From Sphingobacteriaceae bacterium (GTDB lineage Bacteria > Bacteroidota > Bacteroidia > Sphingobacteriales > Sphingobacteriaceae): a stretch of 53,453 nt of DNA. Shown here piece by piece: positions 1 to 53,453 of the stretch (position 1 is the first letter of the stretch; each line of letters begins with the position of its first letter). The stretch covers positions 1 through 53,453 of the forward strand of contig JAHEGO010000003.1 in the NCBI GenBank assembly GCA_024645045.1. Direction: 5' to 3'. The notes beneath the pieces are model-generated. The model was not told where the DNA came from. It searched no databases and saw only the letters and a program-made list of their open reading frames with translations. The position numbers and the translations under genes are program-made.

Positions 1-1218
1 TTTGTTGACATGTACAAACGCTATGGCGATTGGTTGTTGGTAATTGCTGCATACAACTGTGGTCCAGGTAACGTAAACAGAGCGATCAGAAAAAGTGGTG
101 GTGGAAAAACCTTCTGGGAAATTAGAAATTATTTACCTGCAGAAACCAGGGGTTATGTACCTGCTTACATAGCGGCAACTTACATTATGAATTGCGCAGA
201 AGTGCACAATATTTATCCAACATACCCGAACTTCAGTTTCATGACTGATACGGTACAATTAGCGCAACCAGTAGCTTTCAAAGATATTGTTAAACTTTGT
301 GGTATTTCTGCTGAAGAATTAAAAATCCTGAATCCGATTTTCAAAAAAGATTTTGTGCCTGCTTACAACGAATCTTTCACGATTAAAATTCCGGCAACAA
401 GAAAAGATATTTTAGCCTTAAATAAAGATTCGCTTTACCGTTCGTTCCCTAATAAAACAAACGTGGAATCTATGTTCGTTTTAAACACGGATCCATTAGC
501 AAATTCGCGTACAGTATATAAAACACACGTTGTACGTAAAGGAGAAACCTTGAGTAAACTTTCTGGTAAATACGATGTAAGTATTTCGGAAATTAAAAAA
601 TGGAATAAGATAAAACGCAATAGCTTAGTAGCAGGACAACGTTTAAGAATTAAGCGTGAAATTAAAGTAGCTCCATCTACAACGCCTATTCAACTTGTAG
701 CAAAAAACAAAGCACCGAAAACAAAAGAAGCACCTGTAACAGAGCAGCAGCAAGTTGTTGCGAGCACTGAAGCGCCAATTGAAAGCACTAAACAAGCAGA
801 AGAAGTAACTGTTCAAAATGTAATTAAAAAAGAAACGTATACTGTTAAACCTGGCGATAACTTAGCAAGAATTGCAGCGAAATACGAAGTGAGTTTAGAC
901 GATATTAAAAAATGGAATGACCTTAATTCTTCTAAAATTTTAGTTGGTCAAAAAATAAATATACAAGCAACAGTTCAAAAAGTAGTATCGAAAAATGCGA
1001 AAGAACAAACCGAAGAATCTACCCTAACGGCAAAAGTGCCAACTAGAAATTCGGAAGAAAAACTGGTTTTATATAAAGTAGAAATTGGTGATACGCTTTG
1101 GGCAATTGCTAAAAGATTTGAAGGCATGACTATTGAAAAATTAAGGGAATTAAATGGCTTAAAAAGCAATGAATCTTTGAAAGCTGGAATGATTTTAAAA
1201 GTGATTAAAAAAGCATAA
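1..1218 (+). CDS. LysM-containing lytic murein transglycosylase (MltD-like), 5' end missing
   Basis: The reading frame is open from base 1, so the true start lies outside the window. The first visible residues (about 1-65) are the end of a family-1 lytic transglycosylase (SLT) domain, including the conserved stretch AAYNCGPGNVNRAI and the later YVPAYIAA segment. The catalytic Glu would lie upstream, off-window. Three LysM peptidoglycan-binding repeats follow at about residues 175-220, 276-320 and 353-400 (numbered from the ATG at 10), joined by Thr/Glu/Lys-rich linkers. This layout is that of MltD, which cleaves the MurNAc-GlcNAc bond to give anhydro-muropeptides in the periplasm. The gene is followed after 74 bp by maeB, which has its own promoter candidate, so co-transcription is not required. 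Exact subfamily cannot be fixed without the N-terminus. Confidence 0.9.
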   Translation, partial: FVDMYKRYGDWLLVIAAYNCGPGNVNRAIRKSGGGKTFWEIRNYLPAETRGYVPAYIAATYIMNCAEVHNIYPTYPNFSFMTDTVQLAQPVAFKDIVKLCGISAEELKILNPIFKKDFVPAYNESFTIKIPATRKDILALNKDSLYRSFPNKTNVESMFVLNTDPLANSRTVYKTHVVRKGETLSKLSGKYDVSISEIKKWNKIKRNSLVAGQRLRIKREIKVAPSTTPIQLVAKNKAPKTKEAPVTEQQQVVASTEAPIESTKQAEEVTVQNVIKKETYTVKPGDNLARIAAKYEVSLDDIKKWNDLNSSKILVGQKINIQATVQKVVSKNAKEQTEESTLTAKVPTRNSEEKLVLYKVEIGDTLWAIAKRFEGMTIEKLRELNGLKSNESLKAGMILKVIKKA

Positions 1219-1254
1219 TCAACGAATCGATAAGATCTACAAAATCCTCTTTCT

Positions 1255-1262
1255 TATATTTG
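1255..1262 (+). promoter_or_regulatory. candidate -7 promoter element of maeB
   Basis: TATATTTG matches the Bacteroidota -7 consensus TAnnTTTG. It lies 30 bp before the maeB ATG, in the short gap after the transglycosylase gene. No TTG sits at the preferred 19-bp spacing upstream, so support is from the -7 box and position only. Confidence 0.4.
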
Positions 1263-1292
1263 TTTCATGTTTAGAATGTATTAACAGGAAAG

Positions 1293-3644
1293 ATGAAAAA
1301 GACTACACGCAAACAACAAGACGCCCTAGATTACCACTCACAAGGGCGCCCCGGAAAAATTGAAGTAATTCCGACAAAAGCTACCAATTCTCAAAGAGAT
1401 TTATCGCTTGCCTATTCGCCAGGAGTTGCTGAACCTTGTTTAGCAATTGCCGACAATGTGGAAGACGTATACAAATACACCGCAAAAGGAAATTTAGTTG
1501 CAGTAATTAGTAATGGTACTGCCGTTTTAGGTTTAGGAAATATTGGCGCCGAGGCATCGAAGCCAGTAATGGAAGGGAAAGGCGTGTTGTTCAAAATTTT
1601 CGCAGACATTGATGTATTCGATATTGAATTGAACGTAACCGACGTAGATGAATTTGTACGCACGGTGAAAGCAATGGAACCTACATTTGGTGGTGTCAAC
1701 TTAGAGGACATCAAGGCACCGGAGTGTTTTGAAATTGAAAGAAGACTAAAAGCGGAATTGAGTATTCCGGTAATGCACGATGACCAACATGGTACGGCAA
1801 TTATTTCTGCAGCAGCCTTACTTAATGCACTAGAATTACAAAAGAAAAAAATTGATAAAATAAAATTGGTGGTGATTGGCGCAGGTGCTGCAGCCATATC
1901 ATGCTCTAAGCTATACGTGTCTATGGGTGCGCGCTTAGAGAACATTGTGATGATTGATAGAGAAGGTGTAATTCGTGCGGATAGAAAAAATCACATGGAC
2001 GATACCAAACGTCATTTTGCAACGAAAAGAAATTTACATACGCTAGAAGATGCGATGAAAGATGCCGATGTAGTGATCGGTTTGTCTTCTGCAAATACAC
2101 TTACACCTGAGATGTTAAAGTCGATGGCTAAAAATCCAATTGTATTTGCGATGGCAAATCCAGATCCTGAAATTGATTATAACTTAGCGATCAATACGCG
2201 CAAAGATTTAATCATGGCAACCGGTCGTTCGGATTATCCGAATCAAGTAAACAACGTATTAGGTTTCCCTTATATTTTTAGAGGCGCATTAGACGTGCGT
2301 GCAACTGCGATCAACGAAGAAATGAAAATTGCAGCAGTGAAAGCCATTGCAGATTTAGCAAAACTTCCAGTTCCAGAAGCGGTGAACTTGGCATACAATC
2401 AAAAAAATATTTGCTTCGGAAAAGATTACATTATTCCAAAGCCACTTGACTTTAGGTTAATTAGCCACGTGGCACCAGCGGTAGCTAAAGCTGCTATTGA
2501 TTCTGGTGTGGCGCGTCACAAAATAAAAGATTGGGAAGCCTACAAAGAAGAATTGAAAAAACGCTTAGGCTTAGACGATAAGTTGATGCGTGCATTAACT
2601 GTAAAAGCAAAAGGCGACCCTAAACGTGTGGTATTTGCAGAAGCAGATAATTATAAAATTTTAAAAGCAGCACAAATTGTAAAAGAAGAAGGCATTGCCA
2701 TTCCAATTTTATTAGGAGATGCAACAAAAATTCATTCGTTAATTGAAGAGCATCAATTAGAATTATCGGATGTGCAAATTATTGATCCGCGTGTGGAAGA
2801 AAAAATGGTAGCAGATTATGCGCAACTATTTTTTGAAAAAAGAAAACGCAGAGGAGTTACCGAATACGAAGCGAAGAAAGCAATGCGCGACAGAAATTAT
2901 TTCGGCGCAATGATGTTAGACCATGGAGACGGTGACGCATTAATTTCTGGATTGACTAAAAATTATCCATTAACAGTGCGCCCAGCTTTACAAATTATTG
3001 GTACTGAAGCGGACACTAAAAAAGTAGCGGGCATGTATTTGATGTTGACTAAAAAAGGTCCAATATTTTTAGCGGATACCACTGTTAACATCGATCCAAA
3101 TGTAGAGGAGTTAGTAGACATTACGAAACTGGTTGCAAAGTCGGTGAAGAAGTTTAACATCAACCCACGCATTGCCATGTTGTCTTATTCTAATTTTGGT
3201 AGCTCTGAAACACCTAATCCTATGAAGGTGCGTAAAGCCGTTGAAATGCTTCATCAACAATATCCAGATTTAATAGTAGATGGTGAAATGCAAGCAAACT
3301 TTGCATTGAACGCAGATTTATTAAAAGACAATTTTCCTTTTTCAACTTTAAATGGCGAAGCAGCCAACACCTTAATTTTTCCAAATTTAGATTCGGGAAA
3401 TGCGGCTTATAAAATTTTGCAAGAGATAGGTGGAGCAGAAGCGGTTGGTCCAATTTTAATTGGAATGAAAAAACCAGTTCATATTTTACAACTAGGTTCA
3501 TCGGTTCGCGAAATTGTAAACATGGTAACCATTGCTGTAGTAGACGCACAATCTAAAGAAGAAAATGCGGTGCAAAAAGTAACGTCTAAAGCAAAAACTT
3601 TAGGCGCAAAAATTAGAGAGAAAACGATTAAGCTGCGCAAATAA
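1293..3644 (+). CDS. maeB: NADP-dependent malic enzyme with C-terminal phosphotransacetylase-like domain
   Basis: At 783 aa this has the size of the hybrid MaeB-type malic enzyme: oxidative decarboxylation of malate to pyruvate with reduction of NADP. The N-terminal malic domain shows the catalytic Tyr region (LAYSPGVAEPC, Tyr41) and the metal-binding HDDQHGTA segment. The Rossmann motif VIGAGAAA is at about residues 194-201. From about residue 430 to the end runs a PTA_PTB (phosphate acetyl/butyryltransferase-like) domain, which in this family is regulatory (acetyl-CoA sensing) rather than catalytic. The ATG follows AGGAAAG. The stop codon overlaps the ruvA start by one base (TAATG), which implies translational coupling with ruvA and sprA downstream. 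Confidence 0.96.
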   Translation: MKKTTRKQQDALDYHSQGRPGKIEVIPTKATNSQRDLSLAYSPGVAEPCLAIADNVEDVYKYTAKGNLVAVISNGTAVLGLGNIGAEASKPVMEGKGVLFKIFADIDVFDIELNVTDVDEFVRTVKAMEPTFGGVNLEDIKAPECFEIERRLKAELSIPVMHDDQHGTAIISAAALLNALELQKKKIDKIKLVVIGAGAAAISCSKLYVSMGARLENIVMIDREGVIRADRKNHMDDTKRHFATKRNLHTLEDAMKDADVVIGLSSANTLTPEMLKSMAKNPIVFAMANPDPEIDYNLAINTRKDLIMATGRSDYPNQVNNVLGFPYIFRGALDVRATAINEEMKIAAVKAIADLAKLPVPEAVNLAYNQKNICFGKDYIIPKPLDFRLISHVAPAVAKAAIDSGVARHKIKDWEAYKEELKKRLGLDDKLMRALTVKAKGDPKRVVFAEADNYKILKAAQIVKEEGIAIPILLGDATKIHSLIEEHQLELSDVQIIDPRVEEKMVADYAQLFFEKRKRRGVTEYEAKKAMRDRNYFGAMMLDHGDGDALISGLTKNYPLTVRPALQIIGTEADTKKVAGMYLMLTKKGPIFLADTTVNIDPNVEELVDITKLVAKSVKKFNINPRIAMLSYSNFGSSETPNPMKVRKAVEMLHQQYPDLIVDGEMQANFALNADLLKDNFPFSTLNGEAANTLIFPNLDSGNAAYKILQEIGGAEAVGPILIGMKKPVHILQLGSSVREIVNMVTIAVVDAQSKEENAVQKVTSKAKTLGAKIREKTIKLRK

Positions 3645-4228
3645 TGATTTATCATATCAACGGAAAATTAATTACGAAAAGCCCAACCGATGTGGTAATT
3701 GAAGCTGCAGGGGTTGGCTATTTCATCAATATTTCTTTGCATACTTATTCGCAAATTGGTTCGCAAGAACATTTGAAATTACATACTTACCTTAATGTGC
3801 GCGAAGATGCGCACACGCTATATGGGTTTTACGAAGAAACCGAAAGAAGGCTGTTTACGCACTTAATTTCGGTTTCGGGAATTGGCCCGAATACCGCCAG
3901 AATGATGCTTTCGTCTATTTCTCCATTAGAAATCCAAGAAGCCATTATAAAAGGCGATGTACCTCTGGTTCAGCGAATTAAAGGAATTGGTCCAAAATCT
4001 GCCCAAAGATTGATCCTAGAATTGCAGGATAAGTTGAAAAAAGAGGGTCCTAGCACACTTTTATCTGCTCCAACCAACAATACAACGCGAGATGAAGCGT
4101 TATCTGCATTGGTCATGTTAGGCTTTAATAAAAACACCGCCGATAAAGCAATTGATACAGTTATGAGAACTGCAGAAGGAACTATTTCGGTGGAGCAAAT
4201 TATTAAAGCGGCATTGAAGAGTTTATAG
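3644..4228 (+). CDS. ruvA: Holliday junction branch migration protein RuvA
   Basis: RuvA binds four-way DNA junctions as a tetramer and loads the RuvB motor during recombination and repair. The 194-aa length is normal (about 200). It has an N-terminal OB-fold (residues 1-63), then two helix-hairpin-helix motifs, seen as SVSGIGPNTARMML and IKGIGPKSAQRLIL. A flexible linker containing SAPTNNTTR follows, then the C-terminal RuvB-interacting three-helix domain (about 148-194). The ATG overlaps the maeB stop by one base, and sprA follows after 28 bp. The neighbourhood ruvA-sprA-gcvH is, to my knowledge, recurrent in Bacteroidota. ruvB and ruvC are not in the window. Confidence 0.96.
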   Translation: MIYHINGKLITKSPTDVVIEAAGVGYFINISLHTYSQIGSQEHLKLHTYLNVREDAHTLYGFYEETERRLFTHLISVSGIGPNTARMMLSSISPLEIQEAIIKGDVPLVQRIKGIGPKSAQRLILELQDKLKKEGPSTLLSAPTNNTTRDEALSALVMLGFNKNTADKAIDTVMRTAEGTISVEQIIKAALKSL

Positions 4229-4256
4229 TTAGTCGAGGTTAATAGCATTTATCAAT

Positions 4257-7200
4257 TTGAAAAATCAACAAAACTTCCCAGCTACTTTGCGTTGGGTGGT
4301 AGGCATCATGATATCTTTTGCATTTGCACTGTCATTTACATGGACTGCAGATGCAAGTGTGTTTGCCTATGCTTTTGATGTTGATTTATTAGATTCTGGA
4401 ATACTTGCGCCGGCGGCTACACTTACTCCAACTAAAAAGAAAATTGATTTAAAAGATCCGCCGAATTTAGAACGCAAAGTAAGTTACGATCCAAATACAA
4501 AAATGTACACCATTACAGAAAGTATTGGAGGTAAATTTTATAAAGCGCCAACTTATTTAACTTTTGAAGAATTTCAAAAACAAGAAGCACAAAAAAGTAA
4601 ATTAGATTATTGGAAATTACGTGCAGCCGAAAACGCTTTAGTGAGTGGCAACAGTGTAACGCCAAAATTATATGTCAACAACCAAGTATTTGATCGGATT
4701 TTTGGTGGCAGCAAAGTGGACATTCGCCCGCAAGGTACCGCTGAGCTTATCTTTGCAGGAAGGTTCAACAGAAACGATAATCCGTTATTGAGCGAAAGAC
4801 AGCGCAGTACAACGCAATTTGATTTTGATCAAAAGATTCAATTGAATGTAACTGGAAGTATTGGAGATAAATTAAAAACTTCTGTTAACTACAATACCGA
4901 AGCAACTTTCGATTTCGAGAACCAAATGAAATTGGAATATACGGGCTACGAAGATGAGATCATTAAAAAAATTGAATTAGGAAATGTTTCCTTGCCATTA
5001 ACCAGTAGTTTAATTAGTGGAAGCCAAAGTTTATTTGGTGTAAAAACACAATTGCAATTTGGAAAGTTAACGGTAACCAGTGTATTCTCTCAACAAAAAT
5101 CGGAGAAGAAACAAATTAAAATTACCAACGGCGCACAAAAAACAGAATTCAAATTTTTAGCAGATAATTACGAAGCGAATAAACATTTTTTCTTATCGCA
5201 ATATTTTAGAGATAATTACGACAAAGCATTAGAGAGTCCGCCAATTGTAAAATCGAATATTTTAATTTCGAGGGTAGAGGTTTGGGTAACTGACCGCAGC
5301 CGCAATGGTTTAGACGACACACGAGATGTATTGGCATTAATAGATTTGGGCGAAAACAAACGCATCTTTACCAACGACCCAAGTTTTATTACCAGTGCAG
5401 ATCCCTATCCAAATTCTACTAGCGCCAACGGTGCAACTCCTTCCAATAACTTATTAGATTTACTTCCCCCAGCCGTTAGAACGGTTTCTGATAATACCAT
5501 CAATACTTATTTCAATGATAAAGGAGGGCCCGATAACTATGCAAAAATTAGGGCTAGAAAATTAACTGATCGCGAGTTTACATTCAACTCACAATTGGGT
5601 TACATTTCTTTGAATGCGCCATTAAATGCTGACGAAGTTTTATCTGTTGCTTATCGATACACAGTTAATGGAAAAGAATTTACTGTAGGTGAGTTTGCAA
5701 ACGAAAGACAGGAAACAACACCAGCAACGGTTTTAGTAACAAAGCTATTGAAAAATGTTTCTTTGAAAACCAGTTTGCCTACATGGGATTTAATGATGAA
5801 GAATATTTATTCTTTAAATGCATTTCAAATAAATCCACAAGAATTTAAATTAAATATTTTATACCTCGACGAAAAAACATCTAACAATATTAATTTCATT
5901 CCTAGTGGACCTGATAACATCAAGAACATTCCCTTGATTCGAGTTTTGGGCTTAGATAAATTAGATGTAAAGCAAACGCCAACGCCCGATGGCGTTTTCG
6001 ACTTTGTAGAAGGCATTACGGTGAATGCCTCTAACGGCCGAATTATTTTTCCTAAAATTGAACCATTTGGTAAATATTTATACGACCGTTTGGCTGCTGA
6101 TGGCGATTTAACTTTGGCTGGGAATACTGCATTTACAGAGTTATACGATTCGACTAAATTTAGGGCGCAGCAATTTCCGCGTAAAAATAAATTTACCATT
6201 GAAGGTTCGTTTCAGTCTTTGAGTAATTCTGAATTTTCTTTGAATGCCATTAATATTCCGCAAGGTTCAGTGGTGGTAAAAGCAGGTACACAATTATTAG
6301 TAGAAGGAAGCGACTACCAAGTAGACTATAACATTGGTCGTGTAAAAATTACAAACCAAGGTATTTTAAGTTCAGGACAACCCATTACTGTTGATTTAGA
6401 AAGTTCTACGCTATTTGGTATTCAATCGCGTTCTTATTTTGCTTCTCGCTTCGATTATAAATTTGATGATAAATTAAATTTGGGAGGAACATTGGTTCGA
6501 TTAGCTGAAAGACCACTTACTTCTAAAGTAAATATTGGCGATGAACCGAGTGCAAATAACATGTATGGTTTTGATTTCAATTACCGCAGTGATTCGCGTT
6601 TCTTAACAAAAATGGTTGATAAGCTTCCGTTTATCGATACCAAAGCACCTTCGTCGGTTACGATTTCTGGAGAGTACGCCATGCTAGACCCTGGCCACGC
6701 AGCTGCATTAAACACTGGGGGTAACAGCTCTGGAACTTCTTACATAGATGATTTTGAAGGTACGCGTTCTACCATTGATTTGAGAACGGCAAATGCTTGG
6801 ACCATGTCGAGCACACCAGTAATGTTTCCAGAATCAAAATTATTCAACGATTTAAGTTATGGTTTTAACCGTGCCAGACTTTCGCATTACCAAATTGATA
6901 ATTTATTTTTCAGTAGAACAAATACCTTAACACCTGCACACATCAGAACAGATAAAGTGCAATTGTCAAATCATTATTCTCGCGAGGTAACAGAGCAAGA
7001 AGTTTTTCCTAATAAACAAACGCCTACTGGTACACCAACAATTTTATCGACACTTGATTTAACTTTTTATCCAAAAGAAAGAGGCCCTTATAATTTTTCT
7101 GTCGACAGGTTAAACGACGATGGTACTTTTAAAAATCCAACTGCTTCTTGGGGCGGAATTATGCGTAAGCTAGAGTCGAACGACTTTGAAGCGCTAAATG

Positions 7201-10200
7201 TTGAATTCATTGAGTTTTGGATGATGGATCCTTTTATTTATAATACGGGTTCATCGGGTGGTGATTTATATTTTAACCTTGGAAATATTTCAGAAGATAT
7301 TTTAAAAGATGGAAGTCAAGCCATCGAAAATGCTTTACCAAAAGATGGTAACCCTGCTCGATACGATTCTACTATATGGGGAAGAGTAGGTGTGATTCCG
7401 CCATTGACCACTGCATTTGACAACGAAGTTTCAGCTAGACAATACCAAGATGTTGGTTTAGATGGATTAAACGATGACGAAGAAAAAACTTTTTTCAAAA
7501 CAAATTATTTAGATGCATTGGCGAATAAGTTCGGCGTCACTTCGCCTGCTTACTTGCAAGCCATTGCCGATCCAGCTGCCGATGATTACCACTATTATAG
7601 AGGCTCGGATTTAGATGCGGATAAAGCAAGCATTAAAGATCGCTACAAGCTTTACAATGCGCCCGAAGGCAACTCGCCAACAGAGTCGCAATCGTCTGCA
7701 AAGACTGGTATTGCGAATACCGCGTCAACACCAAACCCAGACACCGAAGACATCAACAGAGATAACGCGCAAAGTGACCGTGATGAGTATTTTCAATACC
7801 GTGTGCATTTGTCGCCTTCTGATTTGCAAAACCCTGATGAAACTTCGTTCATAACTGATAAAATTGTTGCGGCTAAAAAATTACCAAATGGCCGCACTGA
7901 AAATGTAACTTGGTATCAATTCCGAATTCCAATTGCTAAATATGAAAAGCGTGTAGGAGAGATTCAAGACTTCCGCGCGATTCGTTTCATCAGAGCTTTC
8001 ATGACCAATTGGTCGGATACCGTTACTTTGCGTTTTGCAAGGTTACAATTGGTGCGTGGTGAGTGGAGAAAATTAGATCCAAGCATTAGACCAGGAGAAG
8101 GTACCAATGCAAAGTCTACTGCTATTGTAGATTTATCGACTATTAACATAGAAGAGAACGGAAATCGTTTACCTATTCCTTATGTACTGCCGCCTGGAAT
8201 TCAACAGGAGAAGAACTTACAAGACATTAGGGGAAATACGCGCATCAACGAACAAGCCATGGTGTTGAATGCTTGTAACTTTAAAAAAGATGACCAAGCA
8301 ATGGCTTATAAAATTAGTAGTTACGATTTCAGGTCATATAAAAGAGTAGAGATGTTTGTGCATGCCGAAGGTGAAAATGTGCGCAACGATGAGATGGCTG
8401 CTTTCGTTCGTTTCGGTTTAGATTATTCAGATAATTATTATGAATATGAAATTCCATTAAAAGTAACTTTGCCTGGTCAGAAATTACCTGCAGAAATTTG
8501 GCCCGATTATAATAAATTACAAATACCATTTGCAGTTTTACAATTGGCTAAACAATTGCGCAACAATGCAAAATTACCGGTGGGTGTCGACTTTGTTTAC
8601 CAAGACGGAAAAAATAAAGTTTGGATAAAAGGTAATCCCGATTTAGGAAATGTTCGTTCAATTGTTGTGGGGGTTAGAAATATCAGTAATACTGCAGAAG
8701 ATCCTAAATGTGTACAGGTTTGGTTCAACGAATTGCGTTTAACAGATTTTGATGAAGCAGGCGGTTGGGCTGCAGTTGGGCGTGTGAATGCGCAATTAGC
8801 AGATTTAGCAAACGTAACACTTTCTGGAAGTAAAAGCACCTATGGTTTTGGTTCGGTAGATAAAAAAGTTTCGGAACGCAACCGTTCAAACGATGTGCAA
8901 ATGGATGTGGCAACCAATATTGAATTGGGTAAATTTTTCCCTGCAACAACAGGAATAAAAGTACCAATGTATGTGAGTTATTCGCAAGCCATCAGTACAC
9001 CGCAATATTCACCTGGTAATCCAGATATTTTATTGAAAAATGTACTCAGCGATTTATCAAAAAAAGAACAAGATTCTATACGTACCATTACCGAAGATTA
9101 TACCCGTCGCAAGAGTATCAACTTTACCAACGTGAAAAAAGAGCGCGTTAAACAAGACCGCGACCCTAGGGTTTATGATATTGAAAACTTCAACTTTACC
9201 TATGCATTTACCGATCAATTGAAACGCAGTTTCAATACGGAATATGATATTCAGAAAACATACAAAGCGGCAATGGGTTATAATTTTTCGAATAACCCTG
9301 TTAACGTAAAACCTTTTGACAAATTAATAAAGAGCCCTAGCTTAAAACTTTTAAAAGATTTCAATTTTAATTATTCGCCTACCTCTATTGATTTTAGAGT
9401 AGATGTAGACCGTTACTATACTGAAAATAAAGTAAGAAATGTGAATACCAATATGATTGGTATTATGCCAACTTTTAATAAAGATTTCAGAATAACTAGG
9501 GTTTACGGTATGCGCTATGAATTGACCAAATCTTTAAAGTTTGATTATGCGGCTACTAATTTAGCTACAGTTGACGAACCGATTGGAAGAATAGATACAA
9601 AAGATAAAAAAGATTCTTTATTACAAAATTTACGTTCGTTGGGAAGAACTACTTCCTTTACGCAAACAACAACGGCAACCTATCAAGTGCCAATTAATAA
9701 ATTACCTATGCTTGATTGGGTAACCATGAGCACCAGCTATAACGGCCGTTACGAATGGAAGGCAGCTTCATTGGCAAGTCCGCAATTTGAAAACATTATT
9801 TCTAACTCTAGAAGTTTACAAGTAAATCCTCAATTTAATTTGTTGAGTTTATATGGTAAGTCGAAATATTTAAAACCGCTTATCAATCCTGCAAAATCTA
9901 AACCGGTTGCAAAGAAAAATCCGAACGACCCTTTAGAGAAATTGAAAATTGTAAAAGCCAAAGATCGGGAGCAAGCTAAACAAGATAGTATTGCAGCTGC
10001 GGCAAATCAAATGGATATATTTAAAGTGATAGCGCGTACCGTAATAATGCTGCGCAATGTGGGCATTACTTACCGTCAAACGAGTGGACAGGTGTTGCCT
10101 GGTTATATTCCGGGTACCGATTATTTAGGAATGAGTAAAGCCTATAATAATGCACCTGGGGTAAACTTTATTTTGGGAGGGCAACAAGACATTCGATTTG

Positions 10201-11378
10201 CAGCGGCAGAAAATGGATGGATCACCACTTACGATTCTATTACCAATAGATATGCACACACCGACCGAACTGAAATGAGTTTGCGTGCATCTATTGAACC
10301 ATTGCCTGACATGCGAATCGATGTGACTGCACAACGTTCAATGGGATTTAATTATGCAGAATTTTTTAAATACAACAGCGATCCATTGAGTCCAACTTTT
10401 GGAAAATTCCAATCATTTGCGCCAACCGAATCGGGTAATTTCTCGATGTCGTTTATGGCTTTCAATTCTGCATTTGAAAAATTATCAGCAGATGGCACTT
10501 CTGCTTTTTTCAATAAATTTGAAAGCAATCGTTTTACCATTTCGCAACGTTTAGCAAATGAACGAGGCATTACAACCATTGATTCTACTGGCTTTTACGA
10601 TGGCTTTGGTAAATATTCACAACAGGTAATTATTCCTGCATTTTTAGCAGCTTACTCGGGTAAAGATGCGGCAAGCTATAGCTTATCGCCTTTTCCAAAA
10701 ATTCCAAAACCAAATTGGAGGGTAAATTACAGCGGCTTAATTCGCATTCCACTCATTGCAGATTATTTTTCAAATTTTGTAATGACGCATGGTTATACTT
10801 CGAGTTATAATGTGAATGCATTTAACAAACCAACTACGCAAGCCATTCGTTATGTTTCAACAAATAATTTTGTGCCAGAATATGAGATACAACAAATTAC
10901 TTTAACCGAACAGTTTTCTCCAGTTATTGGAATTGACATGACCATGAAAAACAGCATGACTTTCAATGTCGATTATAAACAAGGAAGAAATATTGGAGTG
11001 AGTTTTGCAAATACCAGATTAGAACAATTGAACACTCAAGAATATAATATAGGCTTTGGATACATTGCTAATAATTTGAAAATTCCATTTGCTATTGGTA
11101 ACTCACAAACCGTATTGAAAAACGATTTAAATATCAAATGTGATATCAGTATTCGATACAACAGAGGGGTAGTGCATCGCTTAGACCAAAAGATATCGGA
11201 AGTTATTTCGGGTTCGAGCGTGATTAGCATTAAACCATCTGCAGAATATGTATTGAATCAAAGGTTCCAAGTAAGGTTGTTCTACGACCGTTTGGTAACT
11301 AAACCATTTATTTCAACATCTTTCCCAACGGCCATTACGAGCCTTGGTTTTAGCATCCGAATTAACATTGGAGCATAG
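4257..11378 (+). CDS. sprA: SprA, outer-membrane translocon of the type IX secretion system
   Basis: This 2373-aa protein matches SprA, the very large 36-stranded beta-barrel through which the type IX secretion system (T9SS) exports folded cargo and gliding adhesins. Its length is close to the roughly 2400 aa of the Flavobacterium homologue. Seen directly: an N-terminal signal-peptide-like hydrophobic segment, repeated aromatic-terminated beta-strand segments over the whole length, and the ending SLGFSIRINIGA typical of an outer-membrane barrel. The frame is closed by TAG at 4230-4232 and has no ATG before residue 18, so the start is probably the TTG at 4257. This gives a basic n-region before the hydrophobic core. 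The alternative ATG at 4308 would remove that n-region. The gene lies in a maeB-ruvA-sprA-gcvH-VanZ order. Other T9SS parts (GldKLMN, PorV, PorU) are elsewhere. Confidence 0.95.
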   Translation: MKNQQNFPATLRWVVGIMISFAFALSFTWTADASVFAYAFDVDLLDSGILAPAATLTPTKKKIDLKDPPNLERKVSYDPNTKMYTITESIGGKFYKAPTYLTFEEFQKQEAQKSKLDYWKLRAAENALVSGNSVTPKLYVNNQVFDRIFGGSKVDIRPQGTAELIFAGRFNRNDNPLLSERQRSTTQFDFDQKIQLNVTGSIGDKLKTSVNYNTEATFDFENQMKLEYTGYEDEIIKKIELGNVSLPLTSSLISGSQSLFGVKTQLQFGKLTVTSVFSQQKSEKKQIKITNGAQKTEFKFLADNYEANKHFFLSQYFRDNYDKALESPPIVKSNILISRVEVWVTDRSRNGLDDTRDVLALIDLGENKRIFTNDPSFITSADPYPNSTSANGATPSNNLLDLLPPAVRTVSDNTINTYFNDKGGPDNYAKIRARKLTDREFTFNSQLGYISLNAPLNADEVLSVAYRYTVNGKEFTVGEFANERQETTPATVLVTKLLKNVSLKTSLPTWDLMMKNIYSLNAFQINPQEFKLNILYLDEKTSNNINFIPSGPDNIKNIPLIRVLGLDKLDVKQTPTPDGVFDFVEGITVNASNGRIIFPKIEPFGKYLYDRLAADGDLTLAGNTAFTELYDSTKFRAQQFPRKNKFTIEGSFQSLSNSEFSLNAINIPQGSVVVKAGTQLLVEGSDYQVDYNIGRVKITNQGILSSGQPITVDLESSTLFGIQSRSYFASRFDYKFDDKLNLGGTLVRLAERPLTSKVNIGDEPSANNMYGFDFNYRSDSRFLTKMVDKLPFIDTKAPSSVTISGEYAMLDPGHAAALNTGGNSSGTSYIDDFEGTRSTIDLRTANAWTMSSTPVMFPESKLFNDLSYGFNRARLSHYQIDNLFFSRTNTLTPAHIRTDKVQLSNHYSREVTEQEVFPNKQTPTGTPTILSTLDLTFYPKERGPYNFSVDRLNDDGTFKNPTASWGGIMRKLESNDFEALNVEFIEFWMMDPFIYNTGSSGGDLYFNLGNISEDILKDGSQAIENALPKDGNPARYDSTIWGRVGVIPPLTTAFDNEVSARQYQDVGLDGLNDDEEKTFFKTNYLDALANKFGVTSPAYLQAIADPAADDYHYYRGSDLDADKASIKDRYKLYNAPEGNSPTESQSSAKTGIANTASTPNPDTEDINRDNAQSDRDEYFQYRVHLSPSDLQNPDETSFITDKIVAAKKLPNGRTENVTWYQFRIPIAKYEKRVGEIQDFRAIRFIRAFMTNWSDTVTLRFARLQLVRGEWRKLDPSIRPGEGTNAKSTAIVDLSTINIEENGNRLPIPYVLPPGIQQEKNLQDIRGNTRINEQAMVLNACNFKKDDQAMAYKISSYDFRSYKRVEMFVHAEGENVRNDEMAAFVRFGLDYSDNYYEYEIPLKVTLPGQKLPAEIWPDYNKLQIPFAVLQLAKQLRNNAKLPVGVDFVYQDGKNKVWIKGNPDLGNVRSIVVGVRNISNTAEDPKCVQVWFNELRLTDFDEAGGWAAVGRVNAQLADLANVTLSGSKSTYGFGSVDKKVSERNRSNDVQMDVATNIELGKFFPATTGIKVPMYVSYSQAISTPQYSPGNPDILLKNVLSDLSKKEQDSIRTITEDYTRRKSINFTNVKKERVKQDRDPRVYDIENFNFTYAFTDQLKRSFNTEYDIQKTYKAAMGYNFSNNPVNVKPFDKLIKSPSLKLLKDFNFNYSPTSIDFRVDVDRYYTENKVRNVNTNMIGIMPTFNKDFRITRVYGMRYELTKSLKFDYAATNLATVDEPIGRIDTKDKKDSLLQNLRSLGRTTSFTQTTTATYQVPINKLPMLDWVTMSTSYNGRYEWKAASLASPQFENIISNSRSLQVNPQFNLLSLYGKSKYLKPLINPAKSKPVAKKNPNDPLEKLKIVKAKDREQAKQDSIAAAANQMDIFKVIARTVIMLRNVGITYRQTSGQVLPGYIPGTDYLGMSKAYNNAPGVNFILGGQQDIRFAAAENGWITTYDSITNRYAHTDRTEMSLRASIEPLPDMRIDVTAQRSMGFNYAEFFKYNSDPLSPTFGKFQSFAPTESGNFSMSFMAFNSAFEKLSADGTSAFFNKFESNRFTISQRLANERGITTIDSTGFYDGFGKYSQQVIIPAFLAAYSGKDAASYSLSPFPKIPKPNWRVNYSGLIRIPLIADYFSNFVMTHGYTSSYNVNAFNKPTTQAIRYVSTNNFVPEYEIQQITLTEQFSPVIGIDMTMKNSMTFNVDYKQGRNIGVSFANTRLEQLNTQEYNIGFGYIANNLKIPFAIGNSQTVLKNDLNIKCDISIRYNRGVVHRLDQKISEVISGSSVISIKPSAEYVLNQRFQVRLFYDRLVTKPFISTSFPTAITSLGFSIRINIGA

Positions 11379-11380
11379 CT

Positions 11381-11412
11381 TTTTTACCAAAAAATTGTAC
11401 CTTTGGTAAAAA
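11381..11412. repeat. perfect 11-bp inverted repeat between sprA and gcvH
   Basis: TTTTTACCAAA at 11381-11391 is exactly complementary to TTTGGTAAAAA at 11402-11412, with a 10-base spacer. No T-run follows the right arm on either strand, so it does not look like an intrinsic terminator. The right arm overlaps the gcvH -7 promoter box, which suggests an operator, though it could also act as an mRNA-end hairpin for sprA. Confidence 0.5.
11398..11405 (+). promoter_or_regulatory. candidate -7 promoter element of gcvH
   Basis: TACCTTTG is an exact match to the Bacteroidota TAnnTTTG element, placed 17 bp before the gcvH ATG. It sits within the inverted repeat at 11381-11412. The nearest upstream TTG (11368-11370) is 27 bp away, longer than the usual spacer of about 19. 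Confidence 0.5.
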
Positions 11413-11422
11413 TTAAAACACA

Positions 11423-11803
11423 ATGAACTTTCCTACCGAATTAAAGTACACAAAAGACCACGAGTGGATCCGCATTGAAGGCGATATTGCTACTGTGGGT
11501 ATTACAGAATTTGCGCAACGCGAATTAGGTGACATCGTTTATGTTGACATCAATACTGTTGGTAAAACTGTTGCTAAAGAAGAAGTTTTTGGAACCGTTG
11601 AAGCGGTGAAAACTGTTTCTGATTTATACATGCCAATCACTGCTGAAGTGGTTGAATTCAACAAAGCATTAGATACAAATCCTGAGCTAGTAAACAGCGA
11701 TCCATACGGAGAAGGTTGGATGGTGAAAATTGCTATCAAAGATGCTGCAGAATTAACTGCATTGTTAGACGCAGATGCATACCAATCGATCATCGGCGCC
11801 TAA
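11423..11803 (+). CDS. gcvH: glycine cleavage system H protein
   Basis: GcvH is the lipoyl-carrying shuttle of the glycine cleavage complex, moving the aminomethyl group between the P, T and L proteins. It is 126 aa, the usual size, with the full lipoyl domain. The lipoylation site is Lys63 within [13 protein letters not shown], and the conserved end segment [11 protein letters not shown] is present. The P and T protein genes are not nearby, as is common in Bacteroidota, where gcvH sits downstream of sprA. The 3' end overlaps the VanZ-like gene by 29 bp. Confidence 0.97.
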
Positions 11804-12209
11804 GCGCTTTTGGAGGTTTAATATATTTTGGATAGGATGGCTTGCCATCCTATCTTATCTTTGCGATAAGCGCCCTCAAGAACTCCCCGAGATTGGCTTA
11901 TTACAATTTGAAGGTGCCGATAAACTGGTACACTTTATCTTTTATTTTACACTTACAAATTTATTGTTGTTTGGATTTAAATTACAAACAGCTTACCCAA
12001 TTCTTAAAAGAAATACCTACAAAATTGTTTTTGTGTTTTCATTTATTTGGGGTGGACTCATTGAACTTTCGCAGAAGTATTTTTTCACTTACCGTTTTGC
12101 AGAATGGGAAGACCAAATAGCAAATACTTTAGGAGTATTGTTAGCGTTTGTTTTTTTTAAAACTATAGCAGAAAAGCTTATCTTTAAATATGGAAAACAA
12201 GAAAATTAA
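11775..12209 (+). CDS. VanZ-like family membrane protein
   Basis: A 144-aa integral membrane protein with about four predicted helices and the VanZ-family features: the [11 protein letters not shown] segment in the second helix region, and [11 protein letters not shown] followed by [16 protein letters not shown] near the end. The family is named for the teicoplanin-resistance protein VanZ, but most members have no proven function. An envelope role is likely and a resistance role should not be assumed. The start at 11775 lies inside gcvH (29-bp overlap), and no later in-frame ATG precedes the first helix. The overlap implies coupling to gcvH translation. The 3' end in turn overlaps a tiny lipoprotein gene by 20 bp. 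Confidence 0.85.
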
Positions 12210-12333
12210 ATTCATGCTATTAGGAAGTTTGGTCCTATTAATGGTTTCAATGACAGCTTGTAAAGCAAAGTGTCATTGCCCTACCTTTTCTAGTACTAAC
12301 CCAAAATCGGCGGAAATTTTACATCATTCTTAA
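12190..12333 (+). CDS. small putative lipoprotein (47 aa)
   Basis: A 48-codon frame starting at ATG 12190 inside the VanZ-like gene and ending at TAA 12331-12333. The product has a basic start (MENKKIKF), a hydrophobic core and a lipobox-like MTAC with the acylatable Cys at residue 24. The mature part is only 24 residues and contains the Cys/His-rich stretch CKAKCHCPTF. After lipidation it would be a very short membrane-anchored peptide with two further Cys (28 and 30). I recognise the general style, a short lipoprotein ending the gcvH-VanZ group, but no named family. The signal-peptide shape and the tight overlap argue that it is real. Function unknown. Confidence 0.6.
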   Translation: MENKKIKFMLLGSLVLLMVSMTACKAKCHCPTFSSTNPKSAEILHHS

Positions 12334-12339
12334 GCATCT

Positions 12340-12368
12340 CTTGAAATAATTTTTAAATACTTGAAATA
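12340..12368. repeat. two CTTGAAATA direct repeats 20 bp apart upstream of feoA
   Basis: CTTGAAATA occurs at 12340-12348 and again at 12360-12368, a centre-to-centre distance of exactly 20 bp (about two helical turns), in the 107-bp gap before feoA. Such phasing is compatible with binding of a regulator to one DNA face. No recognisable Fur or DtxR/MntR box is seen. Confidence 0.3.
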
Positions 12369-12440
12369 CAAGCTATTGCCGATTTCTTTTATTTGGAATT
12401 ATTATAAATAAGCAATAAATTGCACTATTAAATTTGGGAT

Positions 12441-12665
12441 ATGGAACTCAGGAAATTGACTGATATTGCGATTGGGACTGTTGCCACTATCGATTCTTTT
12501 ACGGATGAAGAAACCTCCATTTTATTATTAGAAATGGGTTGTTTGCCAGGTGAACAGATTGAGATATCCAATATCGCGCCGCTGGGAGATCCCATTGCTA
12601 TCAAAGTTTCGGGTTATAAATTAAGCCTTAGAAAACAAGAAGCAGCTACGATTTTAGTTAGATAA
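12441..12665 (+). CDS. feoA: ferrous iron transport protein A
   Basis: A 74-aa SH3-like FeoA protein, the small cytoplasmic partner of the FeoB ferrous-iron permease. Family features are the start LRKLTDIAIGTVATI, the LLEMGCLPGEQIEI segment and the final SLRKQEAATILV strand. It ends 3 bp before the feoB start, a typical feoAB operon. A TAAATTTG box lies only 4 bp before the ATG (12429-12436). If used, the transcript would be almost leaderless. Two spaced direct repeats lie further upstream. No feoC-like gene is visible after feoB. Confidence 0.95.
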   Translation: MELRKLTDIAIGTVATIDSFTDEETSILLLEMGCLPGEQIEISNIAPLGDPIAIKVSGYKLSLRKQEAATILVR

Positions 12666-12668
12666 GCA

Positions 12669-14786
12669 TTGAATACTACAATTAATATAGCCTTAATTGG
12701 CAATCCAAATACTGGTAAGTCGACCCTCTTCAATGCACTTACTGGATTGAACCAAAAAATTGGAAATTTTTCTGGGGTAACGGTAGAACGCAAAACAGGC
12801 AAGCTCAATTTAACCGAAAATTTATCCGCATCATTAATTGATTTACCGGGAACATATAGTTTATACCCGCGCTCTGCAGATGAGCAAATTGCTTTAGAAA
12901 TTCTAAATTCAACTAAAAATCCCGACTACCCAAATTTAGTGGTGGTGGTAGTTGACGCAACCAATTTGAAAAGAAATTTATTATTGCTTACGCAATTAAT
13001 GGATTTACAATTGCCATTGGTATTAGCGCTCAACATGATGGATATAGCCAAACAATCTGGCATTGAAATAGACATTGCGCTATTAGAAAAGAAATTAGGA
13101 ATACCCGTTGTATCGGTTGCCGCCAGAGACTTTCAAGGTGTTCAGGAATTAAAGAATGCAATTGTTAAGCAATACGAAAATCCAAAACTAGCAAGTACAG
13201 GAATTAATGTTCATGCCTATGCACCTGAGGTGATTGATGAAATCAAAGCTTATTTTCACATCGAAAATGATTATGCCGCTTTTGAATTAGCACATCATTA
13301 CCACGAGCTTGGAAATTTAACACAAGAGAAAAAAGATGCAGTAGAAGCCATTGGCTTGAAGCATCATTTCAATGTCAATAAAACGCAAGTAGCAGAAACC
13401 ATTGATCGTTATAACTTCATCAATGAAATATTAAGTGATACCGTTAGTAAAAACAAACCAGCTGCTGATGAAACCAGAAGCAATAAATTAGATGCAATTT
13501 TAACGCACCGCATATTTGGTTTATTAATTTTCTTCGTCATTTTATTTGCTGTATTCCAATCTATTTTTAATTGGTCGCAATATCCAATGGGCTTAATTGA
13601 AAATGCATTTATTGGAATTGAAAATACATTAACAGCCATCTTACCGGCAGGAATATTAACCAATTTAATAATTGGCGGAATACTTCCAGGCATGAGTGGC
13701 GTATTGATTTTTCTACCTCAAATAGCCGTTTTGTTTTTATTCATTGCCATACTAGAAGATACTGGCTACATGGCCCGTGTGACTTTTATGATGGATCGAT
13801 TGATGAAAAATTTTGGATTGAATGGTAAATCTGTTGTGCCATTAATTTCTGGAATTGCATGTGCCGTTCCCGCAATTATGTCTGCACGTAGTATAGAAAA
13901 CTGGAAAGACCGATTGATCACCATTTTTGTTACGCCATTTATGAGTTGCTCGGCGCGCTTGCCAGTTTATACTTTATTAATTTCTTTAGTAGTACCTAAT
14001 AAATTTGTATTTGGGTTTTTAAGTTTGCAAGGACTTATTTTAATGGCCATGTATTTATTGGGTTTTGTTTCGGCATTACTTGCCGGTTGGTTGTTAAAAT
14101 TATTTATCAAGACCAAAAACAAAAGTTATTTTTTAATGGAGTTGCCAGTTTACAGAATGCCACGTTGGTCGAATGTAGGCATCACTATATTTAATAAAGC
14201 CAGAACATTTGTGATGGAAGCCGGAAAGGTAATTCTCGCAGTCTCTATTATACTGTGGGTTTTAGCTACATTTGGTCCTTCAAAAGATTTCGATCAAATT
14301 AATGCGAAGTATGCAGCTAGCATAAAAGCAGATACTACACAAACGAGTATATTAACGACTAAAATGAATGCCGAAAAGTTAGAAGCTTCTTACGCAGGTC
14401 AACTTGGAAAATTCATTGAGCCTGCCATTAGGCCGCTAGGTTACGATTGGAAAATTGGAATTGCATTGGTAACTTCTTTTGCTGCAAGAGAAGTATTTGT
14501 GGGTACGATGTCAACTATTTATAGTGTGCAAGGTGATGCAGAACATTTAGATACGGTTCGCGAGAAAATGTTAGAAGCAAGAAATCCAACCACAGGCGAA
14601 TTGACTTTTACATTTGCAACAGTAATGTCGCTGATGATATTTTATGCTTTTGCCATGCAATGTATGAGTACTTTTGCAGTGGTTTACCGCGAAACAAATG
14701 GCTTGAAATGGCCGCTCATACAGCTATTCACCATGACCGCAATTGCATATATTGCCGCATTTGGAGTCTATCAATTACTGTCTTAA
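12669..14786 (+). CDS. feoB: ferrous iron transporter FeoB
   Basis: FeoB is the inner-membrane Fe(II) permease with a fused cytoplasmic G domain. The G1 P-loop GNPNTGKS is at residues 11-18, followed by the G3 motif DLPGTYSL and the G4 motif NMMD. A helical spacer follows (about 180-270), then the membrane part with two Gate domains, including the ISGIACAVPAIMSAR region. The length, 705 aa, is normal. The start codon is TTG at 12669: the frame is closed by the feoA stop at 12663-12665, and no ATG precedes the P-loop, so TTG is effectively forced. The gene is translationally coupled to feoA. The short C-terminus lacks an obvious cysteine-rich tail. Confidence 0.96.
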   Translation: MNTTINIALIGNPNTGKSTLFNALTGLNQKIGNFSGVTVERKTGKLNLTENLSASLIDLPGTYSLYPRSADEQIALEILNSTKNPDYPNLVVVVVDATNLKRNLLLLTQLMDLQLPLVLALNMMDIAKQSGIEIDIALLEKKLGIPVVSVAARDFQGVQELKNAIVKQYENPKLASTGINVHAYAPEVIDEIKAYFHIENDYAAFELAHHYHELGNLTQEKKDAVEAIGLKHHFNVNKTQVAETIDRYNFINEILSDTVSKNKPAADETRSNKLDAILTHRIFGLLIFFVILFAVFQSIFNWSQYPMGLIENAFIGIENTLTAILPAGILTNLIIGGILPGMSGVLIFLPQIAVLFLFIAILEDTGYMARVTFMMDRLMKNFGLNGKSVVPLISGIACAVPAIMSARSIENWKDRLITIFVTPFMSCSARLPVYTLLISLVVPNKFVFGFLSLQGLILMAMYLLGFVSALLAGWLLKLFIKTKNKSYFLMELPVYRMPRWSNVGITIFNKARTFVMEAGKVILAVSIILWVLATFGPSKDFDQINAKYAASIKADTTQTSILTTKMNAEKLEASYAGQLGKFIEPAIRPLGYDWKIGIALVTSFAAREVFVGTMSTIYSVQGDAEHLDTVREKMLEARNPTTGELTFTFATVMSLMIFYAFAMQCMSTFAVVYRETNGLKWPLIQLFTMTAIAYIAAFGVYQLLS

Positions 14787-14808
14787 TTTAACTTTCAATA
14801 ATTAGCAC

Positions 14809-15429
14809 ATGTCCGAAAAGAATGCGGAATTATTGAAAAAGTATTTGCCAGAACAAGTGGCACTAACCATGTCAAAATGGATAGACCATTTTCAGGTGGA
14901 GTTAACCATTAGTAAACCTAGGCAATCTGTTTTAGGAGATTACCGTCATCCTTTTGCAGGCAGGGGCCATCGCATTTCTATTAACGTCGATTTAAATCAA
15001 TATGCTTTTCTCATTACTTTAATTCACGAGTTTGCACATTTGAGTAATTGGAACACCTATCGCAATAAAGTTAAAGCGCATGGCGAAGAATGGAAAACAG
15101 AATATAAAAGATTGATGAATCCATTTTTGGAAAAAGGAATTTTTCCAGAACGCATAGAATCCGCTTTACGCCGATACATGAACAACCCTGCAGCCGCTAG
15201 TTGTACCGATATTCATTTATTAAAAGTACTCAAAGAATTTGATCCTATTTCAAAAACAGTTTTTGTATCTACTGTTCCTATGGGTGGAATTTTCAAAATG
15301 AAAACGGGACGCGAATTTCAAAAAATCGCTTTGTTGCGCAAAAGATTTAAATGCAAAGAAATAGCCACAGGTGCCATTTATTTATTCAGTCCTGTAACGG
15401 AAGTTTTTTACGAAGCAACGGAAGTGTAA
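14809..15429 (+). CDS. SprT-like zinc metalloprotease domain protein
   Basis: A 206-aa protein with the SprT-family zinc site: HEFAH at residues 73-77 and the third ligand His91 in AHGEEWK, matching the family pattern HExxH...HGxxW. Relatives include bacterial SprT and eukaryotic Spartan, which cleaves DNA-protein crosslinks. In bacteria the role is unproven. The C-terminal part (about 130-206) contains Cys136 and Cys186 but no clear CxxC zinc ribbon. It follows feoB by 22 bp in the same direction and may be co-transcribed. It ends 3 bp from the convergent M28 gene with no visible terminator between them. Confidence 0.85.
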   Translation: MSEKNAELLKKYLPEQVALTMSKWIDHFQVELTISKPRQSVLGDYRHPFAGRGHRISINVDLNQYAFLITLIHEFAHLSNWNTYRNKVKAHGEEWKTEYKRLMNPFLEKGIFPERIESALRRYMNNPAAASCTDIHLLKVLKEFDPISKTVFVSTVPMGGIFKMKTGREFQKIALLRKRFKCKEIATGAIYLFSPVTEVFYEATEV

Positions 15430-15432
15430 ATA

Positions 15433-16422
15433 TTATTTTTCCGAATAAATAACTTCCACTAAAGTTTGTCCAACTGCTTTCAAAGATTTTTTGCTGATGT
15501 TGTTGATGTTATCTGCGTGTGTGTGCCAGTGCGTCCAAAATCCAGAATTACTGCTTTCGTCGTGGTGAATCAAATCAACAACAGGAATATTTAATAAGGT
15601 ATTGATGTAATAATGATCGTCGATGATAGCCGGGCTATTTTTATATTCAAAAGTACTAGAGTAACCTGCTTTGGCTGCTGCATTCCAAACCTTTTCAACG
15701 GCAGCAGGAGCGTAGGTTCTAGAGATTTCATCTTGATGGAAAACCACATTTTCGCCACCCACCATGTCTAATAAAATTCCATACATAGGTTGGTAGCCTT
15801 TGCTTGGTTGGTTCTTGCACCAATATTGAGAACCTAAGCAATAAGAATCTTGCATGCTTGGGAATTTACTTCCTTCTGGTTGTCCGTAATCTTCGGCATC
15901 AAATAAAATTAAATCAACCCCAATGTTTGGATTTTGAATGGAAAATAACCTGGCCATTTCTAACAACACACCTACGCCACTTCCGCCATCGTTAGCACCC
16001 ATAATTGCTTGGTCTTGGTCTTTGCTGTCTTGATCTGCAAAAGGCCTACTATCCCAATGCGCGCAAAGCAAAACACGTTTGTTGTTTGTTGGGTTGTAAG
16101 ATGCAATGATATTTTTAATATTTAATTTTTTTCCATCAAAAGCAGTAACACTTCCTTCTTGTACAAATACACTTGCTTTATATTGTTTTAATTTTTCTAC
16201 TAAATAATTTGCGCATGCGCTGTGTCCCTTGCTATTGGGCACTCTGGTGCCAAAGGCTAATTGCGCTTCTATGAATTGAAAACTACTGTCTTCGTTGAAA
16301 ACAGGTAGTGCAACGGTGCTATCAATAGCATTTTCGTTGTTCGTTGTTTGTTTGCTTTCAAATTGGCACCCTTCTATTATGAAAAGGGAAACCAATGCTA
16401 AGCCAAAAAAATATTTTTTCAT
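15433..16422 (-). CDS. M28 family zinc peptidase / glutaminyl-peptide cyclotransferase-like lipoprotein
   Basis: A 329-aa exported lipoprotein: basic start, hydrophobic stretch and lipobox ending IIEGC with Cys19. The rest is a M28 zinc-hydrolase fold with expected metal ligands in LLCAHWDSRP (His), GANDGGSG (Asp), LFDAEDYG (Glu), DMVGG and the late WHTHADN (His). The single-domain size and the DSRPFAD and DEDYG-like segments resemble glutaminyl cyclases, which form N-terminal pyroglutamate on secreted proteins. That would suit a Bacteroidota cell with many exported proteins whose mature N-terminus is Gln. A plain aminopeptidase is the alternative. It lies 9 bp downstream of cysS, so it is probably the last gene of that run. 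Confidence 0.87.
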   Translation of the reverse strand: MKKYFFGLALVSLFIIEGCQFESKQTTNNENAIDSTVALPVFNEDSSFQFIEAQLAFGTRVPNSKGHSACANYLVEKLKQYKASVFVQEGSVTAFDGKKLNIKNIIASYNPTNNKRVLLCAHWDSRPFADQDSKDQDQAIMGANDGGSGVGVLLEMARLFSIQNPNIGVDLILFDAEDYGQPEGSKFPSMQDSYCLGSQYWCKNQPSKGYQPMYGILLDMVGGENVVFHQDEISRTYAPAAVEKVWNAAAKAGYSSTFEYKNSPAIIDDHYYINTLLNIPVVDLIHHDESSNSGFWTHWHTHADNINNISKKSLKAVGQTLVEVIYSEK

Positions 16423-16431
16423 GGATATTTA

Positions 16432-17943
16432 TTATTCTTCGTAAGCCCACTCAGAGCCTTCTTTGCTGTCTTTGATTATTATCTGATTTGCTTTGAAGTT
16501 TGCACGAATGGTATCTACTAATGCAAAGTCTTTATTAGCTCTTGCGGTTTGGTAGCTTTCCATCCAAGCATCTAACATTGCAATTGGACTTGCGCCTTCT
16601 AACATTTTTGCTTCTGAAATGCCTAACACTTCTTCGTTAATTTGAATAAATGTTTGCAATAATTTTTCGAATGTTGTTTTGCTAATGCTACTGTATGCAA
16701 GGTGTTTTGCTTTCAATGAATTGATGCGTTTCAATAAATTGTATAAAGCCGCAATGCTCATAGCTGTATTAAAGTCAGCATTTAAGCCATCGTATACTTC
16801 TTGGCATTCTTGTTGTATAGCTGCTTCTAAATCGGCATCTATGCCAATAGTTACATCAGCTATATAGTTCAAAGATTTTGCTGTGCGCAAACCATTGATC
16901 ATTTTCTTTAATCCTTTTTCTGCTGCTTGCAATGCTTCATTAGAAAAATCTAAGGTGCTGCGATAGTGTGCTTGCAAAAAGAAAAAGCGAACAGTGATTG
17001 GATGGTATGCTTGCGAAAGTAATGCATGATCTCCAGAAAAGAATTGGCTTAAGTTAATGGCGTTGCCTAAAGACTTGCCCATTTTTTTTCCATTAATGGT
17101 AATCATATTATTGTGCATCCAATATTTTGCAGGGTTGCAATGATTGGCTGCTTTAGATTGTGCAATTTCGCATTCGTGGTGAGGGAAAAGTAAATCCATT
17201 CCGCCGCCATGTATGTCAAATTGTTCCCCTAAATATTTATTACTCATAGCAGAACATTCGATGTGCCAGCCCGGGAAACCTAAGCTCCATGGCGAGTTCC
17301 AGCGCATGATATGTTCTGGCGATGCTTTTTTCCATAAGGCAAAATCAAAAGAATTTTTCTTTTCTTCTTTACCTTCTAATGTTCTTCTGCCTTCGCCTGC
17401 ATGTGCAATTAAGTCTTCTAAAATTCGGCCAGATAATTCACCGTAATTTTCACTTTCATTGTATTTTAAAACATCAAAATAAACAGAGCCATTGGAAACA
17501 TATGCTAAGCCTGCTGCAACAATTTTTTCAATCATCTCAATTTGTTCGATGATGTGTGCAGAAGCTCTTGGCTCAATACTTGGACGAACAATATTTAATT
17601 TGTCCATCATTTCGTGGTAAGCATTGGTATACAATTGCACCACTTCCATTGGTTCTAATTTTTCAAGTCGCGCGCGTTTTGCAATTTTATCATCGCCATC
17701 GTCGCCGTCGTTTTCTAAATGACCAACGTCTGTAATATTTCTAACATAGCGAACTTTATAGCCGCAATGGGTAAGGTACCTGTAAACGATATCAAATGTA
17801 GTTGCCGAACGCGCATGTCCCAAATGCGGATCGCCATAAACAGTAGGGCCACATAAATACATGCCTACAAACGGGGCATTAATGGGCTCAAAAACTTCTT
17901 TGTTTCTACTTAAGGAATTGTATAAACTGATAACCTGACTCAT
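16432..17943 (-). CDS. cysS: cysteine--tRNA ligase
   Basis: A class I aminoacyl-tRNA synthetase that charges tRNA-Cys. At 503 aa it is slightly above the usual 460-490. The zinc ligand Cys31 lies in MYLCGPTVYG, and the ATP-binding HIGH motif is HLGH at residues 40-43. Further zinc ligands are in HIECSAMS and PHHECEIA. The KMSKS loop reads KKMGKSLGN at about residue 285. A DALR anticodon-binding region follows. It lies 55 bp downstream of the EEP gene on the same strand. A -7-like box (17948-17955) is just before the ATG, so it may have its own very short-leader promoter. Confidence 0.97.
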   Translation of the reverse strand: MSQVISLYNSLSRNKEVFEPINAPFVGMYLCGPTVYGDPHLGHARSATTFDIVYRYLTHCGYKVRYVRNITDVGHLENDGDDGDDKIAKRARLEKLEPMEVVQLYTNAYHEMMDKLNIVRPSIEPRASAHIIEQIEMIEKIVAAGLAYVSNGSVYFDVLKYNESENYGELSGRILEDLIAHAGEGRRTLEGKEEKKNSFDFALWKKASPEHIMRWNSPWSLGFPGWHIECSAMSNKYLGEQFDIHGGGMDLLFPHHECEIAQSKAANHCNPAKYWMHNNMITINGKKMGKSLGNAINLSQFFSGDHALLSQAYHPITVRFFFLQAHYRSTLDFSNEALQAAEKGLKKMINGLRTAKSLNYIADVTIGIDADLEAAIQQECQEVYDGLNADFNTAMSIAALYNLLKRINSLKAKHLAYSSISKTTFEKLLQTFIQINEEVLGISEAKMLEGASPIAMLDAWMESYQTARANKDFALVDTIRANFKANQIIIKDSKEGSEWAYEE

Positions 17944-17947
17944 AGTA

Positions 17948-17955
17948 CAAACATA
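17948..17955 (-). promoter_or_regulatory. possible -7 element of cysS
   Basis: Read on the minus strand this is TATGTTTG, matching TAnnTTTG, 4 bp before the cysS ATG. No TTG lies at 19 bp (the nearest are at 11 and 25 bp), and the leader would be nearly absent, so support is weak. Confidence 0.28.
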
Positions 17956-17998
17956 CGGAATTATTACAATTTTGAGATTTCAAAAGCCTTAAAAAAAG

Positions 17999-19111
17999 CT
18001 ATTTATTGTACTGAATGTCTGCTACTACTGGATAATGGTCGGAATATTTTTTCTTGATGATTTTATAATTTAGCACCTCCATTGCGGGGTCACATAAGAT
18101 ATAATCTATTTGAAAGTTGGGAAATGCCCCACCATAAGTGGTTCCAAGCCCACTCCCTTTTTCTTGAAATGCACTTTTTAAGCCGTTGCCAATTACATTG
18201 AAAGCATAAGAATTTGGCGTGTCGTTGAAGTCGCCACATACAATGACTTTGTATTCGGTTTCGTCAATTAATTCTTTTACTAATTCGGCTTGGCTGGCTC
18301 TTCGGATAAATGCGTTTTTTAACCTGCTGCCAATGCGTCTAGAAGATTGAAAATCGGTTTCTGCTTCGGTAGTAACTTTATGGAAATAATTATAATCTTG
18401 AGGCTTAAAACTTATTGATTGTAAATGTACATTGATGACCCTGATGGTGTCTCCATTTACAACTACGTCGGCATAACTACACATGTTTGGGTGCTTGCCT
18501 TCATAGAAAGGAATTTTATGGTAATTGATGATTGGGTATTTTGAAAATATCGCTTGAGACATTAATTCATTTTCAATTGAATCGATGGTTTGGTAACGGT
18601 AATATTTTAGTTCGCCAAATTTTTGTAAGGAATCTTTGATGGCGTATTCGCCTCTTTTGCGTGTATAGAATTCTTGAAAACAAATGATGTCGGCATTTTC
18701 AGAAAGTAACAATTCGATCATTGAATGTTTCGACTTCTTGTCGTATTTGTTGGTGTTGATGGGTCTGAAACTATGCGCATTGTAGGTCATGATTCGCAAA
18801 GTAGAATCGGGGTTGGTATCTACTTTACTGGGCATTTGAAATGCAAATACGGTAGGGTGAACTTGGTATCCAAGTGCAATCATACTGATAGATACAATGG
18901 CAACCCATCTTAACCTAATTAACCAATAAATAGCAAAAAAAATATTCAATAAAAAAATAAATGGATAAGCTAAGCCAATAAATGCGATAGGCCAAAATAA
19001 ACTTGGACTTATCCAAGGTGAGGTATAAGAAGCAAGTAAGGCAAAGGCCACAAAAAAGTTGATGACAAATATTGCCCAGTAGAAGAAGGATCTTTTTTTC
19101 GCTTTTTTCAT
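17999..19111 (-). CDS. endonuclease/exonuclease/phosphatase (EEP) family membrane protein
   Basis: A 370-aa protein with about three N-terminal membrane helices (roughly residues 10-100) followed by a complete EEP domain. EEP hallmarks are MTYNAHSF, ICFQEFY (the metal-binding Glu), INVHLQS, VVCGDFNDTPNS and the final SDHYPVVADI. The domain hydrolyses phosphodiester or phosphoester bonds. With a membrane anchor and no DNA-specific feature, a lipid head-group or periplasmic substrate is as likely as nucleic acid. The start ATG overlaps the stop of the upstream rhomboid gene by 4 bp (ATGA), showing tight coupling. Confidence 0.85.
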   Translation of the reverse strand: MKKAKKRSFFYWAIFVINFFVAFALLASYTSPWISPSLFWPIAFIGLAYPFIFLLNIFFAIYWLIRLRWVAIVSISMIALGYQVHPTVFAFQMPSKVDTNPDSTLRIMTYNAHSFRPINTNKYDKKSKHSMIELLLSENADIICFQEFYTRKRGEYAIKDSLQKFGELKYYRYQTIDSIENELMSQAIFSKYPIINYHKIPFYEGKHPNMCSYADVVVNGDTIRVINVHLQSISFKPQDYNYFHKVTTEAETDFQSSRRIGSRLKNAFIRRASQAELVKELIDETEYKVIVCGDFNDTPNSYAFNVIGNGLKSAFQEKGSGLGTTYGGAFPNFQIDYILCDPAMEVLNYKIIKKKYSDHYPVVADIQYNK

Positions 19112-19959
19112 GGTTTACTTGCTTTAAATAAAATTTCTTTTTCGCTTTTCGATAAACTTTCATATCCCGATTTGGATATTTTATCTAGCACTGCATCTAT
19201 TTCTGCTTGGCTATGTTTTGAATTAGCAGAAGTAGCATGTTGGTTTTGATGCACTACTTTTAAATTACTTTTTCTATTCCAAATGCTTTTGAGAAAATGG
19301 TCTATTGGGTCTACGATGCGCGACCAGTCGTTACCTGCCTGTAATTGTTTGATGCTGATAAAGCCAACTGCTGCGCCTGCGATATGAGCCAAGCTTCCAC
19401 CTGCGTTGCTTCCCATCATGCTGGCTAAATCTATTAAAAGGTAAATACCCGCAAGGTATTTTAATCGAACAGGTCCAAAAATGGCCAATACAATTTGATA
19501 ATCTGGTAATAAAGTTGCGCATGCAAATACCAAAGCCATAATTCCTGCAGATGCACCAATGAGTTGTGAGCCATCGAATGCGATATTGAATAATAATCCG
19601 CCTGCAAAAACGCCTGCCCAGAAATTAAATAGCATGCGGCGCTTTCCTAAATATTCTATTAATAAATTTCCGAACCAATGGAAAACCATCATATTAAAAA
19701 TGAGGTGAAATAATTTTTCATGAATAAACGCGTAGCTGAAAAATGTCCAAGGTCTAAACAAAAACACTTTCCAGTTTGCGGTAAGTGAAAAGTTATGGAG
19801 TATCCATAGTTTAAAAGGATTGGGAATATCTCCTAAGAAATAAAATGTAGCAGAAATGAGCAAACCTATAAATACAAAGGCGTTGATGGCAATGTACTTA
19901 TTGATTGGGTTTTTTTGATCAGCAAAGGCGCGCTTAATTTCAGTGAATATAAAATTCAT
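19108..19959 (-). CDS. rhomboid family intramembrane serine protease (second copy)
   Basis: A 283-aa six-helix membrane protein with the rhomboid dyad: Ser137 in IGASAGI and His192 in SLAHIAGAAVG. The HxxxN segment is seen as HLIFNMMVFHW. Rhomboids cut substrate helices within the membrane. The C-terminal cytoplasmic tail (about 215-283) ends in an IDAVLDKISKSGYESLSKSEKEIL-like helix pair (abbreviated here: residues 254-278), which I have seen in other Bacteroidota rhomboids. It follows the first rhomboid gene by 2 bp and overlaps the EEP gene by 4 bp. It is clearly diverged from its neighbour (different active-site context, no loop insertion), so this is not a recent duplicate. Confidence 0.92.
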   Translation of the reverse strand: MNFIFTEIKRAFADQKNPINKYIAINAFVFIGLLISATFYFLGDIPNPFKLWILHNFSLTANWKVFLFRPWTFFSYAFIHEKLFHLIFNMMVFHWFGNLLIEYLGKRRMLFNFWAGVFAGGLLFNIAFDGSQLIGASAGIMALVFACATLLPDYQIVLAIFGPVRLKYLAGIYLLIDLASMMGSNAGGSLAHIAGAAVGFISIKQLQAGNDWSRIVDPIDHFLKSIWNRKSNLKVVHQNQHATSANSKHSQAEIDAVLDKISKSGYESLSKSEKEILFKASKP

Positions 19960-19961
19960 GT

Positions 19962-20786
19962 TTAATATCTTTTAAACTGATTTTTTTGCCAATATTTTAA
20001 CAAAAGGTAACCGAATAACATGCCACCTAAATGTGCAAAATGAGCCACGTTATCGCTTGGATTATTTTGCAAGCCACTATATAATTCAAATGCACCATAG
20101 AGTGCTACAAAATATTTTGCTTTAATTGGGAAGAAGAAATAAATATAAATAAGGGTATTTGGGAATAACATTCCAAAAGCAAGTAGCAAACCAAAAACCG
20201 CACCCGATGCGCCAACAGTTGGCACATTTATTTTTAAATTTGCAAGTTCTTTAACCAATGTAATGGTATTGTCTTTGATAGACATAGAGCTTGGGTTTGC
20301 ATTCCAAGCATCTACTAGTTGTACAAAGACAGGTTTAAAATTACTCGGCACATTTCGAAAGGTAAAGGCTTCAAATCTTTCAGGAGTAGGGTTGCTAAGG
20401 TAATCGCTTATCGCATTTTGCAATGGAATAATTTCAGCATATTGTACTGCAATGTGTAATAGTGCTGCACCCAATCCGGTTACAAAATAAAATATAAAAA
20501 ATCTTTTAGCACCCCAGAAATTTTCTAAGGTAGAACCAAACATCCACAATGCAAGCATGTTTGAAAACAAATGAAAGAAGTTTCCATGCATGAATAAATG
20601 GCTCACCAATTGAAATGGTTTGAAAGATTCACTTCCTGGAAAGTATAAAGCAAAGTAATTGTTTAAATCAAAACCAATGGTGTTTTTAAAAACATAAGTG
20701 CTGATAAAAACCAAAACATTGATGATGAGTAAATTTTTTACCACGGTGGGTAAGAATGAAAATCCTTGTGGTCTATAGTTGTTCAT
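19962..20786 (-). CDS. rhomboid family intramembrane serine protease (first copy)
   Basis: A 274-aa rhomboid with catalytic Ser194 in VGASGAVFG and His252 in AHFAHLGGMLFG. The HGNFFHLFSNM segment (around residue 67-77) matches the conserved oxyanion/loop region. Unlike its downstream neighbour it carries an insertion of about 75 residues (roughly 113-188) between the early helices and the serine helix, with a soluble character. That insertion probably sits outside the membrane and could recruit substrate. It is 5 bp downstream of mutL. The substrate is not known. Confidence 0.93.
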   Translation of the reverse strand: MNNYRPQGFSFLPTVVKNLLIINVLVFISTYVFKNTIGFDLNNYFALYFPGSESFKPFQLVSHLFMHGNFFHLFSNMLALWMFGSTLENFWGAKRFFIFYFVTGLGAALLHIAVQYAEIIPLQNAISDYLSNPTPERFEAFTFRNVPSNFKPVFVQLVDAWNANPSSMSIKDNTITLVKELANLKINVPTVGASGAVFGLLLAFGMLFPNTLIYIYFFFPIKAKYFVALYGAFELYSGLQNNPSDNVAHFAHLGGMLFGYLLLKYWQKNQFKRY

Positions 20787-20791
20787 ATGTT

Positions 20792-22636
20792 TTACCCAAA
20801 TAGTTTACGAAGATCGCTTAAGCTCAGTTTGATAAAACTAGCTTTTCCGCTAATGCCTACTTGTGGTAGTTCACAGGCAAAAAGCTCGTCGATTAATTGA
20901 TTAATTTCTTCTGGATTTAAAGTGGTTCCAGCTTTAATTGCAGATTGCCTAGCCAATGATTTTGCCAGTTGTTCTTTCTTATCAAATTTAGTTATCGCGG
21001 CTTGTTCTTTGAAGTTTTCTAATAAACCAAGTATCAATTGTTCTTCTTTTCCGTTTTCTATTTCTGATGGATAACCATGCACCACAATGGTATTTTTTCC
21101 GAATTCGCGGATGTCAAATCCTAGTGCTTTTAAATCTTCGGCTATGGCTAAAAATAATTCAAAGTCTCCAGCACTTAAATTAATAGTTTGTGGAAATAAA
21201 CACTGTTGTGAACTACCTTGGTTATTTGCTAAAGCTGAAATAAATTTTTCAAATAAAATTCTTTCATGTGCTGCTTGTTGATCAATTAATATTATTCCAT
21301 TTTTAATTGGAGTGAGAATATATTGTTGATGTATTTGAAAGGTACTGTTTTTAGTGCTTGCGGCATTGTGAATGTCGTCGTTGGTTGCAGCGATTAATTG
21401 CGATTGACTGTTGACATTCGAGTCGGCAATTTCGTAGAGCGTTTCCCAACCTTCAATGGCATTACTCTTTTTTTGATAGTTACTTGAACCACCATAATTA
21501 TTTTGGGTCAAGTTTGCTGCCGCACCAAATGGGTTAAAATCTGGATTAACCGGAATGGTAGGAATTTTTATTTCATCATGTAGCGGGTCAAAAGGTTTTA
21601 AATTTCCAAAACTAGTTTCGGTATTAAAATCTATGCTTGGGCTGATATTGTATTTACCTAATGCTCTTTTTACAGCTGCTCTTAAAACAGCGTAAATTAT
21701 TTTTTCATCTTCAAATTTTATTTCTGTTTTGGTCGGGTGCACATTCACGTCAATGTGAGCAGGGTCGACTGTTAAGAATAAAATATATAAGGGAAAACTA
21801 TTGTCGCCTAACAATTGATCAAATGCATTGTTGATGGCGTGATTTAAATAATTGTCTTTGATGAAACGGTTGTTGACGAAAAAGTACTGTTCGCCTCTGG
21901 TTTTTTTTGCAAATTGAGGTTTGCCTATATAGCCTTCAATACTTACTTGTTCTGTGCTTTCTTCAACAGGTACAATTCTTTCGGCATAGTTGTTACCGAA
22001 TATTCCTGTTATTCTTTGTTTTAAATTTCCAGCTGGTAAATGAAATAATTCGTTTCCATCATGGTGCAAACTAAAAAATACATCTGGATGCGCCAGTGCT
22101 TGTCTTTGAAATTCTTCTATGATATGGCGCAATTCAACCGAATTCGATTTTAAAAAATTGCGTCTAGCAGGAGTAACGTAAAATAAATTTTTAATAGAGA
22201 TGCTTGTACCATCGCTACTACTACAAGGCTCAACCAAGGTAATTTGTGATGCTTCAATGCGCACCAAAGTGCCGGTTGTATCAGTTGCTCTTTTGGTTTT
22301 TAATTCTACTTGAGCAATTGCAGCAATAGAGGCCATGGCTTCTCCACGAAAGCCCATGGTTTTAATGTGGTATAGGTCTTCTGCTTTTGCAAGCTTAGAA
22401 GTAGCATGTCTTTCGAAGCAGCGCTTGGCATCTTCGGGGCTCATGCCGCTACCGTTGTCAATTATTTGAATGAGTGCTCTGCCTGCGTCTTTTAGAACAA
22501 CTTTAATTTGGCTCGCACCTGCATCGACCGCATTCTCCATTAATTCTTTTACCGCCGATGCAGGTCGTTGAATAACTTCTCCTGCAGCAATTTGATTTGC
22601 AACAGCATCTGGTAAAAGGTGGATAATATTCGACAT
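20792..22636 (-). CDS. mutL: DNA mismatch repair protein MutL
   Basis: MutL couples mismatch recognition by MutS to strand removal. At 614 aa it has the GHKL ATPase N-terminus: ELMENAVDAGA (Glu31, Asn35), IDNGSGM (Asp60) and GFRGEAMASI, then the transducer domain with VHPTKTEIKF. A Ser/Asn-rich linker (about 345-425) leads to the C-terminal dimerisation domain. There the endonuclease-type motif DQHA-x2-E-x4-E reads DQQAAHERILFE (from Asp452), with His replaced by Gln, and the usual CPHGRP motif is absent (CELPQVGISGK from Cys588). It heads a run of six minus-strand genes. The divergent 129-bp gap before it gave no convincing promoter match. Confidence 0.97.
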   Translation of the reverse strand: MSNIIHLLPDAVANQIAAGEVIQRPASAVKELMENAVDAGASQIKVVLKDAGRALIQIIDNGSGMSPEDAKRCFERHATSKLAKAEDLYHIKTMGFRGEAMASIAAIAQVELKTKRATDTTGTLVRIEASQITLVEPCSSSDGTSISIKNLFYVTPARRNFLKSNSVELRHIIEEFQRQALAHPDVFFSLHHDGNELFHLPAGNLKQRITGIFGNNYAERIVPVEESTEQVSIEGYIGKPQFAKKTRGEQYFFVNNRFIKDNYLNHAINNAFDQLLGDNSFPLYILFLTVDPAHIDVNVHPTKTEIKFEDEKIIYAVLRAAVKRALGKYNISPSIDFNTETSFGNLKPFDPLHDEIKIPTIPVNPDFNPFGAAANLTQNNYGGSSNYQKKSNAIEGWETLYEIADSNVNSQSQLIAATNDDIHNAASTKNSTFQIHQQYILTPIKNGIILIDQQAAHERILFEKFISALANNQGSSQQCLFPQTINLSAGDFELFLAIAEDLKALGFDIREFGKNTIVVHGYPSEIENGKEEQLILGLLENFKEQAAITKFDKKEQLAKSLARQSAIKAGTTLNPEEINQLIDELFACELPQVGISGKASFIKLSLSDLRKLFG

Positions 22637-22765
22637 CGTTTAAAAAAAATTAATCATTGTTGAGAACTTTAAGGCTCTCTAGGGCATTTTGATTTATTTA
22701 TTTGAGGAATAACCTATAAATTTATCGCCATCTCACAAAAATATAAAAAATTTCGGGCACCTATT

Positions 22766-25696
22766 ATGCAAAAAACCGGCTATATCCTTTTAATTGTCTT
22801 TTTTTTCTCCACATCTATCGCTAAAGCACAAGTCGTAGATACCCAAAAAGCCAATCATTGGGTCGATTCGGTTATGAATACTTTGCAAGCAGATGAGCGA
22901 ATTGGTCAATTATTCACGGTTGCAGCCTTTTCTAATAAGGATTCTGTGCATGTGAAAGAAATCGCTAAGCTGGTCAAAGACTATAAAATTGGCGGTTTAT
23001 GTTTTTTTCAAGGTGGTCCGGTGCGTCAAGCAACTTTAACCAATTATTACCAAGGCTTAGCTAAAACCCCATTATTAATTTCCATAGATGGGGAGTGGGG
23101 TTTATCGATGCGTTTAGATAGTACGGTTCGCTATCCAAAGCAAATGGCCTTAGGAGCCATCAACGACAACCAATTGATTTACGATTTTGGGGTTGAAACA
23201 GCAAGGCAATGCAAGCGAATGGGTATTCATTTGAATTTTGCGCCTGTGGTTGATGTCAACAATAATCCACGCAATCCAGTCATCAACGATCGTTCTTTTG
23301 GCGAAGATAAATACCGAGTAGCAGCAAAGAGCATTGAATACATGCGTGGCTTGCAAGACAATGGCATGATTGCAACTGCGAAACATTTTCCGGGCCATGG
23401 CAATACCGATAAAGATTCACATTTAACTTTACCCAAATTAAATAGAACAAAAGAAGAGCTCGATACCTTAGAGTTATATCCTTTCAAAGAGCTCATCGAT
23501 AGAGGTCTTTCCAGTATTATGGTGGCGCATCTTTTTGTGCCTGCTTATGATAGTACAAAAAATTCTGCAGCTTCCATTTCGAAACCAATAGTTACAGATT
23601 TATTGAAAAATAAATTAAATTTTAAAGGTTTAATCATTACCGATGCGTTAAATATGAAAGGTGTTGCTTCTAATTTTCCTCCGGGAGTAGTAGATGTAAA
23701 AGCGCTTTTAGCGGGTAATGACATGTGCTTGTACTCAGAGAATGTACCAATTGCTATTGCAGAAATTAAAAAAGCAATTTTAGCCGGTGAAATTACCCAA
23801 GAAGAATTAGACGCAAAGGCTAGAAAGGTACTATTTGCTAAGTTTCAAGTAGGCTTAGCCGATTACCAAGCCATTGAAATTCCAAATTTAATTAATGATT
23901 TGAACAGTCCTGCTGCTAAATTAATGAGTAGAAAACTGTATGAAAATGCATTAACCTTATTAGAAAATAAAAATAATTTAGTCCCATTAAAAGACTTAGC
24001 AACACAAACAATTGCAACCATCAGTATTGGTGCAGAAATAAACAATGAATTCATTACAACTTGTCAATTGTATGCGCCAACTACTAATTTTGCTTTAAAG
24101 AAGGATGCATCTTTAACAGACTTCGATTTTTTAAATAAACGATTAGAAAATTACAATACTGTTTTGGTTGCTATGCATGACATGAGTAGAAATGAATCGA
24201 AGAATTTTTCTTTGTCTGCACAAAGCATTGACTTTTTGAACAATTTAGCTGCACATAAAAATGTAGTATTAGTTGTTTTTGGAAATGCATATAGCTTAAG
24301 AAACTTTGAAAACCAAGCGCCTGTTGTATTGGCTTATGAAGACAATGTCTATACGCGCACAAGTGCTGCTCAGCTTATATTTGGTGGCATCCCTGCAAAG
24401 GGAACTATGCCTGTAACCGCATCGAATAAGTTCCAAGTTGGAGACGGTTACATCATCAATGAAAGTGTTCGTTTGAAATACACGACGCCAGATGAAGTGG
24501 GGATGGACGCGAAAGTTTTAGAACAGATTGATCAACTTGCCAACAAAGCAATAGCTGCTAAAGCAATGCCAGGTTGTCAAATATTAATTGCCAAAAATGG
24601 GAAAGTAGTGTATCAAAAATCTTTTGGTTATAGCACCTACGATTCTACCCATTTGGTGGTGAATACCGATTTATATGATGTGGCTTCGATGACTAAAATT
24701 TTAGCAACCAATTTAGGCATCATGAAATTGCAAGAAGAAAATAAAATTTCATTGAACGCGCATTTACACAATTATTTACCTGCAGTAAAAAAGTCGAATA
24801 AGAAGAATATTGTACTTGCAGATTTACTCACTCATCGTGCAGGTTTAGTGCCATTTATTCCTTTTTATAAAGAAATTCAAAATGTAAAAGGCTTGGAAGG
24901 TGCTGTATTAGCTGCTGATTCGAGCGGGGTATATGCTATTCCGGTTGCGAAAAACTTGTTCTTGAATGCAAATTATATCGCATCGATGAAAGATAGAATT
25001 ATTCAATCTGATTTGAAAAATCCAGGCAAGTATGTTTATTCTGATTTGAGTTTTTATTTCTTAAAAGAAGTATTAGAATCCCAAACCAAAACGCCAATTG
25101 ATGAGTATGTAAGTCATACTTTTTATGAACCATTGGGTTTAACTACTTTGGGTTATTTGCCATATCGAAAATTTCCGATGGCGAATATCATGCCTACCGA
25201 AAACGATTTGACATTTAGAAAGCAATTGGTACAAGGTTATGTGCACGATCAAACTGCAGCTATGTTTGGTGGAGTAGCGGGTCACGCTGGTTTGTTTGGC
25301 AATGCAAATGACGTGGCGATTGTGATGCAGATGTTGCTGAATAATGGCTCATATGGTGGTCGCGAATTTTTCAAACCGAGTACAGTAAAATTATTCACCA
25401 ATACCTATGCTCCAGATAACAGAAGAGGCTTAGGTTTTGATAAACCTGAAACTGATAAATCAAAAACCAGCCCAACTGCCTCAGCTGCTACCGCTCAAAC
25501 ATACGGGCATACAGGCTTTACCGGTACTTGTACTTGGGTTGACCCGGAATATGATTTAGTTTATGTATTCTTATCTAATAGGGTTTACCCTTCAACAGAA
25601 AACAAGAAAATGTTAGAAATGAATTTGCGTACCGATATTCAAGCGCTTATTTACAATTCGTTTTGGGTGAATTTGCATTCATCAGCAAAAAAATAA
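22766..25696 (+). CDS. fusion of NagZ-type GH3 glycosidase and beta-lactamase-like serine hydrolase
   Basis: A 976-aa exported protein with a signal peptide ending near AKAQ (about residue 22). Residues ~40-370 form a GH3 domain of the NagZ type: KHFPGHGNTDKDSH starting at Lys206 carries the His/Asp acid-base pair typical of beta-N-acetylglucosaminidases, and the nucleophile is Asp293 in ITDALNMKGV. A GH3 C-terminal-like alpha/beta domain spans ~385-565. Residues ~590-970 are a class C beta-lactamase/DD-peptidase-like domain: SMTK (Ser641, Lys644), a Y-S-D box near 757 and HTG near 915. Such fusions are known in Bacteroidota. The likely job is periplasmic breakdown or recycling of peptidoglycan fragments. 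Antibiotic hydrolysis is not implied. It is monocistronic. Confidence 0.92.
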   Translation: MQKTGYILLIVFFFSTSIAKAQVVDTQKANHWVDSVMNTLQADERIGQLFTVAAFSNKDSVHVKEIAKLVKDYKIGGLCFFQGGPVRQATLTNYYQGLAKTPLLISIDGEWGLSMRLDSTVRYPKQMALGAINDNQLIYDFGVETARQCKRMGIHLNFAPVVDVNNNPRNPVINDRSFGEDKYRVAAKSIEYMRGLQDNGMIATAKHFPGHGNTDKDSHLTLPKLNRTKEELDTLELYPFKELIDRGLSSIMVAHLFVPAYDSTKNSAASISKPIVTDLLKNKLNFKGLIITDALNMKGVASNFPPGVVDVKALLAGNDMCLYSENVPIAIAEIKKAILAGEITQEELDAKARKVLFAKFQVGLADYQAIEIPNLINDLNSPAAKLMSRKLYENALTLLENKNNLVPLKDLATQTIATISIGAEINNEFITTCQLYAPTTNFALKKDASLTDFDFLNKRLENYNTVLVAMHDMSRNESKNFSLSAQSIDFLNNLAAHKNVVLVVFGNAYSLRNFENQAPVVLAYEDNVYTRTSAAQLIFGGIPAKGTMPVTASNKFQVGDGYIINESVRLKYTTPDEVGMDAKVLEQIDQLANKAIAAKAMPGCQILIAKNGKVVYQKSFGYSTYDSTHLVVNTDLYDVASMTKILATNLGIMKLQEENKISLNAHLHNYLPAVKKSNKKNIVLADLLTHRAGLVPFIPFYKEIQNVKGLEGAVLAADSSGVYAIPVAKNLFLNANYIASMKDRIIQSDLKNPGKYVYSDLSFYFLKEVLESQTKTPIDEYVSHTFYEPLGLTTLGYLPYRKFPMANIMPTENDLTFRKQLVQGYVHDQTAAMFGGVAGHAGLFGNANDVAIVMQMLLNNGSYGGREFFKPSTVKLFTNTYAPDNRRGLGFDKPETDKSKTSPTASAATAQTYGHTGFTGTCTWVDPEYDLVYVFLSNRVYPSTENKKMLEMNLRTDIQALIYNSFWVNLHSSAKK

Positions 25697-25709
25697 ACAG
25701 CAATTGATT

Positions 25710-25886
25710 TTATTGCAATGGGTATTTATTCCTTAATGGATTGAATAGGTATTTTTTGGTATGGTCAAAACTTTTTTCGCCCATTTGTTCAAAATGAGAT
25801 TGAAGTTGTTGAAATAAATCAGCTTCTTTCAATTTCAATAAATCTAAATTGATTTTTTTCTTTGCAAAAAATTCCTCGAAGGTCAT
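25710..25886 (-). CDS. small conserved-looking protein (58 aa), function unknown
   Basis: A complete 59-codon frame, from ATG at 25886 to TAA at 25710, begins one base after the stop of the L-threonine dehydrogenase gene on the same strand. The product starts MTFEEFFAKKKINLDLL and continues with a charged helical middle (FQQLQSHFEQMGEKSFDHTK) and a basic aromatic end (KYLFNPLRNKYPLQ). It has no signal peptide, membrane segment or cysteine. The style MxFEEFFxKKKI...MGEKSFDHTKK...F..LR..YPL is one I associate with a short Bacteroidota-specific protein of unknown role, but I cannot name a family. The one-base spacing points to coupled translation with the gene upstream. Confidence 0.7.
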   Translation of the reverse strand: MTFEEFFAKKKINLDLLKLKEADLFQQLQSHFEQMGEKSFDHTKKYLFNPLRNKYPLQ

Positions 25887-25887
25887 T

Positions 25888-26829
25888 TTATTTTAAATTA
25901 TCAATCATGTTTTTCACCAATCCTTTTAAATCATATTGGTTATTCCAAGCCCAATCTTTTCTAGCGTAATCATCATTAATACTCTTAGGCCACGAATCTG
26001 CTATGGCTTGGCGAGGATCATTTTCAATATAACTCAATTTGAAATCGGGTAGGTAAACTTTTATTTCTTCGCCTAATTGATGTGGCGTAAAGCTCATTCC
26101 TGCTACGTTATAGCTCGAACGAATTTTAATATTTTCTGCAGGCGCATCCATAATTCCAATGGTTGCTTTGATTGCATCTTCCATGTGCATCATCGGCAAT
26201 TCTGTATTTGCAGAAAGGAAAGAAGTATAGTTGTTGTTTTTTAGTGCTTCATGAAATATGTGAACCGCATAGTCTGTAGTACCTCCACCTGGTGCCGATT
26301 TCCATCCTATTAAACCAGGGTATCTTAAACTGCGCACGTCTAAACCATATTTTAAAAAATAATATTCGCACCAACGTTCGCCTGCTAATTTACTAATACC
26401 ATAAACCGTATTAGGATCCATAACTGTGTATTGAGGCGTGTTATTTTTTGGAGAGTTTGGACCGAATACTGCAATTGAACTTGGCCAATAAACTTTTTTA
26501 GTTTGATAAGTGATGGCAAAATCTAATACATTGATTAAGCCTTCCATATTTAATTCCCAAGCCATTTTAGGTTTTTGCTCTCCAACTGCAGAAAGCAATG
26601 CAGCAAGTAAATAAATTTGCGTGGGTTTATATTTTTCAAAAATTGCTTGAAGATTTTGTTTGTCTAGTACATTGGAAATCTCAAAAGGTCCGGCATTTAA
26701 CATTTCATAACCGGGTTCTCTGATATCTGTAGCAACCACATTTTGATTGCCATATATCACTCTTAAGTCTGCGACTAATTCGGTTCCAATTTGTCCGTTC
26801 GAACCAATTACTAGGATAGATTCCTTCAT
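25888..26829 (-). CDS. L-threonine 3-dehydrogenase, short-chain (NAD-dependent epimerase-like) type
   Basis: A 313-aa extended short-chain dehydrogenase with the NAD motif GSNGQIG close to the N-terminus and the catalytic YGISK. Two stretches mark the threonine dehydrogenase branch rather than sugar epimerases: APGGGTTDYAVHIFHEAL and the late SWPKSINDDYARKDWAW. The enzyme oxidises L-threonine to 2-amino-3-oxobutyrate, which a partner ligase (Kbl, not in the window) converts to glycine and acetyl-CoA. I place the start at ATG 26829 (MKESILVIGSNG). The in-frame ATG at 26862 would add 11 residues before the nucleotide-binding strand. The glycine produced could feed the glycine cleavage system, whose H protein is encoded at 11423. 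Confidence 0.87.
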   Translation of the reverse strand: MKESILVIGSNGQIGTELVADLRVIYGNQNVVATDIREPGYEMLNAGPFEISNVLDKQNLQAIFEKYKPTQIYLLAALLSAVGEQKPKMAWELNMEGLINVLDFAITYQTKKVYWPSSIAVFGPNSPKNNTPQYTVMDPNTVYGISKLAGERWCEYYFLKYGLDVRSLRYPGLIGWKSAPGGGTTDYAVHIFHEALKNNNYTSFLSANTELPMMHMEDAIKATIGIMDAPAENIKIRSSYNVAGMSFTPHQLGEEIKVYLPDFKLSYIENDPRQAIADSWPKSINDDYARKDWAWNNQYDLKGLVKNMIDNLK

Positions 26830-26940
26830 GTTTTTAAGGGTATTGTATCCGAAATTAAGCAATTATTTTCTAAATATATTGATCTGGCAGCATCCCGGTT
26901 TGTTTGTCGCTAATTTTCAGCAATTTCAGATGGAAAATGT

Positions 26941-29900
26941 TTAAGGATTATAGATTCCAAAAGGGATTTTATAGTTCTTTATTAAACCTTTATCGTCAAA
27001 TAAGCAGAAGCGTAAAACGTAAATTCCATTTGGACAGAACTGGCTTTTGCTTATGCCATCCCAAATGATATTTCCTTTTTGCCCCAATGTATAATTGTGA
27101 AATAATGCACAAACTAATTGCCCGTCTCTGTTAAAAATATCAATATCTGCAATGGGGTTTTGGTAGCTAAATTGATAATTGATTTGTAATATATCATTTT
27201 GCCCATCGGCGTTGGGTGAAAAAACCTTTGGCATTACTTGTAATTCTTGTTCGCTTTCACTGAGGTAAACATGATTAGAATTAAGGTAACCAGGTGTTGC
27301 AAATCCATAATTTGCTGCTGCAGATCCCCAATTATTCGCATCCATACTTGCCCAATTTTCCGATCTTCTTTCTAATGAAACATCTTTGCTATTATTGATG
27401 ATGCTTAAATGCATTTGATCTGCATAATAAACTTCGTCGATGAGTTGTTGTTTCGGTGAAAGGAGCACTACGGTGCCCTGTTCGTTAGCCAGTGTGGGCA
27501 TTTCAGAGTTGCTAACAAAATCTGAAGTGTTTTTATAATTATATTTTTGTTGTAAGAACGCCGCATTTTTACTGATACAAACATAGCTTGACGGATAGAG
27601 TAAGTAATCTGTCATGATGTTTTTTAAACTGCTGATTTCATTTTTACTATTGCGTATGCCTATTTGCCAATTTTTTAAATTGACGATATCGATCGATCGA
27701 TTATATAATTCAATAAACTCCGGTAAGCTGTCACTGGTATTAAATAAAATTTCATTGATGATTATTTTTTGAACATATAAACTGTCCGAAATAAATAAAT
27801 TAAAAACACTATCGATGTTTTCGTTCATACAATTTTGAATAAAGTTAACATGAACTGCAATGGGCTTTTCTTTAGGCAATAAGGTAGTCCAATGAATGTT
27901 GAGTCTGAGGCTGCTCTCCTCGAACTGTATGGATTGTACAGTAATGTCGGCAATGTTTAATTGAACCAAAATTGCTGTTAAATTACTTTCATCTATTTTT
28001 TCAGAGAGCTTTAAAGATATCATTTGACTGTTGGCATTGATCTCAGTGATTTTGAATCGAGGCAGTTGCTTGAGGCTGATGTCATTGGCTTGTCCAGGGC
28101 TTCCGCCTACATTTTGGAAACTACTATGCCATAATTTTTGATCATTGCATTCATAAAAATCATTGATTCTTTCTAGGCTATAGCCGCCTTCTCTTTGATT
28201 GCTTGGCCATTGGGAAATTTGATATGAAACCGCGTCTATTATTTTCTCTTTTTCATCATAAAGGTAAAGGGTGTCAGCGCTATTTCCAATGCTAGGAAAA
28301 TTTGAAACGCCAATGGTTTTACCAAAAAGTTTAAATGCATTGGTGTCTGATTTTTCACATAAAATGGCATATTGAAAAGGTGCCAGTGTATCTATGTTGC
28401 CAAAGTGTTTGTTGCTATGGTTGCCTACCCAAAAGTTAAAATCACGAATGCCTGTTGAAGTATTATTGTAAATTTCAATGTATTCTAATTCTGGTAACCC
28501 TATTGCTGGGCTTGGGTCTGCCATGAATTCTGTAATGTTTACTATTGCTTTTTGAGTAATGGTATTTTTTCCAAAAGGATAAATGATATTATAATCTCTA
28601 CCATCTAGTGCTACGATATTTTTTGCATAAAACAGATAAGTTTGATTTTCCATCTCTTCATCAAAAGTTAAAATTAATTCATCTAAATAAGTCCAGTCAA
28701 AAACATAGGCTATTGGAAAAATTAAATGTTGATTGCTATCAGCTACATAAAATTGAATGGCGTTAAAAGTGTCAGGTGCAATTTTGTGGTTAAACTTAAG
28801 CTTGATTTGATTTTTATTAATTAGTTCAAATTGGGTAATAGCAATTGCAAGTGTATCACTATAGAATTGGCTAATACTATTTGTTGTTCCGGGGCTTCCT
28901 CCATTTGTTTCTGTAGCGGCCAACCAATTGCCTGCTGTCTTACAAATACTATAGGGGTCTATCATCGAAAGGCTATAGCCTCCGGAACTTTTACTGGTGT
29001 TTTTATACCAACTTAACCGATAGCTTAAGCTGTCAATTATTTTACCAACCGGATTTTTTAATGTTAAATGGTCGCTGCTATTATTTAGGCTTGGCCAAGA
29101 ATTGCAAGCAATGGTTCTCCCAAATGGTTGATAAAGTAAACTATCAATGGCATTGCATAAAATTAAATAGGAGTCAGGTAAAATGCTATCTTTTTCAAAG
29201 GTAAATGTATTTGTTCCATCGCTAATGCTGTGACCCTCTAATTGAATTGTATATTTTTGTGCGTTGAATATTTCTATAAATTCTTCGGAAGGTAAACCAA
29301 CAGATGGGCTTGGATCTGGTAATAGTTCGTTGATTACTAAGTCGTGAAAATTTTCGGCAATAGTGGCTTTCCATTCAAAATTAATTCGATTTAAAATTGG
29401 CTGTAAAATATTTCCAGATCGGTCGCTGATGTTTTGATAAATAAAAAAATGTTTTCCATAAGAAATGTTCCGGTTGAAATATATTTGCAGGCTTTTGGGG
29501 TTCAAAAATGTAACTGCGTCTGCTGAATAATTACTATCCAATTCAAAGTTGCTGAAATCTTGAATGCTAGCACTGTCAAGCATTTCATCAAAATTTAGTT
29601 GAATGGTATTTGCATTGATAATTTGATAACTTAACAATTTTGGCGGAGTAGTATCAATATTAGTCGGATAAATTTTAATATCGTCAAATTCGAATAATGC
29701 ACTTCTGCTTGCGGTATATCTTGCCATTATTCCAAAGTACCGAGCGTTATAATTTAGGGTATCTGCAACAGTACCTAAATTTCGAAATTGTGTTGCCGTA
29801 TCACTCGCTGCAAAAATAGTCCAACGCCCGTCTGCATCCCTTTTGATTTTGAATTTTGCAACCAATGTGTCAGTGTATATTCGGGGAACAGCAGGCGCGT

Positions 29901-30309
29901 CGATTATTTTAATAGAGCCATTGCCATCTTGGCGATATAAATCGTAGGAATCGGAACTGCCACTTTCTCCAATTTGCAAAAAATAAGCTTTTGGTTTTTG
30001 TTTGAGGTTTAATCCTTCGCTTACTAAATAGATTCTTGCAAAATTACTGCTCGATGGATCGAATTTTAATTTGACTGCAAACTCCCAGGTAGTGTTCCAT
30101 TGAATTGTGGATGCAGTAGCCAGGTAACAGGTGTCTGTTTTAGACGACATTTTAGTGTGTAAAAGCCCCAATCCCATCACGTAAAATGCTCCTGTATCTC
30201 CTAGCCACTGCGGGTTAGTATCAAAATTTCCATCACTAAAATCGTCCTGCACTTGCCCATACACTAGCGAATTCATCAACAAACCCAATACCCACAATAT
30301 CTTTTTCAT
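26941..30309 (-). CDS. large secreted lamin-tail-domain protein with gliding-type C-terminal domain
   Basis: A 1122-aa exported protein. ATG 30309 gives a clean signal peptide (MKKILWVLGLLMNSLVYGQ). An upstream in-frame ATG at 30327 is less likely. The N-terminal part (about 25-215) looks like a concanavalin-like beta-sandwich with the FSDGNFDTNPQW start. Three lamin-tail (LTD) domains follow, recognised by INELLPDPSPSVGLPSEEF, ITEFMADPSPAIGLPELEY and INEILFNTSDSLPEFIELY, separated by Ig-like segments. The last ~90 residues start KVFSPNADGQNDIL and contain IDIFNRDGQLV and NIIWDG, resembling the gliding-motility-associated C-terminal sorting domain (type B) of T9SS cargo. That would make it a candidate substrate of the SprA translocon encoded nearby. 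Ligand unknown. Confidence 0.85.
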   Translation of the reverse strand: MKKILWVLGLLMNSLVYGQVQDDFSDGNFDTNPQWLGDTGAFYVMGLGLLHTKMSSKTDTCYLATASTIQWNTTWEFAVKLKFDPSSSNFARIYLVSEGLNLKQKPKAYFLQIGESGSSDSYDLYRQDGNGSIKIIDAPAVPRIYTDTLVAKFKIKRDADGRWTIFAASDTATQFRNLGTVADTLNYNARYFGIMARYTASRSALFEFDDIKIYPTNIDTTPPKLLSYQIINANTIQLNFDEMLDSASIQDFSNFELDSNYSADAVTFLNPKSLQIYFNRNISYGKHFFIYQNISDRSGNILQPILNRINFEWKATIAENFHDLVINELLPDPSPSVGLPSEEFIEIFNAQKYTIQLEGHSISDGTNTFTFEKDSILPDSYLILCNAIDSLLYQPFGRTIACNSWPSLNNSSDHLTLKNPVGKIIDSLSYRLSWYKNTSKSSGGYSLSMIDPYSICKTAGNWLAATETNGGSPGTTNSISQFYSDTLAIAITQFELINKNQIKLKFNHKIAPDTFNAIQFYVADSNQHLIFPIAYVFDWTYLDELILTFDEEMENQTYLFYAKNIVALDGRDYNIIYPFGKNTITQKAIVNITEFMADPSPAIGLPELEYIEIYNNTSTGIRDFNFWVGNHSNKHFGNIDTLAPFQYAILCEKSDTNAFKLFGKTIGVSNFPSIGNSADTLYLYDEKEKIIDAVSYQISQWPSNQREGGYSLERINDFYECNDQKLWHSSFQNVGGSPGQANDISLKQLPRFKITEINANSQMISLKLSEKIDESNLTAILVQLNIADITVQSIQFEESSLRLNIHWTTLLPKEKPIAVHVNFIQNCMNENIDSVFNLFISDSLYVQKIIINEILFNTSDSLPEFIELYNRSIDIVNLKNWQIGIRNSKNEISSLKNIMTDYLLYPSSYVCISKNAAFLQQKYNYKNTSDFVSNSEMPTLANEQGTVVLLSPKQQLIDEVYYADQMHLSIINNSKDVSLERRSENWASMDANNWGSAAANYGFATPGYLNSNHVYLSESEQELQVMPKVFSPNADGQNDILQINYQFSYQNPIADIDIFNRDGQLVCALFHNYTLGQKGNIIWDGISKSQFCPNGIYVLRFCLFDDKGLIKNYKIPFGIYNP

Positions 30310-30452
30310 TCCGTCGAATGCTATCAATTAATTTGAAACAAGTGTACAGACTCTTATGTTGAAATGAAATTGTATAAATGCAGGTTTTTTAATCAGCTAT
30401 TTTAAGTGCATGCGAGTATTTTTTTTTATTTTTACCATTTAAATTTAAAGAC

Positions 30453-31448
30453 ATGAAGGTTGCAGTAGTAGGAGCTACGGGTTTAGTAGGCTCAAAAATG
30501 TTAGCAGTTTTAGCAGAAAGAAATTTTCCAATTACGGAATTAATTCCAGTAGCCTCTGAAAAGAGTGTAGGTAAAGAAATTCTTTTCAAAGGAAAAGCAT
30601 ATCAAGTTTGCAGCATGGAAGATGCCATTGCAAAAAAACCAGCAATTGCAATTTTTTCTGCAGGCGGGAATACTTCATTGCAATATGCACCACAATTTGC
30701 TGCAGTAGGTACGGTTGTAATTGATAATTCTTCTGCATGGAGAATGGATCCAAACAAACCTTTAATTGTGCCAGAAGTTAACGCGGCCGTGTTAACAAAA
30801 AATGATTTAATTATTGCAAATCCTAATTGCTCAACCATACAAATGGTGGTTGTGTTAAAGCCTTTGCATTTAAAATATAAAATTAAAAGAGTAGTGGTAT
30901 CTACTTATCAATCTGTTACAGGTACCGGTGTCAAAGCAGTTGACCAATTGATGAATGAACGTGCAGGCCTTGCAACTGAGCGCGCTTATCCATACGCCAT
31001 TGATTTAAATGTAATCCCACAAATTGATGTCTTTATGGAAAATGGTTATACTAAAGAAGAAATGAAAATGATTTTGGAAACCAAAAAAATCATGCAAGAT
31101 GATGAAATTCAAGTAACAGCTACAACTGTTCGTATACCAGTAATGGGCGGGCATTCAGAATCTATTAACATTGAATTTGAAAATGATTTTGACCTAACAG
31201 AATTGAAAAATATTTTGGCTAATTCGCCTGGTATTGTTTTGCAAGATGACCCTGCCAACTTACTTTATCCAATGCCTTTAACTGCAAACGATAAAGACGA
31301 AGTATTTGTAGGTAGAATTCGCAGAGACGAGTCGCAGCGAAATACGTTGAATTGTTGGGTGGTTTCGGATAACCTTAGAAAAGGTGCTGCCACTAATGCA
31401 GTTCAGATTGCAGAGTATTTATTGCAGCACAATTTGTTAAATAATTAA
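30453..31448 (+). CDS. asd: aspartate-semialdehyde dehydrogenase
   Basis: Asd reduces aspartyl phosphate to aspartate semialdehyde, the branch point to lysine/diaminopimelate, threonine and methionine. It is 331 aa with an N-terminal NADP-binding GATGLVGSKM, the catalytic Cys126 in NPNCSTIQMV, and a later GGHSESI segment with the substrate-binding region. The length and motifs match the Gram-positive/Bacteroidota type. It is divergent from the lamin-tail gene across 143 bp, where no TAnnTTTG box was found, and is followed by ispH after 111 bp. Confidence 0.95.
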   Translation: MKVAVVGATGLVGSKMLAVLAERNFPITELIPVASEKSVGKEILFKGKAYQVCSMEDAIAKKPAIAIFSAGGNTSLQYAPQFAAVGTVVIDNSSAWRMDPNKPLIVPEVNAAVLTKNDLIIANPNCSTIQMVVVLKPLHLKYKIKRVVVSTYQSVTGTGVKAVDQLMNERAGLATERAYPYAIDLNVIPQIDVFMENGYTKEEMKMILETKKIMQDDEIQVTATTVRIPVMGGHSESINIEFENDFDLTELKNILANSPGIVLQDDPANLLYPMPLTANDKDEVFVGRIRRDESQRNTLNCWVVSDNLRKGAATNAVQIAEYLLQHNLLNN

Positions 31449-31538
31449 TTCGGGCAAACAAATAGGCCTAGAATTGGTTAAATATTCGCGTTTCGATGCT
31501 TTTTTGCCCATTTATGGCGTTAATTGCAAAGCGCTTTG

Positions 31539-31546
31539 TATTTTTG
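31539..31546 (+). promoter_or_regulatory. candidate -7 promoter element of ispH
   Basis: TATTTTTG matches TAnnTTTG 13 bp before the ispH ATG. The nearest TTG upstream (31524-31526) has only a 12-bp spacer, so the -33 element is not supported. Confidence 0.4.
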
Positions 31547-31559
31547 ATAAAATAAAAAT

Positions 31560-32405
31560 ATGTTAAATCTTTCAGTAACCATAGATCAACAATCTGGCTT
31601 TTGCTTTGGCGTGGTATATGCCATTGAAATGGCCGAAGAAATTCTAGCTGAAAAAGGCTATTTATATTGTCTTGGAGATATCGTTCACAACGACGAAGAA
31701 GTAGATCGATTAAAAGCAAAAGGTTTAAAAATTATTTCTCACGAAGATTTAATCAACATCAAAGATGAAGCTGTTTTAATTAGGGCGCATGGTGAACCAC
31801 CTAGCACTTATCAAACAGCTTTGAATAATAACATTACTTTAATTGATGCTTCATGCCCTGTCGTTTTAAAACTGCAAAATAGGGTTAAGAATTCTTTTGA
31901 TGATGAAGAACAAATTTACATTTATGGCAAACATGGTCATGCAGAAGTAATTGCTTTGCAAGGCCAGACGAATAATGAAGCTGTGGTCTTTCAAGACATT
32001 GCAGAGCTTGACTTTGCTAAGATGCCCCAGAAAATAACTTTGTATTCGCAAACCACCAAAAGCACTGATAAATTTTATGCAATTAAAAATGAATTAATTG
32101 CCAAAGGCTTTGAAGTAAGAGCAAACGACACCATTTGTCGTCAGGTTTCTAACAGAGATGAAGAGTTGAGAAAATTTGTCAAAAACTTTGACCGCATCAT
32201 TTTTGTTTCCGGTAGAAAATCTTCTAATGGGAAAATACTTTATGATGTTTGTCGTCAACACAATGTCAATACTTATTTTGTATCCGCTAGTTCAGAGATA
32301 GATGCAACTATGTTTCATGAAAATGATAAGGTTGGAATTTGTGGTGCAACTTCAACGCCAATGTGGCTAATGGAAGAAGTGAAAAATAAATTATTAAGCT
32401 TATAA
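31560..32405 (+). CDS. ispH: 4-hydroxy-3-methylbut-2-enyl diphosphate reductase
   Basis: IspH is the last enzyme of the non-mevalonate (MEP) isoprenoid pathway, producing IPP and DMAPP with a [4Fe-4S] cluster. The three cluster cysteines are Cys15 (SGFCFGV), Cys99 (DASCPVV) and Cys193 (TICRQVSNRDEE). RAHGEPP and a late SSNGK segment provide further conserved residues. The 281-aa length is normal. It ends 2 bp before a carotenoid hydroxylase-like gene, so supply and use of isoprenoids are probably co-transcribed. Confidence 0.97.
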   Translation: MLNLSVTIDQQSGFCFGVVYAIEMAEEILAEKGYLYCLGDIVHNDEEVDRLKAKGLKIISHEDLINIKDEAVLIRAHGEPPSTYQTALNNNITLIDASCPVVLKLQNRVKNSFDDEEQIYIYGKHGHAEVIALQGQTNNEAVVFQDIAELDFAKMPQKITLYSQTTKSTDKFYAIKNELIAKGFEVRANDTICRQVSNRDEELRKFVKNFDRIIFVSGRKSSNGKILYDVCRQHNVNTYFVSASSEIDATMFHENDKVGICGATSTPMWLMEEVKNKLLSL

Positions 32406-32407
32406 AA

Positions 32408-32860
32408 ATGATACAAAATATTTTAATAGTTGTTGGAACGTTTGTTGTGATGGAGTTTGTGGCTTGGTTGGCACATAAATTTGTTATGCATGGCTTTTTA
32501 TGGTACTTACACAAAGACCACCACCAAAAAGAGCCTGGTTTTTTTGAGAAGAACGATGCATTCTTTTTGATTTTTGCTTGTCCAAGTGCTTATTGTTGCA
32601 TAACTGGTGCATTACACAACGATTACCGTTTATACATAGGCTTAGGTATTTTATTTTATGGAATTTGTTATTTCTTAGTACATGACATTATCATTCACCA
32701 ACGATTCAAAATTTGGAGAGATTGGGATAATAAATATGTGCGTGCCATTCGCCGTGGTCATAAAATGCACCATAAATATTTAGAGAAACACGACGGAGAG
32801 TCTTTCGGCATGTTACTCGTTCCATTCAAATATTTTGCAGAGCAATACGCAAAAAAATAA
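32408..32860 (+). CDS. crtZ: beta-carotene hydroxylase (CrtZ-type fatty acid hydroxylase superfamily)
   Basis: A 150-aa membrane di-iron hydroxylase with the four histidine boxes of the CrtZ family: HKFVMH (residues ~22-27), HKDHH (~35-39), HDIIIHQRF (~93) and HKMHHK (~117). Hydrophobic helices lie between them. CrtZ adds hydroxyl groups to the beta rings of carotenoids, giving zeaxanthin-type pigments common in Bacteroidota. Its position 2 bp after ispH supports an isoprenoid/pigment role. The other carotenoid genes (crtB, crtI, crtY) are not in this window. Confidence 0.9.
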   Translation: MIQNILIVVGTFVVMEFVAWLAHKFVMHGFLWYLHKDHHQKEPGFFEKNDAFFLIFACPSAYCCITGALHNDYRLYIGLGILFYGICYFLVHDIIIHQRFKIWRDWDNKYVRAIRRGHKMHHKYLEKHDGESFGMLLVPFKYFAEQYAKK

Positions 32861-32869
32861 ATTTAATTT

Positions 32870-35236
32870 ATGAGAAAAGTACTTTTATCGATGCTGCTGC
32901 TTTTCACTGGCTTGCAGTTATTCGCACAGTCTGGAATTATTAAAGGAAAAGTTAAAAATACGTTGAATAACGAAGTATTACCAAATGTAGTTGTTGTTAT
33001 ACAAGGATCTACAAATGCTGTTACTACTGGCTTTGACGGTTTTTATGAATTGAAAAATTTAAAGCCCGGCTTTTATAATATAGAATTTAAACTCATTGGA
33101 TTTAAAAAGAAAGTACTTTACGAAATTCAAGTTAATAATTTGAAAGCTGCCATCATTGATGTGGAATTAGAAGAAGACGCAAAGAACATCAATACGGTAG
33201 AAGTAACAGCTAAGAATTTTTATAAACCAGTAGAGAGTCCTGTTTCATTAAGAACCATTGGTGTGTCTGAAATTAAAAGAAATCCAGGAGGAGGAAGAGA
33301 CATTTCAAAAGTAATTCAATCTTTACCAGGTGTGGCTTCGAGTGCTAGTTTTAGAAATGATATTATTATTAGAGGTGGAGCGCCCAACGAAAATAAATTT
33401 TATTTAGATGGCATTGAGATTCCTAACATTAACCATTTTGCAACACAAGGTTCAACCGGAGGTCCAGTAGGCTTAATCAATGTAGACTTTGTGCGTGAAG
33501 TAGATTTTTATTCTGGCGCATTTCCATCTAATAGGGGTAATGCTTTAAGTTCGATATTTGATTTTAAATTTAAGGACGGCCGTAACGATAAACAGTTTGC
33601 CTCCATGACTGTTGGCTCGAGCGATTTAGCATTGGTTGCTGAAGGACCGCTCAACCAGAAAACCACATATATGGTTTCTTATAGAAAATCTTATTTGCAA
33701 TTTTTATTTCGCGCCATCGGTTTGTCTTTTTTACCAGAGTATAACGACTTACAGTTTAAAGTAAAATCTAAAATTGATGATAAAAATGAAATTACATTTA
33801 TTGGATTAGGTGCTTTGGATAATTTCTCATTGAATTTAGATGCCAACGAAACAGAATTTCAAAAATTTCAATTAGAAACTTTGCCTGTATTTTTACAGTC
33901 GAATTACACCATTGGTGCGAATTACAAGCATTATAAGGCAAATGGCTATACCGCCATTGTTTTAAGCAGAAACTACTTAAAGAATACAACTAAAAAGTAC
34001 AAAGAGAATTCAGAAGATTCAACGTTGTTGTTAAATTATGCTTCAACAGAAATTGAGAATAAATTAAGAATTGAAAATACCAGTCGTAAAAATGGTTTTA
34101 AAATTAATTATGGAATTAGTGCAGAGCAAGCGAGCTATACCAACGATACCTATAATTTAAATCCATTTGGAACTATTGATTATACTTCAACTTTAAGCTT
34201 GCTGCGTTACGGTGCTTTTGGACAAATAAGTAAAGGATATATCAATGATCGTTTACAACTTTCTGCAGGTTTAAGATTAGACGGCAATACTTTTGCCAGT
34301 ACGATGGCTAATCCGCTCGATCAATTTTCTCCTAGATTTTCTGCAGCTTATGCTTTAACAGATAAATGGAGCTTAAATTTTAATACGGGCATTTATTATC
34401 AAACGCCAGCCTATACCGTATTAGGCTACCGTAACCAGGCAGGAGATTTAACCAACACGAATGTAAAATATTTAGGTGTTAAACAATTGGTTGGTGGCTT
34501 AGAATATAACACCCTTGCCAATTTAAGATTTACAGTTGAAGGTTTTTATAAAGGCTATCAGCATTACCCAATGTTGTTAACCAATAACGACACCATTCCA
34601 TTGGCAAACTTAGGAATAGATTTTGGTGTGGTGGGAGATAAGCCAGTGGTTGGATTAACCAATGGTAGAAGTTATGGTGTAGAATTTCTAGCGCAACAAA
34701 AATTGAACAAAGGGTTTTACGGAATTGCAGCACTTACTTTTGTTCGAAGCGAATTCAATGATAAAAATAATAATTTGGTGGCTTCTTCATGGGATTCTAA
34801 ATTCATTTTCAGTTTAACTGCTGGAAAAATATTAAAGAAAAATTGGGAAATAGGCTTCAAGCTAAGATCTGCTGGTGGTGCACCTTATACGCCATTTAAT
34901 ACCGCGTTTTCATCGGTTATTAATAATTACAATGTGAACCCTGCAGGTTACTTAGATTATAGCAAGTTGAATACGCAACGTTTACCTAATTTTTACCAAT
35001 TAGATGCACGCATCGATAAAAAATACAATTTCAAAAGATGGAATTTAAATGTGTTTATTGATGTTACGAATCTTACGAATGTAAAATTTGAAGACAAGCC
35101 AATATTCGTTTTAGATAGAGATGCTGCTGGTAATAAACAAATAGATCCGAATGATCCAACAAAGTATAAAACAAAATTATTGTCGGATAAAAGCGGTAGC
35201 CTATTGTCTACGATTGGGATAATTATTGAAATTTAA
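32870..35236 (+). CDS. TonB-dependent receptor with carboxypeptidase-like regulatory domain
   Basis: A 788-aa outer-membrane receptor. A signal peptide (ending about residue 20, FAQ) is followed by a carboxypeptidase D regulatory-like beta-sandwich (about 22-105), starting GIIKGKVKNTLNNEVLPNVVV. A TonB plug domain (about 115-230) with IRGGAPNENKFYLDGIEIP comes next, then the barrel to the C-terminal strand STIGIIIEI. Substrate cannot be deduced: no SusD partner is adjacent, so polysaccharide uptake by a SusC/D pair is unlikely. It follows crtZ by 9 bp and may share its transcript. Its stop overlaps the stop of the convergent kdtA gene by 4 bp. Confidence 0.93.
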   Translation: MRKVLLSMLLLFTGLQLFAQSGIIKGKVKNTLNNEVLPNVVVVIQGSTNAVTTGFDGFYELKNLKPGFYNIEFKLIGFKKKVLYEIQVNNLKAAIIDVELEEDAKNINTVEVTAKNFYKPVESPVSLRTIGVSEIKRNPGGGRDISKVIQSLPGVASSASFRNDIIIRGGAPNENKFYLDGIEIPNINHFATQGSTGGPVGLINVDFVREVDFYSGAFPSNRGNALSSIFDFKFKDGRNDKQFASMTVGSSDLALVAEGPLNQKTTYMVSYRKSYLQFLFRAIGLSFLPEYNDLQFKVKSKIDDKNEITFIGLGALDNFSLNLDANETEFQKFQLETLPVFLQSNYTIGANYKHYKANGYTAIVLSRNYLKNTTKKYKENSEDSTLLLNYASTEIENKLRIENTSRKNGFKINYGISAEQASYTNDTYNLNPFGTIDYTSTLSLLRYGAFGQISKGYINDRLQLSAGLRLDGNTFASTMANPLDQFSPRFSAAYALTDKWSLNFNTGIYYQTPAYTVLGYRNQAGDLTNTNVKYLGVKQLVGGLEYNTLANLRFTVEGFYKGYQHYPMLLTNNDTIPLANLGIDFGVVGDKPVVGLTNGRSYGVEFLAQQKLNKGFYGIAALTFVRSEFNDKNNNLVASSWDSKFIFSLTAGKILKKNWEIGFKLRSAGGAPYTPFNTAFSSVINNYNVNPAGYLDYSKLNTQRLPNFYQLDARIDKKYNFKRWNLNVFIDVTNLTNVKFEDKPIFVLDRDAAGNKQIDPNDPTKYKTKLLSDKSGSLLSTIGIIIEI

Positions 35237-36459
35237 TATCGGATTATTTCTTGCATTATTTTTTCGGTCGCACCTTTGCTTGCGCCGATAAATGCTGCAC
35301 TTTTTTCGCAGGCTGCTTGATAATTACTTTCGTTGTCGAAAAGCGTGGCAATGGCTAATTTTAAGGTGCTTTCGTCACTTATGCTTTTTGCAGCACCTAA
35401 TGCAATTAAACTTTTTGCTTCTTCAAATTTATGGTATTTGGGTCCAAAAATTACGGGCTTTCCAAATGCTGCCGCCTCTAAAGTATTGTGAATGCCTGCG
35501 CCAAATCCACCACCGATATAAGCTATGCTTGCATATTGATAGAGTGAACTCAGCATGCCAATATTATCGATAATTAATACACGTGCTGCATTAATATTTA
35601 GCAAATTTGCTTCGCTATAGCGAATGCAAGTTGCTGGGAATAAAGAAATAATGGATTGAATATTTGATTCTTTTATTTCGTGAGGAGCAATAATAAATTT
35701 AAAGTTGCTTGATTTGCAAAGTGTCGCTATTAATTTTTCATCAGCTGGCCAAGAACTTCCCGCAAGAAATATCGCGTGGTCTTTGGCAAATTGTGCGACA
35801 ATTGCATTGGGTGTTTGCTTTTTTGCATTGGCTGCAACCCTGTCAAACCGAGTATCTCCGGTAACTAGCGCATTTTTTATACCAATGCTTTGAAGTAGTT
35901 TTTCACTAGCATCATTTTGTACAAAAAAGTAAGTAACGCAATTTAAAATACTTCGGTAAAAAGCGCCATACCATTTAAAGAACATTTGCTCTTTTCTAAA
36001 TATGCCAGAAATGATAAATAAAGGAATTTTCTTTTCTGCTAAAGTATTAAAATAGAAATACCAAAATTCATATTTTGTAAAATACACCTGCGAGGGATTG
36101 ATCAATTCAATCGTTTTTTTAGATCGATTGGCGCCATCCATGGGTAAATAAAATACGTAGTCTGCTGCGCTGTGGTTTTTTCTAGCTTCATATCCAGAAG
36201 GGGAGAAAAAAGTCATCACAATTTTATGATTTGGAAAAGCAAGTTTAACTGCTTCTTGTACAGGTCTGCCTTGTTCAAACTCTCCTAGAGAAGCATAGTG
36301 AAACCAAATTCTCTGTTCACCGCTTTTTAAAGTCAAGCGCATTTCTTCAAATACATTTACCCTTCCTTTAACCCATAATTTGGCTTTAGAATGAAAGATG
36401 CTTGCAATGCGAATGCCTATTGTGTAAAGGAATAACCCAAGTTGATAAATGATGCGCAT
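35233..36459 (-). CDS. waaA: 3-deoxy-D-manno-octulosonic acid (Kdo) transferase
   Basis: WaaA/KdtA transfers Kdo from CMP-Kdo to lipid A precursors, completing the inner core of lipopolysaccharide. The 408-aa length is typical of this GT30 family. A membrane-associated N-terminus is followed by WFHYASLGEFEQGRP, with the catalytic base Glu60. The C-terminal Rossmann half has IDNIGMLSSLYQYA and the nucleotide-binding YIGGGFGAGIHNTLEAAAFGKPVIFGP region (conserved GGG and E). Only one domain pair is present, so whether it adds one or two Kdo is not deducible. Its ATG overlaps the stop of the upstream barrel gene by one base, and its 3' end overlaps the TonB receptor tail to tail. Confidence 0.95.
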   Translation of the reverse strand: MRIIYQLGLFLYTIGIRIASIFHSKAKLWVKGRVNVFEEMRLTLKSGEQRIWFHYASLGEFEQGRPVQEAVKLAFPNHKIVMTFFSPSGYEARKNHSAADYVFYLPMDGANRSKKTIELINPSQVYFTKYEFWYFYFNTLAEKKIPLFIISGIFRKEQMFFKWYGAFYRSILNCVTYFFVQNDASEKLLQSIGIKNALVTGDTRFDRVAANAKKQTPNAIVAQFAKDHAIFLAGSSWPADEKLIATLCKSSNFKFIIAPHEIKESNIQSIISLFPATCIRYSEANLLNINAARVLIIDNIGMLSSLYQYASIAYIGGGFGAGIHNTLEAAAFGKPVIFGPKYHKFEEAKSLIALGAAKSISDESTLKLAIATLFDNESNYQAACEKSAAFIGASKGATEKIMQEIIRY

Positions 36460-37229
36460 TATTTGTAGTAGAATTCTTTAGGCATGCGTTTGTATAAAGG
36501 AATAATCAATCCAAACTTTAAGCCTATTAAATAATCTTTTCTTTTTTGAAGGTCTTGGCTTTGGCTAAAAAAATCATAGCTTCTTCTGCTTTGTGTAAAG
36601 GCTTGTGTAAAGTCAGCGCCAACATAAAAGTTGAATGTTTTTTGATTACTCATGTGCCAGTATCCAATAAACTCATTCAATGCAAGCCCATTGCTTAAAC
36701 GGTCGTAGCCCTTTTTAAAATCGTCTGTTAATTCAGGAATGTTATTTTCAATTACTTCAATTTGAATTTTATGTTGTAAAAACCCTAGGCCTGTTGTGAT
36801 TAAAATACCAGAGTTTTCATTAGGTCCAATTACAGGGAAAAGTTTTCCAACTTTTACATAAGTACTAAAACCTCTTTGAAACAAACGAACATCGCCAGCA
36901 TAACCTCCGTCTGTTAAAATATGTCCTTTGCTATTTCTAATGCTGTCTAAAATATTTGATTCGTTGATGTTATTTCCGAAATGGTAATTTAAATCAAATC
37001 CATAAAGCCAATTGTTGGCCATTTTTCTATTGAAATTTACTCCAACAGAGGAGCTATTGCCAAATCGATGGCTTAAATCACCCTTGGGTACATAAATACC
37101 GGCATTAACTGATAGGGCAGATATGCCAATTGACTCTGCCTTGAAACTTACGCGCTGTGCATATCCTATTGAAAATAAGCCAATAAGAAATAGGGTAAAA
37201 AAAAGCACTTTTGTATGTTTCATTTGCAT
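36459..37229 (-). CDS. predicted outer-membrane beta-barrel protein, function unknown
   Basis: A 256-aa protein with a signal peptide (MKHTKVLFFTLFLIGLFSIGYAQ, ending near residue 25) and alternating amphipathic strands: VGVNFNRKMANNWLYGFDLNY, FSTYVKVGKLFP, FNFYVGADFTQAF and a final YLIGLKFGLIIPLYKR. This fits a small outer-membrane barrel of the OmpW/OmpA-like class, common in Bacteroidota and rarely characterised. An alternative start two codons later (37223) gives the neater signal peptide. One-base overlap with waaA suggests a joint transcript and an outer-membrane or LPS-linked role. I do not recognise a named family. Confidence 0.75.
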   Translation of the reverse strand: MQMKHTKVLFFTLFLIGLFSIGYAQRVSFKAESIGISALSVNAGIYVPKGDLSHRFGNSSSVGVNFNRKMANNWLYGFDLNYHFGNNINESNILDSIRNSKGHILTDGGYAGDVRLFQRGFSTYVKVGKLFPVIGPNENSGILITTGLGFLQHKIQIEVIENNIPELTDDFKKGYDRLSNGLALNEFIGYWHMSNQKTFNFYVGADFTQAFTQSRRSYDFFSQSQDLQKRKDYLIGLKFGLIIPLYKRMPKEFYYK

Positions 37230-37283
37230 GGCTATTATTCAATTAATTTGCAGATCAATCCGTATATTCGTGGCTAATATCGC

Positions 37284-37300
37284 TAAAATTGACAATTTTA
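37284..37300. promoter_or_regulatory. perfect 17-bp palindrome in a divergent promoter region
   Basis: TAAAATTG-A-CAATTTTA has eight-base arms that are exact reverse complements around a single central A. It lies in the 138-bp gap between the minus-strand barrel/waaA genes and the plus-strand ugd operon, 55 bp from one start and 68 bp from the other. The shape is that of a dimeric regulator site. No TAnnTTTG box was found on either strand in the gap. Confidence 0.4.
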
Positions 37301-37367
37301 TTATTAACGCTCAATTTGTGCAATATTTATATCTAATTCAAGGTTTTTAATAAATATTTTTCAAAAT

Positions 37368-38684
37368 ATGAAGATTGCAGTTGTTGGAACGGGATATGTT
37401 GGCTTGGTTACCGGTACTTGTTTAGCTGAAGTTGGCATTCATGTAACTTGTATCGATATAGATCAAAAGAAAATAGATGGTTTAAAAAATGGCATCATGC
37501 CAATTTACGAACCAGGTTTAGAAGAGATGGTGGTTCGTAATTTTCAAAAAGGGAAATTAAATTTTTCTACTTCTTTGAAAGACACCATTGCCGGTTGTGA
37601 CGTTGCATTTATTGCAGTAGGAACGCCACCAGGTGAAGACGGAAGCGCCGATCTAAAATATGTACTAGGAGTTGCTAAAGAAATTGGTGAACACATGACA
37701 GACTATTTAGTGGTCGTAACCAAAAGTACAGTGCCAGTGGGTACCGCAAATTTAGTGCGTTCTACACTTGAAACTGCTTTACAAAATAGAAAGGTTAATT
37801 TGGAATTTGATGTAGCATCTAATCCTGAATTTTTAAAAGAAGGTGCAGCAGTAGATGATTTTTTAAAACCAGATAGAATTGTTATTGGCGTTTCTTCTAC
37901 CCGTGCAGCAGACGTATTAAAAAAATTATACAAACCATTTGTGTTGAATGGCCATCCAATTATTGCCATGGATATACCATCTGCTGAAATGACTAAGTAT
38001 GCTGCAAATGCGATGTTAGCGACTAAAATTTCATTTATGAACGACATTGCAAACTTATGTGAAATAATGGGTGCAGATGTAAACATGGTAAGAAAAGGAA
38101 TTGGTTCTGATCCGCGCATTGGAAATAAATTTATTTACCCAGGCATCGGTTATGGTGGTTCTTGTTTTCCTAAAGATGTAAAAGCACTTATTCAAACAGC
38201 ATACGAAAATGGATACCATATGGGTGTGCTGAAAGCAGTAGAAGAAGTGAACGATAAACAAAAATCTGTTTTATTCGAAAAGGTAATGCGTCATTTTGAT
38301 GGCAACCTAAAAGGTAAAACTTTTGCCATGTGGGGTTTGTCTTTTAAACCAAAAACAGATGACATGCGTGAAGCGCCTTCTTTGGTAATTATTGAAAAGT
38401 TATTGGCACAAGGTGCAACTGTTAAAGTGCACGATCCAATTGCGATGAAAGAAGCAAAACACATTTTAGGAGATAAAGTAGTTTTTTGTGAAAGCCAAGA
38501 ATTGGCCATTTCCAGTGCAGACGCGCTTTTGATCGTAACGGAATGGTCTGATTACCGTTCACCTGATTTAAAAGAATTGAAAGCAAGCTTGATAAATGCA
38601 GTTGTTTTTGATGGTCGAAATATTTTTGATGCAACAGAAATGCGCGAGCATGGATTTACTTATTACGGAATTGGAATAAACTAA
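37368..38684 (+). CDS. ugd: UDP-glucose 6-dehydrogenase
   Basis: Ugd oxidises UDP-glucose twice with NAD to UDP-glucuronate. At 438 aa it has the N-terminal NAD motif [10 protein letters not shown], the [10 protein letters not shown]-type segment (here [16 protein letters not shown]), and the catalytic Cys266 in YGGSCFPKD. The C-terminal UDP-binding domain contains [17 protein letters not shown]. It leads a run of four nucleotide-sugar genes. Its product is the substrate of the decarboxylase encoded 2 bp downstream, so the first two genes form a direct two-step path from UDP-glucose to UDP-xylose. Confidence 0.97.
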
Positions 38685-38686
38685 TT

Positions 38687-39667
38687 ATGAAATCAAAAAG
38701 AGTTTTAATTACAGGTGCTGCAGGATTTTTAGGGTCTCATCTTTGTGATCGTTTTATCAAAGAAGGATTCCGTGTGGTAGCCATGGATAATTTAATTACG
38801 GGTTCACTCAATAATATTGAACACCTATTTAAGTTAGAAGCTTTTGAATTTTACCACCACGATGTATCTAAATTTGTGCATGTGCCCGGTGAGATCGATT
38901 ATATTTTACATTTTGCTTCACCAGCAAGTCCGATTGATTATTTGAAAATTCCAATTCAAACATTGAAAGTAGGTTCTTTAGGCACGCATAATTTATTGGG
39001 TCTTGCGAAAGCAAAAAAAGCTAGAATGTTGATTGCTTCTACTTCTGAAGTATATGGCGACCCAACAGTACATCCGCAAACTGAAGATTACTGGGGTAAT
39101 GTAAACCCGGTAGGCCCGCGTGGTGTATATGACGAAGCAAAACGTTTTCAAGAAGCCATGACCATGGCATATCATACTTTTCATGGTTTGGAAACTAGAA
39201 TAGTTAGAATTTTTAACACCTATGGTCCACGCATGAGACTGAATGATGGCAGGGTTTTACCCACATTTATTGGTCAAGCATTACGCGGAGAAGATTTAAC
39301 TGCATATGGCGATGGTTCACAAACCAGGTCGTTTTGTTATGTAGATGATTTGGTGGAAGGCATATACCGTTTACTTTTTAGCGACTACGCATATCCGGTA
39401 AATATTGGTAACCCAGATGAAATTACCATTGCAGAATTTGCAGAAGAAATTATCAAATTAACTGGTGCGCAACAAAAAATTATTTTTGAACCGTTACCAC
39501 AAGACGATCCAAAACAAAGAAGACCAGATATTTCAAAAGCAATAGAATTATTAGATTGGACGCCAAAAGTGAATAGGGCAGAAGGTTTGAAGCTGACTTA
39601 CGAATATTTTAAATCTTTGCCGAATAAAGATTTGAAGCCTAAAGATTTTGTTTCATACAATAAATAA
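38687..39667 (+). CDS. uxs: UDP-glucuronate decarboxylase (UDP-xylose synthase)
   Basis: A 326-aa extended short-chain dehydrogenase with GAAGFLGSH as NAD motif, the active-site STSEVYGDP and the catalytic Tyr/Lys in YDEAK. The UXS branch is marked by [13 protein letters not shown] and by [17 protein letters not shown], which differ from dTDP-glucose dehydratase. It converts UDP-glucuronate to UDP-xylose, for polysaccharide or glycoprotein synthesis. It sits 2 bp after ugd and 1 bp before galE, so the genes are translationally linked. Confidence 0.93.
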
Positions 39668-39668
39668 G

Positions 39669-40691
39669 ATGAAGAAAATTTTAGTAACAGGTGGTACAGG
39701 CTATATCGGTTCCCATACGGTCATCGAATTGATCAAATTGGGATACGAAGTTTTAGTGATTGATAATTTATCAAATTCTAAAGCAGAAGTAATAGATATT
39801 ATTGAAAGCATTACCACTGTTAGGCCTTACTTTGAAAAAATTGAAATGTGTGATAAAATTGCATTGGCAAATTTTTTCAGTAAGCATGCAGACATCGACG
39901 CAGTCATTCATTTTGCTGGCATGTTACAAGTTGCAGAGTCTGTAGAAAATCCATTGAAATATTACCATAACAACATGTTCTCTACTATCAATTTATTAGA
40001 ATGCATGGTGGCGTATAAAATTAAAAATATTGTATTCTCTTCGTCTTGCACGGTTTACGGAAACCCAACACAGTTGCCAGTTACAGAAACAGCACCGGTG
40101 CAAAAAGCGATGTCGCCTTATGGTAATACCAAACAAATGGGAGAAGAAGTGTTAGAGAATGTTTCTAAAGCAAACGATATAAATGTAATTACCTTAAGGT
40201 ATTTTAATCCAATTGGCGCGCACGATTCTGCAAGAATTGGAGAGATACAACATGGAGTGCCGCATCATTTAATTCCATACATCACCGAAACGGCTGTTGG
40301 AAAAAGAAAACAGTTGAATGTTTTTGGTGGCGATTACAAAACACACGATGGCACTTGTGTACGTGATTATATTCATGTAGTTGATCTTGCAAAGGCGCAT
40401 ATAGCGGCTATTTCAAGATTGATTGACAATAAGAATGAACAGAAAATGGAGATTTATAATATTGGTACTGGATTAGGTTATTCGGTGCTTGATATTATTG
40501 GCGCATTTGAAAAGGCAACAGGTTTAAAAATAAATTATCAAATTGTAGATAGAAGACCAGGTGATGTGGAAGCGGTTTACGCAGACACCAGTTTGGCAGA
40601 ACAAAAATTAAATTGGAAAGCATCATTGGGCATCGAAGATATGATGCGCAGTGCATGGAATTGGGAACAAGCGCTCGGCGCAAAAAAATAA
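39669..40691 (+). CDS. galE: UDP-glucose 4-epimerase
   Basis: GalE interconverts UDP-glucose and UDP-galactose. I place the start at ATG 39669 (MKKILVTGGTGYIGSH), 340 aa. An in-frame ATG at 39648 would add seven residues inside the uxs gene. Seen: Rossmann GGTGYIGSH, HFAGMLQVAESV, the active-site SSCTVYGNP and the catalytic Tyr/Lys in SPYGNTK, then RYFNPIGAHDS and RDYIHVVDLAKAH. All match the GalE family rather than the decarboxylase next door. The order uxs-galE-rfbB with 1-4 bp gaps indicates one operon. Confidence 0.95.
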   Translation: MKKILVTGGTGYIGSHTVIELIKLGYEVLVIDNLSNSKAEVIDIIESITTVRPYFEKIEMCDKIALANFFSKHADIDAVIHFAGMLQVAESVENPLKYYHNNMFSTINLLECMVAYKIKNIVFSSSCTVYGNPTQLPVTETAPVQKAMSPYGNTKQMGEEVLENVSKANDINVITLRYFNPIGAHDSARIGEIQHGVPHHLIPYITETAVGKRKQLNVFGGDYKTHDGTCVRDYIHVVDLAKAHIAAISRLIDNKNEQKMEIYNIGTGLGYSVLDIIGAFEKATGLKINYQIVDRRPGDVEAVYADTSLAEQKLNWKASLGIEDMMRSAWNWEQALGAKK

Positions 40692-40695
40692 AATT

Positions 40696-41766
40696 ATGCA
40701 TTCATTCAAAAACATCGTTATTACCGGAGCTGCCGGATTCATTGGTTCACATGTAATTCGTTTATTCGTTAATAAATATCCTAATACGCATTTTTATAAT
40801 TTAGACAAATTGACTTATGCTGGCAATTTGGCTAATTTAACAGACATCGAAAATAAATCGAATTATACTTTTTTGAAAGCAGACATTGTGGATGCAAATC
40901 AAATAGATGAATTATTTCAAAAATATCAATTTGATGCAGTGATTCATTTAGCCGCTGAGTCGCATGTAGACCGTTCCATCTTAGACCCAACGGCTTTTGT
41001 AATGACCAATGTAATTGGAACTGTAAATTTATTAAACAGTGCTAAGAAGTTGTGGAAGAGCGAAGCGCATCAAAACAATCCGCATCGTTTTTACCATGTT
41101 TCAACAGATGAAGTTTATGGAACACTTGGCGAAACAGGCATGTTTACTGAAACAACAAGCTACGATCCACATTCTCCTTACTCTGCATCAAAAGCAAGTT
41201 CAGATCATTTTGTAAGAGCATACCACGATACGTATCAAATGGATTGTGTGATTTCTAATTGTTCAAACAATTATGGATCCTTTCATTTTCCTGAAAAATT
41301 AATTCCATTGTCTATCAATAATATCAAAAATAATTTGCCAATTCCAATTTATGGAAAAGGAGAAAATGTGAGAGATTGGTTATGGGTAGAAGACCACGCG
41401 CGTGCAATTGATGTAATTTTCAACGGCGCAAAGCCAGGTGCTACTTACAACATAGGCGGACACAACGAATGGACCAACATCGATTTGATTCATTTATTAT
41501 GTAAAATAATGGACGAGAAATTGGGTCGTGAAGCAGGTACTTCTGCAAAATTAATTACTTACGTAACCGATCGTGCAGGACACGATTTACGTTACGCCAT
41601 CGACTCTTCAAAATTGCAAAATGAATTGGGATGGAAACCTAGTCTACAATTCGAAGAAGGATTAGCGAAAACAGTTGATTGGTATTTGCAAAATGAAGAA
41701 TGGTTAACGAATGTAACTTCTGGTAATTACCAAAACTATTACGCAAACCAATACCACAACCGTTAA
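40696..41766 (+). CDS. rfbB: dTDP-glucose 4,6-dehydratase
   Basis: RfbB/RmlB removes water from dTDP-glucose to give dTDP-4-keto-6-deoxyglucose, the entry to dTDP-rhamnose and other deoxysugars. ATG 40696 gives 356 aa. An in-frame ATG at 40651 lies inside galE and would add 15 residues before the NAD strand. Motifs: GAAGFIGSH, HLAAESHVDRSI, the catalytic STDEVYG and YSASK, SNCSNNYG, PEKLIPL and GENVRDWLWVEDHA. The partners rfbA, rfbC and rfbD are not in the window. The gene ends 6 bp from the convergent permease gene with no terminator visible. Confidence 0.96.
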   Translation: MHSFKNIVITGAAGFIGSHVIRLFVNKYPNTHFYNLDKLTYAGNLANLTDIENKSNYTFLKADIVDANQIDELFQKYQFDAVIHLAAESHVDRSILDPTAFVMTNVIGTVNLLNSAKKLWKSEAHQNNPHRFYHVSTDEVYGTLGETGMFTETTSYDPHSPYSASKASSDHFVRAYHDTYQMDCVISNCSNNYGSFHFPEKLIPLSINNIKNNLPIPIYGKGENVRDWLWVEDHARAIDVIFNGAKPGATYNIGGHNEWTNIDLIHLLCKIMDEKLGREAGTSAKLITYVTDRAGHDLRYAIDSSKLQNELGWKPSLQFEEGLAKTVDWYLQNEEWLTNVTSGNYQNYYANQYHNR

Positions 41767-41772
41767 GGGTTT

Positions 41773-43008
41773 TTATTCGTGTCGAAGTGCCTCTACTGGG
41801 TCTAATTTAGCTGCTTTCATTGCAGGATAAAAACCTGCAAAAAGCCCAACAAGCATGCACAATGCAATGCCACTGAACATCCACAACCAAGGAACAATAA
41901 AGCCTCCGCCAATTACCATTGACATTAAATTGCCTATGACAATTCCTAAAATGATTCCGCCAATTCCACCCAATTGACAAATCACAATGGCTTCGATTAA
42001 AAATTGTCTTCTGATAACACCAGGTGTTGCACCCATGGCTTTTCTTAAACCAATTTCTTTGGTTCTTTCGGTAACTGAAACCAACATGATATTCATTAGG
42101 CCAATTGATGCACCTAATAAAGTAATGATGCCAATGATGGTTGCCGCAATGGTGATGAATTTTAAATTATCAATGAGTGAACTCGCTAAGCTATCGCTCT
42201 GCGTAATTTGAAAATTATTTTCTTCGCTGGTATTTAATTTTCTGATATTTCTAAAAATACCCGTTCCTTCTGAAACGGCTGCGCTAAGTAAATTTCCATC
42301 GTTCACCATTGCCGTAATAGTATAAGATGTTGATGGATTAGTATTAATTTGTTTTCCTTTTAATAGCGGAATAATACAAACCTTATCGCCGCCAAAGCCC
42401 ATGCTGCTGCCCTTTTCAGCAAGTACGCCAATAACCCTAAACTTATCACTTCCAATGGAAATAATGTTTCCTTCGGCAACTCCGTTTTTAAATAAGGTCT
42501 TTTTGACTTCGTGGCCGATAATTGCAACTCCGGTGCCAAATTCTTGTTCTGTGGTGGAAAAATTTCTACCCTCAGCTAATTTGTAGCCAGCGGTAAATAA
42601 ATAATTAGCATCAGATGCAATGATTAAAATATTTGGATTGGTTTTGGTTGAATTAAATTTTACCGTTGCAGCAAATGACGCAAATGAAGAAACTGAAACT
42701 GTTGCAGGGAAAGTAAATTTTTCTTTAAAGTCTGAGGCCTGTTCGTAAGTAATGTTGTCGAATCTTTTTTGTTTGGCTCTGCCGCCGCCAATATGAATAC
42801 TTCCCGAGCCTCTATTTCTAATACTGTAGGAGTTAGCGCCCATACTTGCAAAGTTTTCGTTGATGGATTTTTTCATTCCATCAATAGAAGTCAAAATACC
42901 AACTAATGCCATGATGCCAATAGCAATGATTAGCGCAGTTAATACTGTACGCAATTTATTGTCATTGATAGAGCCAAAGGCTACTTTGATATTGTCTTTC
43001 AGTTTCAT
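41773..43008 (-). CDS. ABC transporter permease, MacB/FtsX type
   Basis: A 411-aa permease with one N-terminal helix (about 20-42), a large periplasmic MacB-PCD-type domain (about 45-265), and three C-terminal helices in an FtsX domain (about 280-405). Typical features are ALIIAIGIMALVGILTSIDGM at the start and the coupling region SVTERTKEIGLRKAMGAT before the second helix. The end, AMKAAKLDPVEALRHE, is characteristic. Such permeases, with a cognate ATPase, act in mechanotransmission, for example macrolide or toxin export or lipoprotein release. No ATPase or membrane-fusion protein gene is adjacent, so the partner and substrate cannot be given. Co-direction with the Fe-S carrier gene upstream is probably incidental because a terminator lies between. 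Confidence 0.93.
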   Translation of the reverse strand: MKLKDNIKVAFGSINDNKLRTVLTALIIAIGIMALVGILTSIDGMKKSINENFASMGANSYSIRNRGSGSIHIGGGRAKQKRFDNITYEQASDFKEKFTFPATVSVSSFASFAATVKFNSTKTNPNILIIASDANYLFTAGYKLAEGRNFSTTEQEFGTGVAIIGHEVKKTLFKNGVAEGNIISIGSDKFRVIGVLAEKGSSMGFGGDKVCIIPLLKGKQINTNPSTSYTITAMVNDGNLLSAAVSEGTGIFRNIRKLNTSEENNFQITQSDSLASSLIDNLKFITIAATIIGIITLLGASIGLMNIMLVSVTERTKEIGLRKAMGATPGVIRRQFLIEAIVICQLGGIGGIILGIVIGNLMSMVIGGGFIVPWLWMFSGIALCMLVGLFAGFYPAMKAAKLDPVEALRHE

Positions 43009-43073
43009 GGTTTACTAAAATACATTTATGCTTTTAAATGCGGGTATTTATACGAAATTGTTACGCAAATTGA

Positions 43074-43101
43074 TAAAAAAAAGGAGCCATTTGGCTCCTT
43101 T
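43074..43101 (-). terminator. intrinsic terminator of the A-type Fe-S carrier gene
   Basis: Read on the minus strand, AAAGGAGCC and GGCTCCTTT (43080-43088 and 43093-43101 on plus) form a perfect 9-bp stem with a four-base loop, followed by a run of eight or more T. It lies 19 bp after the stop of the gene ending at 43120, and separates it from the permease gene. Confidence 0.85.
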
Positions 43102-43119
43102 GAATAAGATAAGGCTAGT

Positions 43120-43479
43120 TTAAGCGCTAAAAGAGCTGCCACAACCGCAAGTGCTGGTCGCATTCGGATTGTTAAATGTAAATCCTCTGGCGTTTAGGCC
43201 ATCTTGAAAATCTACTTCTGTTCCTAATAAATATAAACCATGAGATTTATTCATAAAGACTTTTACTCCATCAATTTCGAATTCTTGGTCTTTGTCTTGT
43301 TTCTTGTCAAATCCAATGGTATAAGTCATTCCAGAGCATCCACCACCATCAACGCCAACCCTCAAACCAAACTCTTCACTTAATTCTTTTTCAGACATCA
43401 ATTTCTTTACCTCTTTTACCGCATTTGGACTAAGGGTGACAGGGGTAAAGGTGCCGGTTGTTTTTGTTGCTGTTTCCAT
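43120..43479 (-). CDS. A-type iron-sulfur cluster carrier (IscA/SufA/HesB family)
   Basis: A 119-aa HesB/IscA-type protein that carries and delivers Fe-S clusters to apo-enzymes. The three cluster cysteines are present: Cys48 in GGGCSGMTY, and Cys111 and Cys113 in STCGCGSSF at the C-terminus. A poorly conserved N-terminal extension of about 15 Thr-rich residues precedes the domain. The gene stands alone with a near-perfect consensus promoter and its own terminator, not within an isc or suf operon. The name IscA, SufA or ErpA cannot be decided from sequence. Clients in this window could include IspH, a [4Fe-4S] enzyme. Confidence 0.93.
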   Translation of the reverse strand: METATKTTGTFTPVTLSPNAVKEVKKLMSEKELSEEFGLRVGVDGGGCSGMTYTIGFDKKQDKDQEFEIDGVKVFMNKSHGLYLLGTEVDFQDGLNARGFTFNNPNATSTCGCGSSFSA

Positions 43480-43500
43480 TTTCTAAAATTATCAATTGTA

Positions 43501-43530
43501 CAAAAATACATCTATACACTCTTATTACAA
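43501..43530 (-). promoter_or_regulatory. consensus Bacteroidota promoter of the A-type Fe-S carrier gene
   Basis: On the minus strand TTG (43530-43528) is separated by exactly 19 bp from TATTTTTG (43508-43501), matching TTG-N19-TAnnTTTG. Transcription would begin near 43494, about 15 bp before the ATG at 43479. Confidence 0.7.
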
Positions 43531-43627
43531 ACACCTTATCCTATTTGTTTCAGAATTTCTTAAATTTTTAAAATCATTGCGCCTTTAGCCTATTTTTCGC
43601 ACATTTGTATGCATAAAATTATATCAT

Positions 43628-44158
43628 ATGGATTGGTCAATCTTTTCTTTAGAATTGTTGAAATTAATAATTCCTTCATTAATCGTTTTTTTAACAGCCT
43701 ATTATATCATTACTTCTTATTTGGAGAGTGACTACAATAAAAAAATGTTGGAATTGAAATTAGCCAATCAAAATAACTTATTGCCTTTGCGTTTGCAGGC
43801 ATATGAACGATTGACTATTTTCATTGAGCGCATCAATCCAAGCGCCATGATTTTAAGAACGCATGTAAATGGTTTATCTGCAAGAGAATTTCACCAAATA
43901 TTAGTGCAAGATATTCGTGCAGAGTTTGACCACAATGTGGCACAACAAATGTATGTGGCTCCTCAAACTTGGACTATGATTAAAACGACTAAAGAGGATA
44001 CCATCAACTTAATTAATTTTGCCTATAACTCACTTCCAAAAGAAGCGACAAGCGTAGAATTAAGTAAACAAATATTTGAGAGTTTAGCAACCGCCGAGCG
44101 CAATCCGCATGAAGTGGCCATTGCAATGATTCGCACAGAAGTACAAACACTTTTTTAA
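43628..44158 (+). CDS. membrane-anchored hypothetical protein (possibly DUF7935-like)
   Basis: A 176-aa protein with one N-terminal membrane helix (about 8-32, LLKLIIPSLIVFLTAYYIITSYL). A cytoplasmic helical domain follows, with the stretch NLLPLRLQAYERLTIFIERINP and a conserved-looking middle EFHQILVQDIRAEFDHNVAQQMYV. I have seen this protein type in Bacteroidota immediately before a methylmalonyl-CoA mutase gene and think it corresponds to the domain called DUF7935, but that name is from memory. Function is unknown. The start ATG follows a 148-bp divergent gap. It ends 3 bp before the mutase gene, so the pair is likely co-transcribed. Confidence 0.75.
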   Translation: MDWSIFSLELLKLIIPSLIVFLTAYYIITSYLESDYNKKMLELKLANQNNLLPLRLQAYERLTIFIERINPSAMILRTHVNGLSAREFHQILVQDIRAEFDHNVAQQMYVAPQTWTMIKTTKEDTINLINFAYNSLPKEATSVELSKQIFESLATAERNPHEVAIAMIRTEVQTLF

Positions 44159-44161
44159 TTT

Positions 44162-45715
44162 ATGGGAGCATCAGAAAATACTAAAAAAACATCTTCGGGC
44201 ATTCCTATAAAAGCGGTGTATTGCACGCCAACCGCACATACCGACCTACCTGGTGAATTCCCTTTTACTAGAGGTATTCAACCAGATATGTATCGTGGAA
44301 GGTTATGGACCATGCGTCAATACGCAGGTTTTTCTACTGCAGAAGAATCTAATAAAAGATATCATTATTTATTGCAACAAGGCACCATGGGTTTGTCTGT
44401 TGCATTTGATTTGCCTACGCAAATTGGATACGATTCGGATCATGATTTTGCAGAAGGGGAAGTAGGAAAAGTTGGAGTAGCGATTGATTCGTTGCAAGAC
44501 ATGGAAATTTTATTTGATGGAATTAAATTAGAAGAAATTACTACTTCAATGACCATCAATGCAACCGCTTCCATTTTATTAGCGATGTATTTAGCATTGG
44601 CTAAAAAGCAAGGTGCCGATTGGTCTAAAATTTCTGGTACTATTCAAAACGATATTTTAAAAGAATACGCAGCACGCGGAACCTATATTTATCCGCCAAA
44701 GCCTTCAATGCGTTTAATCACAGATATTTTCGAGTTTTGTAGCGAATCCGTTCCAAAGTGGAATACCATTTCAATTTCTGGTTACCATATTAGAGAAGCG
44801 GGTTCAACTGCAGTACAAGAATTGGCATTTACGTTGGCAAATGGAAAATCTTATTTGAAAGCAGCCATAGACAAAGGTTTAGCCATCGATGTTTTTGCTA
44901 AGCGATTGTCTTTCTTTTTTAATTGTCACAATAATTTTTTTGAAGAGATTGCTAAGTTTCGAGCAGCTAGAAGAATGTGGGCCAAAATCACTTCTGATTT
45001 AGGCGCAAAAGATCCGAGAGCAATGCAGTTGCGTTTTCATACTCAAACTGGTGGTTCAACGCTTACAGCACAACAACCAATGAATAACATTGTTCGTGTT
45101 ACGAATCAAGCAATGGCAGCGGTGTTAGGTGGCACACAATCTTTACACACCAACGGTTATGACGAAGCACTGTCATTACCCACAGAAGCAGCTGCAAAAA
45201 TCGCATTACGTACACAACAAATTATCGCATATGAATCTGGTGTGACAGATACCGTTGATCCATTAGCAGGTTCTTATTTTGTGGAAGAATTAACAGATAC
45301 CATGGAACAAGAAGCATGGAAATACATCAACAAAATTGATGCAATGGGCGGATCTGTTCAAGCAATTGAAGAAGGGTTTATTCAAAAAGAAATTGCTGAT
45401 GCCGCTTATGTTTATCAAAAAGAAATTGAATCTGGCGAAAGTATTTTAGTGGGTGTAAATAAATTTACGCAAGAAAAAGAATCGATGGGTGCATTGTTTG
45501 CGGTAAACGATAGCATTCGTTTGCAACAAATGGAAAAGTTAGCAGTGCTTCGCGCAAACAGAGACAATGCTAAGGTTACAGCGATTTTAGAAAAATTAGC
45601 AATACAAGCAAAAAGTACAGAAAATTTGATGCCAACGATAATTGAAGCGGTTGAAAATTTAGCAACACTTGGTGAAATTGCCAATACTTTACGAAATGTT
45701 TTTGGAGAATATTAA
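44162..45715 (+). CDS. methylmalonyl-CoA mutase family, catalytic subunit without B12-binding domain
   Basis: A 517-aa TIM-barrel mutase homologous to the substrate-binding half of methylmalonyl-CoA mutase, which interconverts succinyl-CoA and methylmalonyl-CoA. The pattern [15 protein letters not shown] carries Tyr54, equivalent to the Tyr89 that sets methylmalonyl specificity (Phe in isobutyryl-CoA mutase). [14 protein letters not shown] gives Arg172, equivalent to Arg207, which binds the substrate carboxylate. [12 protein letters not shown] holds the catalytic His. The cobalamin-binding domain with DxHxxG is absent. Full subunits exceed 700 aa, so it should pair with a separate B12 protein, not present nearby. 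Some CoA-contact positions differ (RGIQPDMY). The stop overlaps the next start by one base. Confidence 0.9.
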
Positions 45716-46473
45716 TGGCGATGAACAAAAAATATTTTAAAACAATACTATTTGTTTTAGCTGCTTTTAGCTTAGTAGCTTGTAGTAAGCAACTAATTTT
45801 AAAGGAAACTAAAATCACGCAACAATCCATTTCGGAAAAGCTTTTTGCTGATACTGCTATTATTTCGTTTTACGCACCGTATAAAAAATCTTTAGACTCA
45901 CAAATGAATGTAGTGGTGGGTTCTTCGGCCATTGCATTGAGTAAAAATAGTCCAGATAATAATTTAAGTATATTTTTTGCGGATGCCGTAGCTGCTGCTT
46001 GCAAAAACAAAAATGCAATTTTTGATTTTGCTTTTCCAACTACTAATGGCGGGATTAGAAACTCCATGCCTCAAGGCGATTGGACTTTACGCAATATGTA
46101 TGAGTTAATGCCATTCGAAAATGAATGTGTTTTGTTAACCATATCTGGAAAAAAAATAAATGAACTGGTTCGTTTTGTGCTGAGCAAAGGCGGGCAACCA
46201 TTAGCAGGAATTACCATTCAATCAAAACCATCAACAGAAACCCTTGTTAAAATTGCTGGATTGCCAGTAGATACCAATCGCAATTATGTGGTGTTAACCT
46301 CCGATTATTTAGCCAATGGAGGAGATGGAATTACTGCATTTGCTAATCCAATTAATAAAAGCAATTTGAATTATAAAATCAGAGATGCATTAATTGATTA
46401 TGTGTTATCTCAGAAAGCAATAGGAAAAACTATTAAACCAACCATCGATGGAAGAATTAGGATCGACCAATAG
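45715..46473 (+). CDS. lipoprotein with 5'-nucleotidase C-terminal domain
   Basis: A 252-aa lipoprotein: hydrophobic signal and lipobox LVAC with Cys23. The rest matches only the C-terminal, substrate-specificity domain of UshA/CD73-type 5'-nucleotidases. NGGIR sits in FPTTNGGIRNSMPQGDWT, and the end segment is SDYLANGGDGITAF. The catalytic metallophosphatase domain is missing from this protein and encoded by the very next gene, in reversed order relative to the fused enzyme. The mutase stop overlaps its start by one base, and its 3' end overlaps the phosphatase gene by 26 bp. The two products probably work together on extracytoplasmic nucleotides. Confidence 0.87.
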   Translation: MAMNKKYFKTILFVLAAFSLVACSKQLILKETKITQQSISEKLFADTAIISFYAPYKKSLDSQMNVVVGSSAIALSKNSPDNNLSIFFADAVAAACKNKNAIFDFAFPTTNGGIRNSMPQGDWTLRNMYELMPFENECVLLTISGKKINELVRFVLSKGGQPLAGITIQSKPSTETLVKIAGLPVDTNRNYVVLTSDYLANGGDGITAFANPINKSNLNYKIRDALIDYVLSQKAIGKTIKPTIDGRIRIDQ

Positions 46474-47410
46474 ACGAACCTTTATTAAGTCACTTTCTGC
46501 AGCAGCCGCACTTTTTGCTGTTGGAGCGAATCCTTTTGCTGCGCAAGCAAAAAAATCGATTACAAAGCTTACCATTTTACATACAAACGATGTGCACAGT
46601 CGCATTGATCCTTTTCCTGCGGATGGTTCTAGAAATGCAGGTTTGGGTGGAGTTGCAAGAAGGGCGACCTTAATTAAACAAATTAGAGCGGAAGAGGAAC
46701 ATGTTTTATTATTAGATGCTGGTGATATTTTTCAAGGAACCCCTTATTTTAATTTATATGGTGGTGAACTGGAAATTAAATTGATGTCGAAGTTGGGTTA
46801 TGATGCCGCAACTATTGGAAATCATGATTTTGACTGCGGAATAGCAGGTTTTGAAAAGCAACTCAAACACGCAAGTTTTCCATTCCTAATTGCAAACTAT
46901 GATTTTAAGGATACCATCTTAAATGGCAAAACGCAGCCATATAAGGTCTTTCACAAAGGCGACTTAAAAATTGGGGTATTTGGTTTAGGAATTGAACTAG
47001 AAGGCCTAGTAGAAGCCAGAAACTACGGACAAACGCAATATTTGAATCCTATAACGGTTGCAAATCAAGTGGCCCATCAATTAAAACACGATATGCAATG
47101 TGATTTGGTTATTTGCCTTTCGCATTTAGGATATGCGTATAAAGACAATAAAGTATCAGACAAGGTTTTAGCAGATCAAACGGCAGGAATCGACTTGATC
47201 ATTGGAGCGCATACGCATACGTTCATGACGGCTCCAGAAATACGCAAAAACAGCCTTGGAGAGGAAGTAAGGATCTTTCAAGTTGGGTTTGCAGGGATTA
47301 ACTTGGGTCGAATAGATTATTTCTTTGAATTAGGAAAGAAAAAGAAACAAGCCATCGGTTCGGCAATGCGTATTGACCAAGAATTGCTTGACGATTTTGA
47401 AATTGCCTAA
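46448..47410 (+). CDS. Tat-exported metallophosphatase (5'-nucleotidase N-terminal domain)
   Basis: A 320-aa calcineurin-like phosphatase corresponding to the catalytic half of UshA-type nucleotidases. Metal-site motifs are all present: ILHTNDVHSRI, LLDAGDIFQGTPYF, TIGNHDFDCG, CLSHLGY and IIGAHTHTF. The N-terminus has a twin-arginine signal, NRRTFIKSL, before a hydrophobic segment ending ANPFAAQA, so the protein is likely exported folded with its metals. It starts inside the preceding lipoprotein gene, which supplies the separate nucleotide-specificity domain. After the stop comes the long non-coding region before dnaA. With no C-terminal domain of its own, activity probably depends on the partner. 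Confidence 0.9.
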   Translation: MEELGSTNRRTFIKSLSAAAALFAVGANPFAAQAKKSITKLTILHTNDVHSRIDPFPADGSRNAGLGGVARRATLIKQIRAEEEHVLLLDAGDIFQGTPYFNLYGGELEIKLMSKLGYDAATIGNHDFDCGIAGFEKQLKHASFPFLIANYDFKDTILNGKTQPYKVFHKGDLKIGVFGLGIELEGLVEARNYGQTQYLNPITVANQVAHQLKHDMQCDLVICLSHLGYAYKDNKVSDKVLADQTAGIDLIIGAHTHTFMTAPEIRKNSLGEEVRIFQVGFAGINLGRIDYFFELGKKKKQAIGSAMRIDQELLDDFEIA

Positions 47411-47785
47411 TTGAAGAAATAAATAAATTCATTTTCAGTCACTTATAAATGACTTTTTAAGAGCTGAAAATGGGAATTGATAAGTAAAAATAATTGATAT
47501 TTTTGATTAGTTTTTGATTGTCAATCAATTATAGCCGGCATCTCGAAAAGCCTTGACTAGAAAGGCTTTCATCCAGTTACAAAAAAATACTCGAATTAAA
47601 TAATTTTAATTTTTTTTATTTTTTTTTCGAGCAAAAAATGCCTTCTTGCTATTGAAAATCAACTTTGGAAAAAACAAATTTTTTTTTTATTTTTTTGTTA
47701 AGAAATAAATGCAAATATTCGTAAACCCAAATGGAAAATCTGTTTTCCATAGGAATATTTAGATAATAATTTTCGAATAATAACA
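47411..47785 (+). promoter_or_regulatory. 375-bp non-coding region before dnaA with several inverted repeats
   Basis: No gene is visible here. Seen: GTCACTTATAAATGAC, a near-perfect palindrome at 47438-47453, nested in flanking ATTTTCAG (47431-47438) and CTGAAAAT (47464-47471) arms; TTGATTG-T-CAATCAA at 47514-47528; AAAGCCTT-N7-AAGGCTTT at 47547-47569; ATGGAAAA-TCTG-TTTTCCAT at 47731-47750; and long T tracts around 47607-47628 and 47681-47699. TATTTTTG (47498-47505) with TTG at 47477-47479 (18-bp spacer) is a possible promoter, which would give a leader of about 270 bases. Perfect DnaA boxes (TTATCCACA) were not found. It may be a dnaA control region, possibly near an origin. Confidence 0.5.
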
Positions 47786-49213
47786 ATGATAGAAACTAGC
47801 ACAGCAGTATGGGAAAATTGTCTTAAGATTATCAAAGACAACGTGCCGACACAAAGCTTCAAGACTTGGTTTGAACCAATAAAGGCTTTAAAATTAGACG
47901 GAGCCGTGCTAACCATCCAAGTACCTAGTTTATTTTTCTACGAGTGGTTAGAAGAACACTACGTAAATTTATTACGTAAAACCATTAAACATGAACTTGG
48001 AGCAGATGCCCGCCTAGAATATAATATTGTAGTAGATAATGCTACTTCTAATACAAAAGCACAAACCATTAATATTCCAGCATCTCCAAATGGAGAGTTG
48101 AAAAACCCTTCGGTGCCAATTCCGGTAACTGTACCTTCTTCTATTCGTAATCCATTCGTAATTCCGGGTTTGAAGAAAATCAACATTGATAGTCAATTAA
48201 ATTCAAAATATTCATTTGATAATTTTGTTGAAGGAGATTGTAACCGTTTAGCGCGTTCAGCTGGTTTTGCTGTTGCGAATAAGCCAGGAGGCACTTCTTT
48301 TAACCCATTAATGATTTATGGTCCTACAGGTTTAGGAAAAACACATTTAGTGCATGCCATAGGTGGTGCCATTAAAGATCGTTTTCCTGAAAAACAAGTG
48401 CTATATGTAAATGCAGAGAAATTTACTCAGCAATTTGTAGAATCAATGAAAAACAATACCATCAACGATTTCAAAAACTTCTATCAATTGATCGATGTTT
48501 TGATTTTAGATGATGTACACAACTTTGCAGGAAAAGAAAAGACACAAGATATTTTCTTCCATATATTCAATGAATTGCATCAAACCAATAAACAAATTGT
48601 CTTAACTTCTGATAAACCACCAAAAGATTTAATTGGAGTAGAAGATCGTTTATTGTCTCGTTTCAAATGGGGTTTAACTGCAGATTTGCAAATTCCAGAT
48701 TTTGAAACCAGAATGGCTATTCTATATAAGAAAATGCAATTAGATGGTATTGAGTTGCCGCAAGATGTTGTAGAATACGTTGCACACAACATTGATAGCA
48801 ACATGCGTGACTTAGAAGGAGCAATGGTTTCTTTATTGGCACACTCTACCTTAAATAAAAAAGAAATTGATTTGCCATTGGCAAAACAAATGTTGAAGAA
48901 CTTCATTAAAAATTCTAGTAAAGAAATTTCAATTGAATACATTCAAAAATTAGTTTGTGAATATTTTGAAGTTCCTGTAGAATTATTGAAGTCGCAAACT
49001 AGAAAAAGAGAGATTGTTCAAGCAAGACAAATATCTATGTATTTAGCGAAGAGCCATACAAAGTCTTCTTTAAAGTCAATAGGAATGCACTTCGGAGGCA
49101 GAGATCACTCTACTGTAATTTATGCTTGTCAAACGGTTGAAGACTTAATCGATACAGATAAAAAGTTCCGTGCATATGTTGCAGACATTCAGAAAAAATT
49201 AAAATTAAGCTAA
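47786..49213 (+). CDS. dnaA: chromosomal replication initiator protein DnaA
   Basis: DnaA unwinds the origin to start replication. At 475 aa all four domains are present: helical domain I (1-~85, with WENCLKIIKDNVPTQSFKTWF), a short linker II, the AAA+ domain III with Walker A GPTGLGKT at 179-186 and Walker B VLILDDVHNF near 235-244, and the DNA-binding domain IV with the signature GGRDHSTVIYA near residue 435. The initiator-specific region and arginine finger segment LLSRFKWG are seen. The gene is flanked by the 375-bp non-coding region upstream and a strong terminator downstream, so it is probably monocistronic. dnaN and recF do not follow it, unlike many other phyla. Confidence 0.98.
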   Translation: MIETSTAVWENCLKIIKDNVPTQSFKTWFEPIKALKLDGAVLTIQVPSLFFYEWLEEHYVNLLRKTIKHELGADARLEYNIVVDNATSNTKAQTINIPASPNGELKNPSVPIPVTVPSSIRNPFVIPGLKKINIDSQLNSKYSFDNFVEGDCNRLARSAGFAVANKPGGTSFNPLMIYGPTGLGKTHLVHAIGGAIKDRFPEKQVLYVNAEKFTQQFVESMKNNTINDFKNFYQLIDVLILDDVHNFAGKEKTQDIFFHIFNELHQTNKQIVLTSDKPPKDLIGVEDRLLSRFKWGLTADLQIPDFETRMAILYKKMQLDGIELPQDVVEYVAHNIDSNMRDLEGAMVSLLAHSTLNKKEIDLPLAKQMLKNFIKNSSKEISIEYIQKLVCEYFEVPVELLKSQTRKREIVQARQISMYLAKSHTKSSLKSIGMHFGGRDHSTVIYACQTVEDLIDTDKKFRAYVADIQKKLKLS

Positions 49214-49234
49214 ATCCTTTTTAGCTTTTGGTTC

Positions 49235-49268
49235 ATAAAAAAACCCAGCTTTTGCTGGGTTTTTTTAT
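49235..49268. terminator. bidirectional intrinsic terminator after dnaA
   Basis: ATAAAAAAACCCAGC (49235-49249) and its exact reverse complement (49254-49268) form a 15-bp stem with a TTTT loop. A GC core is flanked by A and T runs on both sides, so it can stop transcripts from dnaA and from the convergent TPM gene. A second 8-bp hairpin, AAGCTAAA/TTTAGCTT (49207-49227), overlaps the dnaA stop codon just before it. Confidence 0.92.
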
Positions 49269-49321
49269 GTCTTTGTTTTGGCAAAATAATATTGCTATGT
49301 ATTTATAAGTACAGGTTTTAA

Positions 49322-50068
49322 TTACCAACTTCCGCTGGAACCGCCTCCTCCAAAACTTCCGCCTCCGAATCCACCGAAACTTCCGCCGCCGCCAGAGAAA
49401 TCTCCGAACGAGCCTCTGCCGCTGCCACCGCCAAACCACATGGGTGGCATCATTCCGCCTCTTCCTCTGTTTCCTCCTATGCCCCCCGAGTTGCCTTTAT
49501 TTTTACTAGCAATAATTAAGTAAACAATAAAAAAGCCAATGATCCAACCAAATGGAATCTTGTCTTTTTTCTTTTTAGCATAATTGTCAGCAGTATATTC
49601 GCCTGCGGAAAATTTAAAAATAGCGGTTGTTGCTTGGTCTAAGCCAATAAAATAATCACCTTGTTTAAAAGCAGGCTTAATTTCTTTTTCAATAATTCTT
49701 TTGCAGATGGCATCGGGTAATACGCCTTCCATGCCATAACCAGTTTGAATGGTAACTTTATGGTCGCTTAAAGCGACTAATAATAACACTCCATTGTCTT
49801 TGTCTTTTTGTCCAATCCCCCAACTTTCTGCTAAAGTGTTTGCATAATGACTTATTTCATCGCCATCAATGGTGTTTACAATTACAATACACACTTGAGT
49901 AGAAGTGGTGTCGTTATAGGCCAATAACTTTTGGGTCAATTGGCTTTTTTGTTCCGCATTTAACGTATTGGTATAATCATTCACCAATTCGCTAGACTTA
50001 GCAGGAATACTTTCTGCCATTCCAATGCTACTTATTAATACGAATAGTATCAGTAGGTATTTTTTCAT
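49322..50068 (-). CDS. TPM-domain protein with glycine-rich C-terminus
   Basis: A 248-aa exported membrane protein. I choose ATG 50068 (MKKYLLILFVLISSIGMAES, a clear signal peptide). An in-frame ATG at 50161 would add 31 residues that overlap the upstream gene. The TPM (TPM_phosphatase) domain spans about 25-150, with QKDKDNGVLLLVAL and QTGYGMEGVLPD. A single membrane helix (about 168-185) is followed by a low-complexity tail of Gly, Ser and Phe (GGGGSFGGFGGGSFGGGG). Family members occur in photosystem repair and in bacterial envelopes. Some have acid phosphatase activity. It lies one base after the second TPM gene and downstream of lemA, a common trio. Confidence 0.88.
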   Translation of the reverse strand: MKKYLLILFVLISSIGMAESIPAKSSELVNDYTNTLNAEQKSQLTQKLLAYNDTTSTQVCIVIVNTIDGDEISHYANTLAESWGIGQKDKDNGVLLLVALSDHKVTIQTGYGMEGVLPDAICKRIIEKEIKPAFKQGDYFIGLDQATTAIFKFSAGEYTADNYAKKKKDKIPFGWIIGFFIVYLIIASKNKGNSGGIGGNRGRGGMMPPMWFGGGSGRGSFGDFSGGGGSFGGFGGGSFGGGGSSGSW

Positions 50069-50069
50069 A

Positions 50070-50498
50070 TTAATGTGCAATGTCATTTGAAATTTCATTT
50101 TTATCTCCCAATTCATATGGAAAAAATAATTTAACTTTTTCAGCAATTGCCGCAATGCCAATGATTAGGCCGGTTGTTAAATCATCTTTCTTAAATTCAG
50201 GAAGCATCAATTCTTTTACACTATCCCAAAATTCATTTCCAGTATGTTGGTTGATGCCAGCATCGCCAATGATCGCAAACTTTTTATCTTCAGTTGCTAA
50301 ATAAATTAACACGCCATTTCTTAAAGCAGTTTCGTGCATGGCTAATTTTTTAAATTGAAAAGCGGCCCTATCTAAAACATCAATTTTAGAAAAGTCTTCT
50401 ACAAACACCCTGATTTCGCAAGATGTTTGAAGCTCCGCTTTTTCAATAGCAGCTTTAACCTGTTGTTGTTGATCTTTTGAAAATCTATTGATGCCCAT
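50070..50498 (-). CDS. TPM-domain protein, short cytoplasmic form
   Basis: A 142-aa protein consisting of a TPM domain alone: QVKAAIEKAELQTSCEIRVFVEDFS, then RNGVLIYLATEDKKFAIIGDAGINQ and a C-terminal LTTGLIIGIAAIAEKVKLFFPY. It has no signal peptide or membrane helix after the domain, so it is probably soluble or peripheral at the membrane. It is a partner-like paralogue of the exported TPM protein encoded one base downstream, and follows lemA by 50 bp. Role unknown. The three genes together suggest an envelope or stress function. Confidence 0.86.
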   Translation of the reverse strand: MGINRFSKDQQQQVKAAIEKAELQTSCEIRVFVEDFSKIDVLDRAAFQFKKLAMHETALRNGVLIYLATEDKKFAIIGDAGINQHTGNEFWDSVKELMLPEFKKDDLTTGLIIGIAAIAEKVKLFFPYELGDKNEISNDIAH

Positions 50499-50548
50499 TA
50501 GCTTGTTTTTGTTGGTCTTGAAGCGTTTTTTTGTTGGTAAAATTCAAA

Positions 50549-51130
50549 TTAGAACTTTACTTCAGGAACTTTTTCGGCACCTTTTTCTGCTTCAAAATAA
50601 CCTTTTTTACTAAAGCCAAACATACCAGCTGTTAAGTTATTTGGGAATGAACGAATAGTCGAATTATATTCTTGTGTTACTTCGTTAAATCTTGCGCGCT
50701 CTACTGTTATTCTATTTTCTGTGCCTTCTAACTGTGCTTGTAATTCTAAAAAGTTTTGGTTCGCTTTCAAGTCAGGATATTTTTCTACCACTACTAATAA
50801 TTTTGAAAGGGAAGAACTTAATTGTCCTTGTGCTTGTTGAAATTGTTGAATTGCCTCAGGACTTAGTTTACTTGCATCAACATTAACTGATGTTGCTTTT
50901 GACCTTGCTTCTGTAACAGCAGTCAATACGTCTTTTTCAAAATTTGCATAGCCTTTCACAGTATTAACTAAATTCGGAATTAAATCTGCTCTGCGTTGGT
51001 AAACGTTTTCTACTTGTGCCCATTGTGAGCTTACTTTTTCGTCAAGTTTTACCATTGAGTTATAACCGCAGCCGCTGAATAATACTACTACAGCAATTAA
51101 TCCTAAAATAATAAGGTTTGTTCTTTTCAT
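50549..51130 (-). CDS. lemA: LemA family lipoprotein
   Basis: A 193-aa LemA protein. The N-terminus has a basic start, a hydrophobic helix and the lipobox LFSGC (Cys21). The all-helical LemA domain follows with the family signatures YNSMVKLDEKVSSQWAQVEN, YQRRADLIPNLV, FLELQAQLEGTENRITVERARFN and YNSTIRSFPNN. LemA proteins are widespread membrane or surface proteins of unclear function, very often next to TPM-domain genes, as here. It is the first gene of the lemA-TPM-TPM group. Confidence 0.94.
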   Translation of the reverse strand: MKRTNLIILGLIAVVVLFSGCGYNSMVKLDEKVSSQWAQVENVYQRRADLIPNLVNTVKGYANFEKDVLTAVTEARSKATSVNVDASKLSPEAIQQFQQAQGQLSSSLSKLLVVVEKYPDLKANQNFLELQAQLEGTENRITVERARFNEVTQEYNSTIRSFPNNLTAGMFGFSKKGYFEAEKGAEKVPEVKF

Positions 51131-51152
51131 GATTTTAATTTTTTTTAATAGT

Positions 51153-51160
51153 CAAATTTA
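51153..51160 (-). promoter_or_regulatory. candidate -7 promoter element of the lemA operon
   Basis: On the minus strand this reads TAAATTTG, matching TAnnTTTG, 22 bp before the lemA ATG. No TTG is at the 19-bp distance, so only half of the promoter is supported. Confidence 0.4.
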
Positions 51161-51233
51161 CACAATAAAACCTGTTTCGTGATTGCTTGTTTGATAAATT
51201 ATTGTAACAGTTTAGGTACTTTGTTTGTTAGCA

Positions 51234-51257
51234 TATATTTGCATTTGTTTATATTTG
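51234..51257 (+). promoter_or_regulatory. two tandem TATATTTG boxes before the FAD oxidoreductase gene
   Basis: TATATTTG occurs at 51234-51241 and again at 51250-51257, 16 bp apart, both exact TAnnTTTG matches. The second has TTG at 51225-51227 with a 22-bp spacer. The ATG is at 51286, so leaders would be about 20-45 bases. Confidence 0.45.
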
Positions 51258-51285
51258 ATTATTGTAAGATAAAAACTTACCCCAT

Positions 51286-52842
51286 ATGATTAAAGAAATT
51301 GAACTAGGCATTTCGCCAGATATTATTCAGAACCCTATTGCATTAAAATCTTTTATTGCAAGTCAGATAGGAGTTTCAGCAGATCGAATTTCCGCATTTG
51401 AAATAAAAAAACAATCAATTGATGCGCGTTCTCGCGTGGTTGTTTTTCGTTCTAAGTTGTTAGTTTATATTGATGAAGCACCAAAAGATGCTGAAAACCC
51501 ACATTTATTTAAGCCTAAAGAAATTAAGCAAGCGAAGCGCGTAATAGTTGTGGGTGCTGGACCTGCTGGTTTGTTTGCTGCTTTACGTTTGGTTGAATTA
51601 GGATTTCTTCCTATTGTAATAGAACGCGGAAAAGATGTTCATGCCAGGCGCCGCGATTTAGCAGCAATTAATAAATATGGTGTAGTGAATCCTGAATCAA
51701 ATTATTGTTTTGGGGAAGGTGGCGCAGGAACATATTCTGACGGTAAACTATATACTCGTTCTACTAAACGAGGCGACGTAGATCGCATACTTACTCGATT
51801 TATTGAACATGGAGCGGATCCAAATATCATGGTCAATGCGCGTCCTCATATTGGCACAAATAAACTTCCGCAGATAATTGTAAAATTAAGAGAGCAGCTG
51901 TTAAATTGTGGTGCAGAAATACATTTCAATGCCAAGGTTGTTGATTTTACCATTGCTTTTGGATCTTGCAAAGGCGTTGTATTAGCCGATGGCACTAGCA
52001 TTACAGCGGATGCATTAATTTTAGCAACTGGGCATTCGGCAAAAGATATTTATGAATTATTAGATCGAAAAAAAATTAAAATAGAAGCGAAAGCTTTTGC
52101 AATGGGTTTGCGTATAGAACATTCACAAGAATTGATAGACCAAATTCAATATAAATGTGACGTGCGACATCCAAATTTGCCTCCTTCTTATTACAGTATT
52201 GTAGAGCAAGTAGAGGGGCGTGGCGTTTTTTCTTTTTGCATGTGCCCGGGTGGTATTGTTGCGCCTTGCGCTACCGCGACCGACGAAATTGTAGTGAACG
52301 GTTGGTCACCTTCTAAAAGAAATAATCCTTTTGCTAATTCGGGTTTGGTGGTCCAAGTAAATTTAACTGATATACCTGGAATTGCGGAATCAACTTTAGC
52401 TGCATTGCGTTTTCAAAATCAAGTAGAGCAACTTGCTTTTCAATTGGCAGGTAATAGCATCAAAGCACCAGGGCAAAGAGTAGCTGATTTTATCAATCGC
52501 AAAACATCGTTTGACTTGCCAAAAAACTCATATATACCGGGCCTTACGAGCTTGTCTTTAGATGAAGTTTTGCCTCGTTTTGTTGCAAACAGCATTCGAA
52601 AAGCGCTGCCTATTTTTGGAAAAAAGATGAAAGGTTATGATAGTTATGAGGCTTTACTGATTGGTGTGGAGTCTAGAACCTCTTCACCTGTTAGAATTCC
52701 TAGAGATAAAATAACTTTTCAGCATCCTGAAATTGCAGGTTTCTTTCCTTGTGCTGAAGGTGCTGGATATGCTGGTGGCATTGTATCTGCAGCTATTGAT
52801 GGTGAGAAATGTGCAGAAGCAGTTGCTCAATTTTTAATTTAA
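51286..52842 (+). CDS. NAD(P)/FAD-dependent oxidoreductase (COG2509-type)
   Basis: A 518-aa flavoprotein. Residues ~1-80 form a small N-terminal domain (IELGISPDIIQNPIALKSFI), then the dinucleotide motif VVGAGPAGLFAALRL with GAGPAG at 90-95. The stretch YCFGEGGAGTYSDGKL (Cys141) and the late CAEGAGYAGGIVSAAIDG (second FAD contact) mark a widely conserved, poorly characterised family often annotated as an uncharacterised FAD-dependent dehydrogenase. The reaction is unknown. It is 8 bp upstream of a CoA-binding protein gene, so the two are likely co-transcribed from the promoter boxes ahead. Confidence 0.9.
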   Translation: MIKEIELGISPDIIQNPIALKSFIASQIGVSADRISAFEIKKQSIDARSRVVVFRSKLLVYIDEAPKDAENPHLFKPKEIKQAKRVIVVGAGPAGLFAALRLVELGFLPIVIERGKDVHARRRDLAAINKYGVVNPESNYCFGEGGAGTYSDGKLYTRSTKRGDVDRILTRFIEHGADPNIMVNARPHIGTNKLPQIIVKLREQLLNCGAEIHFNAKVVDFTIAFGSCKGVVLADGTSITADALILATGHSAKDIYELLDRKKIKIEAKAFAMGLRIEHSQELIDQIQYKCDVRHPNLPPSYYSIVEQVEGRGVFSFCMCPGGIVAPCATATDEIVVNGWSPSKRNNPFANSGLVVQVNLTDIPGIAESTLAALRFQNQVEQLAFQLAGNSIKAPGQRVADFINRKTSFDLPKNSYIPGLTSLSLDEVLPRFVANSIRKALPIFGKKMKGYDSYEALLIGVESRTSSPVRIPRDKITFQHPEIAGFFPCAEGAGYAGGIVSAAIDGEKCAEAVAQFLI

Positions 52843-52850
52843 ATTAGACG

Positions 52851-53210
52851 ATGAAAAAAACAGTAGTAATTGGTGCTAGCACTAACCCTGAGCGATATGC
52901 TTTTAAAGCTACACAAATGTTGTTGCAGTATGGCCACGAGGTTGTACTTTATGGTTTAAGAGCTGGTCAAGTATCAGGAAATAATATCCAAACCACATTA
53001 GCGCATACAGATGGGGTAGATACAGTTACTTTATATGTTTCTGAAAAAAATCAGACAGCATATATTCCGTTTATTTTGGCTTTGAATCCTAAAAGAGTCA
53101 TTTTTAATCCTGGTACAGAAAGCATTTATTTCCAAGAATTATGTGAAAAAAATGGCATTGAAGCAGCCGAAGCATGTACTTTGGTCCTATTAAGTACGAA
53201 TCAATATTAA
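52851..53210 (+). CDS. CoA-binding (succinyl-CoA synthetase-like Rossmann) domain protein
   Basis: A 119-aa single-domain Rossmann protein of the CoA-binding type (COG1832-like): VVIGASTNPERYAFKATQMLL at the start, the middle GVDTVTLYVSEK and the end FNPGTESIYFQELCEKNGIEAAEACTLVLL. These resemble the CoA-binding subunit of succinyl-CoA synthetase without its catalytic part. The conserved N-terminal GAS-x-NP-x-R-x-x-x motif suggests CoA binding, but the role is unknown. It is 8 bp after the FAD oxidoreductase gene. Confidence 0.87.
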   Translation: MKKTVVIGASTNPERYAFKATQMLLQYGHEVVLYGLRAGQVSGNNIQTTLAHTDGVDTVTLYVSEKNQTAYIPFILALNPKRVIFNPGTESIYFQELCEKNGIEAAEACTLVLLSTNQY

Positions 53211-53259
53211 TTTTTCCCGCTCATTATCAGGCTATTTATGTACTAATGTTTATTAGGAG

Positions 53260-53289
53260 TTGCGAATGCAGTTTTCTTGCTTACCTTTG
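53260..53289 (+). promoter_or_regulatory. consensus promoter, first of a tandem pair
   Basis: TTG (53260-53262), a 19-bp spacer and TACCTTTG (53282-53289) match TTG-N19-TAnnTTTG exactly. The sequence TACCTTTGCAGCCC continues downstream. The target lies beyond or at the window edge. Confidence 0.65.
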
Positions 53290-53334
53290 CAGCCCTATCA
53301 AAAGGATATTTCTTCAAAAGAAAACAAAAATTAT

Positions 53335-53364
53335 TTGGTAGGTAACAAAAATTTTCTACCTTTG
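53335..53364 (+). promoter_or_regulatory. consensus promoter, second of a tandem pair
   Basis: TTG (53335-53337), a 19-bp spacer and TACCTTTG (53357-53364) again match the consensus exactly, 75 bp after the first. The initiation region TACCTTTGCAGTCC is nearly identical to the first copy. About 90 bases of purine-rich DNA follow before the window ends. Confidence 0.65.
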
Positions 53365-53453
53365 CAGTCCTTTCGGCGCAAGGCAGGGAGTGAAAGGTAA
53401 GGAGAAGAGGAAAAAATACAACGATTGCGAGGCACACAAGCGGGTTCGAGTCC

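What the first reader, a model, noticed from the sequence alone, without database searches (positions are those of the whole stretch)
47411..47785. Palindrome-rich 375-bp region upstream of dnaA
The longest non-coding stretch in the window holds four inverted repeats with 7-8 bp arms (47431-47471 nested, 47514-47528, 47547-47569, 47731-47750) plus long T tracts. None is followed by a terminator-type T-run in the right place. Several symmetric sites before a replication initiator gene suggest autoregulation, an RNA leader, or an origin-associated region that does not use the standard DnaA box.
Basis: partly seen in the sequence, partly recalled or inferred. Interest (0 to 1): 0.5.

Follow-up and report, generated by a model that had tools for sequence, protein, structure and literature searches.

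The report
Conserved hairpin starting dnaA messenger
The stretch in front of the replication-starter gene dnaA holds that gene's likely switch and, at the predicted start of its messenger RNA, a small hairpin that many relatives keep while changing its letters, which points to a way of controlling how much replication starter is made.

Summary
The inverted repeats are real: four with mixed-base arms against 0.42 expected (0 of 1000 shuffles). They are not one thing. The window is a contig of a 1.8-Mb Sphingobacteriaceae genome. The repeat nearest dnaA (47731-47750) follows a promoter-like box (47714-47721) found in 97 of 110 family loci. In 54 dereplicated leaders the arms differ between species, yet each pairs with its own partner better than with another species' (-9.69 against -6.82 kcal/mol, 0 of 20000). 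The signal peaks 44-48 nt before the start codon and has no counterpart before recA in the same 19 genomes. It is most likely a 5'-terminal mRNA hairpin; its role (mRNA lifetime, translation or DnaA feedback) is inferred. A palindrome (47514-47528) and a hairpin (47547-47569) lie in a 220-bp block conserved in the genus; the 3' arm of the first repeat (47430-47472) is not conserved. An origin here is unlikely: no DnaA boxes, no skew switch, dnaA far from the skew minimum in three relatives, and a better candidate on another contig.

The parts
47786..49213 (+). dnaA, replication initiator (475 aa)
   Evidence: Pfam Bac_DnaA 1.3e-64, Bac_DnaA_C 2e-30, DnaA_N 2.8e-19
47731..47750 (+). 5'-UTR hairpin ATGGAAAA-TCTG-TTTTCCAT of the dnaA leader; extra pairs CC/GG just outside possible
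   Evidence: own fold -7.9 kcal/mol; counterparts in family leaders with species-specific complementarity
47714..47721 (+). promoter-like -7 box AATATTCG of dnaA
   Evidence: form NA[TC][ACT]TTCG 61-77 bp before dnaA in 97 of 110 family loci, AATATTCG in 74 of the 97; resembles the TAnnTTTG -7 consensus (passages of PMC9723704)
47680..47713 (+). T-rich stretch and TTTTTTTGTTAAGAA upstream of the -7 box (upstream promoter region)
   Evidence: 100 of 100 agreements in each of 47666-47685, 47686-47705 and 47706-47725 in the genus; T tracts common in 54 family leaders
47726..47785 (+). predicted dnaA mRNA leader, about 60 nt (start inferred as 5 nt after the -7 box)
   Evidence: inference from the -12 to -5 position of the box given in PMC9723704; no RNA data
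47506..47725 (.). non-coding block under strong conservation in the genus (each of its 11 bins 82-100% identical, while four-fold sites in dnaA differ by 37-41% from this species)
47514..47528 (.). perfect 15-bp palindrome TTGATTGTCAATCAA, candidate operator
   Evidence: once in this genome; same place before dnaA in 5 of 5 genus genomes whose contig covers it
47547..47569 (.). second hairpin AAAGCCTT-GACTAGA-AAGGCTTT
   Evidence: stem identical in 6 of 6 genus loci, loop varies
47430..47472 (+). hairpin after the stop codon of the upstream gene; 5' arm kept, 3' arm not
   Evidence: 54 of 60 agreements in 47426-47445, 13 of 60 in 47466-47485
46448..47410 (+). upstream gene, metallophosphoesterase domain (5'-nucleotidase N-terminal part)
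   Evidence: Pfam Metallophos 3.5e-16; the gene before it has 5_nucleotid_C 2.2e-19

Best explanation
The 375-bp stretch is the regulatory region of dnaA. Transcription is predicted to start about 5 nt after the box at 47714-47721, so that the mRNA begins almost directly with the stem-loop at 47731-47750, followed by an A/U-rich stretch of about 35 nt to the start codon. The stem is kept by selection across Sphingobacteriaceae although its sequence changes. Most likely it protects the 5' end of the dnaA mRNA from end-dependent decay and so helps to set how much DnaA is made. Shown: position, species-specific pairing, no such signal in front of recA. Inferred: the start site, that RNA rather than DNA is the selected form, and the effect on mRNA lifetime.
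For: 54 dereplicated family leaders: own halves -9.69 against -6.82 (sd 0.32) kcal/mol swapped, 0 of 20000; strict set of 27: -9.51 against -6.37, 0 of 20000. Scan in 19 genomes (18 genera) without using the box: 5, 0, 0 and 57 of 5000 at centres -52, -48, -44 and -40; the lowest of 20 centres before recA in the same genomes is 406 of 5000. First paired base lies at the predicted +1 (median 0, range -4 to 9). Position-specific fold energy: mean z -1.03 in 53 leaders against 0.02 and -0.40 in two upstream control stretches. Promoter box conserved.
Against: RNAalifold finds no common pair on the sequence alignment of the 54 leaders; by eye the stem slides by several bases between genera, so there is no fixed structure. 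By whole-leader folding energy the signal is weak (mean z -0.49 over 70 loci, 6 below -2; this leader z -0.95, p 0.12). The sense strand is not favoured over the antisense strand (24 against 25 of 54), so RNA is not proven. Weak excesses also occur elsewhere upstream: 88-44 nt before the box 1009 of 20000, and dnaA centre -84 212 of 5000. 13 of 110 family loci lack the box form used (12 differ, one has no upstream DNA). No transcript data.
Confidence: 0.5

Rival explanations
1. The leader hairpin is a translational or signal-responsive switch on dnaA (bound by a protein, small RNA or metabolite), working like the dnaA leader of Caulobacter, rather than a plain stability element.
For: The sequence before the ATG is itself partly conserved in the family (consensus TTGnAAATCA..ATTA), so the leader holds more than a hairpin. 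In Caulobacter a 155-nt dnaA leader is needed for lower DnaA synthesis when nutrients run out (passages of PMC4489657).
Against: Stem sequence and loop vary and no common structure is found, unlike a ligand- or protein-specific fold; the hairpin ends a median of 31 nt before the ATG and does not cover it. The conserved TTGnAAATCA element is not evident in this genus.
Confidence: 0.25
2. The symmetric site acts as DNA: DnaA or another protein binds it, or it extrudes as a cruciform, to control the dnaA promoter.
For: 15 of 110 family loci have TTATNAACA 48-55 bp before dnaA, at the place of the hairpin loop, and 24 of 110 have TTATN[CA]ACA both at -170 to -177 (+) and at -88 to -94 (-) (first seen). 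The sense strand is not preferred.
Against: An operator keeps its letters, whereas the arms here change and only the pairing stays. This species has no TTATN[CA]ACA within 400 bp, no exact TTWTNCACA in 47311-47900, and two one-mismatch sites in those 590 bp, the chance level (1.28 per 375 bp).
Confidence: 0.15
3. The region is a replication origin that does not use standard DnaA boxes.
For: A/T-rich tracts, symmetric sites, strong non-coding conservation in the genus.
Against: In the window third-position skew seen on the + strand is 0.008 (+ genes) and 0.346 (- genes) left of dnaA and 0.061 and 0.259 right of it, so no switch, though only 5.7 kb lie to the right. Sampled GC skew puts the minimum at about 0.1-0.3 Mb in G033 (dnaA at 1.05), 1.4-1.7 Mb in G240 (dnaA at 3.14) and, weakly and with other sign changes, 3.2-3.4 Mb in G205 (dnaA at 2.20). 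In this genome contig C21 has a group of DnaA-box-like sites found in 6 of 6 genus genomes.
Confidence: 0.04
4. The repeats are chance products of A/T-rich DNA or leftover terminators of the upstream gene.
For: The first repeat follows a stop codon and its 3' arm is not conserved, although by eye two genus members (L002, L003) have another partner there, TTCATTTT/AAAATGAA.
Against: 4 against 0.42 expected; family-wide arm complementarity of the last repeat; no terminator-like site found in 47380-47860.
Confidence: 0.06

Closest known systems
dnaA 5' untranslated leader of Caulobacter crescentus (nutrient-dependent translation)
   Same: A leader between the dnaA promoter and start codon that is more than a spacer
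   Different: 155 nt with a Shine-Dalgarno sequence (passages of PMC4489657); here about 60 nt, opening with a hairpin; no regulation shown
5'-terminal stabilising stem-loops of bacterial mRNAs (E. coli ompA type; recalled, from no call)
   Same: Hairpin at or within a few bases of the predicted 5' end, sequence free, pairing kept
   Different: No start site or half-life measured; the hairpin is small (own fold -7.9 kcal/mol)
ArrA antisense RNA in the dnaA leader of Bacillus subtilis
   Same: Control element located in the dnaA leader (abstract of PMC12112137)
   Different: Antisense transcript; here an antisense RNA was not tested and none is claimed, though strand preference does not exclude it
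Structured 5' regions of Flavobacterium psychrophilum
   Same: Same phylum; 64 structured 5' regions, some conserved outside the species and without Rfam hits (section 19 of PMC9723704)
   Different: 'dnaA' does not occur in its main text (supplements not seen); other family

Membership tests
Cis-acting structured 5' leader of an mRNA | Base pairing kept while sequence changes | tested here: met
   Swap test; but no fixed consensus structure by RNAalifold
Cis-acting structured 5' leader of an mRNA | Element is transcribed with the gene | not testable with these tools
   No RNA data; the position after a conserved -7 box suggests it
5'-terminal stabilising stem-loop | Few or no unpaired bases before the stem at the mRNA 5' end | tested here: inconclusive
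   First paired base at predicted +1, median 0, range -4 to 9; start site itself inferred
5'-terminal stabilising stem-loop | Removal shortens mRNA half-life | not testable with these tools
   Needs an experiment
Known Rfam family | Score above a family's gathering cut-off | tested here: not met
   no match in the window at gathering; three matches with E 2.0-2.3, far below their cut-offs
Bacterial oriC of the DnaA-box type | Cluster of DnaA boxes | tested here: not met
   no exact TTWTNCACA in 47311-47900
Bacterial oriC of the DnaA-box type | At the GC-skew minimum | tested here: not met
   No switch of third-position skew at dnaA in the window; not at the minimum in three relatives; whole own genome not testable (70 contigs)
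Intrinsic terminator | G+C-rich stem followed by a T-run | tested here: not met
   0 found in 47380-47860, both strands. By eye the sister genus L008 has CCCTG..CAGGG followed by TTTTT near the place of 47547-47569
dnaA autoregulated through DnaA boxes | DnaA boxes in the dnaA promoter | tested here: not met
   Not in this species; exact TTATCCACA within 400 bp in 26 of 108 family loci with at least 100 bp upstream

The most novel reading that the evidence does not exclude
Sphingobacteriaceae control DnaA supply by a leader hairpin that is defined by shape alone: any sequence will do as long as a stem of this size opens the mRNA, in some genera with a DnaA-box-like sequence in its loop, so that DnaA binding at the DNA and the RNA hairpin together form one feedback point. 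A weak folding excess in the dnaA leaders of other Bacteroidota leaves open that it is a feature of the phylum.
Probability: 0.15. Interest if true: 0.6.

Novelty: new member of a known kind. Interest (0 to 1): 0.42.

Why it matters
My searches turned up little on how Bacteroidota set the level of DnaA, and dnaA lies far from the skew minimum in the three relatives sampled here, so the usual neighbourhood of dnaA and oriC does not explain its control. A short leader element with family-wide constraint gives a concrete, easily mutated target (a 20-bp stem-loop) in culturable Pedobacter or Mucilaginibacter, and the swap test shows one way to find shape-only elements that a sequence alignment misses.

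Tried and rejected
RNAalifold on the 54-leader alignment gave no pairs, so a fixed-structure covariance model was not built. Whole-leader folding z-scores were too blunt. Strand preference did not separate RNA from DNA or from an antisense RNA. Rfam gave nothing. The sigma-70-type scan gave 4 promoter-like sites against 2.4 expected, none of them the -7 box used here; Bacteroidota promoters are not covered by it. The plasmid search with the region found three records, all matching within dnaA. The palindrome as a regulon site: TTGATTNTCAATCAA occurs once in this genome; G004 and G005 each have one copy of TTGATTTTCAATCAA elsewhere. smc as origin marker in relatives: it lies at 2.37 Mb in G033, 1.26 Mb in G205 and 0.41 Mb in G240, not at their skew minima, so the origin candidate of this genome is not shared by position.

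For the recA control I used 20 of the 30 loci given (left out: four same-genus and six outside the family) and 19 after dropping G013, which has no dnaA upstream DNA. Outside the family 58 loci, 57 with 200 bp, 48 dereplicated.

Papers: searched for a dnaA leader or promoter in this phylum or a dnaA mRNA hairpin; three of them listed one paper each (PMC9260158, PMC4117421, PMC6927303), which I did not open; the others listed none. Only the open-licence PubMed Central library was searched. Seen: passages of PMC4489657; passages and section 19 of PMC9723704; outline and abstract of PMC12112137; all others as listings with the start of the abstract. The ompA-type stem-loop, the DnaA-box consensus and the names smc, gap, FeoA and FeoB are recalled or read by eye.

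Full report
Where it is. The window is the whole of contig C56 of a 1.83-Mb genome in 70 contigs. The dnaA gene at 47786-49213 is intact by Pfam. Its family is Sphingobacteriaceae: the best named relatives are Pedobacter, Mucilaginibacter, Parapedobacter, Sphingobacterium and unnamed Sphingobacteriaceae, and several share contig lengths with family genomes (for example 1735116 and 343519). Five further genomes belong to the same unnamed genus.

The observation. The four inverted repeats exist at the stated coordinates. Counting perfect 7-bp arms with at least two G/C, 4 are seen where 1000 dinucleotide shuffles give 0.42 on average and none reaches 4. No terminator-like site is found in 47380-47860.

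Three different things. Comparing the six genus loci: 47506-47725 is nearly invariant (each of 11 bins 82-100%), although four-fold degenerate sites of dnaA differ by 37-41% between this species and the other five. So this non-coding block is under strong purifying selection. It holds the palindrome TTGATTGTCAATCAA, which occurs once in this genome and stands before dnaA in 5 of 5 genus genomes whose contig covers the place, a hairpin whose stem is the same in 6 of 6, and the promoter. By contrast 47430-47472 keeps its 5' arm but not its 3' arm; by eye L002 and L003 have another possible partner for it. From 47726 on the sequence changes quickly (66 and 50 of 100 agreements in two 20-bp bins).

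The promoter. A box NA[TC][ACT]TTCG stands 61-77 bp before dnaA (67 in 46 of 97) in 97 of 110 family loci; 74 of the 97 have AATATTCG as here. Of the other 13, twelve have a different sequence and one has no upstream DNA; two further loci (L057, L065) gave no tblastn hit and were dropped. The box resembles the -7 box TAnnTTTG of this phylum, which lies at -12 to -5 (passages of PMC9723704). recA loci of the same genomes show boxes such as TATATTCG and TACCTTCG by eye. The mRNA should thus start near 47726.

The hairpin. Directly after the box many family leaders have an inverted repeat, but with other letters: for example CCGAAG..CTTCGG, GGTGC..GCACC, CCAAAG..CTTTGG. To test this without choosing stems, I took 54 leaders with a similarity ratio under 0.80 in the first 45 nt, cut each into two halves and compared the pairing energy of own halves with halves swapped between species. 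Own: -9.69; swapped: -6.82, sd 0.32; 0 of 20000 permutations reach it. With 27 leaders at a stricter cut: -9.51 against -6.37, 0 of 20000. The other four cuts tried also give 0 of 20000. Control segments: just upstream of the box 18169 of 20000, last 30 nt plus coding 19927, coding 19968, and 88-44 nt upstream of the box 1009 of 20000, the last a weak excess. Then, without using the box, I slid the test along the upstream region of dnaA and of recA in the same 19 genomes of 18 genera: dnaA gives 5, 0, 0 and 57 of 5000 at centres -52, -48, -44 and -40, and next lowest 212 of 5000 at -84; the lowest of 20 centres before recA is 406 of 5000. The hairpin of this window has its centre at about -45.

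What speaks against a simple story. RNAalifold finds no common pairs; by eye the stem shifts by several bases between genera. Whole-leader energies are only slightly better than shuffles (mean z -0.49 over 70 loci; this leader alone z -0.95, p 0.12); position-specific energies are better (mean z -1.03, 11 of 53 at p<0.05; controls 0.02 and -0.40). The sense strand folds no better than the antisense strand (24 against 25 of 54). So the pairing is shown, but that it acts as RNA rests on its place after the promoter: the first paired base lies at the predicted +1 (median 0) and the pairing ends a median of 31 nt before the ATG.

Mechanism. A shape-only stem at the very 5' end, clear of the start codon, fits best a protective 5' stem-loop that sets mRNA lifetime. 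A translational switch as in Caulobacter (passages of PMC4489657) is the main rival; the leader downstream of the hairpin is itself partly conserved in the family, though not evidently in this genus. DnaA feedback is a third: 24 of 110 family loci, Pedobacter among them, carry DnaA-box-like sites both at about -175 and at about -92, and 15 of 110 have TTATNAACA at the place of the hairpin loop. This species has none beyond chance.

Not the origin. In the window, third-position skew on the + strand is 0.008 in + genes and 0.346 in - genes to the left of dnaA, 0.061 and 0.259 to the right, so it does not switch there, though only 5.7 kb lie to the right. Sampled GC skew in relatives: in G033 the sign turns positive between 0.1 and 0.32 Mb while dnaA is at 1.05 Mb; in G240 between 1.38 and 1.70 Mb while dnaA is at 3.14 Mb; in G205, with weak skew and further sign changes, the cumulative minimum is at about 3.3 Mb while dnaA is at 2.20 Mb. 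In this genome TTATNCACA is rare (58, against 91 for the reversed control), and the only inverted pair within 28 bp lies on contig C21 between genes I read as smc and gap. That stretch, with 3 to 5 DnaA-box-like sites, is found in 6 of 6 genus genomes. It is a better origin candidate, though smc is not at the skew minimum in G033, G205 or G240.

Beyond the family. In 48 dereplicated dnaA upstream regions of other Bacteroidota, folding between -100 and -24 is slightly better than shuffles (mean z -0.47, p 0.005; control stretch 0.01). This is suggestive only.

Novelty. No Rfam family matches at its cut-off. Six paper searches in the open-licence library listed no paper that I could see to describe a dnaA leader hairpin in this phylum (three papers listed there were not opened). 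It is a new member of a known kind, structured 5' leaders.

Noticed in passing
G000:C21:66139-66359 (L211:740-960), outside the window: Between genes read as smc and gap: TTATCAACA, TTATTCACA, inverted TTATCCACA and inverted TTATTAACA with an A/T-rich tract; found in 6 of 6 genus genomes with 3 to 5 such sites (in three of them the first site differs). Candidate replication origin of this genus.
   Followed up: partly
L032, L036, L037, L061, L062, L070, L099, L102 at 48-55 bp before dnaA: At the place of the leader hairpin's loop stands TTATCAACA, one base off the DnaA box TTATCCACA; with any fifth base, TTATNAACA, it is 15 loci.
   Followed up: partly
24 family loci, for example L014, L041, L044, L072, L074, L075 (L072, L074, L075 are named Pedobacter): DnaA-box-like sites at two fixed distances before dnaA, about -175 (+ strand) and -92 (- strand), the second inside the promoter.
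   Followed up: partly
47586-47630: CTCGAA..TTCGAG around a nearly pure A/T tract in this species; in the other genus members the right end reads TTCGGC, so the symmetry is not kept.
   Followed up: partly
genome G000: TTATNCACA is rarer than its reversed control: 58 sites against 91.
   Followed up: no
53380-53453: The contig ends in GCGGGTTCGAGTCC, which looks like the T-arm of a cut-off tRNA gene (ARAGORN finds no tRNA in the window).
   Followed up: no
L008 (sister genus), upstream of dnaA: CCCTG..CAGGG followed by TTTTT, terminator-like, near the place of the hairpin 47547-47569.
   Followed up: no
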